From: Slackia faecicanis
Lineage (GTDB): Bacteria > Actinomycetota > Coriobacteriia > Coriobacteriales > Eggerthellaceae
Direction of reading: 5' to 3'
Length of the DNA: 64,000 nucleotides
Assembly (NCBI RefSeq): GCF_003725295.1
Contig: NZ_QICB01000002.1
Span: 248,001 to 312,000, forward strand
Shown here: positions 1 through 64,000 of the stretch, in pieces
Numbering within the stretch: the first letter of the stretch is position 1
How the letters are laid out: each line of letters opens with the position of its first letter
The notes under the pieces: model-generated
Told to the model about the DNA's origin: nothing
Database searches by the model: none
The model's input: the letters and a program-made list of their open reading frames with translations, nothing else
Position numbers and translations under genes: made by a program

Positions 1-900
1 CTGACCAAGATCGACGAAGAGCGCCCCGGCTGCTGGATCGCGCTGTTCGAGCCGACGAGCGACGAGCTGCTCTGCGTCGCGCGCCGCTTCGGCATCGACG
101 AAGACGACATCCGCGCGCCGCTCGACCTCGAAGAGGTTTCGCGCATCGAGCGCAACGCCGATTACACCATGTTCATCGTGGACACGCCCATGCACGTCAA
201 AAATGCCGAAAGGAAGCGCTACACCACCATTCCTATCGGCATTTTCGAAACGTCGGGGCATGTCATATCGGTATGCTCGGTCTATCGCGTTCCCTTGATC
301 GCCATCCTGAAATCATGGCGCAACGTGCACGACACCTCCGACATCAAAGCCTTCGCGAGCGACATCCTGATCGCCTCGTCCGAAGCGTATTTCTCGTCGC
401 TGCACGCGATCAACAGGCGCCGCATAAGCCTGTCCGACGCCGCCGACAAGCCCGAGCGCAAAGACCTCGAAGAACTCTATGCCCTGGATGCCTCGCTCGT
501 CTATATCAAAACCTCGCTGACCGCCAACGACAACATCTTCGAACGCTACAGGCGTTATGCGGCTTCGTCGTACGACCCCGAAGCGCTCGAGGTGCTCGAC
601 GACGCCATCATCGAGAACAAGCAGGCGCTCGAAACCACGAAGATCTATTCCGAGATCCTAGACTCCACGATCAACCATTTCGGCCTGATGATGGATTACG
701 ACCTCAACCACACCATGCAGCTCGTGGCCACGATCACGCTCGTGCTGTGCGTTCCCACGGTGATCGGCGGCGTATTCGGCATGAACCTCGAAGGCATTCC
801 GCTGGCCGATTCGCCCTACGGCTTCGCTATCGTCACGGGTGTCACCGCGGGCGTGCTCGCGATCATGCTCGCCATCCTCAAACGCCTGAAGTGGTTCTAG
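1..900 (+). CDS. CorA-family divalent cation transporter, 5'-truncated by the window edge
   Basis: The reading frame is open from base 1, so the start codon lies outside the window; 299 C-terminal residues are visible. They hold a soluble, mostly helical region followed by two membrane segments near the C-terminus. The CorA signature GMN is present (FGMN, about residues 260-262 of the visible part), just after the first membrane helix. In this family GMN forms the selectivity loop of a pentameric Mg2+/Co2+ channel in the inner membrane. The protein ends soon after the second helix with a basic KRLKWF tail, as is usual. Which metal it carries cannot be read from sequence. The gene faces icd and the two share a hairpin terminator. 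Confidence 0.88.
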   Translation: MTKIDEERPGCWIALFEPTSDELLCVARRFGIDEDDIRAPLDLEEVSRIERNADYTMFIVDTPMHVKNAERKRYTTIPIGIFETSGHVISVCSVYRVPLIAILKSWRNVHDTSDIKAFASDILIASSEAYFSSLHAINRRRISLSDAADKPERKDLEELYALDASLVYIKTSLTANDNIFERYRRYAASSYDPEALEVLDDAIIENKQALETTKIYSEILDSTINHFGLMMDYDLNHTMQLVATITLVLCVPTVIGGVFGMNLEGIPLADSPYGFAIVTGVTAGVLAIMLAILKRLKWF

Positions 901-960
901 GCGAGCGGCAGAAGCCCCAAGACCGCAGCGAATACGAACGCGACAGACGGCCATAAAGAA

Positions 961-1001
961 AGCCTCCCGTTTCTTTTCGTTCACCGAGGAAACGGGAGGC
1001 T
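961..1001. terminator. Bidirectional terminator between corA-like gene and icd
   Basis: A 12-bp perfect stem (961-972 with 990-1001) sits between two convergent genes, with T-rich sequence in the loop. It suits both strands. Confidence 0.75.
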
Positions 1002-1049
1002 GCTTCATACGCCCCGGCTTTCCGATGCGCCGGGATTCTCGCGAAAACC

Positions 1050-2252
1050 TTATGCGGCCAGGCGTTTCGCGATCGCCTGGATGAACTCGCGCGTAGAAAG
1101 CTTCACGGGGTTTTCGATCGTGGTGATCAGCGCCAAGTCGCCCGTCATCTCGCCCGCCTCGATCGTATCGACCGTCGCCTGCTCCAGGCGGTCGGCGAAG
1201 GCCATGAGTTCAGGCAGGCCGTCCAGCTCGCCGCGCTTACGCAGCGCGCCCGACCACGCGAAGATCGTAGCCACCGAGTTGGTAGACGTCTCTTCGCCCT
1301 TGAGGTGCTTGTAGTAGTGGCGCTGCACCGTGCCGTGAGCCGCCTCGTACTCGTACACGCCGTCGGGCGAGACCAGCACGGAGGTCATCATGGCGAGCGA
1401 ACCGAATGCCGACGAAACCATGTCGCTCATCACGTCGCCGTCGTAGTTCTTGCAGGCCCAGATGAAGCCGCCCTTGGACTTCATCACACGGGCAACGGCG
1501 TCGTCGATCAGCGTGTAGAAATACTCGATGCCGGCTTCATCGAAGCGCTCCTTGTATTCGGCGTCGAAGATCTCCTGGAAGATGTCTTTGAAGCGGTGGT
1601 CGTATTTCTTGGAAATGGTGTCCTTGGTGGAGAACCACACGTCCTGACGCGTATCGAGCGCGTAGTTGAAGCAGCTGCGCGCGAAGCTTTCGATCGAAGC
1701 GTCCAGGTTGTGCATGCCCTGCACGACGCCCGGGCCGTCGAATTCGTGCACCAGCTCGCGCTCTTCGGTGCCGTCTGCCGCGGTATAGACCAGCTCCACC
1801 TTTCCGGCGCCGGGGATGCGTATCTCGGCGTTCTCGTACACGTCGCCGTACGCGTGGCGGGCCAGCGTGATCGGCGCCTTCCAGTTGCTCACGCACGGCT
1901 CGATGCCGCGCACCACGATCGGCGCGCGAAACACCGTGCCGTCCAGCATGGCGCGAATGGTGCCGTTGGGGCTTTTCCACATCTGCTTGAGGCCGTATTC
2001 CTTCACGCGGGCGGCATTGGCGGTGATCGTCGCGCACTTCACGGCGACGCCCAGGCGCTTGGCGGCCTCGGCCGATTCCACCGTCACGGCGTCGTCGGTC
2101 TCGTTGCGATGCTCCAGGCCCAGATCGTAATACTCGGTCTTCAGGTCGACGAACGGGCAGATCAGATCGTCTTTGATCATCTGCCAGATAATACGGGTCA
2201 TCTCGTCGCCGTCCATCTCAACCAGCGGCGTGGTCATCTGAATCTTCGCCAT
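1050..2252 (-). CDS. icd: NADP-dependent isocitrate dehydrogenase
   Basis: A 400-residue enzyme that oxidatively decarboxylates isocitrate to 2-oxoglutarate with NADP+. It belongs to the dimeric type also found in eukaryotes (IDH1/IDH2-like), not the E. coli Icd type. Visible motifs are MDGDEMTR near residue 13, the substrate loop SPNGTIR (about 94-100), VFR, the catalytic-arginine context RHAYGD, and the NADP-binding stretch GTVQRHY followed by [13 protein letters not shown]. In the substrate loop the usual Asn after TIR is Ala here. Length matches the family (400-415). It is a single-gene unit, convergent with the CorA-like gene. It supplies 2-oxoglutarate and NADPH, probably for glutamate synthesis. 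Confidence 0.95.
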
Positions 2253-2352
2253 GGTCCACCCTTCTTCGTGAATCGTCGAACGCGAAATGCCTCGGCCGCG
2301 AACGCGATGTGCGCGGCACCCGCCGAAGCGAGCGGAGGCCTCATTACTTTTG

Positions 2353-2366
2353 CATGCTAAAGCATG
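2353..2366. promoter_or_regulatory. Inverted repeat upstream of icd
   Basis: CATGCT-AA-AGCATG is a 6+2+6 perfect inverted repeat about 100 bases upstream of the icd start, next to a possible TATCAT -10 element on the minus strand. It could be an operator; no regulator is known. Confidence 0.3.
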
Positions 2367-2566
2367 ATAGCGCCGATGCGCGGATGAAGTGCGCGAAACC
2401 GGCGCAATTTCGCGAACGGCGGAGCATCGGCGAATGGTGCAACGGTCGACAAACGCGCGCTGCCGCCGCCGCGACCGGCGCGCATTGCCGCTCGCGATTC
2501 AAACCGCACCGCTCACGGCGGCTCATACGACAAAACGCCCTTCTTCGGCAGCACGACAACTTTTTC

Positions 2567-2596
2567 TTGCATATTCGCACGATTTCGTAAGATAAT
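2567..2596 (+). promoter_or_regulatory. Candidate sigma-70-type promoter for the glycine riboswitch transcript
   Basis: TTGCAT (2567-2572) and GATAAT (2591-2596) are separated by 18 bases. Transcription would begin shortly before the aptamer. The rest of the 580-base gap between icd and the symporter (about 2370-2560) shows no credible gene. Confidence 0.55.
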
Positions 2597-2639
2597 GCCG
2601 CCATACCATTTCGTTGAAGCTTTCGGGATCGGTCGAGAC

Positions 2640-2830
2640 CGGAAGTGGAGAAACCTCTGGAGAACTCTTAAATGAGTGCCGACGGTGCAAGGCTTTCGGG
2701 CAGCGCGCATTCCCATGTGCCCTCTTACGAAGCCGAATCTCTCAGGCAAAAGGACAGAGAACGGTTCTTCCGACGACAGTCGGCGGATTCATTCGCTCCC
2801 CAGAGGCTTCTCGATGTGCCCTGAGGAGGT
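2640..2830 (+). promoter_or_regulatory. Glycine riboswitch, single aptamer plus expression platform
   Basis: The stretch has the conserved glycine-aptamer core: CTGGAGA (about 2657-2663), a GCCGACGGTGCAAGG segment (2678-2692), then AATCTCTCAGGCAAAAGGACAGAG (near 2736-2759). P1 would pair 2655-2659 with 2755-2759. Only one aptamer is present instead of the common tandem pair; a short GGTC/GACC leader hairpin precedes it. Downstream, 2800-2806 (CCAGAGG) is an exact complement of 2654-2660, so it competes with P1. CTTCTC (2807-2812) can pair with the ribosome binding site GAGGAG (2823-2828). This suggests control of translation. The regulated gene, a sodium:alanine/glycine symporter, starts four bases after the Shine-Dalgarno and is a classic target. 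Confidence 0.88.
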
Positions 2831-2833
2831 AAC

Positions 2834-4252
2834 GTGGAAGCCGCACTGCTTACATTCGTCCAAACCGTCAATTCGTATCTTTCGAATTACGTGCTGATTA
2901 TTCTGCTTATCGGCACGGGTCTTTTCTTCACCATCAAAACCCGATTCGTACAGGTTCGCTGTTTCGGCGAAGGCCTGAAGGGTGTCTTCGGCAATTTCTC
3001 GCTCAACGGCGGCAAGCACAAAAGCGGCATGAGCTCGTTCCAGGCGCTCGCCACCGCAATCGCCGCGCAGGTCGGCACCGGCAACATCGTGGGCGCATGC
3101 GGCGCCATCCTGATCGGCGGCCCGGGCGCCATCTTCTGGATGTGGGTCATCGCCTTCCTTGGCATGGCCACCAACTACGCCGAGGCCGTCCTTGCCCAGA
3201 AAACCCGCCGCGTCGACGCCGACGGCACCGTCCACGGCGGCCCGGTCTATTACATCAGAACCGCGTTCAAGGGCAAGTTCGGCAAGTTCCTCGCAGGATT
3301 TTTCGCCATCGCCATCGTGCTCGCGCTCGGCATCATGGGCTGCATGGTGCAGTCCAATTCGATCGCATCCACCTGCAACACCGCGTTCGGCATTCCCACC
3401 TGGATCATGGGCCTGATCATCGTGATCGCCGGCGGCTTCATCTTCCTGGGCGGCGTGAGCCGCATCGCCTCCGTCACCGAAAAGATGGTCCCGATCATGG
3501 CGGTCATCTATCTGATCGGCGGCATCGGCGTGCTCATCGTGAACGCATCCGAGGTTCCCGCGGCCTTCGCCCTGATCTTCGAATGCGCCTTCAACCCGCA
3601 GGCATCCGTGGGCGGCGTCACCTTCGGCCTGATCGCGGCCCTGTCTCAGGGCGCCAAGCGCGGCCTGTTCTCCAACGAGGCCGGCATGGGCTCCACCCCG
3701 CACGCACACGCCATGGCCAACGTGAAGAACCCGCACGAGCAGGGCGTCGTAGCCATCGTGGCCGTGTTCGTCGACACCTTCGTCGTGGTGACCATCACCG
3801 CTCTGACCTGCATCGTCACCCTGTACGTGGGCGACGGCCTGCTTGCCCAGGGCCTCTATGACAGCGTCGACAAGACCAACATGGCCCAGATTGCCTTCGG
3901 CAGCCTGTTCGGCACCGCGGGCGGCAACATCTTCGTCGCCGTCTGCCTGCTGTTCTTCGCCTTCTCCACGATCATCAGCTGGAACCTGTTCGCGAAGATC
4001 AACATCGAATACCTCTTCGGCAAGAAGGCCGTGCCGGTGTTCTCCTGCATCGCCCTGGTGTTCATCTTCATCGGCTCTCTGCTCGCCAACGACCTGGTCT
4101 GGGAGCTCGCCGACATGTTCAACCAGCTCATGGTTCTTCCCAACGCCATCGCGCTCATCGCGCTCGGCGGCGCCGTGAGCATGTGCGCCAAGACGCGCGG
4201 CCAGAAGATGGAATTCGCCGACAAGAAGGCCGAATCCGCCGACGCGGAATAA
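2834..4252 (+). CDS. Sodium:alanine/glycine symporter (AgcS/DagA family)
   Basis: A 472-residue inner-membrane secondary transporter that takes up alanine and/or glycine with Na+. It is hydrophobic throughout, with about ten to twelve membrane helices. The family signature is visible near residues 78-105 (ATAIAAQVGTGNIVGACGA), followed by WMW. Further conserved features are the SNEAGMGSTPHAHA segment and a charged C-terminal tail. The GTG start follows GAGGAGGT closely. The upstream glycine riboswitch points to glycine as a physiological substrate. Length is typical. A terminator follows 30 bases downstream, so it is transcribed alone. Confidence 0.93.
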   Translation: MEAALLTFVQTVNSYLSNYVLIILLIGTGLFFTIKTRFVQVRCFGEGLKGVFGNFSLNGGKHKSGMSSFQALATAIAAQVGTGNIVGACGAILIGGPGAIFWMWVIAFLGMATNYAEAVLAQKTRRVDADGTVHGGPVYYIRTAFKGKFGKFLAGFFAIAIVLALGIMGCMVQSNSIASTCNTAFGIPTWIMGLIIVIAGGFIFLGGVSRIASVTEKMVPIMAVIYLIGGIGVLIVNASEVPAAFALIFECAFNPQASVGGVTFGLIAALSQGAKRGLFSNEAGMGSTPHAHAMANVKNPHEQGVVAIVAVFVDTFVVVTITALTCIVTLYVGDGLLAQGLYDSVDKTNMAQIAFGSLFGTAGGNIFVAVCLLFFAFSTIISWNLFAKINIEYLFGKKAVPVFSCIALVFIFIGSLLANDLVWELADMFNQLMVLPNAIALIALGGAVSMCAKTRGQKMEFADKKAESADAE

Positions 4253-4281
4253 CGCTGTCGCATCGAATACCGCGCCTTGCG

Positions 4282-4309
4282 AACCGGCTCCTTCGGGGGC
4301 CGGTTTTTT
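4282..4309 (+). terminator. Intrinsic terminator after the alanine/glycine symporter
   Basis: A stem of AACCGGCTCC with GGGGGCCGGTT and a TTCG loop is followed at once by TTTTTT. Confidence 0.9.
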
Positions 4310-4484
4310 CTGCGGCAACGACGGCGCAACGGCCCTTCCCGCATGCGAAACGCCGCAAGGCGCTTCTGTTAGAATCAGCAGCGAAACACCGCCGCACCGC
4401 GGCGACCGAACGACGATGCGACGCCCGTCTCGAAGGCCCGCCGACGAAGCGGGCGTCGCAGCGCACACCTGGAGGCGAACGCCT

Positions 4485-5573
4485 ATGAGCTTCACGCTGA
4501 AACCCTACACTCCGCCCGATTTCGAGCAGGCGCGCTTCGTCGACGCGCCGAACGCCGTGCTGATGCCCGCGCCCAAAGACACCGTGGCGCCCGAAGGCTA
4601 CCACGCCCTGAGCATCTATCCCGAATATTTCAAAATCGACGGCCGTTGGCTTCTGGCCGAAGACAGCCGCATGGATTGCGTGGCGGTCTACGAGGACGGG
4701 CGCATCTTCGTGCGCGAGTTCCGCTTCATCAAGCAGGGCGACGCCATCGTGTGCGGGCGCACCGAGAACGCCGAAGAGGGCATCTACGTGCATACCGACG
4801 GCTTCGACGAACCCGACCGCGCAAAAGAGAGCTTCGCCTTCCGCTTGGGCCGCAGCCGCGAGACGGCCTTTTCGCGCGATTACGACGAACTCTACGAACT
4901 GCTGAAATACGAACGCGACCACGGATACGTGGTGTGGGTCATGGGACCGGCATTTTCGTTCAACGGCTTCTCACGCACGGCGTTCTCGAAGATCATCGAA
5001 GCGGGTTACGTCGACGCGGTGTTCGCCGGCAACGCGCTGGCTACGCATGACCTGGAAGGCGCCTATCTGCATACCGCGCTCGGCCAGGATATCGATACCC
5101 AGGAAAACAGCCCGGGCGGCCACTACCACCACCTCGACACCATCAATCGCGTGAAATACCACGGCTCGATCGCGAAGTTCATCGAGGAAGAAAACGTACA
5201 TGACGGCATCATGTACAGCCTCGAGAAAAGCCACGTACCTTACGTGCTGGCGGGATCGATTCGCGATGACGGCCCGCTGCCGCCCGTCATCGGCAACGCC
5301 TATGAGGCGCAAAACGCCATGCGCGACCACATCCGCAAGGCCACCACGGTGATTTGCATGGCAACCATGCTGCACACCATCGCCACCGGCAACATGACGC
5401 CGTCGTATCGCGTGCTGCCCGACGGCACAGTGCGTCAGGTGTATTTCTACTGCGTGGATATCGCCGAATTCGCCGTGAACAAGCTCACCGACCGCGGGTC
5501 GCTCTCGTCGCGCGGCATCGTGACGAACGTGCAGGACTTCATCGCCAACGTCGCCAAGGGCCTCGGCCTGTAG
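4485..5573 (+). CDS. TIGR00300-family protein (archaeal-type ornithine cyclodeaminase / LOR-SDH-like domain)
   Basis: A 362-residue protein recognised by the family core: GPAFSFNGFSRTAF, GYVDAVFAGNALATHD, the LGQD/HYHHLDTINRVK region, GSIRDDGPLPPV, and a C-terminal MATMLHTIATGNM. The family was first named after lysine-oxoglutarate reductase/saccharopine dehydrogenase; archaeal members are reported to be NAD-dependent ornithine cyclodeaminases that make proline from ornithine, and a related domain forms the C-terminal part of cyanobacterial ArgZ/AgrE. No fused arginine-dihydrolase domain is present. GGAGG 10 bases before ATG 4485 decides the start; an upstream in-frame ATG lacks one. Its role here (ornithine to proline, or another amino-acid reaction) is inferred. 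A hairpin follows the stop. Confidence 0.75.
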   Translation: MSFTLKPYTPPDFEQARFVDAPNAVLMPAPKDTVAPEGYHALSIYPEYFKIDGRWLLAEDSRMDCVAVYEDGRIFVREFRFIKQGDAIVCGRTENAEEGIYVHTDGFDEPDRAKESFAFRLGRSRETAFSRDYDELYELLKYERDHGYVVWVMGPAFSFNGFSRTAFSKIIEAGYVDAVFAGNALATHDLEGAYLHTALGQDIDTQENSPGGHYHHLDTINRVKYHGSIAKFIEEENVHDGIMYSLEKSHVPYVLAGSIRDDGPLPPVIGNAYEAQNAMRDHIRKATTVICMATMLHTIATGNMTPSYRVLPDGTVRQVYFYCVDIAEFAVNKLTDRGSLSSRGIVTNVQDFIANVAKGLGL

Positions 5574-5598
5574 CGCGGCGCGAACAAGACGGTGCAGA

Positions 5599-5634
5599 CG
5601 GATGCCTCGCCCATCGCGGCGGGGCATCCGCGTT
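5599..5634 (+). terminator. Probable terminator after the TIGR00300 gene
   Basis: A 13-bp stem (5599-5611 with 5618-5630, one G-T pair) has a six-base loop. The T tract after it is short (CGTTTC), so termination may be weak. Confidence 0.55.
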
Positions 5635-5697
5635 TCAAGGCGAACGACGCGTCATGCGGGCGAACGGAGCCGCAACGGCGCGGCGCGGCGCCTTCTC

Positions 5698-5728
5698 TTG
5701 ACAAAATCCATGGTCATCTGCCGATAAT
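5698..5728 (+). promoter_or_regulatory. Candidate promoter of the OFA transporter gene
   Basis: A perfect TTGACA (5698-5703) and GATAAT (5723-5728) are spaced by 19 bases, about 60 bases upstream of the start codon. Confidence 0.5.
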
Positions 5729-5788
5729 GGAGCGGACCGCGCCGAGCCGAGGGAACGGGCCGGCGACAGGCGACGAAAGGGGTGTGCG

Positions 5789-7036
5789 ATGTCTGCCAAT
5801 CGCATGGTGAAAGAGGGTCGCGGCGTCAACCGATGGGTCGTGCTCGCGGCGGCGGGAACGCTCAACGCGCTGGTCGGTTCGATCTACGTCTGGAGCATCA
5901 TCAGCGTCGCGCTGACCTCCGAGCACGGATGGGCCGCCCCCGAAGTCGCATTCGCCTATTCTTTCTACATCGTATGCGAGTGCTTCGCGGGCTTTTTCGC
6001 AGGCTATCTGCAGACGCGAGCCAACCCTCGCCTGCTCATGATGGGCGGCGGCCTCTGCCTTGCAACCGGCTGGTTTTTGGCGGGCTTCGCCGACCAGGTG
6101 TTTTCGCTGTATCTGACGTTCAGCCTGCTCGGCGGCGTCGGCAGCGGCTTCATCTACAACGTGTCGGTGGCCACGGCCACCGCGTGGTTCCCCGACAAGC
6201 GCGGCCTGGCCAACGGCGTGTGCGTCGGATGCCTGGGCCTGTCCCCCATCCTGTTCGCGCCGCTGGGCACCTTCCTAATCGGCTCGTTCGGGCCCGCTAT
6301 GACGTTTCATATGCTGGGCGCAGGCTTCGCCGTGGCCGCCGTGGTGGCGGCGAGCTTCATCCGCAAGGCCCCCGAGCAGGTCGCCGAGGCCGAAGCCGAT
6401 ACGCCCAAGGCTGCAAACAGCCTGACCATGAACCAGATGCTGCGCCAGCCGAGCGCCTGGTTCATGTGGCTGCTGTTCGCCGTGTGCGCCAGCGCCGGCA
6501 TGATGGTCACGGGGCATGCCGCCGGCATCGGCGCCGAGCTGGCAGGGCTCACCGCCGCGCAAAGCGCCGCGCAGGTGGGCATCCTGGCCCTGGCCAATTT
6601 CAGCGGACGCCTTGTATTCGGCATGCTTTCCGACCGCCTGGGCCGCTACGCCGTGCTGGTGCTGTGCATGGTCGGCACCGCCGCCACCATGGCGCTTTTC
6701 CTGGGCCGGGCCGACAGCTTTATCGCGGTCACCGTGGCGTTCTGCGTCATCGGCGCCACCTTCGGCGGCATCATGTCGGTCATGCCGGCGCTGACCGCCG
6801 ACCTGTTCGGCATCGAGCATTTCGGACAGAACTACGCGTTCATGTTCTCGGGCTATACCTGCGCATCGGTCATCGGCCCCATGCTCGGCGCGGGCGTGCT
6901 CGCCGCCACGGGCAGCTACCTGGCGGCATTCCCTGCCGCAGGCGCGCTGACCTGCGTGGGTATCGTGTTCGCCGCAGCCATCGCCGCATCGGCCAAGCGA
7001 ATGCGTCGCCCGCAGGCGGAAAAAGCGCGATCGTAG
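5789..7036 (+). CDS. MFS transporter, oxalate/formate antiporter (OFA) family
   Basis: A 415-residue major facilitator with twelve predicted membrane helices in two halves of six. The N-terminal pattern (WVVLAAAGTLNALVGSIYVWSI) and the loop WFPDKRGLANG between helices 4 and 5 are typical of the OFA group, which includes Oxalobacter OxlT. OFA members exchange small carboxylates, but most bacterial ones have no known substrate; no oxalate genes (frc, oxc) are nearby. The central loop (about residues 195-215) is acidic and Ala-rich. The start follows AAAGGGG. The gene is convergent with cysE and shares a palindromic terminator. Confidence 0.85.
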   Translation: MSANRMVKEGRGVNRWVVLAAAGTLNALVGSIYVWSIISVALTSEHGWAAPEVAFAYSFYIVCECFAGFFAGYLQTRANPRLLMMGGGLCLATGWFLAGFADQVFSLYLTFSLLGGVGSGFIYNVSVATATAWFPDKRGLANGVCVGCLGLSPILFAPLGTFLIGSFGPAMTFHMLGAGFAVAAVVAASFIRKAPEQVAEAEADTPKAANSLTMNQMLRQPSAWFMWLLFAVCASAGMMVTGHAAGIGAELAGLTAAQSAAQVGILALANFSGRLVFGMLSDRLGRYAVLVLCMVGTAATMALFLGRADSFIAVTVAFCVIGATFGGIMSVMPALTADLFGIEHFGQNYAFMFSGYTCASVIGPMLGAGVLAATGSYLAAFPAAGALTCVGIVFAAAIAASAKRMRRPQAEKARS

Positions 7037-7221
7037 CGCGAAATCGCGACTGCGAGCGATCCACGGCCGAAGACGCCGAATGGAGCGTGCCGTCCGCGCG
7101 AAACGCAGCAGGCGGTATTCGTTGCAGCATCCGCGTTTCCCCGGCGCGGCAAGCGCGTTCGCAGAACGATCGCAGCGACCAGAAAGCGAAGCGCCGCACA
7201 TGCCAGCGCGAGAAAGCCGGC

Positions 7222-7243
7222 GAAAGGCTTCGCGAAGCCTTTC
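7222..7243. terminator. Bidirectional palindromic terminator in a 334-base convergent gap
   Basis: A 22-bp perfect palindrome (GAAAGGCTT arms around CGCG) lies between the convergent OFA transporter and serine acetyltransferase genes, followed by CTTTCG on the plus strand. Nothing else of note is seen in 7037-7370. Confidence 0.6.
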
Positions 7244-7370
7244 CTTTCGTCGAGACGCCTGTTTGCAAGCGCCACGAAAACGCAGCCGATGCCTCCGTAC
7301 GTACGAAGAGCCCGGACGCCATGCCCAGGCCCTTCTTCTCTCATCGATTTTCGAAAGATACGCGTCTTGC

Positions 7371-8285
7371 TTAGAGTTCCCAGCTCGCCGGGCTCTTACG
7401 CGGCTGACGCACGTTGATTTCGACGCCCTTCACGCTGACGCGCGAATTGGCGGGAATGGATTCGGTCACGAATGCGCCGCCCGCAATCACCGTGCCCTCG
7501 CCGACCACCGTCTCGCCGCCGAGAACGCTCGCGTTGGAATAGATCGTCACGTTGTCCTCGATGGTAGGATGGCGCTTAACGCCCGAAAGCTGCTGGCCCG
7601 CACGCGTGGACAGAGCGCCCAGCGTGACGCCCTGGTAGATCTTCACGTGATCGCCGATCGTGGTGGTTTCGCCGATCACGACGCCGGTGGCGTGGTCGAT
7701 GAAGAAGTACTCGCCGATCGTGGCGCCCGAGTTGATGTCGACGCCGGTGCGGCCGTGCGCGTACTCGGTCATGATGCGCGGGATCAGCGGCACCTTCTGC
7801 ACGTACAGCTCGTGCGCGATGCGGTAGACGAACACCGCGAAGAAGCCCGGATACGAGAAGATGATTTCTTCCTTGCTCTGGGCGGCCGGATCGCCGTCGA
7901 AGGCGGCCTGCACGTCTTTGAGCAGAACCCTATGCAGCTCGGGAAGCTTCGTCAGAAACGTGGAGCACACCTCTTCGACGCGCGCGTCGATCGCGGCCGC
8001 ATCCATGGTGTCGCCGTCGCGGAACAGCAGGGCCTCGCGCAGCTCGCGGCGCAGCGAGTCCTCGATGCGGATCAGGGTTTCTCCGATGAAATAGCGCGGG
8101 TCCGAACCCGTCGGGGTTTCGTCGCCGAAGTAGCGGGGAAACATCAGGTGGCGCAGGTCGGCCAGAATGCCGATGATCGCATCGCGGTTCGGGAAATGAC
8201 GATCGGGGTCGGTGAAAAAGATTTCAGGCGACGCGTAGTTGCTCGCGAAGCCGTCGACGATGGAATCAAGGTTTTCGTTGAACAT
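7371..8285 (-). CDS. cysE: Serine O-acetyltransferase
   Basis: A 304-residue enzyme that acetylates serine with acetyl-CoA, the committed step to cysteine. The N-terminal half is helical; the C-terminal third (about 185-285) is a left-handed beta helix of hexapeptide repeats. The active-site region reads [15 protein letters not shown], with the catalytic His, and later come [11 protein letters not shown] and a VLGG turn. It is longer at the N-terminus than E. coli CysE and resembles the EpsC/SAT-like long form. ATG 8285 follows AGAGGG; an in-frame ATG 51 bases upstream has no such site. It is the last gene of a minus-strand run. No cysK is adjacent. Confidence 0.9.
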
Positions 8286-8417
8286 AGAGCCCTCTTTCGG
8301 CCGCCGCGGGGCATCCGTCGCCCCGGCATCTTGCATGCGCCTATCCTAGCAGCACACCCGCCGCGACACGTCGGGAAATGCCGCAGACGGGCGCAGCTTT
8401 CGAAACGGGCGAAAGGC

Positions 8418-9218
8418 TCAGACGCCGTCTATGCCCAGAATGCGCGCGCTCGTGGCGCACAGCGCATCCCGAAGCGCCGCAGGGTCGGCGCCGCGCGCTT
8501 CGGCGAGCGCCGAAAGCGAGCGTTCGAGCGCTTCGGCCCACGCATCCGCGGAAAACGGGTCGCCTTCGTGCGAAGGCATGTCGGTTTCGAGCAGCAGCCT
8601 GTCGGCGGGAACGGCGCGCACGTAGGCGCGGCCCCGCTTCGTCGCCAGCATGCGCGGCCCTACAGAGAAGAGAAAGCCCGCCTCCACGGCGCGGTGCAGC
8701 TGGTCCGACGTGCCCGCGAACGAGTGCAGCACGAGGACGCGCCCGCCCGCGCTCGCAGGGCGTTCGAAGCGCGAGCGGGCCGTGGCGCCGCGCCGCTCGA
8801 AGGCATCGGCAACCTCGTCGACCGCACGAACCGCATGGATCGACACGATGCCGCAGGGAAACGCAGGACCCTCGCCGACAAGGGCGTCCGCGACCCGGTC
8901 GAACGCACGCATCTGCGCCTCGCGCGTCTCCAAGCGGCGCGGCGAGAAATCAAGTCCCACCTCCCCGACGAACGCGCAGGCGGGAATGCGCACGACGGCC
9001 GCATCGACCTGCGCGGCGAAATCGGACGAAGACGCCTGCCACGGATGAAGTCCCAGGCCCACGCGCACATGAGGCAGGTCCGCGAACGCCGCGCGCGCCC
9101 GCTCGAAACCACGCGGATCGACCGTCGCCGAAAACGCCGCCGCGCGCCCCGCCATCGAACGCGCGATAGCGGGGCCTGCATCGGAGAAATCAAGATGGCA
9201 GTGCATGTCGTAGAGCAT
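8418..9218 (-). CDS. TatD-family metal-dependent hydrolase/deoxyribonuclease
   Basis: A 266-residue TIM-barrel hydrolase. The metal ligands of the family are visible: HCHLD at residues 6-10, GEVGLDF near 90, a His in SIHAV and another in VLHSFAG, and the Asp in LLETDMPSHEG. TatD proteins are 3'-5' DNases or RNases used in DNA repair or degradation, though many have no tested substrate. ATG 9218 follows AAAAAGGACT; an open frame continues upstream but is antisense-like low-complexity sequence and not part of the protein. The gene lies 49 bases downstream of the low-complexity membrane protein and 132 upstream of cysE. Confidence 0.88.
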   Translation of the reverse strand: MLYDMHCHLDFSDAGPAIARSMAGRAAAFSATVDPRGFERARAAFADLPHVRVGLGLHPWQASSSDFAAQVDAAVVRIPACAFVGEVGLDFSPRRLETREAQMRAFDRVADALVGEGPAFPCGIVSIHAVRAVDEVADAFERRGATARSRFERPASAGGRVLVLHSFAGTSDQLHRAVEAGFLFSVGPRMLATKRGRAYVRAVPADRLLLETDMPSHEGDPFSADAWAEALERSLSALAEARGADPAALRDALCATSARILGIDGV

Positions 9219-9267
9219 GGGAGTCCTTTTTCGAATACGCGTGCGCACGGCGCGCGGAAAGCGTCCG

Positions 9268-10338
9268 CTACAGAAACACGACGCTTGCGGCAGGCCCGCC
9301 CGTCGACGAATCGGCCTGGCCCGACGAACCCGACGAAGCGCCCGGAGGAGGCGTCTGCCCCGACGGCGCCGAACCCGACGCATCGGATGAGCCGCCCGAT
9401 GCGGAGCCCGAACCCGAAGACGAGCCCTGCCCCGACGGCGCCGAACCCTGCAAGCCGGACGAACCGGCGTCGCCCTGGCCAGGCTTCGGGGACACGGCTC
9501 CGCTCTCCGACGGAGCCGAGCCGCTCTGCTGGCCATCCGGCGAGGTTGTCTGGGAACCCTGCGCATCGGACGAACCGCCCTGCGCCGACTCCTCGTTCGA
9601 GGCGGAAGCCTGCGGTGCAGCGCCTCCCTGGTCAGACGAACCGTTCGCGCCAGAAGCCTCGCCGCCTTGAGCGGGCTCGACGGCATCCTTCGCAGGAGCG
9701 CTCAGAAGCGTCGAGGGCACGATCGGCTCAGGCTTGGCGCCCATACCCTGGCCGTCCGTCGCCAACTCGATCACCACGGCGCTCAGCGCAATCGCCAGCA
9801 GTGCGCTCAAGGCCGCCACGATCACCGCGTTGCGCTGAATCTTCGCCTTGCGGGCACGGGCGGCGCGCGAACGGGCGCGGGCCGCCTCGGCATAGGAATC
9901 GGATTTCTCGGCGCGCGCCGATGCGGGGCCTCCCTGGACGCCTGCCGATGCGTCGTCCGAAACGGCAGCGGGAATCGCGATGGTTTCGGCGGCCGAAACA
10001 TCCGCGATCGCCATCGTGGGCGCGCCGCTCACGGCATCGTCGGCCTGGGCGGCGCGACGCGACGGCGGGGCGAACGGCCCGTGATCGGGCGCCATGTCTT
10101 TAAGCTTTTCGGCCGAAGCCGAAAGAAATTTCTTGTACACCTGCGAAGCGACCGCCGACACGATCGAGCCCACGGCCACGCCGATCACCGAACCGGCGAT
10201 GCCGATGCGGGAGGCCAGAAGCATCGAGGTGACGGCCGCCAGAGCGCCCGCGAGAAGCTGGGCGATGGATATGTCGTCGAACAGGCTTCGCCAAAACGAC
10301 GTTTCGACCTTTTCGACCGCTTTCGTTCCTTCAACCAT
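9268..10338 (-). CDS. Hypothetical membrane protein with a Ser/Gly/Pro/Gln-rich C-terminal tail
   Basis: A 356-residue protein I cannot assign to a named family. Residues about 20-70 form a hydrophobic Gly/Ala-rich pair of helices (AQLLAGALAAVTSMLLASRIG and GSVIGVAVGSIVSAVAS). A charged Ala-rich segment follows, then a membrane helix at about 168-190 (VIVAALSALLAIALSAVVIEL). The last 165 residues are a disordered tail rich in S, G, A, P and Q (repeats such as GSAPSGQ, GGSSDA). The tail would lie outside the cell or in the wall if the last helix points outward. GGAGGG precedes ATG 10338. Neighbours (relQ, TatD gene) give no functional hint. Confidence 0.7.
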   Translation of the reverse strand: MVEGTKAVEKVETSFWRSLFDDISIAQLLAGALAAVTSMLLASRIGIAGSVIGVAVGSIVSAVASQVYKKFLSASAEKLKDMAPDHGPFAPPSRRAAQADDAVSGAPTMAIADVSAAETIAIPAAVSDDASAGVQGGPASARAEKSDSYAEAARARSRAARARKAKIQRNAVIVAALSALLAIALSAVVIELATDGQGMGAKPEPIVPSTLLSAPAKDAVEPAQGGEASGANGSSDQGGAAPQASASNEESAQGGSSDAQGSQTTSPDGQQSGSAPSESGAVSPKPGQGDAGSSGLQGSAPSGQGSSSGSGSASGGSSDASGSAPSGQTPPPGASSGSSGQADSSTGGPAASVVFL

Positions 10339-10479
10339 GCACCCTCCTTTCGACATCGCTTTCGCAATGACGATACGCGCCGCACGGACGCGGCGGAAGC
10401 GGCGCAGGACGCTTTCACGCAAACGTCACCTGCGCGTTACAGGATGTGCGCATTCGCTCCACGGACGCGGCGCAGGAAG

Positions 10480-11148
10480 TCAGCGCTCGTCGTCCATCGC
10501 GTGCGCGAGAATCTGCATGCGCTTCTCGACGTCTTCGATCACGCGGCTGCAATCGCGCAGCTCGTCGAAGGAATCGATGCCCCTGACCGCGTCGACCGCC
10601 TTGTATTTCAGGCCGTGCTCGAGGCTGGCCCAGAAATCCATGGCGATGGTGCGGATCTGCACCTCGACGGGCACGAGCTCCTTCTTGTCCATGAAATACA
10701 CCGGCATGCGCACGATGGCATGCAGGCTGCGGTATCCGTTGGGCTTGGGGTTGGCGATGTAGTCTTTCACCGTGACGATTTCCAGGTCGTCCTGATGCTC
10801 GAGCAGCTCGAGCAAGCCGTAGGCGTCGTCGATGTAAGAGCAGATCACGCGCACGCCCGCCACGTCGGTGAGATAGCGCTCCATGTTGGCCAGCGTGGGT
10901 TCGTGGCCGCGGCGGCGCAGCTTCTCGACGATGCTCGACGGGCTTTTCACGCGCGACTCGATGTGGTGGATCGGATTGCGGTTCTTCTTCAGGCTGAGGT
11001 CTTTATCCAAGACCTCGAAACGGACCTCCATCTGGCGCATGGCCGCCTGATACTTTTGGAGCGTCTCCCTGACCAGCATCACGTCGGCGGCGCGCTCGTC
11101 CGCGGCTTTCTCCACGGCATTGGGCTGCACGATGACCTCAGAACTCAT
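10480..11148 (-). CDS. Small alarmone synthetase, GTP pyrophosphokinase (RelQ/YjbM-like)
   Basis: A 222-residue single-domain (p)ppGpp synthetase that transfers pyrophosphate from ATP to GDP/GTP. It has the synthetase motifs RVKSPSSIVEKL, DVAGVRVICSYIDD, NPKPNGYRSLH and EVQIRTIAMDFWASLEHGLKYK. There is no HD hydrolase and no TGS/ACT region, so it makes but does not destroy the alarmone. Length matches RelQ/RelP enzymes (about 210-230). ATG 11148 follows AAGGA; the long open frame upstream is a shadow of the next gene. It lies 113 bases downstream of the ygiQ-like gene. A long RelA/SpoT enzyme must be elsewhere. Confidence 0.92.
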   Translation of the reverse strand: MSSEVIVQPNAVEKAADERAADVMLVRETLQKYQAAMRQMEVRFEVLDKDLSLKKNRNPIHHIESRVKSPSSIVEKLRRRGHEPTLANMERYLTDVAGVRVICSYIDDAYGLLELLEHQDDLEIVTVKDYIANPKPNGYRSLHAIVRMPVYFMDKKELVPVEVQIRTIAMDFWASLEHGLKYKAVDAVRGIDSFDELRDCSRVIEDVEKRMQILAHAMDDER

Positions 11149-11261
11149 AGGTCGGGTCCTTCCTCGGTATGAAACGGCGGAAACGCCGTCCTTATCCATG
11201 ATAGGCGCACATAGGCCGAAATGCAGCGATGCGTTGCCGAACCGGCATCGGCACGCCGGCG

Positions 11262-13322
11262 CTATCGACGCGACGAGCCCTTCTTCGAACGCGCAGGCGA
11301 CCCGCCCGCCGCCCCCTCGGGACGACGGCGGCTCCGTTTGGGCCCGCGGTCGTCGCGGGTATCGCGCGAATCGGTACCGGCCTTCCGGGAACGCGGTTTG
11401 CCGTCGCGCGCATCCGCCCGTTCGCTGCGCGGGCGCTGCTTGGCATCGCGCGCGCCGGAGCGGCTCTGTGCGCCCTGCTTGCCGCCGCGCTTGTCGCCCT
11501 GTCCGCCCGCCTGCTTGCCGCCGCCCTTGCGCGGGCGCACCAGGCAATGCTCGTCGAAGCCGATCAGGTCCTCGCGGCCCGCCTTGCGCAACGCCTCGAC
11601 CACCAGGTCGTAGTTCTTCGGGTCGCGGTACTGGATCAGCGCGCGCTGCAGGGCCTTCTCATGCGTGCTCTTCGGCGTGTAGACCGGCTTCATCGTGCGC
11701 GGGTCGACGCCCGTATAGTACATGCACGTCGAAATGGTGGACGGCGTGGGATAGAAGTCCTGGATCTGCTCGGGCATATAACCCAGATCGCGGCAGTATT
11801 CGGCCAGCTCGACCGCCTCTTTGAGCGTGGAACCCGGGTGCGACGACATGAGATAGGGCACCAGGTACTGCTTCTTGCCCAGGTCGGCGTTCACGCGGGC
11901 ATAGCGCTTGCGGAAGCGCTCGTAGACCTCGTTGCGCGGCTTGCCCATCACCGAAAGAACGGCGTCGGACACGTGCTCGGGCGCCACTTTGAGCTGGCCG
12001 CTCACGTGATGCTCGCACAGTTCGCGGATGAACGTGTCATCGGGATCGGCCAGCGCGTAGTCGAAACGCACGCCCGAGCGGATGAACACCTTTTTCACGC
12101 CGGGCAGCGCGCGCAGGCTGCGCAGCACGCCCAGATAGTCCTCGTGATCAACCTCGAGCTTCTTGCAGGGCTCGGGGAACAGGCAGCTTTTATGCGGGCA
12201 GGCGCCGTGCGACATCTGCTTTCGGCACGCGGGCGCGCGAAAGTTCGCCGTCGGACCGCCCACGTCGTGGATATATCCCTTGAAATCGGGGTCGTCGGCG
12301 AACAGCTTCGCCTCTTCGACCAGCGACTCCTTGCTGCGCGACTGCACGATGCGCCCCTGATGGAAGGTGAGCGCGCAAAACGAGCATTCCCCGAAACAGC
12401 CGCGGCTGCTGGCCAGGCTGAACTTCACCTCGGTGATGGCGGGCACGCCGCCTTCGGCCTCGTACATGGGATGGTAGGTGCGCGCATACGGCAGACGATA
12501 GACCGCGTCGAGCTCGCCGCGCGAAAGCGGCTTGGACGGCGGGTTCTGTACCACGTACACGCCGTGGGGATACTCCTCTACCAGACGCTTGCCGGTGAAC
12601 GGGTCGGAATTGCGGTACTGCACGCCGAAGCTTTCGGCATAGGCGAGTTTGTCCTGCTGCATGCGCTCGAACGAAGGCAGCGTCACGGCGTCGTAGACGT
12701 AGTCGAGCGAACGCGTCTTGTACACGGTGCCGTCGATGAACGTGATGTCCTCGATCGAAAGGCCGCTCGCCAGCGCGTCGGCGATCTCCACGATCGAGCG
12801 CTCCCCCATGCCGTAGGACACGATATCGGCGCCCGAATCCAGCAGGATCGAGCGCTTGAGCTTGTCGGACCAGTAATCATAGTGGGCCAGGCGGCGCAGG
12901 CTCGCCTCGATGCCGCCCACGATGATCGGCGTGTTCTTGTACGACCGGCGAATGAGGTTGCCGTACACCGCCGCGGCGTGATTGGGCCTCATGCCCGCTT
13001 TGCCGCCCGGCGAATAGGCGTCGGAGCGGCGCGGCTTCTTCGACGACGTGTAATGGTTCACCATCGAGTCCATATTGCCCGCGGATACGAGAAAGCCCAG
13101 GCGGGGTTCGCCGAACACCGAGATGCTTTCGGGGTCTTTCCAATCGGGCTGGGCGATCACGCCCACCTTGTAGCCGTTCGCCTCGAGCACGCGCGTGATG
13201 ATGGCCGCGCCGAACGACGGGTGGTCGACATAGGCATCTCCCGACACGTAGACGAAATCGACCTGGTCCCAGCCGCGCTCGCGCGCCTCTTCCATGGTGA
13301 CGGGAAGGAATTCCGCGTTCAT
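11262..13322 (-). CDS. YgiQ-family radical SAM protein with a basic low-complexity C-terminal tail
   Basis: A 686-residue protein. An N-terminal region (about 1-270) with cobalamin-binding-like character leads to a radical SAM domain holding the cluster motif CFGECSFC (CxxxCxxC; near residue 309). Later comes the YgiQ-specific region with SHPGSTLKEAVELAEYCRDLGY and DFYPTPSTISTCMYYTG. The reaction of YgiQ is not established. The last about 90 residues are a Lys/Arg/Gly/Ser/Asp-rich disordered tail (for example GGKQAGGQGDKRGGKQ) that would suit RNA or nucleic-acid contact. ATG 13322 follows AAAGGACG. It sits between the TcdA-like gene (66 bases) and relQ (113 bases). Confidence 0.88.
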   Translation of the reverse strand: MNAEFLPVTMEEARERGWDQVDFVYVSGDAYVDHPSFGAAIITRVLEANGYKVGVIAQPDWKDPESISVFGEPRLGFLVSAGNMDSMVNHYTSSKKPRRSDAYSPGGKAGMRPNHAAAVYGNLIRRSYKNTPIIVGGIEASLRRLAHYDYWSDKLKRSILLDSGADIVSYGMGERSIVEIADALASGLSIEDITFIDGTVYKTRSLDYVYDAVTLPSFERMQQDKLAYAESFGVQYRNSDPFTGKRLVEEYPHGVYVVQNPPSKPLSRGELDAVYRLPYARTYHPMYEAEGGVPAITEVKFSLASSRGCFGECSFCALTFHQGRIVQSRSKESLVEEAKLFADDPDFKGYIHDVGGPTANFRAPACRKQMSHGACPHKSCLFPEPCKKLEVDHEDYLGVLRSLRALPGVKKVFIRSGVRFDYALADPDDTFIRELCEHHVSGQLKVAPEHVSDAVLSVMGKPRNEVYERFRKRYARVNADLGKKQYLVPYLMSSHPGSTLKEAVELAEYCRDLGYMPEQIQDFYPTPSTISTCMYYTGVDPRTMKPVYTPKSTHEKALQRALIQYRDPKNYDLVVEALRKAGREDLIGFDEHCLVRPRKGGGKQAGGQGDKRGGKQGAQSRSGARDAKQRPRSERADARDGKPRSRKAGTDSRDTRDDRGPKRSRRRPEGAAGGSPARSKKGSSRR

Positions 13323-13388
13323 TTCACGTCCTTTCGCAAGAAGGAGAACAGACAAGGCGTCGCGCTTCGGCGAGGCGGCGCGGGCGGG

Positions 13389-14165
13389 CTATTCGATGCC
13401 CACGATGGATTTGATCACGTCGCCCGCGATCATCTGGCCCATGATCGGCGGCATGAACGAGAACGTGCCCAGCTCGGTGCGCTCCCTGCGCAGCGCGCCT
13501 TCCGCCGCGGCCACGGCGATGGGCTGCTCGGCCGAATACAGCACGCGCATATGCTCGATGCCGCGCTTGCGCGCCTGCTTGCGCACCGCGCGGCACAAGG
13601 GGCACGTCCGCGTGTCATAGATGTCGGCGAAGCGGAGCTCTTCGGGATAGCGCTTATTCGCCGCGCCCATGCTGCCCACGTAGGCGATGCCCTTCTGCTG
13701 CGCATAGGCGGCCAGTGCGAGCTTGGTGGTCACGGTATCGAGCGCGTCCACGATGTAGTCGACCGAATCGTCGATGAATTCGCCGACGCGGTCCTCGGTG
13801 ACGAAGGCGTCGTGGGCCGTCACGCGGGCATGAGGGGAAATGTCGCGCACCATGGCGGCCATGACCTCGGCCTTCCTACGGCCGATCGTGCTGTAGAACG
13901 CGAGCGCCTGGCGGTTGATGTTGCTTTCCTCCACCTCGTCGCGATCGATCAGCACGAGCGAGCCCACGCCCGCGCGGGCCAAAGCCTCCGCGCAGCTCGA
14001 CCCCACGCCGCCCAGGCCGAACACCGCCACCGTGGCATTCTCCAGGCGCTCGACGCCTTCGGCCCCGACCACGCGGGCGGTGCGGCTCGTGCGCGCATCC
14101 CCCGCCTCGGACGTACGCTGCCCGGCGCCTGCCGCGCATTCGTCTTGACGCAGATCGACCTGCAT
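13389..14165 (-). CDS. tcdA: ThiF-family E1-like enzyme, probable tRNA threonylcarbamoyladenosine dehydratase
   Basis: A 258-residue adenylating enzyme. The nucleotide-binding loop VFGLGGVGSSCAEALARAGVG lies at about 45-65, followed by LIDRDEVEESNINRQ, the ThiF/MoeB/UBA1 signature. C-terminal features (a CPLC motif and an RKRGI stretch) and length fit TcdA/CsdL, which cyclises t6A37 to ct6A in tRNAs decoding ANN codons. TcdA usually works with CsdA/CsdE; they are not adjacent. A ThiF or MoeB role is less likely without thi or moa neighbours. GGAGGG precedes ATG 14165. It is the first gene of a minus-strand run that continues with ygiQ. Confidence 0.82.
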   Translation of the reverse strand: MQVDLRQDECAAGAGQRTSEAGDARTSRTARVVGAEGVERLENATVAVFGLGGVGSSCAEALARAGVGSLVLIDRDEVEESNINRQALAFYSTIGRRKAEVMAAMVRDISPHARVTAHDAFVTEDRVGEFIDDSVDYIVDALDTVTTKLALAAYAQQKGIAYVGSMGAANKRYPEELRFADIYDTRTCPLCRAVRKQARKRGIEHMRVLYSAEQPIAVAAAEGALRRERTELGTFSFMPPIMGQMIAGDVIKSIVGIE

Positions 14166-14393
14166 GCCGATACCCTCCTTGAAAGCATGCCGCACCGGGA
14201 CGCATGGGCCGAAGCGAAATCGACGAAACCCCGACAATGGCATTTCTTTACGATGTATAGATATAAATTCCTCGCACGGATGCCGGCCACACGCTCAAGC
14301 GAGCCGCGTCAAAGGGCCGTACCAGGTCGATGCATCATAGCGTAGGCGGCGCCGCACACGGCGGCGCATTCGCCCGTCGGCGCAAAAGCGCAC

Positions 14394-14420
14394 GAAAAAG
14401 CCCGGCGTGAGCCGGGCTTC
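14394..14420 (-). terminator. Intrinsic terminator of the Ala-rich lipoprotein gene
   Basis: On the minus strand an AGCCCGGC/GCCGGGCT stem with a four-base loop is followed by TTTTT. Confidence 0.85.
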
Positions 14421-14452
14421 AAGATGCGGTGGATGAAAGGCCGCAGGCAGAA

Positions 14453-15088
14453 TTACTCCTGGGGCTGCTCTTCGGCAGGCTGCTCGCCCTGAGCCTCGGA
14501 GGCTTCGTCTTTGGCGGGAGCTTCGCCGCCTGCGAGTTCGGCCACCATAGAGTCGGCCTTGGCCAGATGCGCCATGCCGCTATCGTAGCGGGCCTGGATA
14601 TTCGCCACCTGGGACGCGAACGTCTCGGTATCGACGGTCGGCGCGGGAGCCTGGTTCCTGCTCGAAGTCTGCGTGCTGCCCTTGCTTGCCGCGGCGGCGT
14701 CGGCGGAGCTCTGAAGCGCCGCATAAGCCTCGATGTATTCGGACAGGGCGGCGGTCAGGTCGTTCACGCCGGCCTTGTATTCCTCGTGCACCTGGGCCAG
14801 CGGCTCGGGGGCGGTCATCTCGGAGATCTTCTCGAGCTTTTTGGCCGCGTCGGACGCCGACAGGCGCATGGCGGCAAGATCGCCCTCGGAAACCGCCGCG
14901 TTGAACGACGAAAGCGAATCGGCCGCTTCGGCGCTGATGGTGTTGACGGAGGCCATGTATTCGCGGTTCAACTGGGCGGGCGACTTCTGCTGGCCGTCGC
15001 CGCCGCAGGACGCGAGGACGAAGCTCAACAGGACGGCCGCGGCCGCGCAGGCGAAAACGCGAGACATTCGTTTCATAGACATATGCAT
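14453..15088 (-). CDS. Hypothetical Ala-rich lipoprotein
   Basis: A 211-residue secreted lipoprotein. The N-terminus is basic (MHMSMKRMSR), followed by a hydrophobic stretch and a lipobox ending LASC (Cys at about residue 26), then a GGDG linker. The mature part is rich in Ala, Glu and Ser and looks mostly helical, perhaps coiled coil (residues 40-115). The C-terminus is an acidic disordered tail (EAQGEQPAEEQPQE). I recognise no named domain. AAAGGG 5 bases before ATG 15088 favours that start over two close in-frame ATGs. It is monocistronic, between terminators. Confidence 0.75.
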   Translation of the reverse strand: MHMSMKRMSRVFACAAAAVLLSFVLASCGGDGQQKSPAQLNREYMASVNTISAEAADSLSSFNAAVSEGDLAAMRLSASDAAKKLEKISEMTAPEPLAQVHEEYKAGVNDLTAALSEYIEAYAALQSSADAAAASKGSTQTSSRNQAPAPTVDTETFASQVANIQARYDSGMAHLAKADSMVAELAGGEAPAKDEASEAQGEQPAEEQPQE

Positions 15089-15124
15089 CGGAACCCTTTC
15101 ATAGTGCCGTGAAACCGCACTATA

Positions 15125-15158
15125 CCAAAAAGAAGGCGGCGCCCCGAGGCGCCGCCGG
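15125..15158 (-). terminator. Intrinsic terminator of argR
   Basis: A GGCGGCGCC/GGCGCCGCC stem with a four-base loop is followed on the minus strand by TTCTTTTTGG. Confidence 0.8.
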
Positions 15159-15228
15159 TATTTCCACACGAGGTTGACGAGCCGTTACATCGAAAAATAT
15201 ACGGCGCGGACCTCGGACGGACACGCAG

Positions 15229-15660
15229 CTACTGATGGTCCTGCAGGTGACGGATGACTTCCGCCACGCCCTGGGCCTCGATCGAACTGCGGCACATGAC
15301 GAAGATGGTATCGTCTCCCGCCAAGGTTCCCGCAACGCCTTTGAGCTGCGCCGCATCGAGCGCCACCGCCACGCCGCTCGCGATGCCCGAAGGCGTGCGC
15401 ACGACCAGGAAGTTGTTCACGATTTCGATGCCCTCGACAAGCTCGCCGACCATGCGCTGGAGGCGCAGGTCTTCCGGAAGCACGTAGTAGCCGTCCCTCG
15501 ACTTCGCCAGGCCCATGCCGGCGATGTCGCGCGACACGGTGGCCTGCGTGCAATCGTAGCCTTCGGAGCGCAGCTGCTCGACAAGGTCGCGCTGCGTCTT
15601 GATATTGCCGCGGCGGATGATTTCTCTGATCACGTCGTGGCGCACTGCTCGCTTCGTCAT
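15229..15660 (-). CDS. argR: Arginine repressor ArgR
   Basis: A 143-residue transcription factor. The N-terminal winged helix-turn-helix (about 1-70) contains QRDLVEQLRSEGYDCTQATVSRDI. The C-terminal domain (about 75-143) carries the arginine-binding and hexamer motif GTLAGDDTIFV. In this family the arginine-bound hexamer represses arginine synthesis and activates catabolism. ATG 15660 follows GAGGGGAGAATT. An ARG-box-like sequence lies about 80 bases upstream, which suggests autoregulation. No arginine genes are adjacent, so it acts in trans. A terminator follows. Confidence 0.95.
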   Translation of the reverse strand: MTKRAVRHDVIREIIRRGNIKTQRDLVEQLRSEGYDCTQATVSRDIAGMGLAKSRDGYYVLPEDLRLQRMVGELVEGIEIVNNFLVVRTPSGIASGVAVALDAAQLKGVAGTLAGDDTIFVMCRSSIEAQGVAEVIRHLQDHQ

Positions 15661-15741
15661 AATTCTCCCCTCGATTTTATGCAAAGCATTGGAATGCGAA
15701 ACGAATCCAACAAGATTCATCAACGAGAAAATACAGGACGA

Positions 15742-15813
15742 TGCATTAATTTTCAAGCAGTATTCATGCAGGCGCGCTTTATGTCATCGAATCGTAGCAT
15801 ATATGAATATTCA
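15742..15813. promoter_or_regulatory. Candidate ARG boxes between argR and the glutamate-cysteine ligase gene
   Basis: TGCATTAATTTTCA (15742-15755) matches the ArgR half-site pattern TGAAT-N4-ATTCA at eight of ten conserved positions. A second site, TGAATATTCA (15804-15813), is a perfect 10-bp palindrome made of both half-sites without the spacer. The block is far more AT-rich than its surroundings. Confidence 0.45.
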
Positions 15814-15929
15814 TCGAAGAGTCTTCCGTCAACGGGCCGGTGACGGGTCTGTGATGCCTCTGCTCCCCGCATCGCATCGCAGCCGCGCGTGCGATACCAT
15901 GAGCCGAAAAACCCGATCGAGGAGCAACC

Positions 15930-17213
15930 ATGAACGCATCCGACATCTTTTCGGCCCGCCGCATGCCGCACGACGAACAGCCTGCCCGCGCTCGCAACAA
16001 AGCGGCCCTCGTGTCCTATTTCAAAGAAGGCGCGGTGGCCGACCCGCGTGAGATCGGCATCGAACTCGAGCATTTCCTCGTAGACGGAACAGGCGAGCCG
16101 CTCTCGTACAGCCAGCCGCACGGCGTGCGCGACGTGCTGGAAACCCTGTCCGAGCGCTACCCCGACGTCACCGTGCATGACGGCGACCTTTTAGGCGTGG
16201 CCAAGCCCTCGATGAACGTGACCATCGAACCCGCCGCCCAGCTGGAGCTTTCCGCCGGCCCCTTCGGCTCGCTCGACACGGCGCGCCGCATCTTCGACGA
16301 ATTCGAGGCAGATGTCGCAGACGCGCTGCAGCCCGTCTGCGGGCGCGCGCTCGCCATCGGATACGACCCCTCGGGCCGCGCTGCAGACAAAGAGCTCATC
16401 CCCAAGGCGCGCTACGCCTATATGAACGAATACCTCTCGGCCATCTCGCCCTGGGGGCCGCGCATGATGCGCGGCAGCGCTTCAACGCAGGTGTCGATCG
16501 ACTACCGCGACGAAGCGGACTGCATCGCCAAGATGCGCATCGCATCGGTGCTCACGCCGCTGTTCGCGCTGATCTGCGACAACGCGGCCGTCTTCGAAGG
16601 CGGCCCGCGCCCGCATGCCTGCATGCGCACCGAAGTGTGGAAATACTGCGACCCCGACCGCTGCAACACGGTTCCGGGCCTTTTGGACGCTCCGTTCGGC
16701 TTCGAAGACTACGCCGACTACATCTTGGACACGCCCGCGATCGTACGCATGGACGAGCACGGCGAAGCGCATTACGATTCCAGACCCTTCGGCGAAATCC
16801 ACGCCGAAACCCCCATGACGCGCGCCGACGTGGAACATGCCCTTTCTATGGTGTTCCCCGACGTGCGACTGAAATCCTACGTCGAGATCCGCCCCGCCGA
16901 CTCCATGCCCGTGCCCTACGCGATCGCTTACGCGGCGCTGATCAAGGGCCTGTTCTATGACGACGAAAACCTCGCGGCGCTCGAAGAGGCCTGCATGCAA
17001 ATCGGCGTCAGAGACGTCTGGCGCGCCAAGGAGGCGGTCATGCGCTACGGCTATCGCGCCCATGTGTACGGACGCGAAGCGGCCCTGATCGCCGACGAGC
17101 TGTTCGACATGGCGCGCAAAGGCCTCGCCGCGATCGCGCCGCACGAGAAAGCCCTCCTCGATCCGTTGGCCGCGCTCGTCGCCGCACGCGCCACGCTAGC
17201 CGACATCTCCTAG
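15930..17213 (+). CDS. Glutamate-cysteine ligase (GCS2 type)
   Basis: A 427-residue ATP-dependent ligase predicted to join glutamate and cysteine into gamma-glutamylcysteine. Family features are IGIELEHFLVD near residue 42, an acidic DGDLLGV segment, TIEPAAQLELSAGP (about 92-105), the metal and substrate motif MMRGSASTQVSID (about 180-192), and VEIRPADSMP near 315. This is the plant/actinobacterial-type ligase related to EgtA. No gshB is next to it, so the product may be gamma-glutamylcysteine itself. GAGGAGC precedes the ATG. The gene is divergent from argR and ends in a strong hairpin. Confidence 0.87.
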   Translation: MNASDIFSARRMPHDEQPARARNKAALVSYFKEGAVADPREIGIELEHFLVDGTGEPLSYSQPHGVRDVLETLSERYPDVTVHDGDLLGVAKPSMNVTIEPAAQLELSAGPFGSLDTARRIFDEFEADVADALQPVCGRALAIGYDPSGRAADKELIPKARYAYMNEYLSAISPWGPRMMRGSASTQVSIDYRDEADCIAKMRIASVLTPLFALICDNAAVFEGGPRPHACMRTEVWKYCDPDRCNTVPGLLDAPFGFEDYADYILDTPAIVRMDEHGEAHYDSRPFGEIHAETPMTRADVEHALSMVFPDVRLKSYVEIRPADSMPVPYAIAYAALIKGLFYDDENLAALEEACMQIGVRDVWRAKEAVMRYGYRAHVYGREAALIADELFDMARKGLAAIAPHEKALLDPLAALVAARATLADIS

Positions 17214-17272
17214 CACCGAAACGCGTCGGGCAGCCGAAGCCGGCGCGCCGAAAAGCCTCCCTTTTACGCACG

Positions 17273-17306
17273 AAAGCCCCGACGGCGCCGGCCATCGGGG
17301 CTTTTC
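17273..17306 (+). terminator. Terminator of the glutamate-cysteine ligase gene
   Basis: AAAGCCCCGA (17273-17282) pairs with TCGGGGCTTT (17295-17304); the stem runs into TTTTCTC. Confidence 0.85.
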
Positions 17307-17316
17307 TCATGCGACC

Positions 17317-17347
17317 GTTACGCCCGAGCGGCAGGCTCGGGCGTAAC
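17317..17347 (-). terminator. Terminator of pheST
   Basis: A 13-bp perfect stem (17317-17329 with 17335-17347) with a five-base loop lies just downstream of the pheT stop. A clear T tract is missing. Confidence 0.6.
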
Positions 17348-17362
17348 GAATGCAGCCATTTC

Positions 17363-19795
17363 CTAACCGCGCACCTCGGCCCCCGTAGCCGCGCAGGTCT
17401 TCTTGACCAAACGCTCGTGGGCCTTGTCGACCTCGTCGCTGGTCAACGTGCGGTCGGCCGCGCGATACGTCAGCGAATAGGCCATGGACTTCTTGCCGGC
17501 GCCCACGCGCTCTTCGTCGCGATAGACGTCGAACAGGCGCACGTCTTCCAGCAGCTTGCCGCCGGCGGAGCTCATGCACTGCATCAGCTTCTCATGCGTC
17601 ACGGACTCGTCCACTACGAACGCGGCATCGCGCTCGACCGCAGGGAATTGCGGCACATCCACGTAATCGCGGGCGGGACGGCAAGCGCGCTCGAGAGCGG
17701 CCATATCGAGCTCGAAGGCGACGACCGGCGCCGCCGCATCGAAGGCGGCCGCGGCGAGCGGATGGACCTCGCCGACCCAGCCGATCACGTCGCCGCCGGA
17801 AAGCATCTGGGCGGCGCGGCCGGGCTGCAGATGCGGAGCCTCGTCGGCGGAAAGGGCCTTGAAGCGCACCTTGGGCAGCGCCAGTTCGCGCGCGATGGAT
17901 TCGAGCACGCCCTTGCCGTCGAAGAAATCGAACGCGGCGGGAGCGTTGTTCCAGGCCGCGTCGCCCATGGCGCCGGCCAGAACGCCCGCGAGCTTGCGGC
18001 GCTCCTTGGGCTTCTGGGAACCCTCGTGCGCGAAGAACACCGTGCCCATCTCGTAGAGCTGGATGTTGCTCACGCCGCGGCTCTGGTTGTACGCCACGCT
18101 GCGCAGCAGGCCGGGCACGATCGTGCGGCGCATGCAGGACTGGTCGGCGTTCATCGGATTGATCAGCTCGGCGGCCTCGCCCAGGCCCTCTTCGCTCATG
18201 CGCAGCTTCGCGACGTCGTCGGCGGCGGCGAACGAATAGGTCATGGTCTCGTTCATGCCGCATGCCGACAGGGCGGCATGCAGCTTGGCGTCGACGGCCT
18301 GGCGCTGCGTACGCACTCCCAGACGGCCGCGGCCGGCGGGAAGCGTCGAGGGAATGCGGTCCATGCCATACAGGCGCAGCACCTCTTCGTACAGATCGAT
18401 CTCACGCTCGAGGTCGGGGCGGAACGTCGGAGCCTCGATCGCGAGCACGCCCTCGGCCTGCTCGGAGACGCCGCAGCCCAGGCGCGTCAGGCAGTCGACG
18501 ATGAAGTCGGCCGGGATGTCGGCGCCCATCATCTTCTGGAAGCGGTCGATGCGGAACGCCAATGCGCGCGAATCGTCGCTTTCACCGGGCCACACGTCCA
18601 CGAGGCCCTCGCACACCGTGCCGCCCGCGACCTCGGCGATCAGGCTCGCCGCGTAATCGGCGCGCGCATCGATGCCGTTGTCGTCGACGCGGCGCTCGTA
18701 GCGCAGCGAAGACTCGCTGATCAGGCCCAGATTGCGGCTCGTGCGGCTCGTGCGGCCCGATTCGAACGCGGCCGTCTCGAGCAGGACGTTCACCGTAGCG
18801 TCGGTGACCTCGGAATCGAGGCCGCCCATGACGCCCGCGAGCGCCACCGCGCGCTTCGGCGTGGCGATGACGGTCATGTCGGACGTGAGCTCGCGTTCTT
18901 CGCCGTCGAGCGTGACGAACTTCTCGCCATCCTGCGCGGCGCGCACCAGGATGCGGGCCTTGCCGTCTTCTAGGTCGAGCGTATCGAAGTCGAACGTGTG
19001 CAGCGGCTGGCCCAACTCGAAGAGCACGTAGTTGGTCACGTCCACGATATTGTTCACGGAACGCTGGCCGATGGCGGTCAGGCGCTCGACGAGCCACTCG
19101 GGACTCGGGCCCACCTTGACGTCCTTGATCAGACGCGCGGTGTAGCGCAGGCAGCGCTCGGCTTCGACGATTTCGACGCTCACCGCGTCGGCCGTCTTAT
19201 CGCCCGTCTCTTCCAGCTCGGCGGTCGGCTCGCACCAATCGCGGCCGTACATGGCGCCCACCTCGCGCGCGAAGCCCACCATGGACAGGCAGTCCGGACG
19301 GTTGGGCGTGATTTCCAGGTCGAGCACCGTGTCGGTGAGGCCCAGGTAGTCGGCGATCGGCGTGCCCACGACGGCATCCTCAGGCAGGACCCAGATGCCT
19401 TCGTGCTCGGTGCCGAGACCCAGCTCGCGCTTGGAGCAGCACATGCCGCAGCTCACCACGCCGCGCAGCTTGGATTTCTTGATCTTGAAATCGCCCGGCA
19501 GCACCGCGCCCACGGTGGCCACGGGAACCTTGATGCCCTGGGCGATGTTGGGGGCGCCGCACACGATTTGGATGGGCTCTTCGCCGCCCACGTTCACCGT
19601 GACCACATGCATGTGGTCGCTATCGGGGTGGTCTTCGCACGTCTCGACATGGCCCACGACCACGCCGTCGAACGCGGCGCCGAGCGTTTCGACGCCCTCG
19701 ACGCCCGTGCCCGTCAGATCCAGGCGGTCGCAGAATTCCTTGATGTCACCGGGCACGTCCACGTAGTCGGACAGCCACTTCAGAGAAACCTTCAT
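17363..19795 (-). CDS. pheT: Phenylalanine-tRNA ligase beta subunit
   Basis: An 810-residue subunit of the (alpha-beta)2 synthetase. Domain order fits the full-length bacterial form: an OB-fold tRNA-binding domain (about 40-150, with HMHVVTVNVGGEEPIQIVCGAPN), B3/4 editing domain (about 210-370), B5, a catalytic-like core, and a C-terminal ferredoxin-fold anticodon-binding domain (about 715-810, with VPQFPAVERDAAFVVDESV). It binds tRNA-Phe and clears mischarged tyrosine. The gene follows pheS after 23 bases and depends on the pheS T-box leader. Confidence 0.97.
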   Translation of the reverse strand: MKVSLKWLSDYVDVPGDIKEFCDRLDLTGTGVEGVETLGAAFDGVVVGHVETCEDHPDSDHMHVVTVNVGGEEPIQIVCGAPNIAQGIKVPVATVGAVLPGDFKIKKSKLRGVVSCGMCCSKRELGLGTEHEGIWVLPEDAVVGTPIADYLGLTDTVLDLEITPNRPDCLSMVGFAREVGAMYGRDWCEPTAELEETGDKTADAVSVEIVEAERCLRYTARLIKDVKVGPSPEWLVERLTAIGQRSVNNIVDVTNYVLFELGQPLHTFDFDTLDLEDGKARILVRAAQDGEKFVTLDGEERELTSDMTVIATPKRAVALAGVMGGLDSEVTDATVNVLLETAAFESGRTSRTSRNLGLISESSLRYERRVDDNGIDARADYAASLIAEVAGGTVCEGLVDVWPGESDDSRALAFRIDRFQKMMGADIPADFIVDCLTRLGCGVSEQAEGVLAIEAPTFRPDLEREIDLYEEVLRLYGMDRIPSTLPAGRGRLGVRTQRQAVDAKLHAALSACGMNETMTYSFAAADDVAKLRMSEEGLGEAAELINPMNADQSCMRRTIVPGLLRSVAYNQSRGVSNIQLYEMGTVFFAHEGSQKPKERRKLAGVLAGAMGDAAWNNAPAAFDFFDGKGVLESIARELALPKVRFKALSADEAPHLQPGRAAQMLSGGDVIGWVGEVHPLAAAAFDAAAPVVAFELDMAALERACRPARDYVDVPQFPAVERDAAFVVDESVTHEKLMQCMSSAGGKLLEDVRLFDVYRDEERVGAGKKSMAYSLTYRAADRTLTSDEVDKAHERLVKKTCAATGAEVRG

Positions 19796-19818
19796 ATCGT
19801 GATCTTTCCCTTCGAAAC

Positions 19819-20901
19819 CTAGAACTGACGCAGGAAGCGCATATCGCCTTCGAGAAGCATGCGCAGGTCAGGCACGTTGTATTTCAGGCAGGCGATGCGC
19901 TCGACGCCCATGCCGAACGCGAAGCCGGAATACTTTTCGGGATCGATGCCCACGAAACCGTAGACGTTGGGGTCGACCATGCCGCAGCCCAAGATCTCGA
20001 GCCAGCCGGTGCCTTTGCACATGCGGCAGCGCTCGCCGTTGTGCAGATGGCCCGTGCCGCCGCACACGCCGCAGCTGACGTCGGCTTCGGCGGAAGGCTC
20101 GGTGAACGGGAAGTAATGCGCGCGGAAACGCGTCTTGCGGTCTTCGCCGAACATCTGCTTGCAGAAGTACTCGAGCGTGCCCTTCAGGTCGCCGAAGGTG
20201 ATGCCCTCGTCGACGACCAGGCCTTCCACCTGGTGGAACTGCGGAAGGTGGCTGGGGTCGGCCACGTCGCGGCGATACACCTTGCCCGGCGCGATGATAT
20301 AGATCGGCGGTTTCTGGTCTTCCATGGTGTGCACCTGCACGCCCGACGTCTGGGTGCGCAGCAAGACCTTCGACTCGCCGCGAACCGCCGCATGGTCGCC
20401 CGAGCGGTCGACCATGTAGAAGGTGTCCTGCATGCCGCGGGACGGGTGGTCTTCAGGAGCGTTGAGCGCCTGGAAGTTGTAATAGTCGGTCTCGACCTCG
20501 GGGCCCTGGGCCACCGAATAGCCCATGCCCAAGAAGATGTCGGAGATTTCATCGATGATGCCGCTGATCAGATGGCGCGTGCCCATCTGCTGCACGCGGC
20601 CGGGAAGCGTGACGTCCACGGCCTCGGCGTCCATCTTGGCCAGAAGCTCGGCCTGCGAGAGCTCGGCCTTGCGGGCCTCGAGCGCCGTCTCGACGGCATT
20701 GCGCACCTCGTTGGCGGTCTTGCCCACCGTGGCGCGATCCTCGGGAGCGAGCTGTCCCATGCCGCGCAGATAGCCCGTCAGCGTGCCCTTCTTGCCCAGC
20801 ACGCCGACGCGCACGCTCTCGAGCGCGGCCGTGTCGCCGGCCTGCGCGATCTGCTCGAGCGTCGCGGCCTTCAAATCGATAAGTTCGTCGATTATCGCCA
20901 T
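19819..20901 (-). CDS. pheS: Phenylalanine-tRNA ligase alpha subunit
   Basis: A 360-residue class II catalytic subunit that charges tRNA-Phe. An N-terminal coiled coil (about 1-85) precedes the catalytic core. Motif 2 (LLRTQTSGVQVHTM, then APGKVYRRD), RFRAHYFPFTEPSAEADV and the motif 3 region (FGMGVERIACLKY) are all visible. A two-pair cysteine segment, CGVC to CRMCKGTGWLEILGCGM, carries a short insert (HLHNGER) between the pairs. ATG 20901 follows a GAAGGTGAC site; the open frame continues upstream into leader RNA. Transcription is controlled by the T-box upstream. Confidence 0.97.
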   Translation of the reverse strand: MAIIDELIDLKAATLEQIAQAGDTAALESVRVGVLGKKGTLTGYLRGMGQLAPEDRATVGKTANEVRNAVETALEARKAELSQAELLAKMDAEAVDVTLPGRVQQMGTRHLISGIIDEISDIFLGMGYSVAQGPEVETDYYNFQALNAPEDHPSRGMQDTFYMVDRSGDHAAVRGESKVLLRTQTSGVQVHTMEDQKPPIYIIAPGKVYRRDVADPSHLPQFHQVEGLVVDEGITFGDLKGTLEYFCKQMFGEDRKTRFRAHYFPFTEPSAEADVSCGVCGGTGHLHNGERCRMCKGTGWLEILGCGMVDPNVYGFVGIDPEKYSGFAFGMGVERIACLKYNVPDLRMLLEGDMRFLRQF

Positions 20902-20979
20902 GTCACCTTCGCCTTTCCTTCGAACGGGCCCTTGCCCGGGGTTCACGTGCCTTGCTGCCGGCGTAAAACCCCGACAACG

Positions 20980-21395
20980 AAAAAAGCCTTCTTCCATCCC
21001 GGCGCATCCGTGATGCGCATCCAAGGACGAAAGAAGGCTTTCGCGGTACCACCTTGGTTGACGGCCGCGCGACGCGATCGATTCCGCGCACGACGCGCCT
21101 CGGTCGGACGCATCGAAACGCTATCGGTTCCGCGTGCGGGCTGCCGCCCACTCGTTCGCTCTGTGACGGGAGCACCCGGCAACGCCTACTGAGCATCCGT
21201 GCCGCCGCGCGACACCGGCGGCGCATGCCGCGCGATGCCGCAAGACCGCGCACCCCGCGTTCAGCCTTGCTGCTCGGAAGGGAATCGGTGAGCGCTTCGC
21301 CGGGCTCTTCCAGCCTAGGAGCCCTTCTCTGACGGCTTCGCCTGCGCACCGCTGTCTTCGTCGACGCATTTCGTATCGAGAAACGATACAAGGCG
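20980..21395 (-). promoter_or_regulatory. T-box leader (tRNA-Phe-sensing) of pheST
   Basis: On the minus strand, 21058-21042 reads AACCAAGGTGGTACCGCG, the conserved T-box that pairs with the uncharged tRNA acceptor end. Just downstream is the terminator: about 11 bp pairing 21031-21041 with 20983-20993, followed by TTTTTTCG, with a smaller GCGCAT/ATGCGC hairpin inside it. Upstream about 300 bases hold Stem I-like elements, including an apical GGGCTC/GAGCCC hairpin with a GGAAG-type loop. Candidate Phe (UUC) specifier triplets lie at 21284-21282 and 21279-21277; I cannot choose between them without folding. Uncharged tRNA-Phe should favour read-through into pheS. Confidence 0.9.
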
Positions 21396-21397
21396 GG

Positions 21398-21403
21398 ATT
21401 ATA
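21398..21403 (-). promoter_or_regulatory. -10 element of the pheST T-box promoter
   Basis: A perfect TATAAT on the minus strand lies directly upstream of the leader. No convincing -35 hexamer is seen at 17 bases. The rest of the gap to 21579 shows no gene. Confidence 0.6.
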
Positions 21404-21579
21404 TCGCAAGTGCCCGCGCGCCATGAAGCGAATCAAGCACTCGCGCGCGTCCTGCACCGAAAAAGCGCGGCGGACGGGATGAAAGAAACGCACCGGCAAA
21501 GAAACGCCGCCTGCAGCGCGCGGCATTGTATGATGCCGAATAGACGCCATACGAACCGATGCATCCACGGAGGACCGAC

Positions 21580-22212
21580 ATGCAGCAGCCCATCGACCCC
21601 ACGAACCCGCAGCCCGAGCCGGCGCAGCCCGTGACGCCGCAAGCGCAATCCGAACCGGCGCAGCCCGCGCCGCAGACGCCCCTGACGCAAGCCGCGCCTT
21701 CTTCGCCGCAGCCGGCTGCGCAGCCTGCGCCGCAGCCCAAGGCCGCGCAGCCCGCGCCCGCCGCCTACGAGCCGGCGCAGCCCGCATGCCCGGCACAGCC
21801 CGTGCCGCAGCAGACGACGTGGCAGCAGCCGTATTCGCCTGCGCAAGAGATTCCCTATGCCCCGGCGCCGCAGGACCCGTACCAGGCCTCCCGGCAGCCC
21901 TATCAGCAGCAGCCGTATCAACAGCCCCACCAGCAGCCGCCGTATCCGCAGCAGGCCGCCTTCGCCGCGTCCTACCCGATGAGCGACTACGACCGCACGC
22001 TGCGCATGATCGCCTTCATCCTGAACATGGTTTCGTTGGCGGTGTCGGCCATCCTGATCGTTCCGCTGGCGTGGATGATCCCCATGTGCATCACGTCGTG
22101 GCGCATCTACAAGGGCACCAGGCCCAACACCGTCGCCTTCGGCGTATGCACGCTCATCTTCTTGTCGCTGTTCGGCGGCATCCTGCTGCTTCTTTCCAAA
22201 AAAGACCGCTAA
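21580..22212 (+). CDS. Hypothetical Pro/Gln/Ala-rich protein with two C-terminal membrane helices
   Basis: A 210-residue protein. Residues 1-130 are disordered and dominated by Pro, Gln and Ala (repeats such as PAQPA and QQPYQQP). The C-terminus has two membrane helices (about 140-165 and 185-203) separated by a short loop with WRIYKGTRPN, and ends KKDR. This resembles small two-helix membrane proteins with cytosolic proline-rich leaders found in actinobacteria; no function is known. GGAGGA before ATG 21580 decides the start. It lies 33 bases upstream of the Nudix gene, so the two are probably co-transcribed. Confidence 0.75.
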   Translation: MQQPIDPTNPQPEPAQPVTPQAQSEPAQPAPQTPLTQAAPSSPQPAAQPAPQPKAAQPAPAAYEPAQPACPAQPVPQQTTWQQPYSPAQEIPYAPAPQDPYQASRQPYQQQPYQQPHQQPPYPQQAAFAASYPMSDYDRTLRMIAFILNMVSLAVSAILIVPLAWMIPMCITSWRIYKGTRPNTVAFGVCTLIFLSLFGGILLLLSKKDR

Positions 22213-22245
22213 GCCGGACGGCCCGCACGCCGCAAGGAGGACGCC

Positions 22246-22833
22246 ATGGGAATCCACGAAGACATCGCGGCCTACACGCCGTTCAACGAGCAGGAGGCGG
22301 CGGACAAGCGCACGATGCTCGCCGCGCTCGAACACGACCCCTTCTGCTTCGACCGCCGGTCGCAGGCGCATTTCACCTGCTCGGTCTGGACCGTCGACGA
22401 AGCCATGGAACAGACGCTTTTCGTCTACCATGACATCTACGATTCGTGGTCGTGGGTCGGCGGGCACGCCGACGGCGAACGCGACCTGGCGGTCGTAGCC
22501 CTGCGCGAACTCGAAGAGGAGACGGGCGTGGCCGGCGCACGCCTTGCGCTCTGCGAAGAAAGCGGCATCCTTTCGCTGGAAACGCTCACCGTGGACGGCC
22601 ACGAGAAGCGCGGCGCCTATGTGAGCTCGCACCTGCATCTCAACGTGACCTATCTGGCCGTGGCCGACCCGCGCGAGCCGCTGCGCTGCGCGCCCGGGGA
22701 AAACAGCGCCGTGGCCTGGATGCCGATGCAGGAGGCGATCGCGCGCTCCACCGAGCCCTGGATCCGCGAGCGCATCTACCGCAAGATCGCGGCGAAGCTC
22801 GACGCCCTGCGACGAAACGGGCGGCTGCCGTAA
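22246..22833 (+). CDS. Nudix hydrolase
   Basis: A 195-residue hydrolase for nucleoside-diphosphate-linked substrates. The Nudix box is complete: GHADGERDLAVVALRELEEE followed by TGV, at about residues 74-96, matching Gx5Ex7REUxEExGU. The N-terminal 60 residues are typical of cytosolic Nudix proteins of the MutT/ADP-ribose type; the substrate cannot be told. AAGGAGG precedes the ATG. The last codons and the stop lie inside the first copy of a short local duplication (22827-22860). Confidence 0.9.
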   Translation: MGIHEDIAAYTPFNEQEAADKRTMLAALEHDPFCFDRRSQAHFTCSVWTVDEAMEQTLFVYHDIYDSWSWVGGHADGERDLAVVALRELEEETGVAGARLALCEESGILSLETLTVDGHEKRGAYVSSHLHLNVTYLAVADPREPLRCAPGENSAVAWMPMQEAIARSTEPWIRERIYRKIAAKLDALRRNGRLP

Positions 22834-22924
22834 GCCGCCCCGTGCGGCGCAGGCGTAGCCCCAGGCCGTCGACGAAGTTGGTCGCGGCGCGGCCGTAAGC
22901 CGGCCCATCGGCGCAGGCGTAGCC
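22827..22924. repeat. Near-perfect 33-34-bp direct repeat, period 65
   Basis: 22827-22860 and 22892-22924 share GCCGTAAGCC at one end and GGCGCAGGCGTAGCC at the other, with small differences between. The first copy includes the Nudix stop codon. It looks like a local tandem duplication. Confidence 0.7.
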
Positions 22925-23040
22925 TGGGATGAGTTTCGGATGCCCGCGAACTGCAGGCAGCGAACGGCCCTGCGCGACACGCTTTTTCGAAACCCGACCC
23001 GCCTCCCCCCGCCGGCGCGCGACGAGTCCCCGAAACGCAA

Positions 23041-23068
23041 AAAGCCCGCCTCTTGCGAGACGGGCTTT
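23041..23068 (-). terminator. Terminator of rpmE
   Basis: An AGCCCGCCTC/GAGACGGGCT stem (one mismatch) has a TTGC loop. On the minus strand it is followed by a T-rich run. Confidence 0.8.
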
Positions 23069-23090
23069 GCTTTACGCGGTGTATGCGCCG

Positions 23091-23525
23091 TTATTCGGCA
23101 GCATTCTCCTCGGCGGGAGCCTCAGCGGCCTCCTCGGCAGGAGCGGCAGCCTCTTCGGCAGCAGCCTTAGCGGCAGCGGCCTCGGCCTTCTTGGCGTACT
23201 CGGCGGCACGGGCGGCCTTCTCGGCAGCCTTGGCCTCGCGCTCGGCCTTCTTCTTGGCCTCGAGCTCGGCAGCGGCAGCAGCCTTGGCAGCCTTCTTGGC
23301 GGCCTCGCGCTCGGCGACGGCAGCGGAAGCGGAACCGAACTTGTCAGCGAAGCGCTGGACGCGTCCGCCGGTGTCGATCAGCTTCTGGGTGCCGGTGAAG
23401 AACGGATGGCACGCGTTGCAGATGTCGATCTTCAGCTCGGGCTTGGTGGAGCGGGTAACGAAGGTGTTACCGCAGGTGCACTTGACGGTGCAATCCATGT
23501 ATTCGGGATGGATACCCTGCTTCAT
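23091..23525 (-). CDS. rpmE: 50S ribosomal protein L31 with an Ala/Lys/Glu-rich extension
   Basis: A 144-residue protein. Residues 1-68 are a standard L31: MKQGIHPEY, the zinc-type cysteines in CTCGNTF and [12 protein letters not shown], then the [11 protein letters not shown] end. The extra 75 residues are a low-complexity helix-forming tail of Ala, Lys and Glu ([20 protein letters not shown] and similar) that turns acidic at the end. Normal L31 is about 70 residues. The four cysteines mark the Zn-binding form. AAAAGGAG precedes the ATG. The reading frame and codon usage continue smoothly through the tail, so it is not a frameshift artefact. Confidence 0.95.
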
Positions 23526-23800
23526 GTTGGTTTCTCCTTTTCAGGCGCCTTGGTTTCCGACCAAGACTAGACAGCCTTGGCATCTTATCACACAAGGTCG
23601 CGCCGATGGAAGGATCGTTTATGGAGATTCGCCGATCGCGCAGCATTCATGCAGGCGGCGCGGCGCGGCGCACGCCGTCGCCCAAATGGACTAGAATACC
23701 GATATCGACGAGGGCCTGCGCCGACGCGGGCGCTCGTATCGCAGGCGCCCCATCCGCATGCGGGCGAAACGCGCTTCGCGCGACCGACGAAAGGACGGCC

Positions 23801-24019
23801 ATGGCCACCATCGATACCATCAAAGACATCCTGAACGAAAAGCTCGACATCGACCCTGCCGACGTGACGGGCGAGTCAACCTTCGAATCCCTCAACGTCG
23901 ACTCCCTCGACATGGTCGAGCTGGTATGCGAGCTCGAGGACCGCTGCGACATCGATTTCGGCGAGCCCGAGGGCCTTTCCACCATCGACGAGCTCGTCGC
24001 CTACGTCGACAGCCTCTAG
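23801..24019 (+). CDS. acpP: Acyl carrier protein
   Basis: A 72-residue acidic four-helix carrier. The phosphopantetheine site is Ser35 in the motif LNVDSLDMVEL. It is slightly shorter than E. coli AcpP (78). ATG 23801 follows AAAGGACG; the open frame upstream is not plausible protein. It stands alone, with no fab or synthase gene nearby, and ends in a strong hairpin. Its role in general fatty-acid synthesis is inferred; a specialised carrier cannot be excluded. Confidence 0.9.
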   Translation: MATIDTIKDILNEKLDIDPADVTGESTFESLNVDSLDMVELVCELEDRCDIDFGEPEGLSTIDELVAYVDSL

Positions 24020-24032
24020 ACCGAACGAACCC

Positions 24033-24062
24033 CGAAACGCCCGCCGATGCGCGGGCGTTTCG
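24033..24062 (+). terminator. Terminator of acpP
   Basis: A 12-bp perfect stem (CGAAACGCCCGC with its complement at 24051-24062) has a six-base loop. There is no strong T tract beyond the stem. Confidence 0.7.
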
Positions 24063-24188
24063 TATGCCCGGACGCCTGCGCACGCGAGCGCCGGGGCGAT
24101 CACGACAGACGCGGATGCGCGCCCAGCGCCGCGCCGATCCGACGAACCGACGCGCATGAGGCCCCGCCCCATGCCAGAAAGGCACCCC

Positions 24189-25361
24189 ATGGATATCAAG
24201 CAACACGCGCTCGAAGCGCACGAGAACTGGCACGGCAAGATCGAAGTGGTCAGCCGCGCCTCCATCGAAAACGCCGCCGACCTCGCCGTGGCCTACACCC
24301 CGGGCGTCGCGGAGCCGTGCCTTGCCATCGCCGACGACGTCGACCTTTCCTACACCTACACGCGACGCGGCAACCTGGTGGCCGTGGTCACCGACGGAAG
24401 CGCCGTGCTCGGCCTGGGCAACATCGGCCCCGAAGCCGGCATGCCGGTCATGGAGGGCAAGTGCGCCCTGTTCAAGGAGTTCGCCGACGTGGACGCGTTC
24501 CCCCTTTGCGTACGCACGCAGGACGTCGACGAAATCGTACGCACCGTTTCGCTTCTCGCCGGCAGCTTCGGCGGCATCAACCTCGAAGACATCGCCGCGC
24601 CGCGCTGCTTCGAAATCGAGGCGAAGCTCAAGGAATGCTGCGATATCCCGGTGTTTCACGACGACCAGCACGGCACCGCCGTGGTCACCAGCGCCGCGCT
24701 GATCAACGCCTGCAAGCTCGCCGGCCGCTCCTTCGAAGACACCCGCGTGGTGTTCTCGGGCGCGGGCGCTGCAGGCATCTCGATCGCGAAGCTCTTGCTG
24801 CGCCTGGGCGTGCGCGACATCGTGATGTGCGACATCGACGGCATCCTGTGCGAAGGCGACCCGTCGCTTAACGCCGCGCATGCCGATATCGCCGCGCTCA
24901 CCAACCCGCGCCGCCTGACCGGCACCCTTTCCGACGCGCTCGAGGGCGCGGACGCCTTCATCGGCGTCTCTGCGCCGCGCGTCATGTCGCAGGACATGGT
25001 GCGCCTCATGGCCGACGATCCGATTGTCTTCGCCATGGCCAACCCCGTGCCCGAAATCATGCCCGACGAGGCGATCGCCGCGGGCGCGGCCGTAGCCGCC
25101 ACCGGCCGCTCGGACTTCCCCAACCAGATCAACAACGTGCTGGCCTTCCCCGGCATCTTCCGCGGCGCGCTCGACGTGCGCGCCCGCGATATCGACGACG
25201 ACATGATGGTGGCCGCCGCCCATGCCATCGCCGACCTGGTGGACGACGAGCATCGCCGCGCCGACTACATCATCCCCGACGCGTTCGACCGCCGCGTCGT
25301 GCCCGCCGTGGCGCAGGCCGTGGCCGAAGCCGCGCGCAACGCAGGCCTCGCGCGCGCCTAA
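24189..25361 (+). CDS. Malic enzyme (oxaloacetate-decarboxylating malate dehydrogenase)
   Basis: A 390-residue small-form malic enzyme that converts malate to pyruvate and CO2 with reduction of NAD(P)+. Family motifs are [10 protein letters not shown] (about 36-45), [20 protein letters not shown], the metal site FHDDQHGTA (about 155-165), and the nucleotide fold [21 protein letters not shown]. It lacks the C-terminal phosphotransacetylase-like domain of long MaeB. NAD versus NADP use is not certain. ATG 24189 is preceded by GAAAGG; two upstream in-frame ATGs lack as good a site. A bidirectional hairpin separates it from mscL. Confidence 0.93.
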
Positions 25362-25383
25362 CGCGAACGCGGCCGCACGCATG

Positions 25384-25423
25384 AAAGACGCCCACTCGAG
25401 TCGATGCTCGAGCGGGCGTCTTC
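25384..25423. terminator. Bidirectional terminator between malic enzyme and mscL
   Basis: AAGACGCCC-A-CTCGAG pairs with CTCGAG-C-GGGCGTCTT around a six-base loop, between two convergent genes. Confidence 0.8.
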
Positions 25424-25456
25424 GTATATACGGATGTCGGCGATGCGATACGGCTC

Positions 25457-25882
25457 CTAAACCCGCTGCTTCGCGGCCAGCAGATCGCGGATCTCGCGCA
25501 GGTAGTCTTCCGCAGTCGGCTCGGGCTCGACGGCTTCTTCTTCGGATTCCTTCTTGGACAGCGCCTCGGCGCGAGCGCGGGCCCCATTGGCGGCCTTCAC
25601 CACGATGAACAGCACGAATCCCGTGATGAGGAACGTGATGATGGAACTAATCACGGTGCCGAACTTGAACGTCGAACCCGCGATCGTCACGTCGAGGACC
25701 GACAGCATGCCCGCAAGGTCTCCCCCGCCCGATAGAAGGCCGACCACCATGCCGATGAGCGGCGTGATCAAGCCGTCGACCATACCCGTGACGATGGCTG
25801 TGAACGCGCCGCCGATCACGACGCCGACGGCAAGGTCGAGCACGTTTCCGCGCATGATGAATTCCTTGAACTCCTTGATCAC
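25457..25882 (-). CDS. mscL: Large-conductance mechanosensitive channel MscL
   Basis: A 141-residue channel that opens under high membrane tension to release osmolytes. It begins VIKEFKEFIMRGNVLDLAVG, the family signature, with the first gating helix running to about residue 45. The second helix is at about 70-95 (SSIITFLITGFVLFIVVKAAN). An acidic linker (KKESEEEAVEPEPTAEDY) leads to the C-terminal bundle helix, which carries LREIRDLL. GTG 25882 with AAAGGAGAACGCT upstream is the only start that gives the family N-terminus. Confidence 0.95.
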   Translation of the reverse strand: MIKEFKEFIMRGNVLDLAVGVVIGGAFTAIVTGMVDGLITPLIGMVVGLLSGGGDLAGMLSVLDVTIAGSTFKFGTVISSIITFLITGFVLFIVVKAANGARARAEALSKKESEEEAVEPEPTAEDYLREIRDLLAAKQRV

Positions 25883-26078
25883 AGCGTTCTCCTTTACACC
25901 ATCGGCGACCCGACGGCCGCGACCGAAACGAGACGGCGCAGGCACGCTTCCGCGCCGTCTCGCAGAGCATACCGGAGAGCACGCGCGACGTAAGAGTGCG
26001 CAGTTCGGATGCGAGCGCACACGCCGCAGCCTCGAACCCGCGAGCGGCGGGCTCGTGCGGCGGATGACGCCGAGAAAC

Positions 26079-26107
26079 GAAAAAGCCGCCCGAAAAACCC
26101 GGGCGGC
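26079..26107 (-). terminator. Terminator of tal-rho
   Basis: A GCCGCCCG/CGGGCGGC stem with a seven-base loop is followed on the minus strand by TTTTTCG. Confidence 0.88.
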
Positions 26108-26157
26108 CCGTACGAACGATATCGCGAAAGCGAAGCGCCTCGGCGCCTCATACGATG

Positions 26158-28578
26158 CTAGAACTCGATGTTTTCCGCATCGCGGTTGCCCTGCGCCTTC
26201 TTCGCGGTACGCAGGAGAAACTCGTTGTTGTCGTTGGTCTGCTTCAAGGACTTGATCAGCATGTCCATGGCGCGTTCGGTGCTGTTCATGTTCGACAGGA
26301 TGCGACGCACCGCCCAAATGAGCGGGGCCTCCTGCGGGTCGAGCAGCAGGTCTTCGCGGCGCGTGCCCGACGCCACCGGGTCGATGGCGGGGAAAACGCG
26401 ACGGTCGGCCAAAGAACGGTCGAGTTTGAGCTCCATGTTACCCGTGCCCTTGAACTCCTCGAAGATGACCTCATCCATCTTCGAACCCGTCTCGATCAGG
26501 GCCGAGGCCAGGATGGTGAGGCTGCCGCCGCCCTCGATGTTACGCGCGGCGCCCAGGAAGCGCTTCGGCGGATAGAGGGCCGTGGAATCGACGCCGCCCG
26601 ACAGGATTCGTCCACTGGCAGGCTGCGCGAGATTGTAGGCGCGCGCGAGGCGCGTCAGGCTATCGAGCAGCACCACGACGTCTTCGCCGCGCTCTACCAG
26701 GCGTTTTGCACGCTCGATGACCAGCTCGGACACCGCGATGTGATTCTCGGTGGGCATATCGAAAGTCGAAGCGATCACCTCGCCCTTGATGGAGCGCTGC
26801 ATATCGGTGACCTCTTCGGGTCGCTCGTCGACCAGCAGGCACATCAGATGCACTTCGGGGTTGTTCGCCGTGATCGCGGCCGCGATGTCTTTGAGCACCG
26901 TGGTCTTGCCGGCCTTCGGCGGGCTGACGATCAGACCGCGCTGGCCTTTGCCGATCGGCGACACCAGGTCGATGACGCGCGCCGTGATGGTGGACTTGCC
27001 GTGCTCCATGGTCAAGCATTCGTCGGGAAACACCGGGGTCAGGTCGCCGAACTTGACGCGCGGCGCCTGCGCATCGGCGGGGTCGCCGTTGACGAAGTTC
27101 ACCTGCTGCAGCGCAGCGTATTTCTCGTTCGGGCGCGCGGGGCGCGTCTGGCCCTTGACGTAGTCGCCCTTGCGAAGGCCGTTGCGGCGAATGGTGGAAA
27201 GGCCCACGTACACATCGTTTTCGCTGGGCAGGTAGCCCTTGGTGCGCAGGAAACCGTATCCGTCGGGCATAGTGTCGAGCACGCCTTCGACCTCGATGAA
27301 GCCCTCGGCGCGCACGGATGCCTCGAATACCTTCTCGACCAGCTCGGCCTTCTTCAGGCCCGTGACGTCCAGCTCGAGCTCGGCGGCCTTTTCGCGCAGC
27401 TCGGCGACCTTGAGCTTGGCGAGGTCTTCCATCGTGGTCTTGGGCACGATGGGCTCGCGGTCGTGGTTGCGGCGCTGCTTGCGATGGTCGTTGCGGTCGT
27501 TGCGATCATAACGGTCGTTGCCCTGCTTGTTCTGGCGGTCCTGGCGGCGCTCGCCGTTCTGCTTGTTCTGGCGGTCCTGGCGGCGTTCGCCGCGGTCGTT
27601 TTGCGCCTGGCGGCGTTCGCGCTGCTTGGCCTCGTAGCGGTCCTGCTTCTCGCGCCTTGCGCGCTTGGCATCGGTTGCCTCGCCCTCCTGGGCGCGATGC
27701 TCGTCGGCCTGATGCTCCTGCTCGTCGGATGCCTGCGGCTGCTCGGACACATCGGACGAATCCTTGGGCTTTTCGTCTTGGTCGACGGGCTTCGCCTTCG
27801 CGGGACGGCCGGGGCGGCGGCGTGCGGGTTTTTCGGGCGCGTCGGCCTCGGGCGCCTCGGATGCGGCGGCTGCAGGCTCGGACGCCTCGCGGGCTCCGGA
27901 AGCGCGGGCTTCTTCGGCGCGCGACGCCTCCACGGCGGCACGCAGCATGGTAGAACGGCCGGGGCGCTTGCGCACGACGGGCTTTTCTTCGGTTTGAACG
28001 GGTTTCGCAGCTTCGTGCTGCTCGGAGGCGGGCTGCTTCGCGGAATCGGCGACAGCGGCGTCGGCCTTGTCGGCAAGCTTGTCGTCGGAAACGGCCTCGG
28101 CGGCGGGCTTCGTCGTGCGGCGGCGGCGCGGATTCACGGATGCGGCGCGCTTCTTGGGCGCAGCGGCCTCGGATTCGACGGCGGGCTGCACGGGCTCGGC
28201 CAGGCGGTCGGCCTTCTCGGCCGCGGCTTCGGGGGCCTCGGCGGGCACGGCGGCCGTCTTGCGAGGGGACGCCTTCTTCGTCGTGCGAGCGGGCTTAGCC
28301 TTGGGCTTCGGCTCGGCGGCGTCGGATTCTTGAACGGCGCGACGCGTGCGGCGGCGCGGCGCGGGCTTGGCGGAAGCCTCGGCGGAGGCGGAGGCGTCGG
28401 CAGCGGCTCCCTCGGTTGCGGGAGCGGCGGTTTCGGCGGGCGCCTCGACGGGGTTCTTACGCGGACGGCCCGGACGCCTTTTCGCCGGCGCGGAATCGGC
28501 CGCCGCCGCAGGCTCCTCGAACAAAGGAGCCTGCTGCACGGCAGGGGCCTCCGGCGGTGTTATTTCGTCGGAGATCAT
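26158..28578 (-). CDS. rho: Transcription termination factor Rho with a long low-complexity N-terminal extension
   Basis: An 806-residue hexameric RNA helicase. The conserved core fills the C-terminal half: a Rho-N-like helical segment (about 365-405), a cold-shock RNA-binding fold containing DTMPDGYGFLRTKGY (about 415-490), the Walker A loop PPKAGKTT near 555, and RILSGGVDSTALYPPKRFLGA. The first about 360 residues are disordered, alternating acidic Ala/Glu and basic Lys/Arg patches, with AT-hook-like RRPGR motifs and a near-duplicated ERRQDRQNK segment close to the core. E. coli Rho is 419 residues. Its ATG overlaps the tal stop (ATGA). Confidence 0.95.
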   Translation of the reverse strand: MISDEITPPEAPAVQQAPLFEEPAAAADSAPAKRRPGRPRKNPVEAPAETAAPATEGAAADASASAEASAKPAPRRRTRRAVQESDAAEPKPKAKPARTTKKASPRKTAAVPAEAPEAAAEKADRLAEPVQPAVESEAAAPKKRAASVNPRRRRTTKPAAEAVSDDKLADKADAAVADSAKQPASEQHEAAKPVQTEEKPVVRKRPGRSTMLRAAVEASRAEEARASGAREASEPAAAASEAPEADAPEKPARRRPGRPAKAKPVDQDEKPKDSSDVSEQPQASDEQEHQADEHRAQEGEATDAKRARREKQDRYEAKQRERRQAQNDRGERRQDRQNKQNGERRQDRQNKQGNDRYDRNDRNDHRKQRRNHDREPIVPKTTMEDLAKLKVAELREKAAELELDVTGLKKAELVEKVFEASVRAEGFIEVEGVLDTMPDGYGFLRTKGYLPSENDVYVGLSTIRRNGLRKGDYVKGQTRPARPNEKYAALQQVNFVNGDPADAQAPRVKFGDLTPVFPDECLTMEHGKSTITARVIDLVSPIGKGQRGLIVSPPKAGKTTVLKDIAAAITANNPEVHLMCLLVDERPEEVTDMQRSIKGEVIASTFDMPTENHIAVSELVIERAKRLVERGEDVVVLLDSLTRLARAYNLAQPASGRILSGGVDSTALYPPKRFLGAARNIEGGGSLTILASALIETGSKMDEVIFEEFKGTGNMELKLDRSLADRRVFPAIDPVASGTRREDLLLDPQEAPLIWAVRRILSNMNSTERAMDMLIKSLKQTNDNNEFLLRTAKKAQGNRDAENIEF

Positions 28579-29255
28579 GCGTTAGCAACCTTTTCCCAGT
28601 CCTTGAGGAACGACTCGAGGCCGCGGTCGGTCAGAGGATGCTGGACCATTTTCTTCAGCACGCCGAACGGCACGGTGGCGATGTCGGCGCCCATCAGGGC
28701 AGACTGCGTGACGTGGTTGGCGCTGCGGATGGAGGCGGCGATGATCTCGACCTGCTCGCCGTTGACCGTGTTCTCGGAGTAGTCGTAGTTGCCGATGGCG
28801 GTCACGACGTCGCCGAGCTGGGACAGGCCGTCCTCGGAAATGTCATCGAAGCGGCCGACGAACGGGGAGATGTAGCGGGCGCCGGCGCGGGCGGCCAGGA
28901 TGGCCTGGGGCACGGAGAAGCACAGCGTCATGTTCACGCGGATGCCCTCGTCTGCCAGGGCGCGGCATGCGGCGAGGCCTTCGACCATCGTCGGGATCTT
29001 CACGACGACGTTCGGGGCGATCTTGGCCAGCTCGCGGCCGTCGCGGATGATCTCGTCGCGGGTCATGGCGACGCTCTCGGCGCTCACCGGACCGTCGACG
29101 ATCTCGCAGATGCGGGCGATGTGATTGTGGAAATCATCGAGCTTGCCGCCGATGCGCGAGTAGAGCGTGGGGTTGGTGGTCACGCCTGCGAGGGCGCCCC
29201 AGCTTGCCGCCTCTTTGATTTCGTCCAGATCGGCGGTATCCAGAAAGAACTTCAC
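28575..29255 (-). CDS. tal: Transaldolase (short TalC/fructose-6-phosphate aldolase-like form)
   Basis: A 226-residue TIM-barrel enzyme of the pentose phosphate pathway. It begins VKFFLDTADLDEIKEA, with GVTTNPTLYSR following; the Schiff-base Lys lies in VVVKIPT (about 87-93), and RYISPFVGRFDD is present. The short form covers transaldolases of the TalC/MipB group and fructose-6-phosphate aldolases; the former is more likely, but this is not decisive. GTG 29255 with AGGAGGAAAA upstream fits the family start. The stop overlaps the rho start by four bases, which suggests coupled translation. Confidence 0.9.
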   Translation of the reverse strand: MKFFLDTADLDEIKEAASWGALAGVTTNPTLYSRIGGKLDDFHNHIARICEIVDGPVSAESVAMTRDEIIRDGRELAKIAPNVVVKIPTMVEGLAACRALADEGIRVNMTLCFSVPQAILAARAGARYISPFVGRFDDISEDGLSQLGDVVTAIGNYDYSENTVNGEQVEIIAASIRSANHVTQSALMGADIATVPFGVLKKMVQHPLTDRGLESFLKDWEKVANA

Positions 29256-29503
29256 TTTTCCTCCTTTAAACAGGAATCGCCCTCGTTCGGCCGAGAGCAT
29301 ATGACACATGGGAAAACGCGACGCGACGGTCGCACGAGATATCAGAATATGATGATGGGGTTCGAATGAACGAATGGGCCGATAATACCACGAAGACAGG
29401 CCCTCTGCGAACAAAATGCGCAGGACCGCGCATGTTCGCGTGCGATGAAACGCCCTGGAAAAGAAGCGGGCGGCGGCGCGCACGCCTGCGCGACGATACA
29501 AAA

Positions 29504-29528
29504 CGAGGGGCCCCGAAGCGGAAGCCCC
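29504..29528 (-). terminator. Hairpin downstream of the FKBP gene
   Basis: GAGGGGC-type arms pair with their complements about 60 bases after the FKBP stop. The 330-base gap 29256-29585 otherwise holds only a possible tal promoter (TATTAT, minus strand, near 29382-29387). Confidence 0.55.
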
Positions 29529-29585
29529 TCTGAAAACGGACGGCCGTCGCGCGCTCGAACGCGCCCGAAACGACGTGCGTCGACG

Positions 29586-30011
29586 CTACTCGGCAACCTC
29601 GACCAGTTCGATTTCGAACGTGAGGTCTTTGCCCGCCAGCTCGTGGTTCATGTCGAAGACGGCGTTTTCCGCATCGACGGAGACGACCTTCGCGGGGAAA
29701 GGACCCATGGGGCCCTGGAAGTAGACGGTCTGGCCCACGGGAAGCTGAGCGGCGTTCGGAATCTGAGAAACCGGAACGGTCTGCACGGCCTGCGGGTTGT
29801 ACTCGCCGTACGCGTCCTTCGCGGGAATGGTGACGGTCTTCTTCTCGCCGAGGGCCATGTCCTTCACGGCGGCGTCGAATCCGGGAATCATCTGGCCTGC
29901 GCAGCAGGTGAACTCGAGCGGCTCGCCGCGATCGTAGCTGGAATCGAACTGGGTGCCGTCGGCCAGCGTGCCGCGGTAGTGGGTCTTGACCTTCTTGCCT
30001 TCGTTGCTCAT
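29586..30011 (-). CDS. FKBP-type peptidyl-prolyl isomerase (SlyD-like)
   Basis: A 141-residue isomerase and chaperone. The FKBP half has VKTHYRGTLADGTQFDSSYDRGEP and IPGFDAAVKDMALGEKK; the inserted IF domain region (about 75-125, AYGEYNPQAVQTVPVSQIP) places it with SlyD. It closes with FDMNHELAGKDLTFEIELVEV, the typical SlyD C-terminal strand. The His-rich metal-binding tail of E. coli SlyD is absent. It is cytosolic, with no signal peptide. AAAGGACGCTCA precedes the ATG. It stands alone. Confidence 0.93.
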   Translation of the reverse strand: MSNEGKKVKTHYRGTLADGTQFDSSYDRGEPLEFTCCAGQMIPGFDAAVKDMALGEKKTVTIPAKDAYGEYNPQAVQTVPVSQIPNAAQLPVGQTVYFQGPMGPFPAKVVSVDAENAVFDMNHELAGKDLTFEIELVEVAE

Positions 30012-30130
30012 TGAGCGTCCTTTCAGAGCGGATAATGATTCTGCGTATCATACTCGTTCGCGTGGCCGATGGAACCGGCGAGCGGGAAATGCGCACAGAC
30101 CCGAAGCCCGGAAGGCGCACGTCGGCGCGG

Positions 30131-30625
30131 CTAGTCGAGGAATTTCGGCGGAAGAGGGCCGATCTTCGCCCTGCTCGCCGCGACGGATATGGGCTGGATT
30201 TCCGGCGACACCAAGAACTTCGACGTGGCATGGGCCAGGATGCGGCCCTGTTCGTCTTTGGCCACGGCCTCGCTCAGACACAGGGTGCGGCCGTATTTGA
30301 TGGCGCGCCCTTCGGTGACGATCCTGCCCTCGCGCACCGAGCGCAGGTCGGACACGTTCAGATCGATGGTGGTGTATCCGGCGTCTTCGTCCATGCCGCA
30401 ATACAGGCACCAATACGACGCGTTGTCCATCATGGCCGCATAGGCGCCGCCGTGGATGCCGCCGAACGCGTTGAGCAGCTCGGGCGTCACCTCCGCCTCG
30501 GTACGGCAGTAATCCATGCCCAGATCGACCAGTTTCACGCCCAGAAGGTTGAGGAACGGGCTGTTGTCGGCAAGGAGTTTCACCTGGTCTAGATGGGCGG
30601 GATTGAGCGTTCTTGTCGGTCGCAT
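30131..30625 (-). CDS. PaaI-type hot-dog thioesterase
   Basis: A 164-residue acyl-CoA thioesterase-like protein. The hot-dog core runs from about residue 15 to 145, with the signature LNAFGGIHGGAYAAMMDNASYW (catalytic Asn/His-Gly-Gly loop and helix) and ATTIDLNVSDLR-like strand order. The usual acidic residue on the helix is Asp here. Such enzymes cleave aryl- or acyl-CoA; the substrate is unknown. AAAGGAGC precedes ATG 30625, and that site falls at the edge of the first 36-bp repeat. Confidence 0.85.
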   Translation of the reverse strand: MRPTRTLNPAHLDQVKLLADNSPFLNLLGVKLVDLGMDYCRTEAEVTPELLNAFGGIHGGAYAAMMDNASYWCLYCGMDEDAGYTTIDLNVSDLRSVREGRIVTEGRAIKYGRTLCLSEAVAKDEQGRILAHATSKFLVSPEIQPISVAASRAKIGPLPPKFLD

Positions 30626-30634
30626 AGCGCTGCT

Positions 30635-30736
30635 CCTTTCAAGGCGCGACAAAACGGGGGGCCTGCACGCCTCGCGGGCGAGAAGGTAGCCTCCTCGTTG
30701 CCTTTCAAGGCGCGACAAAACGGGGGGCCTGCACGC
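30635..30736. repeat. Two exact 36-bp direct repeats separated by 30 bases
   Basis: 30635-30670 and 30701-30736 are identical over 36 bases; the unit begins CCTTTCAAGGCGCGAC and ends GGCCTGCACGC. The 30-base spacer (30671-30700) is unrelated, and the flanks diverge at once. On the minus strand the pair lies directly upstream of the thioesterase gene, and copy one touches its Shine-Dalgarno. The geometry resembles one CRISPR repeat-spacer-repeat unit, but there are no cas genes and only two copies. Confidence 0.95.
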
Positions 30737-30902
30737 GGACGGGTGCAGAACCTTCATTCTACCCCTCCCGTACGTAAAGCGACGTCTTTTCGCCCTGCCA
30801 TGCCGCCGCGCGCTTCGCTTTGCGGGGCGCGCACGATACAATGACGCCCGGGGAGGAGCCGCGCCCTGCGCGGTCGATATCAGTCCACCAAGGAGGATAT
30901 GT

Positions 30903-31472
30903 ATGAAAAAGAAGAACCTGTTCGCCATGCTGCTCGCCGCAGCGGCGCTGGCATGCGGCCTCATGCTGGCGGCCTGCTCTTCGGAGCCCGGCCCCGAAGA
31001 AGACGTGAAGGCCGAAATCGCCTCGCAGTTCGACGCGATCAAGAACCTCGACCAGGAATCGATCGACCAGCTGGCCGCCGACGTATCCGCCGCCAACGAC
31101 CTCGAGGCCTACGGCATCGACGGCGTGGCCTACGTGACCTCCATGCTTTCCGGCTTCGACTACGAAATCAAAGACGTGGTCATCGACGAAAGCGGCGAGA
31201 ACGCCACCGCCACCGTGGCCCTTACCTGCAAGTCGTTCTCCGACGCAGGTGCACGCGCGACCGAGCTTTCCGAGGAACTTGCCGCAAGCGGCGCGATGGT
31301 CGACATGACCATGGACGAGATGAACAAGAAGATCGGCTCCATCATGGTGCAGGCCATGGACGAGACCGCCACGAAGACGACCGACTGCACCTTCGAGTAC
31401 GGCCTGGTCGAGGGAACGTGGACGGCCAAAGACGGCACCGACCAACAGGTCTACGCCGCATTCTTCGGCTAA
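30903..31472 (+). CDS. Hypothetical lipoprotein, DUF5105-like
   Basis: A 189-residue secreted lipoprotein with basic MKKKN, a long hydrophobic core and the lipobox LAAC (Cys at about 25) followed by SSEPGPEED. The mature part looks like a mixed helix/strand domain: DVKAEIASQFDAIKNLD opens with a helix, then strands such as DYEIKDVVIDESGENATATVALT, and it ends FEYGLVEGTWTAKD. This layout matches small lipoproteins grouped under DUF5105/DUF4878 in Coriobacteriia and Firmicutes; the function is unknown. AAGGAGG precedes the ATG and a strong terminator follows. Confidence 0.8.
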   Translation: MKKKNLFAMLLAAAALACGLMLAACSSEPGPEEDVKAEIASQFDAIKNLDQESIDQLAADVSAANDLEAYGIDGVAYVTSMLSGFDYEIKDVVIDESGENATATVALTCKSFSDAGARATELSEELAASGAMVDMTMDEMNKKIGSIMVQAMDETATKTTDCTFEYGLVEGTWTAKDGTDQQVYAAFFG

Positions 31473-31501
31473 GACGTCTTCGACGGATACCCGTATGTTC
31501 C

Positions 31502-31526
31502 AAGGGCCGCTTCCGCGGCCCTTTTC
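31502..31526 (+). terminator. Terminator of the DUF5105-like lipoprotein gene
   Basis: AAGGGCCGC pairs with GCGGCCCTT around TTCC, and the arm runs into TTTT. Confidence 0.88.
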
Positions 31527-31593
31527 CGTGTGCCGAAAGCGCGAAGGCGCGAACGGGACCGCATGGCGAAGCGGCGCGCGCCGGCCCATTCCC

Positions 31594-32862
31594 TCAGGAA
31601 ACGGCCTCCATGAGCAGCGCCAACGCGACGAAGCCCGTCAGGAAATACGCCGCGAGAAACGCCGCTTGGCGCAGCAGCGAAACGCGCGGAAGGCGCGGAT
31701 ACGCGCGATACAGCCTGCGCTTGTCGAACAGCGCATACGCCACAAGCGCCACGTTGGACCCGAGAAATCCCAGGTATTCAACCACCCTGAACCACAGCGG
31801 ATAGGCCGCGTCGGCCTGATTGGGAAAGAAGGCGGCCCAGAAGCATCCCATGAACATCACGGCCGCGACGATCGTGACCAGCGCGTTCCACGCGATGCAC
31901 AGCGGCACGGGAATGCGGCGCACCGCGGCCCGCACGGCGCCGCGCAACCGGCCGGAGCGGCCCTGGCGAGCGGCGCGCGGACCACTGACCGCGCCTGCGC
32001 TCGGCTCCCCCGCCGGCACGCGAGCCGATACGATGCCGCCGTAGCCGCACGCCGTCGCGGCCCGGCAAAACGCACCGCGCAATGCGCGCACATCGGGAAA
32101 ACGGCGGGCGGGATCGAACTGCGTCGCCTCGATAAGCACCGCGCGCACGGAATCGGGAATGCATGGGTCGCAAAAGCCGCCTTCGCGCACCTCGGGATCG
32201 GGGTCGCGGCCCGTCAAGCAGAAATACAGCAGCATGCCGAGCGCGTACACGTCGCTTCGGACCGTGGTCTGCCCGAAACCGAACTGCTCGGGAGGCGCGT
32301 AGGCGCGCGTGCCGAAATGCCGCGTGTCATCATGGGCGCCGTCGCGATAGAGCCGCGCGATCCCTAAGTCGATGACCGCCAAACGGCCCTGCGATATCAC
32401 GATGTTCGACGGTTTCAGATCGCGATGGATGATCGGGGCGTCGAGGCTTTCGTGCAACTCGGAAACAGCCTCGCACAGCCGAGGAAACACGTCGGACGCA
32501 AGCTCCATGGATGCGCCGCAGCGCAGCACCGCATCGCGCAGCGTCTCCCCCTGCACGTATTCCATGACCACCACGTCGTCTTCGCCCGCGGCATAGCAAT
32601 CGACGATGCGCGGGACGAATCTGAACGGACGGCCGCCTCGCTGCGCTTCGAGGATACGCTCGTATGCCGAACCCATGCCCGATTCGCGCTTGATGAGCTT
32701 GCGCACGTACGGGCCCTGCTCAGAGCCGTCTTCGCCTACGAACGTCACGCGCTGGGTGACTTCGCACGGACCCTCCTTCAATACGGCATCGACGCGACAG
32801 TTCGCGTCGCGCTGAAGGGATTCGAGATATCGTGCCAGTTCATCGATTTGCATAGATGCCAT
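31594..32862 (-). CDS. Membrane-anchored serine/threonine protein kinase
   Basis: A 422-residue Hanks-type kinase. The catalytic loop HRDLKPSN lies at about 146-153. The metal motif is DLG (IDLGIARLY) instead of DFG, and the activation segment FGTRAYAPPEQFG and SDVYALGMLLYF are normal. The N-lobe is unusual: I see no clear GxGxxG loop, only VRKLIKR as the likely Lys strand. After the kinase domain (to about 290) come a basic linker and three membrane helices at the C-terminus. There are no PASTA repeats. No strong Shine-Dalgarno precedes the ATG. It lies 95 bases downstream of the HTH gene and is probably co-expressed with it. Confidence 0.88.
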   Translation of the reverse strand: MASMQIDELARYLESLQRDANCRVDAVLKEGPCEVTQRVTFVGEDGSEQGPYVRKLIKRESGMGSAYERILEAQRGGRPFRFVPRIVDCYAAGEDDVVVMEYVQGETLRDAVLRCGASMELASDVFPRLCEAVSELHESLDAPIIHRDLKPSNIVISQGRLAVIDLGIARLYRDGAHDDTRHFGTRAYAPPEQFGFGQTTVRSDVYALGMLLYFCLTGRDPDPEVREGGFCDPCIPDSVRAVLIEATQFDPARRFPDVRALRGAFCRAATACGYGGIVSARVPAGEPSAGAVSGPRAARQGRSGRLRGAVRAAVRRIPVPLCIAWNALVTIVAAVMFMGCFWAAFFPNQADAAYPLWFRVVEYLGFLGSNVALVAYALFDKRRLYRAYPRLPRVSLLRQAAFLAAYFLTGFVALALLMEAVS

Positions 32863-32957
32863 GGTATCAAAGAAGAGGCGAAACGCCGGGCGCCCGCCTC
32901 TTCGGTCCTATCGGAGCCGTCGCCGATCCGACGGATATGTCTTGAACGCAAACCGCC

Positions 32958-33428
32958 TCAGCTCGGCCGGCACAGGGTCTGCTCGCCCAGGCGATACAGC
33001 TCCTCGTCGGTCTTGCGCAGCGAATAACCCTTGTCGACGCAGAAGATGACGATGGCGTCGCGGCGGTTCTTGCAATACAGGTCGCTTGCGCCCGCGATGC
33101 GCAGCAACCGGTTGGTTTCGCGCAGATCGAGATGCATGGCAAGCGCGATCTGCAGCACTTTGTCGCGCGACGGATTACGCTGGCCGACGAAGATCTGATA
33201 GCCGAACGTCTCGTTGAGGCCCGCTTCGCGGATCACGTCGATGCGCGCCAGACCGCGGCTTTCGAGAAGCGCGCTCAAATGCTCGGACAGCGTCTTCTCG
33301 GCGATCCGATGCTTGCGCGCGAACTGCGCCGGGTCGGGAGAAGCGAGCAATTCTTCGAGCAGCTCTTCGGTCAACGGCTCTTCCACGCGGCGCCTTCTCC
33401 TTTTCCGTCGGGTTTTTTCGACATTCAT
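32958..33428 (-). CDS. XRE-like helix-turn-helix protein paired with the kinase
   Basis: A 156-residue DNA-binding protein. It starts with a very basic patch (TRRKRRRRR), then an acidic helix (EEPLTEELLEELLASPD). The HTH core is at about 60-110: IDVIREAGLNETFGYQIFVG with RNPSRDKVLQIALAM, the form seen in XRE-like regulators of Firmicutes and Coriobacteriia. The C-terminal part (LYCKNRRDAIVIFCVDKGY, then DEELYRLGEQTL) is conserved in that group, whose genes are often found beside a Ser/Thr kinase. ATG 33428 follows GAAGAGG. Likely a regulator, perhaps a kinase substrate; this is inference. Confidence 0.75.
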   Translation of the reverse strand: MNVEKTRRKRRRRRVEEPLTEELLEELLASPDPAQFARKHRIAEKTLSEHLSALLESRGLARIDVIREAGLNETFGYQIFVGQRNPSRDKVLQIALAMHLDLRETNRLLRIAGASDLYCKNRRDAIVIFCVDKGYSLRKTDEELYRLGEQTLCRPS

Positions 33429-33457
33429 TATAAACGCCTCTTCCCCACGAAGAGAAA

Positions 33458-33500
33458 CGAAGCCTCCGAACCGCCGCAAGCATACGGACCGAAGGCTTCG
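33458..33500 (-). terminator. Terminator of the DUF5067-like lipoprotein gene
   Basis: CGAAGCCTCCG pairs with CGAAGGCTTCG (one mismatch) around a 20-base loop; the minus strand continues TTTCTC. Confidence 0.6.
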
Positions 33501-33535
33501 AACGAAACGCACTCGAACAGCGTCATCGGCCGACG

Positions 33536-34030
33536 CTAAGCGAGGGTGAACACCTGCTCCGCAAGCAGCGTGTCGTCGAAGGAGATCAGCTCGGAAACCT
33601 CGACGGTCACATCGGACTGGTCTTCGATAAGGTACGCCATCTGATACGTCGTTCCCGCGCCAGGCTTGACCTCGGCCATGTAGCCGTCATTGTCGATACC
33701 GCCCGATACGATAGCGGTCTCGAGCTGCACGCCGTTCTGGAACGCCTTCGCCATGAGGGCGACGGCGGCACTCGTCGCCTCGTCCGAATTGTTCGCCCAC
33801 GTATACGTCACCACGACGGCAGGCTTGCCCTGATAGTCGGTGGTCTGGCTCAGGGCGTCGATGCTCACCGTGTAATCAGACTCGGCAGCCTTCTCTTCGG
33901 CGGGCGTTGCGGCGGCGGGTTCGGAGGCATCCGGCGCGGGCTCCTGCGTGCCTTCGCTCGAGCAGGCGACGAGCGCCATAGAGGATGCCAGCGCGCATGC
34001 GGTCGCGAAAGCGATGATCGGTTTCTTCAT
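33536..34030 (-). CDS. Hypothetical lipoprotein, DUF5067-like
   Basis: A 164-residue lipoprotein: MKKPIIAFATACALASSMALVAC gives a signal with lipobox LVAC (Cys at about 23). A disordered acidic linker (residues 24-50) is followed by a beta-rich domain with YTVSIDALSQTTDYQGKPAVVVTYTWANNSDEA, the pattern of DUF5067/DUF4352-type immunoglobulin-like domains. It ends VSELISFDDTLLAEQVFTLA. The function is unknown. AAGGAGAGA precedes ATG 34030. A palindromic operator candidate lies about 100 bases upstream. Confidence 0.8.
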   Translation of the reverse strand: MKKPIIAFATACALASSMALVACSSEGTQEPAPDASEPAAATPAEEKAAESDYTVSIDALSQTTDYQGKPAVVVTYTWANNSDEATSAAVALMAKAFQNGVQLETAIVSGGIDNDGYMAEVKPGAGTTYQMAYLIEDQSDVTVEVSELISFDDTLLAEQVFTLA

Positions 34031-34100
34031 ATTCGTCTCTCCTTCAATCGGGGTGCAAGCAAGGGAATCCGCGGGTTTTTTCAGCCTCCCTTTCGCGCCC

Positions 34101-34145
34101 ATCATAAAAAAGAGCTTTTCGGAAAACATTAGCTGCCAGCTAATG
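34101..34145 (-). promoter_or_regulatory. Candidate promoter and operator of the DUF5067-like lipoprotein gene
   Basis: A TATGAT -10 on the minus strand (near 34101-34106) is preceded by a perfect 9+1+9 inverted repeat, CATTAGCTG-C-CAGCTAATG (34127-34145), which covers or abuts the -35 region. TTAGC/GCTAA arms recall MarR/SlyA-type sites, but the spacing is longer. Confidence 0.5.
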
Positions 34146-34255
34146 GCGGGGCGAACGGCGGTTATTCGCATCGTGTATCGGACCAAGCAAAACACCAGGT
34201 GAAACACTTTATCGAACGCTGCGATACCGCACCCATGTCCCGATTTAGGAAAAGA

Positions 34256-34286
34256 GAAAAGGCGCCGACCGGAGTCGACGCCCTTC
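34256..34286 (-). terminator. Terminator of gatCAB
   Basis: An 11-bp stem with one bulge (34259-34269 with 34274-34285) is followed on the minus strand by TTCTC. Confidence 0.75.
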
Positions 34287-34320
34287 GAAAAGCAGCTCTA
34301 TGACCGAGTGAGCGGCTCGG

Positions 34321-35889
34321 CTAGCCGAGCTTTTTCGCCAGGATCTGATTGATCATCTTCGGGTTGCCCTGGCCGCGCATCTGCTTCATGCACTGGCCGA
34401 CGAAGAAGCCGATCAGCTTGGTTTCGCCCTCTTTGTAGCGGACGGCCTCGTCGGGGTGGGCGGCAATGATTTCGTCGACCACGGCCTCGATCGCACCCGT
34501 GTCGCTGACTTGCTTCATGCCGCGCTCTTCCACGATGGCGGCGGGGTCTTTGTCTTCGTCGATGATGGCCGCGAAGACCTCTTTAGCCTGCTTGGAGGAA
34601 ATGGCGTCGCTCGCCGTGAGCTTCACCAGCTCGACCGCGCGGGCCGGGGTCAGCGCCGAAGCCTCGAGATCGAACGACTCGTCGGCGTTCATGCGCGCCG
34701 TGATGTCGTTGATCACCAGGTTGGCCAGCGGCTTGGCGAGCTTCGCATCGCCCGCGGCCTCCATGGCGGCCTCGAAGAACGTCGACGTCACGCGATGCTC
34801 CACCAGGTGACGGGCGTCGTAGGCCGACAGGCCGAACTCGGCCTCGAAGCGCTTGGCCTTCTGGTCGGGCAGCTCGGGAAGGCGCGAACGCACGTTGTCG
34901 ATGAACTCGTCGGACAGGTCGAACGGCGCCATGTCGGGCTCGGGGCACAGACGATAGTCGTCGGCGGTCTCTTTAACGCGCATCACAATGGTGCGCTTCG
35001 CAGAGGGGTCCCAGTGGCGCGTTTCCTGATAGATCGTGCCGCCCTCTTCGAGCACCTGGGCCTGACGGCAGATTTCGTAGGCAAGGCCGTCGTGCAGGTT
35101 CTTGAAGCTGTTCATGTTCTTCAGCTCGGTCTTGGTGCCGAACTTCGTCTCGCCGCGGCGGCGCAGGCTGATGTTGCCGTCGCAACGCAGGCTGCCCTCT
35201 TCCATCGAGCAGTCGGAAATGCCGATGGCCAGATAGATCTGGCGCAGCTTCTGCATGAACAGGCGCGCCTCTTCGGGCGTGCGCAGCTCGGGCTCGGTGA
35301 CCAGCTCGATCAGCGGAGTGCCGGCGCGGTTGTAGTCGACCAGGCTGTGCGTGGCGCCGGCGATGCGGCCCTCGCCGCCGCCGATGTGCACCATCTTGCC
35401 CGCGTCCTCTTCCATGTGGATGCGCGTGATGCCCACGTGCGCCACATAGCCGTCTTCGGTGCGGGTAACGTTGCCGCGGCTTTCGCCCTGCTCCAGGCCG
35501 TCGAGGTCGGCGCGCTCTTTGGCGCCCGGGCCGTCGACGTCCAGGTCGAGGTGGCCGCGCATGCAAAACGCGATCGGTCCCTGGGTGGTCTGGAAGTTCT
35601 TCGACATATCGGGATACATGTAGTTCTTGCGGTAGAACATGGAATGCTTCTCGATGTCGCAGTTGGTGGCAAGGCCCGCCAGCACGATCGACTCGATGGC
35701 GGCCTTGTTCGGCACGGGCAGGGCGCCCGGCAGGCCCAGGCACACGGGACACGTGTGCGTGTTGGGCTCGGCGCCGAACTCGAGCTTGCAGCCGCAGAAC
35801 ATCTTCGTGTTCAACGTGGTCAGCTCGGCATGGACCTCGAGGCCGATCACGGCCTCCCAATCCTGCAGTACTTCTTCGAGGGTTTTCAT
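34321..35889 (-). CDS. gatB: Aspartyl/glutamyl-tRNA amidotransferase subunit B
   Basis: A 522-residue subunit that binds the misacylated tRNA and phosphorylates its Asp or Glu side chain. Visible features are WEAVIGLEVHAELTT with the zinc-type pattern MFCGC...CPVCLGLPG (about 30-55), VGITRIHMEEDAGK, the SLVDYNRAGTPLIELVTEP stretch and DISLRRRGE-like NISLRRRGETKFGTKTELKNMNS. The C-terminal helical YqeY-like domain (about 390-520) ends with GQCMKQMRGQGNPKMINQIL. It follows gatA by three bases and is the last gene of the operon. Together with GatC and GatA it makes Gln-tRNA or Asn-tRNA by transamidation. Confidence 0.97.
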   Translation of the reverse strand: MKTLEEVLQDWEAVIGLEVHAELTTLNTKMFCGCKLEFGAEPNTHTCPVCLGLPGALPVPNKAAIESIVLAGLATNCDIEKHSMFYRKNYMYPDMSKNFQTTQGPIAFCMRGHLDLDVDGPGAKERADLDGLEQGESRGNVTRTEDGYVAHVGITRIHMEEDAGKMVHIGGGEGRIAGATHSLVDYNRAGTPLIELVTEPELRTPEEARLFMQKLRQIYLAIGISDCSMEEGSLRCDGNISLRRRGETKFGTKTELKNMNSFKNLHDGLAYEICRQAQVLEEGGTIYQETRHWDPSAKRTIVMRVKETADDYRLCPEPDMAPFDLSDEFIDNVRSRLPELPDQKAKRFEAEFGLSAYDARHLVEHRVTSTFFEAAMEAAGDAKLAKPLANLVINDITARMNADESFDLEASALTPARAVELVKLTASDAISSKQAKEVFAAIIDEDKDPAAIVEERGMKQVSDTGAIEAVVDEIIAAHPDEAVRYKEGETKLIGFFVGQCMKQMRGQGNPKMINQILAKKLG

Positions 35890-35892
35890 GCG

Positions 35893-37374
35893 CTATTCAC
35901 CTGCCTGGAACGCCGGCGCCACGGGAGCCGGGCCGTAGGCGGCCTCCAACGCGGCGGCCGCACGGAACATATTGACGTCTTTGAACTGCGGGCTGACCAG
36001 CTGGACGCCGATCGGCAGGCCGCTTTCGCTGCCCAGGCCGCACGGGACGCTCATGCCGCCGTTGCCGGCGATGTTGATCGACACCGTGAAGATATCGGAC
36101 AGGTGCATTTCCACGGGATCGCCGATTTCGCCGAACTGGAACGCAGCGCGCGGGCTCGTGGGAATGAGGATGACGTCGCACTGCTCGTAAGCGCGCTCGT
36201 AATCCTGCGTGATCAGGCGGCGGACCTGCTGCGCGGGATAGTAGTACTTCTCGTAGACGCCCGCGGAAAGCAGGTAGCTGCCCAGCATGATGCGGCGCTT
36301 GGCCTCCGTGCCGAAACCGCCGGCGCGGCTGCCTTCGTACTGTCCGCCCAAGTCTTTATGGCCTTCGGCGCAGTAGCCGTAGCGCACCGAGTCGAAGCGG
36401 GCCAGGTTGGAGAACGCCTCGCAGGGGCCGAGCACGTAGTACGCGCTGATGGCGGCGTCGGCGTGCGGCAGCTCCACCTCGACGAGCTCGGCGCCGGCGG
36501 CCTCGAGCTTGGCGGCGGCTTCGTTCAGCTTCTCCTTGACCTCGGCGGTCAGACCGGGCGCGTCCATGAAACCGGGGACGATGCCCACCTTCATGCCCTC
36601 GACGCCCTGGGAGAGCGCGTCCACGAAATGCGGGGTGAAATGCTGCGAGGTGCAGTCGCGCGGGTCGAAGCCGCACAGGGCATCCATCGCGTAGGCGGCG
36701 TCTTCGACGCTGCGCGTAAAGGGACCCACCTGGTCGAGCGAGCTGCCGAAGGCGACCACGCCGTAGCGCGACACCATGCCGTAGGTGGGCTTGACGCCCA
36801 CGACGCCGCAGAAAGAAGCAGGCTGGCGAATGGATCCGCCAGTATCAGAGCCCAGCGTGATGCATGCCATGCCCGCGGCGGCGGCGGCGGCGGAACCGCC
36901 CGAAGAGCCGCCCGGAACGCGGGAGAGGTCCCAGGGGTTTTTCGTGGGGCCGAACGCGGAGGTTTCCGTGGAAGAGCCGAACGCGAACTCGTCCATGTTG
37001 AGCTTGCCCAGGGGCAGGCCGCCCGCCTCGATCAGGCGGGAGACACAGGTCGCGGTGTAGGGCGACACGTAGTTTTCGAGCATCTTGGAAGAGCAGGTGG
37101 TGTGCGTGCCCTCCATGTTCATGTTGTCCTTGAACGCCACAGGCACGCCGGCGAGCGGGCCCATCTGGGCGAACGTGCCGTCGGCCACGGCCGCGTCGAC
37201 CTTGTCGGCCGCGGCGAAGGCGGCCTCTTCGGTCAGCTCGAGGTAGGCATGGACGTCGGCGTCGGCCTTCGCGATGTGGTCGAACGATGCCTGGGCCACT
37301 TCGCGCGCGGAAAACTCGCCTGCGGCGATGCCTTCGCGGATCGCACGCACGCCCATATCGGTGGTATACGCCAT
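35893..37374 (-). CDS. gatA: Aspartyl/glutamyl-tRNA amidotransferase subunit A
   Basis: A 493-residue amidase-signature subunit that frees ammonia from glutamine for GatB. The catalytic Ser-cisSer-Lys triad is in place: Lys in VAFKDNM (about 80), and the serine-rich loop GGSSGGSAAAAAAG (about 155-168) with DTGGSIRQPASFCG downstream. Length fits the family. Its ATG overlaps the gatC stop by one base (TAATG) and it ends three bases before gatB, so translation is coupled along the operon. Confidence 0.97.
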   Translation of the reverse strand: MAYTTDMGVRAIREGIAAGEFSAREVAQASFDHIAKADADVHAYLELTEEAAFAAADKVDAAVADGTFAQMGPLAGVPVAFKDNMNMEGTHTTCSSKMLENYVSPYTATCVSRLIEAGGLPLGKLNMDEFAFGSSTETSAFGPTKNPWDLSRVPGGSSGGSAAAAAAGMACITLGSDTGGSIRQPASFCGVVGVKPTYGMVSRYGVVAFGSSLDQVGPFTRSVEDAAYAMDALCGFDPRDCTSQHFTPHFVDALSQGVEGMKVGIVPGFMDAPGLTAEVKEKLNEAAAKLEAAGAELVEVELPHADAAISAYYVLGPCEAFSNLARFDSVRYGYCAEGHKDLGGQYEGSRAGGFGTEAKRRIMLGSYLLSAGVYEKYYYPAQQVRRLITQDYERAYEQCDVILIPTSPRAAFQFGEIGDPVEMHLSDIFTVSINIAGNGGMSVPCGLGSESGLPIGVQLVSPQFKDVNMFRAAAALEAAYGPAPVAPAFQAGE

Positions 37375-37682
37375 TACTGATCACCTCCGCCGAGGATGGC
37401 CGGAATCAGGAAGCTGCCGTCCTGCTGCTTCGGAGCGTTGGCCAGGGCCTGCTCCTGCGTGAAGGATTCCTCCACCACGTCTTCGCGCATGACGTTGTGC
37501 AAGCCTCCGATGGGATGGAAAGTCGGCTCCACGCCGTCGAGCTCGTAATGGGTGATCGGCTCGAGCGTGGCGATGATGTTATTCAGATCGACGGTCATCT
37601 GGGCGACCTCTTGGTCGTCAAGGCCGATGCGCGCGTACGTCGCGATGTCGCGCACGTCTTTTTCAGTCAGGCGTCCTGCCAT
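37374..37682 (-). CDS. gatC: Aspartyl/glutamyl-tRNA amidotransferase subunit C
   Basis: A 102-residue small subunit that clamps GatA to GatB. It shows the family pattern: LTEKDVRDIATYARIGLDDQEVAQM at the N-terminus, LNNIIATLEPI, then VEPTFHPIGGLHNVMREDVV and a C-terminal QDGSFLIPAIL. GGAGGATGCTGC precedes ATG 37682. First gene of gatCAB. Confidence 0.95.
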   Translation of the reverse strand: MAGRLTEKDVRDIATYARIGLDDQEVAQMTVDLNNIIATLEPITHYELDGVEPTFHPIGGLHNVMREDVVEESFTQEQALANAPKQQDGSFLIPAILGGGDQ

Positions 37683-37805
37683 GCAGCATCCTCCAACCTC
37701 TCGTGTATTCGTTGGTTTCGCTTAACTCGCCTATGATAGCAAAGGGCGGCGGGCGCACGGGCGCGAACGACACAAGGGCACGGGAACGTCGGGGGTATTC
37801 GGAAT

Positions 37806-38453
37806 TTATTTCAGCGAGGGCCGCTCGATCGGCGGCTCCATATCGAGCCTCAGGGTCTGCTCGACCACCCGCATCAGCTTCTCGTCGCTGATCTGCGGAT
37901 CGATCTTCAAAAGCCCGACCAGGCCGAACAGCATCACGCAAAACATTTCGAACAACAGGTCGATCCTCACGTCATGGTAGCGGCCGTATTCTTCGGCCAC
38001 GTTCTTGCAGAGGAATTCGGCCGTCTCGCGCACCGCGCGCACGTCGAAGGAGTCGCGTACGCCCAACTCTTCGAGCACCGCGATCATCGGCCGCGGGCCG
38101 TTGGCGTCGTAGAGAGTGCGGCGCAGCGTGGCCATGCAGTCGCGCAGGGCCTCCGACATCGCGCCGAACCGACGCGTTTCGTTCCACACCGCGACGCTTT
38201 CCACGATATCGGCCACGTAATCGTCGAGCACGGCGGCCACCACGTCGTTTTTGCTCGAGAAATAGTAATAGAACAGCTCGCGCGTGATACCCGCCTCCGC
38301 CGCGATGTCTTTGACGGTGGTGCCGGCCACGCCCTTGGTTTCGAACAGGTCGCGCGCGGCCTGCATGATATCGCTCGCACGCCCCTCGATGCGGCGGCCC
38401 TTCTTATACGCCTCGTGCGCCGCGGACGACGAAGACGTCGATTCGAATCGCAT
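37806..38453 (-). CDS. TetR-family transcriptional regulator
   Basis: A 215-residue repressor-like protein. An N-terminal Ser-rich, basic arm is followed by the TetR HTH at about 28-75 (MQAARDLFETKGVAGTTVKD, then AGITRELFYYYFSSKNDVV). The C-terminal ligand domain (about 80-210) is helical, with no family-specific mark. GGGGAGGG precedes ATG 38453. It lies downstream of the DUF5692-like gene but behind that gene's terminator, so it has its own promoter; it may control that neighbour or itself. The ligand is unknown. Confidence 0.9.
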   Translation of the reverse strand: MRFESTSSSSAAHEAYKKGRRIEGRASDIMQAARDLFETKGVAGTTVKDIAAEAGITRELFYYYFSSKNDVVAAVLDDYVADIVESVAVWNETRRFGAMSEALRDCMATLRRTLYDANGPRPMIAVLEELGVRDSFDVRAVRETAEFLCKNVAEEYGRYHDVRIDLLFEMFCVMLFGLVGLLKIDPQISDEKLMRVVEQTLRLDMEPPIERPSLK

Positions 38454-38507
38454 GCGCTCACCCTCCCCCGGAAACGCGGCGCGTTTCCCCTCTGCGCCGC
38501 TTGCATG

Positions 38508-38540
38508 CAAAAAAGGCGTCCGCACGAACGCGGACGCCTT
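38508..38540 (-). terminator. Terminator of the DUF5692-like gene
   Basis: AAGGCGTCCGC pairs perfectly with GCGGACGCCTT; the minus strand continues TTTTTT. Confidence 0.9.
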
Positions 38541-38611
38541 CATTATATCGTTCGAACCGAAGACCGTCGGAGCCATTCGCCCGAGCGGCGTGCGCCTTGA
38601 AGCGCGACGGC

Positions 38612-39574
38612 TTAGATGTTCTCCTCGAGAACGCTCTTGTACACCTTGGTGTCGGCATACAGCTCGTCCTTGACGGGGTTGAGCTTGTTCTTGCGGATCT
38701 TGTTGAACTGATAGACCGCCAGGGCGACATTGCTGGCAAGGGCCACGAAGCTCACCGCGAAGAAGGCCGCGGGGTTATGCGTGGTGGGAATGGGCGCCAA
38801 CACGTCGGCGAACTGCGGAACGGTCATGATGAACATGATCCACAGCGCGAGCGTCTGGGCGCGATGCTGCAGCCATGCGCCGCGCTTGATGAAAAACGTC
38901 GGGATGGTGCAGGACAGAAGCAGGGCCAGGCCGCAGTAGGCGGAGTGGTCGGAAATGCAGTTATAGGTGTAGGCGAAGTTCCAGAAGTCGTATGCCAAGA
39001 TCCATGCCCAGATCATGTCGGGCCAGATCATGTCGCGGGTCTTGTCCTTCGAAATCACGATGCCGACCCAGCCGCAGATGGTCACGATGTTGAGGATGCC
39101 GGCGATACCGTTCATGATGTTCCAGGGACCGGACATGGTCCACAGGTTTTCCACCGTGCCGCCCTGCCACAAGCCGAAGCTGAACACCTGGAAGTCGCGA
39201 ATGACGGCTTCGGCGATGTTGATGGCCAAGATCAGCGGCGGGAAACACAGCGCCCACTTCTTCTCGTACAGATAATGCGTCTTGCCGTCGGCGCCCTTCC
39301 AGTGCACGAAACGCAGCGCCATGAAGCCGAGGCATCCCGCCAGGGCCGAATAGGTCTTCACCCAGTTGAACCACGTTCCCGTGCCGTATTCATTGCCGGG
39401 CGCCGCGGTGGTGGGCCACACGAAGATCGTCAGCACCACCGGCAGCACGGCGAACAGCGCGATGCCGCCCCATTTGCTCGTGCGGCCGAACTCGTTGAAC
39501 GCCATCAGGGCGAACAGAACGAACAGCCAAATGGCCCAATACGACATGTCGGCCGCTTGATACAGGATTCCCAT
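38612..39574 (-). CDS. Multi-pass membrane protein, DUF5692-like
   Basis: A 320-residue integral membrane protein with about nine hydrophobic segments and many Trp and Tyr residues. It resembles the DUF5692 family, which I recall mainly from Eggerthellaceae; the match is from memory of the pattern (SYWAIWLFVLFALMAFNEFGR, GTGTWFNWVKTYSALAG, WPDMIWAWILAYDFWNFAYTYNC, HRAQTLALWIMFIM). No transporter or enzyme motif is evident. The C-terminus is basic and cytosolic (FNKIRKNKLNP). ATG 39574 follows GAGGGGAGC at slightly long spacing. A TetR gene lies downstream. Confidence 0.65.
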   Translation of the reverse strand: MGILYQAADMSYWAIWLFVLFALMAFNEFGRTSKWGGIALFAVLPVVLTIFVWPTTAAPGNEYGTGTWFNWVKTYSALAGCLGFMALRFVHWKGADGKTHYLYEKKWALCFPPLILAINIAEAVIRDFQVFSFGLWQGGTVENLWTMSGPWNIMNGIAGILNIVTICGWVGIVISKDKTRDMIWPDMIWAWILAYDFWNFAYTYNCISDHSAYCGLALLLSCTIPTFFIKRGAWLQHRAQTLALWIMFIMTVPQFADVLAPIPTTHNPAAFFAVSFVALASNVALAVYQFNKIRKNKLNPVKDELYADTKVYKSVLEENI

Positions 39575-39663
39575 GCGAACCGCTCCCCTCTTTTTCGATT
39601 GCCGCGCTCGCGCGCGATTTCCCCTCCCGTCACGGACGGCCGGACGCGTCGGAGAAAACGAAA

Positions 39664-39692
39664 GGCCGCACCGAGACGAACTCGATGCGGCC
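39664..39692 (-). terminator. Terminator of the aldo/keto reductase-recQ unit
   Basis: A 12-bp stem (39664-39675 with 39681-39692, one G-T pair) is followed on the minus strand by TTTCGTTTTC, about 110 bases after the recQ stop. Confidence 0.75.
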
Positions 39693-39802
39693 AGTATAAA
39701 AGGCATGTCATCAGGGGTCTTTACAGGACTCTCTTGACTGTGCAAGGACGGATCGGCAGGTCCGCGCGCACGGACGCATGGTCTGCGGCGCGCGCCGCAG
39801 GC

Positions 39803-41761
39803 CTAGCGCTCGACGGAAAACGCGGCGATTTCGTCCATGAACGCCGAGCCGTAGCGCTCGAGCTTGCGCTCGCCCACGCCGTGTACCATGAGGAATTCGT
39901 CGGCGTTGCGCGGCATGCGGGCGCACATGTCGTGCAACGTCTTGTCCGAGAACACCACGTACGGAGGAATGCCCTGCTCGTCGGCCAGGCGTTTGCGCAG
40001 GGCGCGCAGGCGTTCGAACAGGTCGGCATCGCCCGAGCCCGATGCGCCGAACGCCGCGGCGGCATGCTCGGGCGCGACGGCGGGACGCGCGTGCTTGACC
40101 TTTTTCATCGAGAACGAGAAGCCCTCCGCTTCGGCCTCCATGACCCGCGGGCCCGCCTCGACCACCGGATAGGTTCCGTCGGAAATGCTCAGCAGGTCTT
40201 GCGAGGCAAGAAGCTCGATGACGTCTTTGACCAGGCCGGCGGAATCGTTCACCGTGCCGTAGCAGGACAGGCGGTCAAGCCCGCCTTCCAGCAGGCGCTT
40301 CGCCTTCGAGCCGCGCACGATGTCGGCGATCATGGACTTGCCGAACGAGCCGTGCAGCTCCAACACGCAGCGCACGCAGGCCTTCGCCACGTCGGTCACA
40401 TCGACCGTCTCGAAATCGCCCAGGCAGTTCGAGCAATTGCCGCAGCCGCCCTCGGGCCCGCGGCCGTCCGCCGCTCCCCTGCCCGCGAACTCTTCGCCGA
40501 AATACTTCAGAATGTAGGCGCGCAGGCACCCGGTGGTGCGGCAGTAGCCCAGCATCCAATCGAGCATGCGGCGCTGAACGGCCTGCACGCGTTCGATTTC
40601 GTCTTCGTCCACGCCGTCGTTCATGCCCACCCTGTCGATGAAATAACGGCAGGTGGACGTGTCGCCGTCGTTCCACAGCAGCAGGCATTCCGAAGGCTCG
40701 CCGTCACGGCCCGCGCGGCCCGCCTCCTGGTAGTACGCCTCGATGCTTTTCGGCATGTTGTGATGGATCACGTAGCGCACGTTCGACTTGTCGATGCCCA
40801 TGCCGAAGGCGTTGGTGGCCACCATGACCAAGGCGTCGTCGTCGATGAAGCGCTGCTGGCTTTCTTGGCGCTCGATCGTGGTCATGCCCGCATGGTAGCG
40901 CGCCGTGGCAACTCCTTGGGACGCCAGCCAATCGGCCAGGTCATCCACCTCTTTGCGCTTATTGCAGTAGATGATGCCGCTTTCGCGCGGATGCTCGGCG
41001 ATGTATGCGGCCACGCGGCGGCGCTTCATCTTCGCGTCGAGGCGCTCCACCGAAAACGTCAGGTTGGGGCGGTCGAAGCCCGTGACGATGGTCGCCGGGT
41101 CGCGCAGGCCGAGCATGGCGCAGATGTCGCCGCGCACGCGCTCGGTGGCCGTGGCGGTCAGGGCCACCACGGTCGGCCGCACGTCGAACGATTCGATGAA
41201 ATCGCGGATCTCGAGATACGACGGACGGAAATCCTGGCCCCACTGCGAAACGCAGTGCGCCTCGTCGATCGCGATTAGCGGCACGTGCACCTGGGCGATG
41301 AACTCGCGGAAGGCGGGATCGGCCAAGCGCTCGGGCGCGACGTACATGATCTTATAGGTTCCCTCGATCGCGCGGTTCATGGCGATGCGCTGCTGGTTGG
41401 GCGTCAGCGTGGAATTGATGAACGCGCCCCTCACGCCCGCATCGATCAGCGCATGCACTTGGTCGGACATCAGCGAAACGAGCGGAGAGACCACCAGGGC
41501 GAGTCCTGGCAACACGATGCCGGGAATCTGATAGCACATCGATTTTCCCGCGCCTGTGGGCATGACGCCCAACGCGTCGCGGCCCGCGAGCACCGCGTCC
41601 ACGATGAAACGCTGGCCTTCGCGGAAATCTTCGTATCCGAAATAGCGCGCCAACGCCGCGCGGGCGTCGTCCATCGTAGGACGAGGCGCGTTCAAGGGCA
41701 CATCGCGCGCCCCGAGTCCCGTGAATACGGGACGCGCGGTCGAATTGTCGGTAACGCTCAT
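39803..41761 (-). CDS. recQ: ATP-dependent DNA helicase RecQ
   Basis: A 652-residue 3'-5' helicase. In order: Walker A PTGAGKSMCYQ (about 70), DEAHC (about 170), SAT-like ALTATATERV, and the motif VI region QEAGRAGRDG. A zinc-binding segment with cysteines (YCRTTGCLR, then CGNCSNCLG) and a winged helix follow. A C-terminal HRDC domain (about 570-645) is present (LRALRKRLADEQGIPPYVVF). It acts in recombination and fork repair. It is seven bases downstream of the aldo/keto reductase gene, so the two share a transcript. Confidence 0.95.
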   Translation of the reverse strand: MSVTDNSTARPVFTGLGARDVPLNAPRPTMDDARAALARYFGYEDFREGQRFIVDAVLAGRDALGVMPTGAGKSMCYQIPGIVLPGLALVVSPLVSLMSDQVHALIDAGVRGAFINSTLTPNQQRIAMNRAIEGTYKIMYVAPERLADPAFREFIAQVHVPLIAIDEAHCVSQWGQDFRPSYLEIRDFIESFDVRPTVVALTATATERVRGDICAMLGLRDPATIVTGFDRPNLTFSVERLDAKMKRRRVAAYIAEHPRESGIIYCNKRKEVDDLADWLASQGVATARYHAGMTTIERQESQQRFIDDDALVMVATNAFGMGIDKSNVRYVIHHNMPKSIEAYYQEAGRAGRDGEPSECLLLWNDGDTSTCRYFIDRVGMNDGVDEDEIERVQAVQRRMLDWMLGYCRTTGCLRAYILKYFGEEFAGRGAADGRGPEGGCGNCSNCLGDFETVDVTDVAKACVRCVLELHGSFGKSMIADIVRGSKAKRLLEGGLDRLSCYGTVNDSAGLVKDVIELLASQDLLSISDGTYPVVEAGPRVMEAEAEGFSFSMKKVKHARPAVAPEHAAAAFGASGSGDADLFERLRALRKRLADEQGIPPYVVFSDKTLHDMCARMPRNADEFLMVHGVGERKLERYGSAFMDEIAAFSVER

Positions 41762-41768
41762 AAACGCC

Positions 41769-42908
41769 TTACTCCTCGAACAGCCCGGCTGCGCGCTCGA
41801 GCTGATCGATGATGCCGATCTTCTGCGGACACACTTCTTCACAGGCGCCGCACTGGATGCACTTGCTCGCCTCGCCGCCCGTCGCGTTCCAGATGTAGTT
41901 CTCCTTGGCGCGGTGCATGTCGCCGAACACGGACATGATGTTGAGCGAATCCATGATCGTGGGGATATGCACGCCCTCGGGGCAGCCCTTCATGCAGTAG
42001 CGGCAATCGGTGCACGGCACGGTTTCGATGCCGTCGAGCACCGTGCGCACGCGGTCGAGCACGGCGCGTTCCGCATCGTCGAGCGGGCGCGCCTCGGAAA
42101 ACGTCTTCACGTTGTCGCGCACCTGCTCGATGGTGGACATGCCCGAAAGCACCGCCGCAACGCCGGGAAGCGACGCGCAGAAGCGCAGCGCCCAGGACGC
42201 GGGCGAAGCGCTCGGGTCGGCCTCGCGCAGGATATCGGCGGCCGCAGGAGGCAGGTTCACGAGCGATCCGCCCTTGACGGGCTCCATGATCACGACGGGC
42301 AGGCCGTGGGCGCGCGCCACCTCGTAGCACTTGCGCGACTCGATGATCGTGCTTTCCCAGTCGGCGTAGTTGATCTGCAGCTGCACGAAGTCGAGCTTGA
42401 TATCGGCATGCTTGGCCAGCACTTCCTCGAGCGCGTCGGCCTTGTCGTGGATGGAGAAGCCGAGATGGCGGATGAGGCCCTGCTCGCGCTTCTCGGCCAC
42501 GTAATCCCACAGGCCGTAGTCGTCGAACGGCTCGGTCAGCGGGCCGCCCAGGTTATGCAGCAAGTAATAATCGAAGTATTCGATGCCGAGCTTCGCGAGC
42601 GATTCGTCGAACATGGCGCGCGCACGGGCGGCGTCGTCGGCCATCCATGCCGGAAGCTTCGTGGCGATCGTATAGGCCTCGCGCGGATAACGGTCGACCA
42701 AAGCTGCTTTCAATTCGCATTCCGACCTGCCGTTATGATAGCCGTAGGCCGTGTCGAAATACGTGAAGCCCGCGTTCATGAACTCGTCGACCATCGCGCA
42801 GACAGCATCGTGGTCGAAAACCGTCCGGCCGTCGCGTTCGATTTCAGGCAGACGCATGAAGCCGAAGCCCAGCGGCGCGAAATCGTGATCGGTGCGGATA
42901 TCCGACAT
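41769..42908 (-). CDS. Aldo/keto reductase fused to a C-terminal 4Fe-4S ferredoxin domain
   Basis: A 379-residue oxidoreductase. The AKR barrel (about 1-280) shows the catalytic set Asp/Tyr in FDTAYGYHNG, Lys in IATKLP and His in LLHNLGG. The C-terminal about 100 residues carry cysteines of two cluster motifs, one irregular (CTDCRYCMKGCPEG) and one typical (CIQCGACEEVCPQ). Such fusions are common in anaerobes, where electrons may pass between ferredoxin and a carbonyl substrate; the substrate is not known. GGGGGAGCC precedes ATG 42908. recQ follows after seven bases. Confidence 0.9.
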   Translation of the reverse strand: MSDIRTDHDFAPLGFGFMRLPEIERDGRTVFDHDAVCAMVDEFMNAGFTYFDTAYGYHNGRSECELKAALVDRYPREAYTIATKLPAWMADDAARARAMFDESLAKLGIEYFDYYLLHNLGGPLTEPFDDYGLWDYVAEKREQGLIRHLGFSIHDKADALEEVLAKHADIKLDFVQLQINYADWESTIIESRKCYEVARAHGLPVVIMEPVKGGSLVNLPPAAADILREADPSASPASWALRFCASLPGVAAVLSGMSTIEQVRDNVKTFSEARPLDDAERAVLDRVRTVLDGIETVPCTDCRYCMKGCPEGVHIPTIMDSLNIMSVFGDMHRAKENYIWNATGGEASKCIQCGACEEVCPQKIGIIDQLERAAGLFEE

Positions 42909-43139
42909 GGCTCCCCCTTTTCACCCGAGCGCCCGGCCGGCGCTCGCATCGAACTACTGAACGGCGGCGCGAACGCATCGCGCACGCCGTATGGTGCTGC
43001 ATCCATCTTACCGCGCGAACCCGGCCGAAAGCTTGCTCGCAGCAGAAATGCGGCGACGCGCCACATGCCGCAGGCGCACAGATGCCGCGTCCGCCCGAGC
43101 ACGCGGCGCGACGAATCGCGAACACCCTCCTGACGCACG

Positions 43140-43168
43140 AAAGGCGCTCTCATCGCGAGAACGCCTTT
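43140..43168 (-). terminator. Terminator of ychF
   Basis: A 12-bp stem (43140-43151 with 43157-43168, one G-T pair) has a five-base loop. The rest of 42909-43139 shows nothing of note. Confidence 0.8.
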
Positions 43169-43198
43169 CGATACATGCCGGTCTGAAACGGGATCGGT

Positions 43199-44263
43199 TT
43201 ACACGTTGAACTTGAAGTGCATGACGTCGCCGTCCTGCACCACGTATTCCTTGCCTTCCTGGCGCAGCTTGCCGGCTTCGCGGCAGCCCTTCTCGCCGCC
43301 CAGGGCGATGTAGTCTTCGAAGCTGGCGGTTTCGGCCTTGATGAAGCCGCGCTCGAAATCGGAATGAATAACGCCCGCGGCCTGCGGAGCCTTTGCGCCC
43401 ACAGGAATGGTCCAGGCGCGGGTCTCGATTTCGCCGCTGGTGAAGTAGCTCTGCAGGCCCAGCAGCTTGTAGGCCTCGCGGATCAGGCGAGCAAGACCGC
43501 TTTCGGACAGACCGAGCTCTTCCATGAACATCTTGGCGTCTTCGGGGTCGAGCTCGGACAGGTCGGCCTCGGTCTTCGCGCAGATGGGCACGGGAATCTG
43601 GCCGTCGATTTCAGGAAGCTCGGCACCCAGCTGGTCTTCGTCGACGTTGGCGATGTAGAGCATGGGCTTGCAGGTAAGCAGGCACAGGTCTTTGATGGCG
43701 GCCATCTCGTCGTCGTTCAGGCCCAGCGTCAACGCGCGATGGCCCTCGTTGAGGCCCTCGAGCACCTTCTTGGCCGTCTCGAACTTGAACACGGCGGTCT
43801 TATCGCGCTTGGATTCCTTCTCAAGGCGCGGCAGAGCCTTTTCGAGCGTGGCGATGTCGGCCAAGACCAGCTCGGTCTTGATGGTTTCCACGTCGGACTG
43901 AGGGTCGACCTTTTTCGACACGTGTTCGACGTTGGGATCGCTGAAGAAGCGCACGACCTCGCAGATGGCATCGGTCTCGCGGATGTTGGCCAAGAACTTG
44001 TTGCCGAGACCTTCGCCCTGGCTGGCGCCCGCCACCAGGCCTGCGATGTCGACGAACTCGACCGTAGCAGGAACGATCTTCGTCGGATGGTCCAGCGTGG
44101 CAAGCGCCTCGAGACGCTCGTCGGGAACGGGAACCAGGCCCACGTTAGGCTCGATCGTGGCGAACGGATAGTTGGCAGCGAAACCGCTCTTCTTCGTAAG
44201 CGCGGTGAACAACGAGGACTTGCCGACGTTGGGCAGGCCCACGATACCGATAGAAAGCGACAT
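43199..44263 (-). CDS. ychF: Redox-regulated ATPase YchF (OBG-like)
   Basis: A 354-residue P-loop protein of the OBG family that prefers ATP to GTP and associates with ribosomes. Walker A is GLPNVGKSS at residues 8-16; DIAGLVAGASQGEGLGNKFLANIRE follows near 70. The altered G4 motif is in the usual place (LYIANVDED, instead of NKxD). The C-terminal TGS domain (about 270-354) ends YVVQDGDVMHFKFNV. Length and N-terminus match the family. GGAGATACGCC precedes ATG 44263. It is monocistronic. Confidence 0.96.
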   Translation of the reverse strand: MSLSIGIVGLPNVGKSSLFTALTKKSGFAANYPFATIEPNVGLVPVPDERLEALATLDHPTKIVPATVEFVDIAGLVAGASQGEGLGNKFLANIRETDAICEVVRFFSDPNVEHVSKKVDPQSDVETIKTELVLADIATLEKALPRLEKESKRDKTAVFKFETAKKVLEGLNEGHRALTLGLNDDEMAAIKDLCLLTCKPMLYIANVDEDQLGAELPEIDGQIPVPICAKTEADLSELDPEDAKMFMEELGLSESGLARLIREAYKLLGLQSYFTSGEIETRAWTIPVGAKAPQAAGVIHSDFERGFIKAETASFEDYIALGGEKGCREAGKLRQEGKEYVVQDGDVMHFKFNV

Positions 44264-44366
44264 GGCGTATCTCCTTGAAGCCGTGAAAGCGACGAATAAA
44301 CGTACCGTCCATCATACCAAACCATGCAAGCACGCATGAAAAGACCCGAACCCGACCAAGCAAACC

Positions 44367-44395
44367 AAAAAAGAACCCGCGCCAAAAGCGCGGGT
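44367..44395 (-). terminator. Terminator of the NSS transporter gene
   Basis: ACCCGCGC pairs with GCGCGGGT around a five-base loop; the minus strand continues TCTTTTTT. Confidence 0.85.
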
Positions 44396-44410
44396 CCCAA
44401 AACAAAAACG

Positions 44411-44607
44411 AGCGGGGTCGTGGTTCGGGCGCTCGCGTTTCTCCGGCTTCGCCTTTCCAAAACCATCCAAACGCCCGAGCGAGCGGGGTCGCGATCCGAA
44501 TCGCTCGCTTCCTCACACTTCCCCGTTCATAGGCCGTCAAGCGGAGCTCGACGCATAGCGAGCGAAGCGAGCGATAGGAGAGCGAGCGACTTCGGATGCG
44601 ACCCCGC
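44411..44607. repeat. GAGC-rich repeats and a long imperfect inverted repeat
   Basis: GAGCGGGGTCG occurs at 44411-44421 and again at 44481-44491. In addition 44483-44509 and 44581-44607 are imperfect inverted repeats of 27 bases that could form a large hairpin whose loop is rich in GCGAGCGAAGCGAGCG-type runs. This lies in the 349-base gap right after the NSS transporter stop. No protein is credible here. Confidence 0.8.
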
Positions 44608-44612
44608 GAGCG

Positions 44613-45995
44613 CTACATGGAGAACAACCCCAGCGTCTGCGCCACGTAAGCGACCAGGATGACCACCAGCACGACGGGAGCGACGTATTTGACCATCACG
44701 GTCCACACGCCCGCCAGCTTGAACTTGGCGGATTCGCGGACCTCGTCGATGACGACCTTCGGGCCGATGATCCAACCGACGAAGATGCAGGTCAGCAGTG
44801 CGGCGATCGGCATCAGGACGGAGTTGGACACGAAGTCGAGGAAGTCGAGGATCGAGGAGCCCTCGCCCAGGGGCTGGATGAACGACAGCGAGCTGTAGCC
44901 CATGTTGACGATGATGCCCATGACCGTGGTGAAGGCGATCACGATGACCAGCGCGCGGCGACGAGAGCACTTCGTGCCGTCGGAGATGATCGAAGTGCAA
45001 GTCTCGACAAGCGAGATGGAACTCGTCAGCGCCGCGAACAGGACCAGGATGAAGAACACGAAGCCCAGCGCGGAAGCCATGCCGCCCATGTTCTGGAACA
45101 CCTGAGGCAGGATGATGAACATCAGGGACGGACCGGAGTTCTCGGCCACGGCCTCGCCGGAACCGAGAGCGGCGAAGGTGGCGGGGATGATCATGAGGCC
45201 CGCGAGCAGCGAGACGCCGAACGTGGTGCCCGCGATTTGCGTGACGCTGGAGGTGAGCTTGGTGGACTTCTTCAGATAGGAGCCGTAGGTCACCATGATG
45301 CCCATGGCGAGCGACAGCGTGAAGAACGTCTGGCCGAGCGCTGCGATGATCAGCTCAGGCGAAATGGCGCTCAGGTCGGGCAGCAGGTAGAAGGCCAGGC
45401 CGTCCATGGCGCCGGGCAGCGTGAGCGCGTAGATCGCGACGCCTGCGGCCATGACGATCAACAGCGGCATCATGACGAGATTCGCCTTTTCGATGCCCTT
45501 GTTGACGCCCAGGGCGACGACCAGATAGGTCAGAGCCATGAACACCAGCATGAACGCCATGCTCTCGGAACCGCTGGAGATGAAGTTCGTGAAGAACCCG
45601 CCGCCGTCAGCAAGCGCCGCAGGCCCCTCGACCGCATAGCCGACCAGGTACTTGGTGACCCAGCCGCCGATGACGCAGTAATACGGCACGATAATGAACG
45701 GAACCGCCGACATAAGCACGCCGATGAACATGTACTTCTTGCCGAACGCCTTGAAAGCGCCGATCGAGCTCTGCCCCGTCTTGCGTCCGAGCGCCGTCTC
45801 GAGCAGCAGCAGCGCCAGGCCGATGGTGAATACGAACACGAGGTACACGAACAAGAACGTGCCTCCGCCGTATTTCGCCGCCAGATACGGGAAGCGCCAC
45901 ATGCTGCCCAGGCCGACCGCGGAAGCGGCGGCTGCCAGCACGAACGCCAGCTTGCCCGACCAAGATGCACGTGCGGGAGTAGCCGAATCTGCCAT
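44613..45995 (-). CDS. Neurotransmitter:sodium symporter (NSS) family transporter
   Basis: A 460-residue LeuT-fold transporter with about eleven to twelve membrane helices. The NSS signature is near the N-terminus: GSMWRFPYLAAKYGGGTFLFVY (about 32-55), an unwound TM1 that holds Na+ and the substrate. Bacterial relatives carry amino acids, often aromatic or branched, with Na+; the substrate is not evident. Family-typical SGSES and FFTLSLAMGIMVTYGSY segments are present. AAAGGACGG precedes ATG 45995. A strong terminator lies 220 bases downstream, after an unusual repeat region. Confidence 0.93.
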   Translation of the reverse strand: MADSATPARASWSGKLAFVLAAAASAVGLGSMWRFPYLAAKYGGGTFLFVYLVFVFTIGLALLLLETALGRKTGQSSIGAFKAFGKKYMFIGVLMSAVPFIIVPYYCVIGGWVTKYLVGYAVEGPAALADGGGFFTNFISSGSESMAFMLVFMALTYLVVALGVNKGIEKANLVMMPLLIVMAAGVAIYALTLPGAMDGLAFYLLPDLSAISPELIIAALGQTFFTLSLAMGIMVTYGSYLKKSTKLTSSVTQIAGTTFGVSLLAGLMIIPATFAALGSGEAVAENSGPSLMFIILPQVFQNMGGMASALGFVFFILVLFAALTSSISLVETCTSIISDGTKCSRRRALVIVIAFTTVMGIIVNMGYSSLSFIQPLGEGSSILDFLDFVSNSVLMPIAALLTCIFVGWIIGPKVVIDEVRESAKFKLAGVWTVMVKYVAPVVLVVILVAYVAQTLGLFSM

Positions 45996-46222
45996 GGTCC
46001 GTCCTTTCCATCCAGGCGGGCATACGCCCGCGAACCGAGCGAAACCGGACCGATATGAAAATGGCTCGCACATTCTTGCAGCTGGATGTGCGAACCTTTT
46101 AATCAACAAAACGATCCGTTTCGCGAATATGGCACTTTATTGTAGCGTAGTGCCCCAGTTCCCGACGGAAGAATTCGCTCCGAGCGACGAATGGCAACAT
46201 ATTGGAAACGTTCAAGCATCGA

Positions 46223-46243
46223 AACGGCTCCGAACGAGCCGTT
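46223..46243 (-). terminator. Probable terminator of truA
   Basis: AACGGCTC pairs with GAGCCGTT around five bases, 27 bases beyond the truA stop; a weak T-rich tract follows on the minus strand. Confidence 0.55.
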
Positions 46244-46269
46244 CGCCGCGCGAGGCGACCGCACGTCGT

Positions 46270-47148
46270 TTAGCCGACGCCGCCCTCGCAGCGCTCTTCG
46301 TAGCCGACGCGCCAAAACGTCAGGCCCGCGGCAGGCGCGTTCTGCCCCGCCGCCGAGCGATCGCGAGCGGCGAGCACGTCGTCGACCCAGGCCGCATCAC
46401 GCTTGCCGCGGCCCACCTCGACGAGCGTGCCCACCATCGTGCGCACCATGGAATGCAGAAACGCATTGCCCACCACGCGCACGGTGATCACAGGCGTGCC
46501 TGCAAGCATTTCGGGATAGACGTCGCACGCCATGACGTTGCGGCAGGTGGAGCGGCCATCGGCTTCGATCATGTGGGCCGACGCAGCCATGCAGAAGCTC
46601 TTGAAATCGTGCTCGCCCACCAGGCGCGCGGCGGCGCGCTGCATGGCGTCGACGTCGAGGTCGACGCCGCCGAGATGCCACACGAGCGGCATGACCAGCA
46701 CGGGGCGGGCGCTCTGCGTGCAAATATGGTAGTGGTATTCGCGCCAACGCGCGTCGAAGCGGGCATTGAAGCCGAAGGGGCGCTCTTCCACCGCAGAAAT
46801 GGAAATGCCGTCGTCGACCAGCGCGTTCATCGAGCGCTGCAGCGAGCGCGGCGTCTTGGCGCGCATCTCCTCGTCGGTCAGATCGAAGCTGACCACCTGG
46901 CCGAGCGCATGAACGCCCGCATCGGTGCGGCCCGCGCAGACCGTCTTGACCTCGCGACGGTACAGAAGCGAAAGCGCCTGCTCGAGTTCGCCCTGGACGG
47001 TTTTCACATGGCTTTCGGCCTGACGCGCGAACCCGGCGAACGGGGCGCCGTTGTAGCCCAGCGTCAAAGACATCGTGCGGCAAAATCCTACGGGCTCCTG
47101 CCCTTCGTTGGTCGCGCCGGTCGAAGGCGCCTGTCCTTTCGTCATCAT
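46270..47148 (-). CDS. truA: tRNA pseudouridine synthase A
   Basis: A 292-residue enzyme that makes pseudouridine at positions 38-40 of the tRNA anticodon arm. The catalytic Asp lies in CAGRTDAGVHALGQVVSF (about 68-85); the family start SLTLGYNGAPFAGFARQ and the segment NAFLHSMVRTMVGTLVEVGRG are clear. An N-terminal tail of about 25 residues precedes the conserved start. ATG 47148 and the adjacent ATG 47145 share a GAGG site; 47145 has the better spacing. A gap with a dnaE terminator separates it from dnaE. Confidence 0.95.
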   Translation of the reverse strand: MMTKGQAPSTGATNEGQEPVGFCRTMSLTLGYNGAPFAGFARQAESHVKTVQGELEQALSLLYRREVKTVCAGRTDAGVHALGQVVSFDLTDEEMRAKTPRSLQRSMNALVDDGISISAVEERPFGFNARFDARWREYHYHICTQSARPVLVMPLVWHLGGVDLDVDAMQRAAARLVGEHDFKSFCMAASAHMIEADGRSTCRNVMACDVYPEMLAGTPVITVRVVGNAFLHSMVRTMVGTLVEVGRGKRDAAWVDDVLAARDRSAAGQNAPAAGLTFWRVGYEERCEGGVG

Positions 47149-47201
47149 ATCCTCACGTATAACAAGACGCGCGCAAGCCGGCGGCGTCGGATTACGAAAA
47201 C

Positions 47202-47230
47202 GGGGCGGCCGCGCCCGACGCGGCCGCCCC
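47202..47230 (-). terminator. Terminator of dnaE
   Basis: A 12-bp perfect GC-only stem (47202-47213 with 47219-47230) follows the dnaE stop by about 27 bases; the minus strand continues GTTTTCG. Confidence 0.7.
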
Positions 47231-47256
47231 GCAGCATACAGCGCGAAGCCTCGCTT

Positions 47257-50200
47257 CTAGCCGGCCTTCCATACCGGACGGCCGAACAGGTCCAAAATCT
47301 CCGAGAACAGCAGGTTGTTCGTCACATCCACCGTCATCGGAAGCTCGGCATGGAACTTGCGCCCGTCGGCCTGCTGGATCCTGAGCACCACGGCATCGCG
47401 GCCCGGGTGGCTCTTCAAGATCTTCTGCAGCTGCGCCGACGTGACCGCGTCGAAATCGGACGCGTTCAGCTTGATTTCGAGATGGCTCGGGCCTGCATGC
47501 GCCTCATCCAGCTCGAGGCGCTCCACCTCGAACGCCATGATCTGGTCGCCGCGGTCGGAATGCTCGAACTTACCCCTCACCTTCACGATGGCGTCTTCCT
47601 GCAGCGCGTCCTGGAAGTCGTCGTACTTGAAGCACACGCCTTCGACATGGCCCGTGGTGTCCTCGAGCACGAAGTTGGCCATCTTCTTGCCCTTCTTCGT
47701 CAGCTTCACGCCGACGCTCGTAATCAGGCCGGCGAACACGCCGCTGTTGATGTCGCCCTTGTGTTCGGCAAGATCGCCCAGGTGGTATTTGGTTATGCGC
47801 CGCAGCGCGCCTTCGAACGGTCGCAGCGGATGGTCCGAAACGTAGATCTTCAAGATCTCTTTCTCGTAGGCGAGCAGCGTGCGCTTATCCCACTCCACGC
47901 CGTCGGCGGGCGGAACGTCTTCTTTGAAGCCGCTGTCCTCGACGCCGGCGAACATGTCGAACATGCTCACCTGGCCCGCATCGCGGTCACGCTGGCGCTT
48001 CGAGGCGCTTTCCAGGATGGGCGTCTCTTCGATGAAGTACATGAGCTGCTTGCGCGTGTAGCCCGTGCTGTCGAAGGCGCCGGCCTTGATCAGCGCTTCG
48101 AGCGTCTTGCGGTTGTAGCACTTCGTGTCCAGGCGGTTCACGAAGTCGTGCAGGCTCGTGTACGGGCCGTTGGCATTGCGCTCGGCGATGATGGCCTCGG
48201 CCACCGCGCCGCCGACGCCGCGCACGCCCGCCAGGCCGAAGCGGATGCCTTCGTCGAGCGGCGTGAACTCGAGGTTCGACGAGTTGATATCGGGCGGCAA
48301 GACGGGAATGTTGCTATGCGTGCAGCTGGCGATGTATTTGATCAATTTATCGGCGTTGCCCATGTAGCTGGACAGGACGGCCGCCATGTATTCGTGCGGA
48401 TAGTACGCCTTCAGGTATGCCGTGCGCATAACCAGGATGGCGTATGCCGCCGAATGCGACTTGTTGAACGCGTACTTCGCGAACTTCTCAGCGTCTTCCC
48501 AGATCTTCTCGGCGATTTCGAGCGAATAGCCGTTTTCGACGGCGCCGTTGCACCAGTCGTCCTTCAGCTTCATCATGACGTCGAGCTTCTTTTTGCCCAT
48601 GGCCTTGCGAAGCTTGTCCGCCTTGCCTGCCGAAAAACCGCTCATCACCATGGAGATCTGCATGATCTGCTCCTGGTAGACCATGGTGCCGTAGGTTTCT
48701 TCGAGCAGCGGGCGAAGGCGGTCGTCGTAGTAGTGCACGGGCGTCTTGCCGCTTGCCACCTTGATGTAGTCTTCCACCATGCCGGACTCCAACGGGCCCG
48801 GACGGTTCAGCGCGATCGAGGCCACGACGTCGGAGAAACGCTTGGGTGGCAGGCGTGCGAACAGGCCCACGTAGAGCGCGCCTTCGACCTGGAACAATCC
48901 GTCCATGTTGCCCGACTGCATGAGCTCGAACGCCTTGTCGTCCTCGGTGGGAATCTCCTCGGGAACGATCTCGATGCCGAAACGTTCCTTGATGTTGCGA
49001 CACGCGCGCGAAAGCACGCCCAGCGTGCGCAGGCCGAGGAAGTCCATCTTGAGCAGGCCCAGGTCGGGCGTGTAATGGCCGTCGTATTGCGTGATGATGC
49101 CGCCGCCCTTGGTGTCGCGCTTCATGGGCACGTGATCGGACATCGGGTCGCGGCAGATGATCGTGGCGCATGCATGCACGCCCTCGCCGCGCACGTTGCC
49201 CTCGATCGAGCGCGCCGCGTCGATGACCTCGCGCGATTCGGGCTCGGTATCGTAGGCTTTCTTGAAATCGGGGTTGGTAGCCAGCGCCTTGTCAATCGTA
49301 ATGCCCAGCTCATCGCCGACCATCTTGCACAGACGGTCGCCAACGCCGTAGGGATGTCCCAGAACGCGCGCCGCGTCGCGAATAGCGTTTTTCGCCTGCA
49401 GCTTACCGAACGTAATGACGCCGGAAACGTGGTCTTCGCCATAGACGTCTTTGATGTGCTCGATGACTTCTTGGCGTCGCTCGTCCTCGAAGTCGACGTC
49501 GATATCGGGCATCTCCACACGCTCGGGCGACAGGAATCGCTCGAACAGCAGGCCGTTGGACAACGGGTCGAGGTCGGTGATGCCCATCGCGTATGCCACG
49601 ATGGCGCCTGCGGCCGAACCGCGGCCGGGTCCTACGCCGATGCCCTGCATACGGGCCCATTCGATATATTCCTGCACGATGAGGAAGTATGCGGGGAAGC
49701 CCTGCTGGATGATGATGCCCATCTCGTAGTCGGCGCGCTCCTGCACTTCGTCGGGAACGGGATCGCCATAGCGCTTGACCAGGCCTTCCTGGACGCGCTT
49801 ACGGAACCAGCTTTCCTCCGTCTCGCCCTCGGGCAAGGGGAAGCGCGGCAGGATCGAGTCGCGCTCCAGCTCGACGTTGCACTTCGCGGCCAGCTCCACC
49901 GTGTTGTCGCACGCCTCGGGGAAGTCGCGCAGCGCGGCGCGCATCTCTTCCTCGGTCTTCATATAGAACTGGTCGTTGGCGAAACGCATGCGGTTCTCGT
50001 CGTCCATGTTAGAACCGGTGCCGATGCACAGCATGATGTCCTGCGCGCGGGCGTCTTCCTGCGTCAGGTAATGAAAATCGTTGGTGGCGATGGTCTTGAG
50101 ACCCAGCTCGTTGGCGATCTTGGTCAGCTCGACGTTCATGTCGCGCTGCGTCATGCCGCCGTTGGTGGTGATGCCCTGGTCCTGCAGCTCGATATAGAAG

Positions 50201-50718
50201 TCGCCGGGCTCGAAAAGCTCCGCGAACCTACGGGCCCACGTGCGGGCGCCATCGAAATCACGCGCGTCGATGCAGCGCGGAATGATGCCGGCGATACAGG
50301 CCGACGAGGCGATGAGGCCCTCGGAATAGCGCTGCAGCATGTCGAAGGTGGTGCGCGGCTTGTAATAGAAGTTGTCCACATGCGACTCGGACACCAGGCG
50401 CACCAGATTGTGATAGCCCACGTTGTTCTTGGCAAGAAGCACCATGTGATACAGACGCGACTTAGTCTTCGTTCCGACCTCGGGGTCTTCGGTGAAATAG
50501 ATCTCGCAGCCATAGATCGGCTTGACGCGCGTGCCGGTTTCCTTCTCGACCGCGTCGCACGCGTCGCACAGCTCGGGCACGCCGCACATGACGCCGTGGT
50601 CGGTGATCGCCACGGCGGGCATGCCCAGGTCGGCGGCACGGCGCACCATGTTCTTGATCTTGGTGGCGCCGTCGAGCATGGAATACTCGGTGTGGTTGTG
50701 AAGATGAACGAATGCCAT
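47257..50718 (-). CDS. dnaE: DNA polymerase III alpha subunit
   Basis: A 1153-residue replicative polymerase of the DnaE1 type. The PHP domain is at the N-terminus (HLHNHTEYSMLDG, AITDHGVM). The palm carries the catalytic acidic residues in PDIDVDFEDERR (about 403-414), with GPGRGSAAGA before it. Fingers and the beta-binding and OB regions follow; the OB fold is at about 970-1060 (VFAGLITSVGVKLTKKGKKMANFVLED). No intein or frameshift is seen. The RBS is GGAGC at rather long spacing. It is transcribed alone. The very long plus-strand frame over this gene is a GC-bias shadow. Confidence 0.97.
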   Translation of the reverse strand: MAFVHLHNHTEYSMLDGATKIKNMVRRAADLGMPAVAITDHGVMCGVPELCDACDAVEKETGTRVKPIYGCEIYFTEDPEVGTKTKSRLYHMVLLAKNNVGYHNLVRLVSESHVDNFYYKPRTTFDMLQRYSEGLIASSACIAGIIPRCIDARDFDGARTWARRFAELFEPGDFYIELQDQGITTNGGMTQRDMNVELTKIANELGLKTIATNDFHYLTQEDARAQDIMLCIGTGSNMDDENRMRFANDQFYMKTEEEMRAALRDFPEACDNTVELAAKCNVELERDSILPRFPLPEGETEESWFRKRVQEGLVKRYGDPVPDEVQERADYEMGIIIQQGFPAYFLIVQEYIEWARMQGIGVGPGRGSAAGAIVAYAMGITDLDPLSNGLLFERFLSPERVEMPDIDVDFEDERRQEVIEHIKDVYGEDHVSGVITFGKLQAKNAIRDAARVLGHPYGVGDRLCKMVGDELGITIDKALATNPDFKKAYDTEPESREVIDAARSIEGNVRGEGVHACATIICRDPMSDHVPMKRDTKGGGIITQYDGHYTPDLGLLKMDFLGLRTLGVLSRACRNIKERFGIEIVPEEIPTEDDKAFELMQSGNMDGLFQVEGALYVGLFARLPPKRFSDVVASIALNRPGPLESGMVEDYIKVASGKTPVHYYDDRLRPLLEETYGTMVYQEQIMQISMVMSGFSAGKADKLRKAMGKKKLDVMMKLKDDWCNGAVENGYSLEIAEKIWEDAEKFAKYAFNKSHSAAYAILVMRTAYLKAYYPHEYMAAVLSSYMGNADKLIKYIASCTHSNIPVLPPDINSSNLEFTPLDEGIRFGLAGVRGVGGAVAEAIIAERNANGPYTSLHDFVNRLDTKCYNRKTLEALIKAGAFDSTGYTRKQLMYFIEETPILESASKRQRDRDAGQVSMFDMFAGVEDSGFKEDVPPADGVEWDKRTLLAYEKEILKIYVSDHPLRPFEGALRRITKYHLGDLAEHKGDINSGVFAGLITSVGVKLTKKGKKMANFVLEDTTGHVEGVCFKYDDFQDALQEDAIVKVRGKFEHSDRGDQIMAFEVERLELDEAHAGPSHLEIKLNASDFDAVTSAQLQKILKSHPGRDAVVLRIQQADGRKFHAELPMTVDVTNNLLFSEILDLFGRPVWKAG

Positions 50719-51007
50719 AGCGTGCTTGCTCCTTGATGCTCATGCTATCCGTGATACGGCAGATGCGCGAGCGAAGCGGGCCGGGCACGCCGTTGAATGC
50801 AGCCGGCGAGCCGCCTCTTGTCGCGCACTTTCGAATCGATTCCGACCCATCATACCAGCCGTCCGCGAAACGAAGAGCGAACAGGCTATGGAGTTTTCAG
50901 CACAACTTTTTTCGACAAAATACCCCGCAATCGCGCCGCTTCGCAGGCTCGAGAATCCATCCGCCCCGTTCTCCCTCGACGCACAAAACGCCGACAGGGC
51001 CGTTCGC

Positions 51008-51029
51008 ACCCGTTAACGGGTGTATCATG
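51008..51029 (+). promoter_or_regulatory. 16-bp perfect palindrome with an adjacent -10 element
   Basis: CACCCGTTAACGGGTG (51008-51023) is a perfect palindrome that abuts TATCAT (51024-51029), about 55 bases before the PPOX gene. It lies where a repressor would block the polymerase. The remaining 364-base gap from 50719 shows no gene. Confidence 0.55.
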
Positions 51030-51082
51030 GCATCCTGACCGAATCGGCGGTCCCCCAGTTCCTCCACGAAACGGAGAAAACC

Positions 51083-51586
51083 ATGCATCGCTACGATATG
51101 CGCAGGTCATCACGACGAATGGACGATTCCGCCATATGCGACATCTTGGCACGAGGCGGATACTGCACCCTCGCCTGCATCGATGCGGACGGCCTCCCCT
51201 ACGGCGTTCCTCTTTCTTATATCTACATGAAAGACAGTGGGAAGGAATGGGAGGGCCTAGGCGCTATCTGCTTCCATACCACGAATGAATCGGGCCGCAA
51301 GCTCGACGCCTTCGCGACGGGCCGACGCGCATGCGCCACGATCGTCGAAGATGCTACAGCGCGTTTTCAAGACGGGTCGTTTACCGCAGGCTTTTCGTCG
51401 GTCATGGCATTCGGACGCATCAGACGCATCGAAGACCCCGTGGCCGCCCGCAAAGTGCTCGTAGGACTATGCATGAAATACCTGCCCGAATACAAATACG
51501 GCATCGGAACTGCGCTCGAAACCGATTTCGACGCGACCGCTGTCTGGGAGCTCGACATCGAAGAGCTGTCAGGCAAGAAAAACTAA
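51083..51586 (+). CDS. Pyridoxamine 5'-phosphate oxidase-family flavin-binding protein (NimA-like)
   Basis: A 167-residue split-barrel protein. The N-terminus (MHRYDMRRSSRRMDDSAICDILARGGYCTLAC...) and GLPYGVPLSYIYM fit the Pyridox_ox_2 group that includes nitroimidazole-resistance NimA proteins. A His in the FHTTNESGRKLDAF segment (about 72) is at the place used for cofactor or nitroimidazole contact in Nim proteins. The real substrate is unknown. GGAGAAAACC precedes ATG 51083; the upstream in-frame ATG lacks a site. The gene is followed after 80 bases by the B3/4 protein gene. Confidence 0.85.
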   Translation: MHRYDMRRSSRRMDDSAICDILARGGYCTLACIDADGLPYGVPLSYIYMKDSGKEWEGLGAICFHTTNESGRKLDAFATGRRACATIVEDATARFQDGSFTAGFSSVMAFGRIRRIEDPVAARKVLVGLCMKYLPEYKYGIGTALETDFDATAVWELDIEELSGKKN

Positions 51587-51666
51587 CCGTAGGCAAATCT
51601 TGTTCTATCGCATTAGAATGCAAAACAATATAGGTAAAAGCATGCTTGCGATATGAAAAGGTTTTT

Positions 51667-52392
51667 ATGCAGAAATTCATCGCCGAAGAAAGTTTTTGGA
51701 ACCTCTTCCCCGACGCCGCCATCGGCGTTGTCGTGGCACGGGGCATGAAAAGCGCAGCCGACGTCTCGCCCGAAACGGCAACGATGCTCTCCCAGCTGCT
51801 CGTTGCAGCGAACGGCATGGCCGAAACCCATCTAACGAGCGAGGTCATCTCCGAAAACGACGTCGTCAGGGTATGGAGAGACGCCTATCGTTCGTTCAAG
51901 ACGAAAAAAGGAGCGCGCTGTTCCATCGAAAACCTGCTTAAGCGCGTCCTCAAAGGAAACCCTGTACGCTCCATCAATCCGTCGGTCGACATTTACAACG
52001 CCATCTCGCTCAAGTACGCCCTCCCCGTTGGGGGCGAGGATATAGACGCCCTTGCCGGAGACGTGCGTCTTGGCCTCACCGAAGGCGGCGACCCTTTCCT
52101 TCCTCTCGGAGAAAACGATGAGGACCCGACCCTTCCTGGCGAGCTTTGCTACCTCGACGACGCCGGCGCCATTTGCCGCTGTTGGAATTGGCGCGATGGA
52201 CAACGCAGCGCCCTTTCCGACGATTCCAAAAACGCCCTCCTCGTCATCGAATGCGTCGATCCCGCACGCCTCGACGACCTGAAAGCCGCCCTCGACGACC
52301 TAGCGAGCCTCGTCGAATCCTGCCTTGACGCGACGATCGAACGCAAAGCCGTGATCACGCGAGAAAACCCCTCTCTGACGATCGCCGATTAG
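51667..52392 (+). CDS. B3/B4 (tRNA-binding/editing) domain protein
   Basis: A 241-residue stand-alone protein related to the B3/B4 domain of the PheT beta subunit. The pattern is clear: FKTKKGARCSIENLLKRV, then GNPVRSINPSVDIYNAISLKYALPVGGEDIDAL, LGLTEGGDPFLPLG and a late CWNWRDGQRSALSDDSKNALLVIE. Free-standing members are thought to hydrolyse mischarged tRNA or act on amino-acid substrates, but few are tested. ATG 51667 has AAAAGG upstream. An IR (GCATT-AG-AATGC, 51610-51621) and AT-rich sequence lie in the 80-base gap from the PPOX gene, so it may have its own promoter. Confidence 0.85.
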   Translation: MQKFIAEESFWNLFPDAAIGVVVARGMKSAADVSPETATMLSQLLVAANGMAETHLTSEVISENDVVRVWRDAYRSFKTKKGARCSIENLLKRVLKGNPVRSINPSVDIYNAISLKYALPVGGEDIDALAGDVRLGLTEGGDPFLPLGENDEDPTLPGELCYLDDAGAICRCWNWRDGQRSALSDDSKNALLVIECVDPARLDDLKAALDDLASLVESCLDATIERKAVITRENPSLTIAD

Positions 52393-52406
52393 CGACGCGA
52401 AAGAAC

Positions 52407-52457
52407 GAGAACCGCCCCGGCCCCTTCGTGAAGAAGGAATCGGGGCGGTTCTTTTTT
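52407..52457. terminator. Bidirectional terminator between the B3/4 gene and the luxR-type gene
   Basis: AGAACCGCCCCG pairs with CGGGGCGGTTCT across a 21-base loop; TTTTTT follows on the plus strand. The two genes are convergent. Confidence 0.85.
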
Positions 52458-52473
52458 CCAAAAGCAAATAGCG

Positions 52474-53442
52474 CTATGAATGCATGCGGAAGTCGCGCAT
52501 GAGGTCTTGGCGGTTTGCCTGACCCGTTTTGTGCAAGATGTTGTGCACATGCACCTTGACGGTGGAAAGAGCGAGACTCATCTCGCTGGCAATGCACTGA
52601 TTATCCTTGCCCAGCAAAACCTCCCTGAGCACCTCTTCTTCTCTCGCCGAAAGCCCATAACGGTCGCAATACGAGGGCAAGCCGTTGGCTATGAAAGCAA
52701 CCGTCTTATCACAGTTTTCAGCAGGCGGCGTTTTGAAATGCAGGGCGAACAAACGCCAGCATCCGACGCAAACGAACGCAGCGCACCAAATCATGAGTGC
52801 ATTCTCGGCGAAATTTCGTTCAGGGAAAAACGGAACCGACCCCGATGCCACCAGCTGCGGATCGATGACGAACATGAATACCGCATTCTCGGCCACGACG
52901 CATATCACGAGAACCCACAATCCGGCATAGAAATGACGGTAGCGCCACAGGCGCTCGCGCAAGACGCCATCGGTCGAGCCGATGTAGCACACGGCCACAT
53001 ACAACAGCATCCAGATCATCACGAGCGAACGCATGCCGTAGAACAGGAACAGCCCCAACGGACCGCCGTCGACCAAAAAATACAGCGCGACGCTTCCGGC
53101 AGCGAACACCGCGGCGGGAGCGACCATGAACGCTTTGTTCCTCACTTCGAAGAAGTCGCATAGACACAACCAAAACGAAGCGATCAAGCCCGTGCCCGTG
53201 ACGACGGAAGGCAGCTGCGAGCCGACGAAATAGATAGAATCGAGCGGCGCCGATCCGCCGCGCAGCAGAAAATCATCCTGAAAAACCAGCGCCACGTCGA
53301 GAAAGTACGAAAGGAATCCGGCGCAGGCGAGAATGAGGACGCGCCGATGGGAAACGAGATAACCGGAGAGGCAGAACGCCGCCGCGACAATGCTCACCAG
53401 CAAGATGAACAGCGTGTAGTAGAACATAGCTATGACCGTCAT
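52474..53442 (-). CDS. LuxR-family regulator with an N-terminal multi-helix membrane domain
   Basis: A 322-residue membrane-bound transcription factor. Residues 1-240 hold about seven membrane helices with no known sensor domain. The C-terminal LuxR/GerE HTH is at about 258-315: LSAREEEVLREVLLGKDNQC then STVKVHVHNILHKTGQANRQ. This architecture is abundant in Eggerthella and relatives, where such genes often neighbour transporters or respiratory enzymes and sense their substrates. ATG 53442 follows AGGGGC. It is divergent from the YfcC gene, its most likely target. Confidence 0.88.
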   Translation of the reverse strand: MTVIAMFYYTLFILLVSIVAAAFCLSGYLVSHRRVLILACAGFLSYFLDVALVFQDDFLLRGGSAPLDSIYFVGSQLPSVVTGTGLIASFWLCLCDFFEVRNKAFMVAPAAVFAAGSVALYFLVDGGPLGLFLFYGMRSLVMIWMLLYVAVCYIGSTDGVLRERLWRYRHFYAGLWVLVICVVAENAVFMFVIDPQLVASGSVPFFPERNFAENALMIWCAAFVCVGCWRLFALHFKTPPAENCDKTVAFIANGLPSYCDRYGLSAREEEVLREVLLGKDNQCIASEMSLALSTVKVHVHNILHKTGQANRQDLMRDFRMHS

Positions 53443-53583
53443 ACAGATAAGCCCCTACTTCGCGAATAATCGGATATGGCCGACAATGGCGCCCCAACGG
53501 TGACGAAACCGCACATAAATAACGCGTTTAGTATTCTACACCCAAATTAAACCCTTGCCCAACCCAGCTTAAATATCGCCGAG

Positions 53584-53873
53584 AATACGTTTCGGGCGTA
53601 TATTCATCCCATAGAAGCGACTATCCGTGAATCAACCGAATCTGAACCGAACCTATCTTCAAGTATTCGACTTCACGCAAAGCCGCAGACCGCATCCACC
53701 CCTATCCGATGCGGTCTGCGCCCCTTTTCCATATTCCTCCGAAGCGAACGGGGCATGTCTGGAGGAATATTCCATGTCTAGCGAGGACCGCATGGGAAGA
53801 GCGGCCTTTCGATAGAAGAAGAGAGAGGCCGAAACGTTTCGACGATTCGGCACGACAACTGCAAGGAGGCACA
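53584..53873 (+). promoter_or_regulatory. Promoter, candidate operator and structured leader of the YfcC gene
   Basis: AATACG (53584-53589) and CGTATATT (53597-53604) form an inverted repeat over a possible TATATT -10 (53599-53604). The leader then holds: hairpin 1, a 13-bp perfect stem (53684-53696 with 53708-53720) followed by CCCCTTTT, terminator-like; hairpin 2, a 10-bp stem (53731-53740 with 53761-53770) that buries a GGAGG; a 13-codon frame starting at that site (53774-53815); and a CGAAACGTTTCG palindrome before the transporter's own AAGGAGG. With no plus-strand gene upstream, hairpin 1 suggests attenuation or a short RNA. The region 53443-53583 has no gene. Confidence 0.55.
53774..53815 (+). 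CDS. Possible 13-residue leader peptide (MSSEDRMGRAAFR)
   Basis: The frame begins at an ATG eight bases after GGAGG (53761-53765) and ends TAG. It continues in frame with a longer GTG-started frame from 53627 that lacks a good ribosome site. The strong site, partly buried in hairpin 2, makes a regulatory upstream peptide plausible, but there is no conservation evidence. It could equally be chance. Confidence 0.3.
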   Translation: MSSEDRMGRAAFR

Positions 53874-55457
53874 ATGTCAGCAGAAGCCACGGCCGCCAAG
53901 CCGGCCGCGACGGTGGACGCACCGCCGAAGAAAAAGAAGAAATTCAGCGTTCCTACAGCGTTCACGATTTTGTTCGTGATCACCATCTTGGCCGTTATCG
54001 CTACGTGGTTCATCCCCGCAGGCGCCTACTCCAAGCTGGCCTACCTGCCCGATAGCTCCGAATTCCAGATCACGGAGCCCAGCGGCGAAGTCCGCACCAT
54101 TCCCGCAACCGAAGAGGCCTTCCGCGCCGACCCCGAGCTGCAGGACATGAAGGTCGACGTCGAGAAGTTCCTCGACGGCTCCATCACCAAGCCTATCTCT
54201 GTCCCTGGCACCTACGAGGAGCTGCCTCAGCAGCCTAAGGGCCTGTTCGACGTAACGGCCGCCATGGTCAACGGCACCATCAACGGCGTCGACATCATGG
54301 TCTTCATCCTCGTCCTGGGCGGCCTGATCGGCGTCGTCAATGCATCGGGCGCATTCGAATCGGGCCTGGTGGCCTTGACGAAGAAAACCAAGGGTCGCGA
54401 GTTCCTCTTGGTGTTCCTCGTCAGCGTCTTGATGGTTCTGGGCGGCACGACCTGCGGCCTCGAAGAGGAAGCGGTCGCATTCTACCCGATTCTCGTGCCT
54501 ATATTCCTTGCTTTGGGATATGACTCCATCGTCTGCGTCGGCGCTATCTTCCTCGCCGGCTCCATGGGCACCACGTTCTCCACGATCAACCCGTTCTCCG
54601 TCGTTATCGCGTCCAACGCCGCAGGCGTCGCCTGGACCGAGGGTATCGAATGGCGCGTCATCGGCTGCGTTGTCGGCGCCATCGTGGTCGTGAGCTACCT
54701 GTACTGGTACTGCAAGAAGATCAAGAAGAACCCCGAGGCCTCTTATACGTACGAGGATCGCGAGCACTTCGCCAAGCTCTTCAGCGTCCATGACTCCAAC
54801 TCTTCCACCATTCCCGCTTTCGACTGGCGTCGCAAGCTCATCCTGGTGCTGTTCGTGGCCGCCTTCGTCATCATGATCTACGGCGTCGTGAACCTGCACT
54901 GGTGGTTCCCGCAGATGGCTGCTTCCTTCCTGTTCATTGCGATTATCTGCATCTTCCTCACCGGCCTTGACGAGAAGACCGTCGTCGATGCCTTCATCAA
55001 CGGCGCTTCGAGCCTCGTCGGCGTTTCCCTGATCATCGGTCTGGCCCGCGGCGTCAACCTGATCATGGAAGAGGGCTTCATCTCCGACACCCTGCTCTAC
55101 TGGGCTTCCAACGCCGTCGCCGGCATGGAGGGCGCGGTCTTCATCATCATGATGATGGTCATCTTCTTCCTGCTCGGCTTCATCGTGCCGTCCTCTTCGG
55201 GCCTGGCCGTTCTGGCAATGCCCATCCTTGCGCCCCTCGCCGACACCGTCGGCATCGACCGCTCCATCATCGTCTCCGCGTACAACTGGGGCCAGTACGC
55301 AATGCTCTACCTGGCACCGACGGGTCTGGTCATGGCAACATTGACCATGTTGGACATGAAGTACACGCATTGGTTGAAGTTCGTTCTCCCGATGGTCGGC
55401 TTCCTGTTCGTGTTCGGCGGCGCACTGCTTGTGGCACAGGTCATGGTAGGCGCATAG
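53874..55457 (+). CDS. YfcC-family transporter (DcuC/ArgE-like basic amino acid or dicarboxylate carrier)
   Basis: A 527-residue membrane protein with about twelve helices. It opens with a charged, Ala/Lys-rich cytosolic segment (KKKKKFS at about 20-26), then FTILFVITILAVIATWFIPAGAYSKL, the start pattern of YfcC proteins. A periplasmic insert (about 57-115) precedes the transporter core; GGTTCGLEEEAVAFYPILVP and MGTTFSTINPFSVVIASNAAG are conserved in the group, as is FIVPSSSGLAVLAMPI. Members are annotated as C4-dicarboxylate or basic amino-acid carriers; the substrate is uncertain. AAGGAGG precedes ATG 53874. It is divergent from the LuxR-type gene. Confidence 0.85.
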   Translation: MSAEATAAKPAATVDAPPKKKKKFSVPTAFTILFVITILAVIATWFIPAGAYSKLAYLPDSSEFQITEPSGEVRTIPATEEAFRADPELQDMKVDVEKFLDGSITKPISVPGTYEELPQQPKGLFDVTAAMVNGTINGVDIMVFILVLGGLIGVVNASGAFESGLVALTKKTKGREFLLVFLVSVLMVLGGTTCGLEEEAVAFYPILVPIFLALGYDSIVCVGAIFLAGSMGTTFSTINPFSVVIASNAAGVAWTEGIEWRVIGCVVGAIVVVSYLYWYCKKIKKNPEASYTYEDREHFAKLFSVHDSNSSTIPAFDWRRKLILVLFVAAFVIMIYGVVNLHWWFPQMAASFLFIAIICIFLTGLDEKTVVDAFINGASSLVGVSLIIGLARGVNLIMEEGFISDTLLYWASNAVAGMEGAVFIIMMMVIFFLLGFIVPSSSGLAVLAMPILAPLADTVGIDRSIIVSAYNWGQYAMLYLAPTGLVMATLTMLDMKYTHWLKFVLPMVGFLFVFGGALLVAQVMVGA

Positions 55458-55501
55458 CACGACAACCATTCGCCTTTAACGGCGGGTCGCCAATATCTCT
55501 T

Positions 55502-55536
55502 GAAAAGGGCCGCCCCCTCCTTGGACGGCCCTTTTC
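55502..55536 (+). terminator. Terminator of the YfcC gene
   Basis: An 11-bp stem (GAAAAGGGCCG with CGGCCCTTTTC) has a 13-base loop and an arm ending TTTTC. Confidence 0.85.
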
Positions 55537-55564
55537 GCATGCTGCGGGTCCTAACCTAAGGCCC

Positions 55565-55606
55565 CGTAAAAGGAAGGTCGCCCTTATAGGCGGCCTTCCT
55601 TTTACG
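55565..55606. terminator. Second long hairpin, 18-bp stem
   Basis: 55565-55582 pairs with 55589-55606, 18 bp with one G-T, around a six-base loop. It lies 28 bases after the first terminator. No T tract follows the stem; the 3' arm itself contains CCTTTT. Confidence 0.7.
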
Positions 55607-55741
55607 CTTCGGGCCCACCTGCATGACGAAGCGTCGAGGCGGAATCCGACCACGCCTTCACGCCCCATGTCTTCGAAGAGGCCGCTACTCCGAAAGATGC
55701 ATGCTCGATGTCGACGCCGTGCGAAATACTCGCACGTACGA

Positions 55742-55776
55742 CAAAGGACGGCCGCCTCGAGGGCGGCCGTCCTTTG
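55742..55776. terminator. Terminator of the SLH-protein gene, third hairpin of the cluster
   Basis: A 15-bp perfect stem (55742-55756 with 55762-55776) with a five-base loop lies 47 bases beyond the SLH gene stop. Bases 55607-55741 between hairpins two and three contain no evident gene. Confidence 0.75.
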
Positions 55777-55823
55777 CTTTCATCTTTCCTATATGACGCC
55801 GCACATCGCAACGTCCACGTTTT

Positions 55824-57512
55824 CTACCACTTGGAGGCGTCGACGGACACTTTACAGAACATAGCGCGGGTCGCAGTGCCCTGAGGATCGAGCGACACGC
55901 TGCCGTCCGGATTCACGATGCCGCCCATGACGCCCTCGTTGGCGAGCCACTTGAAATACGGAACCGCCCACGAAGACAGCTTCTCGATATCGTGCGTATT
56001 TGAAGCGCCGTTAGGCCAGTTCAGACCCGATGCATCGACATGCGCGCCGCGGAAGCGCTCCATATACGACGCGACCACCTTGGCCATCTCCTCGCGCGTG
56101 ATAGTATCGTCGGGGCGCACCGTGGACGTGCCGCCGTTGTCGCCCGTGAAGATCTTGTTCTTATAGGCCCAGTTCATGGCCTCCGTGTACCATTCCCCGC
56201 CAAGGACATCGTCCCACGGGGTCTGATTGCTCGGACGCGACCCAGTGTCGGCGCCTTGGGCGCGGCAAAACACCATGGCAACCTGGGCGCGCGTCACAGG
56301 TTCTTCGGGCCTGAAATCGCCATCGGGAAAGCCCTGCATCAAACCGAGGCGCTTCGCCTCTGCGATATAAGGCGTATACCATGCGTCGGAACCGGAGTTA
56401 TCGGGACCGGGCTGAGGCTGGGGGTCCGGCTGCGGCTCGGGCTCAGGTTCGGGCTTGGGCTCGTGCGTATCGCCCGTGCGGTCGATAATGGCCAGGCACT
56501 GAGCCTTCTCGCGCTTGTAGCGATTCTGCCATCCTTTGTGGTACTGCGGCTGCCCCTTGTAGAACACGGCCACGTTATCGACCACGTAGTCGCACAGCAC
56601 GCTGACGAATTCCCTATCCGACATGTCGTCGCGCAGCCCTGCGCCGGGCCACACGTATTTCTCGCTGAGATAATGATAAATGCCGTCCCAATCGTAGCCG
56701 TCGGAAATGCCGCCGACGAACTTGCGCCACCCCGTATTGCCGAACAGGTTGGACATGCCCCAGCACAAGCCCTTCACCGCATCGTTGCGGTCGGAGATAT
56801 CGATGCCGCGGCTTGCCAGATAACGCTCAGCAGGCATGTAATAGCTTTCGTATGCCCAGCCGTCCTGCAGGCGCGCGAACTCGCTGTCGGCCACGGCGAC
56901 GCCCTTGCCGTCGGCGTTCGCGGCGGCAACCCAGGCTTCGTTGAGCGCCTTGCCGAGTTCGGTGAACTCTTCGACGCCTTCCTCGTTTTTCTGACGGATG
57001 GCATTGGCGGCCTTGAATTCGGCGGCGGGAATGGCGAGGAACTGCTTGAACATCGCGTACTTTTTCGGATTGTAGTTGTAGCACGCAATCAGGAAGTTCT
57101 GCAGGCCGTAGCGGTGGTCGAACTGGTAGAAGCCGAGGGCGTGATAGCCGTCGCCCCAGCTGAACGTGCGGTCGTACGTGCCGCCCTCGAACGCGCCGAA
57201 ATAGAGCATGTCCTTCGAGATCTTCACGGGATACACGCTTGCGGCGCGTGCGGAATCGGACAGAAGCGCGACCTCGTCGTCTTCGGACTCGCTATAGAAA
57301 TCGGCCTTGTCATAGCCCCCGACGGGAATCCAGTCCGAAGCTGCGCTTTCGACGGACGGCGCCTCGAACGATGCTGCGGCATCTGCTGCAGAAACCCCAT
57401 AATCGAGCGACTCCTGAGCGGCCTGATCATCGGCAAGGGCCACCACAGGCGTCATGGTGAACGCCAAAGCGACCGACATGCCCGTCGCGATGACCTTGTT
57501 CCTAGTTTTCAT
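55824..57512 (-). CDS. Secreted SLH-domain surface protein with an unrecognised N-terminal domain
   Basis: A 562-residue cell-surface protein. A signal peptide (MKTRNKVIATGMSVALAFT, cleaving near VALA-DD at about 28) leads to an acidic linker. The domain at about 95-335 has an ordered, aromatic-rich pattern (FSWGDGYHALGFYQFDHRYG, KLQNFLIACYNYNP, GLCWGMSNLFGNTGWRKF) reminiscent of lysozyme-like hydrolases with Glu/Asp near aromatic grooves, but I cannot name it. A PEPEPEPQPDPQPQPG spacer follows, then two or three SLH modules (about 375-562: AWYTPYIAEAKRLGL, DGDFRPEEPVTRAQVA, TRAMFCK) that bind wall polysaccharide. GGAGATATGC precedes ATG 57512. Confidence 0.8.
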   Translation of the reverse strand: MKTRNKVIATGMSVALAFTMTPVVALADDQAAQESLDYGVSAADAAASFEAPSVESAASDWIPVGGYDKADFYSESEDDEVALLSDSARAASVYPVKISKDMLYFGAFEGGTYDRTFSWGDGYHALGFYQFDHRYGLQNFLIACYNYNPKKYAMFKQFLAIPAAEFKAANAIRQKNEEGVEEFTELGKALNEAWVAAANADGKGVAVADSEFARLQDGWAYESYYMPAERYLASRGIDISDRNDAVKGLCWGMSNLFGNTGWRKFVGGISDGYDWDGIYHYLSEKYVWPGAGLRDDMSDREFVSVLCDYVVDNVAVFYKGQPQYHKGWQNRYKREKAQCLAIIDRTGDTHEPKPEPEPEPQPDPQPQPGPDNSGSDAWYTPYIAEAKRLGLMQGFPDGDFRPEEPVTRAQVAMVFCRAQGADTGSRPSNQTPWDDVLGGEWYTEAMNWAYKNKIFTGDNGGTSTVRPDDTITREEMAKVVASYMERFRGAHVDASGLNWPNGASNTHDIEKLSSWAVPYFKWLANEGVMGGIVNPDGSVSLDPQGTATRAMFCKVSVDASKW

Positions 57513-57822
57513 GCATATCTCCTGAGCGTGTTCGTTCTCGTATGCGCGGACGGCGCGCACTCGAAGCCGTTCGGGCTGCCGAGCTGCGGCTGCACACCGC
57601 CGAGGCGGTGCAGGGAGCGCACTACGGCGCGTGATGTCCAACCGGTAAAACATACCACGACGGCATTGAGAATCGGCTTTCGAGAAGACGATTTTGCCCT
57701 CGCATCGAAAACACGCCATATTCCGAACAAGCGAGACGGCGTCTCGCAGACGGCTGCGCAGGTCGCGCGCTCCTAGAAGCGCCGCATCCAAACCGCTCAC
57801 GACGTAGGCGCCTTCGACGCAT

Positions 57823-57853
57823 AGAAAAAGGCGGCCCCTTGTGGGACCGCCTT
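57823..57853 (-). terminator. Terminator of the ATP synthase operon
   Basis: AAGGCGGTCCC pairs with its complement (one mismatch) around ACA; TTTTTC follows on the minus strand. The rest of 57513-57822 is probably the SLH gene's promoter region; no gene is seen. Confidence 0.88.
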
Positions 57854-57874
57854 CATGAAACACGAGCGCGATGC

Positions 57875-58138
57875 TTAGCGCTGTTCGGCCTTGTCGGCCA
57901 AGATGATGACCTTCGTGCCGCTAACCTGCACGTAGCCACCCTCGACGGCGAACTCCTTGAACGAGCCGCCCTCGTCTTCCTGAATGCGAACGACGCCGTC
58001 GCTCAGCGTGGAGACCAGGGGCACATGGCCCGACAGGAAGCCCATCTCCCCCTCGGTGCCAGGCACCGAAACGTAGTGGACTTCGCCGGTGTAGCACTTC
58101 GCTACGGGCGTCGCGATATCGCAGGTGAACTTCGCCAT
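57875..58138 (-). CDS. atpC: ATP synthase F1 epsilon subunit, short form
   Basis: An 87-residue epsilon subunit. Only the N-terminal beta sandwich is present (FTCDIATPVAKCYTGEVHYVSVPGTEGEMGFL, GHVPLVSTLSDGVVRI). The usual C-terminal two-helix domain (residues about 90-135), which inhibits ATP hydrolysis, is missing: the frame stops at KAEQR and the terminator follows at once. The coupling role to gamma should remain. Four bases separate it from atpD. Confidence 0.93.
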   Translation of the reverse strand: MAKFTCDIATPVAKCYTGEVHYVSVPGTEGEMGFLSGHVPLVSTLSDGVVRIQEDEGGSFKEFAVEGGYVQVSGTKVIILADKAEQR

Positions 58139-58141
58139 ATC

Positions 58142-59599
<1,458 letters not shown>

Positions 59600-60499
59600 T
59601 TAATCCTCCAAAGCTGCAGCGCCACCCACGATCTCGGAGATCTCAGTGGTGATGGCACCTTGACGTACACGGTTATACAACCTCGACAGCGTTTCCACCA
59701 TCTCGTTCGCGTTCTCGGTGGCCGAGTGCATTGCGGAGCGGCGTGCGGACTGCTCGCCTGCGGCGGAATCGATCAACGCATGGTAGATCGAGGTGCGCAG
59801 GTATGCGGGCAGCAGACGCGCCAGCACTTCGGCCGGCTCGGGCTCGAACTCGAGGCCGGCAGGAACGGAATCGGTTGCAGCTTCCGCCGGATCGGCGGCA
59901 GCAGCCATGACAGCTTGCGTATCGACAGGCAGGATGACTTCCTCGCGAAGCACCTGTTCGGCGGCGTTCTTCGCGTGGTTGTACACCAGCACCACCTCGT
60001 CGATACTGCCTTCTTCATACGCTTTGACAGCGTAATCGGCGATGGCATTCGCCTCTTCGAGCGTAGGGTCGGCAGAAAGATCCTTGAAATCAAGCACCGG
60101 TTCGATCTTACGGTACTTGAAAAATCCAATAGCCTTCTTGCCGCAGGCGATAACATCGACCTCGACACCCTGCGCCTTTTTCGCGCGGATCAGCTTCTCG
60201 ACCGTACGCAGGACGTTGGAGTTGAAGCCGCCGGCGAGGCCGCGGTCGGAGACCACGGCCACAACCAGCATGCGCTTCACATCCGAACGCTTTTCCAGCA
60301 AGGGGCTCTCGCTGGCCTGCACGCGTGCGGCGACGCCTTGCAGCATCTCGGTCATGGATTCGGCATAAGGCGTCGCGACGGCGATACGCTCGGTGGCGTA
60401 TTTCACCTTGGCGCCTGCAACCATCTCCATGGTACGCGTGATCTGCTTGGTCGAAGAAACCGACTTGATGCGCTTTTCAATGTCGTGCAGGTTAGGCAT
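59600..60499 (-). CDS. atpG: ATP synthase F1 gamma subunit
   Basis: A 299-residue central shaft. The N- and C-terminal coiled-coil helices are clear (LHDIEKRIKSVSSTKQITRTMEMVAGAKV and RSAMHSATENANEMVETLSRLYNRVRQGAITTEISEIVGGA). Residues about 195-225 form an Ala/Glu/Pro-rich insert that is longer than in E. coli. It rotates against alpha and beta. Next to atpA (14 bases). Confidence 0.97.
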   Translation of the reverse strand: MPNLHDIEKRIKSVSSTKQITRTMEMVAGAKVKYATERIAVATPYAESMTEMLQGVAARVQASESPLLEKRSDVKRMLVVAVVSDRGLAGGFNSNVLRTVEKLIRAKKAQGVEVDVIACGKKAIGFFKYRKIEPVLDFKDLSADPTLEEANAIADYAVKAYEEGSIDEVVLVYNHAKNAAEQVLREEVILPVDTQAVMAAAADPAEAATDSVPAGLEFEPEPAEVLARLLPAYLRTSIYHALIDSAAGEQSARRSAMHSATENANEMVETLSRLYNRVRQGAITTEISEIVGGAAALED

Positions 60500-60513
60500 A
60501 TTCAGGCCTTCCT

Positions 60514-62079
60514 TTACGCCGCGAATTGCTTCTTGAAGGCGTCGATGGCCGCTTTGAGGCCCTCTTCGCTTTCAGGCGTGAACTTCGCATCCTCGCGGAT
60601 CTTCTTCAGCACGTCTGCATGGCTCGCGCGCAGGTAGACGATGAGCTCGTCACGGAAACGAACGACGTCTTTGACATCGATATCGTCCAGGAAGCCCTTA
60701 CCGCCGCAGTAGACGGCGACGGCCTCTTCCTCGAACGCCAGCGGATTATAACGGTTCTGCTTGAGCAGCTCCGTCATACGAGCGCCGCGATTGAGCTGGT
60801 CCTGCGTGGATTTGTCCAGGTCGGAACCGAACTGGGTGAACGCCTGGAGCTCACGATAAGCGGCAAGGTCGAGACGCAGCGTACCGGAAACGGACTTGAC
60901 AGCCTTGGTCTGCGCAGAACCACCGACTCGGGAAACCGAGATGCCGACGTCGATTGCGGGACGCTGGCCCTGATAGAACAGGTCGGTGACCAGGAAGATC
61001 TGACCGTCGGTAATGGAGATGACGTTGGTCGGAATGTAAGCCGAAACGTCGCCTGCCTGCGTCTCGATGATCGGCAGAGCCGTCATGGAGCCGCAACCGT
61101 ACTCGTCGGACATCTTCACTGCGCGCTCGAGCAGGCGAGAGTGCAGGTAGAAGATGTCGCCAGGGTAAGCCTCGCGTCCCGGCGGACGACGCAGGGTCAA
61201 AGACATCTGACGGTATGCGACAGCCTGCTTGGACAGGTCGTCGTAAATGATCAGCACGTGGCGGCCGTGGTTCTCGGGGCCTGCGGGCTGTCCGTCTTCG
61301 CCGGTGTAGACGAAGTACTCGCCCATTGCGGCACCGGCCATCGGAGCGATGTACTGCAGCGGGGCGCTATCGGAAGCGTTCGCAGCGACGATGATGGTCT
61401 TGTCCATGACGCCGTGCTTCTCGAGCGTTTCCATAACGCCCGCCACCGTGGAAGCCTTCTGGCCGACGGCAACGTAGATGCAGATGATGTCGGTGTTCTT
61501 CTGGTTGATGATGGCGTCGATCGCAATAGCGGTCTTGCCGGTCTGGCGGTCGCCGATGATCAGCTCACGCTGACCGCGTCCGATAGGCACCATAGCGTCG
61601 ACGGCGATGATGCCGGTCTGCATGGGCTCATGAACGGGCTTGCGGCTGATGACGCCAGGGGCCTTGAACTCGACGGGGCGCGTGCCCTCGGCCTTGATCG
61701 GACCCTTGCCATCGATCGGCATGCCCAGCGGGTTCACGACACGACCGAGCAGACCCTTGCCCGAAGGCACTTCCATGATCTTGCCGGTAGTGCGAACCTG
61801 ATCGTTTTCTCGAATTGCGGTGACATCGCCGAGGAGCACGGCGCCGACTTCGTCTTCCTCGAGGTTCTGAGCCAGACCGTACACGGTCTTGCCGCCCTCA
61901 CCGAGGAATTCCAGAAGCTCGCCTGCCATGGCGCCCTTCAACCCATCGACGCGAGCGATACCGTCGCCGACCTGGACGACCGTACCGACCTCACGGGCAT
62001 CGACGCTGGTTTCGAGCGACTCCAGCTGCTTGCGCAATGCTTCGTCGATAGACTTTGCGGTGATTTCTGTCACTAGCAT
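60514..62079 (-). CDS. atpA: ATP synthase F1 alpha subunit
   Basis: A 521-residue regulatory nucleotide-binding subunit. Walker A is [15 protein letters not shown] (about 170-184), and the arginine finger lies in [14 protein letters not shown] (about 375). The N-terminal [16 protein letters not shown] opening is typical. The start overlaps the atpH stop by seven bases, so translation is coupled. Confidence 0.98.
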
Positions 62080-62651
62080 TCACCTCCATCGTTAGATTCC
62101 GTAAGCACGTTGCGAGTTCGCTCCAATTGGGAGGCGACGCTCGCGTCGATGCGTTTTCCGTGGGTACTCATGATAATGCCGCCCAAGATGGACTTGTCGA
62201 TATGCTCGCGCAACACGACGTTCTTGCCCAAATCCTTGGAAAGCTTGTCGGTGATGACCGTGCGAAGCTCGTCGTCGAGAGAGACCACCGTGGTCACATC
62301 GACGACGCAAACGCCCAGCTTCTCTTCAGAGGTCTCGTTGAAAGAAGAGACCACCGCAGAGAGCTTGCCGAGGTTGCCACGCTCCGCCATAACGGCGATC
62401 ACGCTGTTGACCAAGGGGTCTACTCCCTCGAACACGTTAGCGGCCAAACGTCCACGCTGCTCAGGGGAATACGCCGGATTGACCAATGCGTCTCGCAAAT
62501 CGGCATTGCCGCGATAGATGCGAAGCACGGTTTCCAGCTGATCGCGCACGTCGAAAACACGCTCTTGTCCGCCTTCATTCATGGCGGCCTCGAGAAGCAA
62601 GTTCACATAGGTGGCGACTTCTTCTTTTGCAAGCAGACGGTTAGTTGGCAT
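62073..62651 (-). CDS. atpH: ATP synthase F1 delta subunit
   Basis: A 192-residue peripheral-stalk subunit (OSCP type). It has an N-terminal helical bundle (about 1-110) and a C-terminal segment with [44 protein letters not shown], the conserved C-terminal signature. The start at 62651 gives MPTNRLL; it overlaps the end of atpF by 11 bases. The alternative upstream Met (62675) would overlap it more. Confidence 0.95.
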
Positions 62652-63285
62652 TGAAGCTACCTGCCTCTTCGACATAGCGCTTGATCATAGCACGGTGCTG
62701 TTCGTCAGACAGGTCATTGCCGATGAGCTTGCCAGCGACGGCGACCGAGAGGTCGGCGACGGAGCTCTGCAGCTCGGAAACGGCGGCCTTCTTCTCAGCC
62801 TCGATAGCCGCGTGGGCTTTATCGATCATGTCGGCAGCTTCCTGATGCGCCTTAGCCGTGATGTCGGCCTTCACGTCTTCGCCGGTCTTCTTGGCGTCGG
62901 CGACGATACGGGAAGCCTCGGCCTTGGCCTCGGCGAGCTGCTGCTTGTACTCTTCAAGCAAGCGCTCGCTTTCCAGGCGGGCGTCTTCGGCATTCTTCAA
63001 ATCATCGCGAATAGTGTTCGCGCGCTTCTCGAGCATGCGATCGAACACAGGCCAGCCGAACTTCGCAAGAACGACCCACAGAATAATGAAGGCGACGAGC
63101 ATGGGGATGAATTCATTCATCTTGGGCAGAATGGCCTCGACGCCACCGCCCTCAGAAGCGAATGCATACGCGGGGCTGCAAAGAGCGGCTGCAGACGCGG
63201 AAACGACCACGGCGCCGATTTTTCCAGCCTTGGGTGAGTACGCTTTCAACTCGCTTGCCTCCTGTTCTTCTCTCGTGAAAATCAT
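62641..63285 (-). CDS. atpF: ATP synthase Fo b subunit with an N-terminal signal-like extension
   Basis: A 214-residue stator. The membrane helix is at about 62-80 (MLVAFIILWVVLAKFGWPV), then a long charged coiled coil (RANTIRDDLKNAEDARLESERLLEEYKQ). Before it are about 50 extra residues, including a second hydrophobic segment ending CSPAYAFASEGG, which reads like a cleavable signal peptide with an AxA site. E. coli b is 156 residues with the helix at the very start. Next to atpE (17 bases). Confidence 0.95.
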   Translation of the reverse strand: MIFTREEQEASELKAYSPKAGKIGAVVVSASAAALCSPAYAFASEGGGVEAILPKMNEFIPMLVAFIILWVVLAKFGWPVFDRMLEKRANTIRDDLKNAEDARLESERLLEEYKQQLAEAKAEASRIVADAKKTGEDVKADITAKAHQEAADMIDKAHAAIEAEKKAAVSELQSSVADLSVAVAGKLIGNDLSDEQHRAMIKRYVEEAGSFNAN

Positions 63286-63302
63286 GCAGTAAATCGAATC
63301 GA

Positions 63303-63521
63303 TTAACCGATGAAGAACAGAACCAAGCCGAGCAGTGCCAGAGCCTCGGACATAGCGGCACCGATGAAGAAGTAGCCCATGAGCTGACCCTTCATCTCAG
63401 GCTGGCGAGCAGCAGCGACGCACAGACCGTAGGTAGCGATACCAATGCCGATGCCAGGGCCGATAGCGGCCAGGCCGTAGCCGACGACCTTCAGTGCGGC
63501 GAGTGCGACAGTGATTTCCAC
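63303..63521 (-). CDS. atpE: ATP synthase Fo c subunit
   Basis: A 72-residue hairpin of two membrane helices. The ion-carrying Glu is in GAAMSEALALLG on helix 2. Helix 1 has PGIGIGIATYG with no Gln at the Na+ position, and Ala follows the Glu instead of Ser/Thr, so the ring should be proton-specific; the residue reading is from the known Na+ motif. The polar loop ARQPE is conserved. Confidence 0.97.
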   Translation of the reverse strand: MEITVALAALKVVGYGLAAIGPGIGIGIATYGLCVAAARQPEMKGQLMGYFFIGAAMSEALALLGLVLFFIG

Positions 63522-63538
63522 AGTTTCCTCCTTTGTCG

Positions 63539-63566
63539 AACCCCATGCCTTTTTCTAATCGGGGTT
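63539..63566 (-). other. Hairpin between atpB and atpE
   Basis: AACCCCG/TGGGGTT arms could form a stem in the 137-base intercistronic region, followed by a CAGCTG pair near 63584-63602. It may affect the stability or relative translation of atpE mRNA; not a clear terminator. Confidence 0.4.
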
Positions 63567-63658
63567 TCTTACCTATATTTGTCAGCTGAAAGGTGCAGCT
63601 GCGACACCGAGTTCAATGCCGCGTAACGTGCGACGGACGGTAGCCCTACGCTCCGATA

Positions 63659-64000
63659 CTAGTGCGCATGGGTGGCGGTGTTGATGTAGGACGCCGAGAG
63701 AATCGCGAACACGAATGCCTGGATGAAAGCGACCAGGCACTCCATGGCGTACATCAAGACCAGGAGCACGAACCATGCGATGGAGGGCAAGCCCGCGATC
63801 AGGTCCATAGAGCCTGCGAACAGCGCCTGCTGGATAAAGCAAGTGGTAGCGATGCCGAAAATGGCGAGCATCATGTGGCCGGCGAGCATGTTGCCGTAAA
63901 GTCGCACGGCCAGCGTAAGAACGCGAATGACCATGGAGAACAGCTCCAGGAACCAGATGACAGGAATCATGGGGCCGGGAACGCCGCTCGGACAAAGGTT
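63659..64000 (-). CDS. atpB: ATP synthase Fo a subunit, 5'-truncated by the window edge
   Basis: The last 113 residues of the proton-channel subunit; the frame stays open to base 64000. It reads NLCPSGVPGPMIPVIWFLEL, then the essential Arg in RLYGNMLAGHMM, and the final helices ending in NTATHAH. The terminal region (ILSASYINTATHAH) is typical. It heads the operon atpBEFHAGDC, so the promoter lies outside the window. Confidence 0.96.
   Translation of the reverse strand, partial: NLCPSGVPGPMIPVIWFLELFSMVIRVLTLAVRLYGNMLAGHMMLAIFGIATTCFIQQALFAGSMDLIAGLPSIAWFVLLVLMYAMECLVAFIQAFVFAILSASYINTATHAH

Follow-up and report, generated by a model that had tools for sequence, protein, structure and literature searches.

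The locus considered here raises the question whether the long intergenic stretch in front of the transporter gene yfcC, from which a gene for a membrane LuxR regulator diverges, is a regulatory RNA, and if so of which type. The 64,000-nucleotide stretch analysed, in the following called the window, comes from a 2.0-Mb Slackia genome, with S. piriformis as closest named species. A preliminary description had listed a 13-bp hairpin, a second hairpin, a 13-codon frame and a palindrome in front of yfcC, all of which are present in the sequence. In about 16 Eggerthellaceae we found a yfcC orthologue accompanied by a LuxR gene. Six Slackia species form a close clade in which YfcC is 95–99% identical and LuxR 73–83%. 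Our comparison covers the leaders of these six gut bacteria only, namely L001 (the window itself), L002, L003, L004 (S. piriformis), L005 and L006. Between the divergent LuxR gene and yfcC this clade has three conserved hairpins, named H1, H2 and H3 (Table 1).

Table 1: Features around the yfcC leader, in window positions.
Feature	Position	Strand	Description
Divergent LuxR regulator	52474..53442	-	322 aa; N-terminal membrane part, C-terminal LuxR-type HTH
Probable LuxR operator	53537-53554	+	direct repeat TACACCC-N4-TAAACCC, period 11; putative function
Weaker third repeat unit	53559-53565		CCAACCC
Probable -10 region of the yfcC promoter	53569-53577	+	TTAAATATC; TTA(A/G)ATAT in all six species, 14 nt after the repeats
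H1	53684-53720	+	13 bp, loop CACCCCTATCC, then CCCCTTTT; in 5/6 species
Species-specific hairpin over GGAGG	53731-53770	+	second hairpin of the preliminary description; not conserved
13-codon ATG frame	53774-53815		
H2	53777-53816	+	13 pairs, two bulges; conserved loop (U/C)AUGGGAAGA(G); 6/6 species
Purine-rich single-stranded linker	53817-53827	+	AGAAGAGAGAG; conserved in alignments A1 and A5
H3	53828-53851	+	up to 8 pairs; 6/6 species; ends 11 nt before the Shine-Dalgarno sequence
Palindrome	53830-53841		CGAAACGTTTCG
Shine-Dalgarno sequence of yfcC	53863-53869	+	AAGGAGG; invariant in six species
yfcC	53874..55457	+	DcuC/YfcC-family transporter, 527 aa

The strongest hairpin of the leader is H1, which occurs once in its own genome. 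Its stem consists of 13 perfect pairs (53684–53696 with 53708–53720) around a loop of 11 nt and folds with −24.5 kcal/mol compared to −7.5 kcal/mol for shuffled sequences (z −8.4), and no 13-bp Watson–Crick stem arose in 400 shuffles of the leader. Among the species the arms vary in sequence while their pairing is kept, with both-side changes at 7 of the 13 pairs and 96.8% of cells paired; neither value, the percentage or the covariation score, was reached by any of 500 shuffles, and pairing falls to 27–42% when the partner is slid by 1–3 bases. At least nine independent double substitutions can be placed on the yfcC tree, and even the two closest species, L001 and L002, with 95% identity between their yfcC genes, differ by two complete compensations. 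When L006 was left out of the covariance model of H1, the model still recovered this leader with an E-value of 3e-6 in 184 kb. The leader of S. piriformis lacks H1, is about 70 nt shorter and retains H2 and H3, representing a natural H1 deletion. As its sister on the tree, L005, does have H1, the hairpin was likely lost in S. piriformis.

The preliminary description had considered H1 as part of an attenuator. Hairpin and tail would then end transcription early, leaving a short RNA of about 120–150 nt, and a signal would permit read-through. Such a role would suit the leader's strongest hairpin, as it has no gene before it whose transcription it could end, and all five species that carry H1 do have CCCCTT behind it. 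However, the four Cs stand between the stem and the Ts, and the tails (CCCCTTTT, CCCCTTTA, CCCCTTTT, GCCCCTTCG and CCCCTTTCG, that of L006 counted from a 10-bp stem) differ in what they preserve: the T-run is eroded and only 2–3 long in L005 and L006. As it is the CCCC and not the T-run that has been retained behind H1, what selection preserves is not an intrinsic terminator. Furthermore, the H1 loop measures 11–16 nt across the species, S. piriformis manages without H1, a simple terminator scan calls no terminator on the plus strand, the other terminator-like long hairpins of the window carry their Ts directly at the stem, and a conserved antiterminator was not found across the relatives. The leader may yield a short RNA of about 120–150 nt. 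We do not favour attenuation and regard it as unlikely.

The preliminary description had missed two further hairpins that are conserved, H2 and H3, both of which lie where its frame and palindrome are and overlap with these. After the operator, the H2 block and the Shine-Dalgarno sequence are the best conserved blocks of the region, and the GGGAAGA sequence of the H2 loop and the linker sequence are kept across the clade. H2 shows both-side changes at three pairs in addition to G-U variants; on its own it does not outdo the shuffles in the six species and is conserved mainly in sequence. In H3 both sides have changed at five of the eight pairs, with at least seven independent double substitutions on the yfcC tree. 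Taken together, H2 and H3 have 91.3% of cells paired and both-side changes at 8 of 21 pairs, which was not reached in any of 500 shuffles, and a model of both built without L004 and L005 recovers them at the right site in these two leaders (E-values 3.5e-9 and 3.6e-12).

These hairpins also bear on the idea that the inverted repeats act as DNA, either as a protein site or as a cruciform. The changes in H1 are almost all of the Watson–Crick type and its loop sequence ACCCC resembles the operator unit, as would fit a DNA-level inverted repeat, but H2 and H3 contain G-U variants and bulges, the block is positioned relative to the Shine-Dalgarno sequence and the arms are free to change their sequence, unlike those of a protein site. 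The G-U variants in H2 point to RNA and not to DNA, and we give a DNA-level function hardly any credence.

Part of the pair alignments was adjusted manually or dictated by the model, which biases them toward pairing. As guards against this bias we used the held-out models described above and unprompted folding: RNAalifold applied to plain MAFFT alignments, with no structure given, yields H1 as well as H2 and H3. Few if any of the 500 shuffles and none of the slid controls reach the pair counts of H1 or of the H2/H3 block, and the whole leader folds better than its shuffles (z −2.7). Judged from these comparisons, the leader is under selection for RNA structure, and its three hairpins keep their position ahead of the ribosome site. 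The proposal of a structured leader with a conserved H1 thus withstood the search for covariation and conserved hairpins, with compensatory changes found at several pairs and arising independently on the tree. The hairpins are kept by matched mutations on both arms, and the leader is therefore very probably a genuine control region of an uncatalogued type.

Other elements of the preliminary description are particular to the window's own species. The second hairpin (53731–53740 with 53761–53770, 10 perfect pairs, ordinary fold energy with z −0.8) does cover a GGAGG as claimed, but it is not conserved, as an unrelated, different hairpin lies between H1 and H2 in each relative. The 12-bp palindrome is not conserved either, being the apical part of H3 in its own species only. 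Similarly, the 13-codon frame, proposed to encode a leader peptide, has no counterpart in the relatives owing to indels and missing start codons, and no conserved short frame with a ribosome site was found in the six leaders. A 7-codon frame within H2 with two arginine codons would be another basis for leader-peptide control, readable as MGRAAFR, MGRATFR, MGRTAFP and MGRAAFR in four species, although it has no start in L002, no stop in L004 and no clear ribosome site, and its differences are mostly non-synonymous. Control by either peptide appears extremely unlikely to us.

In 61 genomes the models of H1 and of H2 with H3 gave strong matches at the yfcC locus only, one per genome and exclusively in the six-species clade, and wider pattern and model searches did not find the H2 block at any other place than the yfcC locus. 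Immediately outside the clade, LuxR gene, repeats and yfcC are retained but the leaders are short or unrelated, and we consider the leader element lineage-specific for these two reasons. As the sister species S. isoflavoniconvertens, S. equolifaciens and Senegalimassilia possess LuxR, repeats and yfcC without these hairpins, regulation does not depend on the leader.

In the predicted folds the Shine-Dalgarno sequence is unpaired with probabilities of 0.77, 0.79, 0.56, 0.33, 0.39 and 0.59 in the six species. None of the six leaders is predicted to sequester its ribosome site, and a simple sequestering switch is unsupported since the site is partly to mostly open. Several alternative pairings were considered as well. 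Pairing of the 3' arm of H2 with the 5' arm of H3 is no better than in shuffles (210 of 2000), pairing between the loops of H1 and H2 was dropped as only 3–4 pairs could be seen by eye, and pairing of the CCCCUU tail with the Shine-Dalgarno sequence of yfcC (one bulge) is possible on paper and absent from the predicted folds. The 3' arm of H1 and the 5' arm of H2 are 82% complementary in the window's species, without consistent support across the relatives.

The partly to mostly open ribosome site would also agree with a passive structured 5' UTR, in which the hairpins have no sensing function and would only shield the mRNA of a highly expressed transporter or act as spacers in it. Sister species managing without the hairpins and the different hairpin between H1 and H2 in every species point in the same direction. 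On the other hand, mere protection would not need the GGGAAGA loop of H2 and the linker to be kept in sequence, and we find a passive role rather unlikely, if far from absurd.

The preliminary description had recognized no known riboswitch class, and in agreement with this no Rfam cis-regulatory family matched the window or its relatives at gathering score, the best scores being far below it. Relaxed thresholds gave chance matches only (Thr_leader, ryfA). Because of the GGA in the H2 loop a CsrA-controlled leader was considered and rejected, as PF02599 is absent from 12 Slackia genomes (controls positive). A literature search returned nothing relevant on structured or leader RNA in Slackia. 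Thus, while a structured 5' leader is a known kind of element, the yfcC leader family is new as far as Rfam and our searches show.

Upstream of the leader, the divergent regulator has about 7–8 hydrophobic segments by hydropathy and a GerE domain (PF00196, E 2e-13) at residues 264–316, and this LuxR is the divergent partner of yfcC at the orthologous loci. Nine Slackia genomes carry TANACCCN4TANACCC in the gap between LuxR and yfcC; eight of them have no further copy and S. equolifaciens has one more elsewhere, compared to about zero for a reversed-pattern control. The direct repeats of the window, which like the probable −10 region are a conserved non-coding block, are likely the LuxR operator, and transcription of yfcC would start near 53581–53584, so that the leader would measure about 290 nt. 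In S. exigua (L139 1501–1518) the repeat also precedes a gene of the arginine deiminase/DDAH family, in a member of another family (L149 1501–1518) it separates LuxR from a flavoprotein gene, and it is present in L137 and L150 as well. Membrane LuxR regulators beside inducible Eggerthellaceae genes, with a transmembrane N-terminus and a LuxR HTH, are described by Dong et al. (2022, PMC9734109). The regulator found here shares this architecture and the position next to its presumed target, but it is a protein of fewer hydrophobic segments than the 10–12 TM given there and its presumed target is a transporter. A text search of the same paper gave no operator motif or binding site; the candidate is proposed here.

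DcuC (PF03606) covers the whole YfcC protein (E 3e-148, 494 bits), and the YfcC equivalog (NCBIfam PRK11588) scores 267 bits, below its cut-off of 500. In S. exigua the gene order is LuxR, ornithine carbamoyltransferase (OTC), carbamate kinase, YfcC (L109 413–5518) and in Gordonibacter LuxR, carbamate kinase, YfcC (L040 1256–5533), which suggests an antiporter of the arginine/citrulline pathway; in S. equolifaciens and two other genomes carbamate kinase lies just downstream of yfcC. As its orthologues adjoin OTC and/or carbamate kinase genes, YfcC is probably an ArcD-like basic amino acid antiporter. In the window's own genome a second YfcC paralogue (about 33% identity) adjoins the only carbamate kinase (G000:C2:431808–434317), and since this is not the window copy, the yfcC studied here stands apart from the pathway genes. 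Downstream of yfcC three long hairpins (55502–55536, 55565–55606 and 55742–55776), followed by a convergent gene at 55824–57863, probably form a two-way terminator region.

A further reading is a riboswitch of a novel class whose ligand might be arginine, ornithine or citrulline. It would be consistent with the H2/H3 block next to the ribosome site and its conserved loop and linker, with the lack of an Rfam match and with the probable arginine-pathway antiporter encoded behind the leader. RNA control of YfcC transporters also has a precedent, albeit by an unrelated RNA, as yfcC of C. difficile is preceded by a lysine riboswitch (PMC11477304). Nevertheless, the block is known from a single locus in six species of one genus and no switching structure has covariation support, making such a riboswitch very unlikely indeed. 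Quite unlikely as well is the idea of a new riboswitch-like class of Slackia in which H2, linker and H3 would bind either a dedicated protein or a metabolite of the arginine pathway and thereby gate a LuxR-controlled, ArcD-like antiporter.

In summary, the reading we prefer, with the case for it evenly balanced, is that the yfcC leader is a cis-acting structured leader with a regulatory effect after initiation, behind a LuxR-controlled promoter. Transcription from a promoter whose direct repeats serve the divergent membrane LuxR as operator would give yfcC a 5' leader of about 290 nt, in which, in the S. piriformis clade, H1, a variable hairpin, H2 with its GGGAAGA loop, the purine linker, H3 and an exposed AAGGAGG would follow each other. 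The H2–linker–H3 block beside the ribosome site would set the translation and/or stability of the message, with the conserved loop and linker possibly binding a protein or ligand, and H1 would serve as an upstream folding, pausing or 5'-protecting unit and not as an intrinsic terminator. We infer leader transcription, its start site, LuxR binding and the RNA-level control with its direction. For a gut lineage in which we found no described leader RNA, the locus offers a compact candidate that Rfam does not contain, coupled to a proposed operator for a group of regulators that is poorly understood, the membrane LuxR proteins of Eggerthellaceae. If the riboswitch-like reading were true, one gene would combine membrane-sensed transcription with RNA-sensed output.

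With the leaders and riboswitches of amino-acid transporters, such as that of C. difficile, the Slackia leader shares conserved hairpins in the 5' UTR of a YfcC gene, but it matches neither the lysine riboswitch nor another Rfam family and consists of three simple hairpins in six species. With attenuators based on intrinsic terminators it has in common a long leader and a strong GC hairpin followed by CCCCTTTT, but it differs from them by a C-run in place of an immediate U-run, by a U-run that is not conserved, and in that no conserved antiterminator was found among the relatives.
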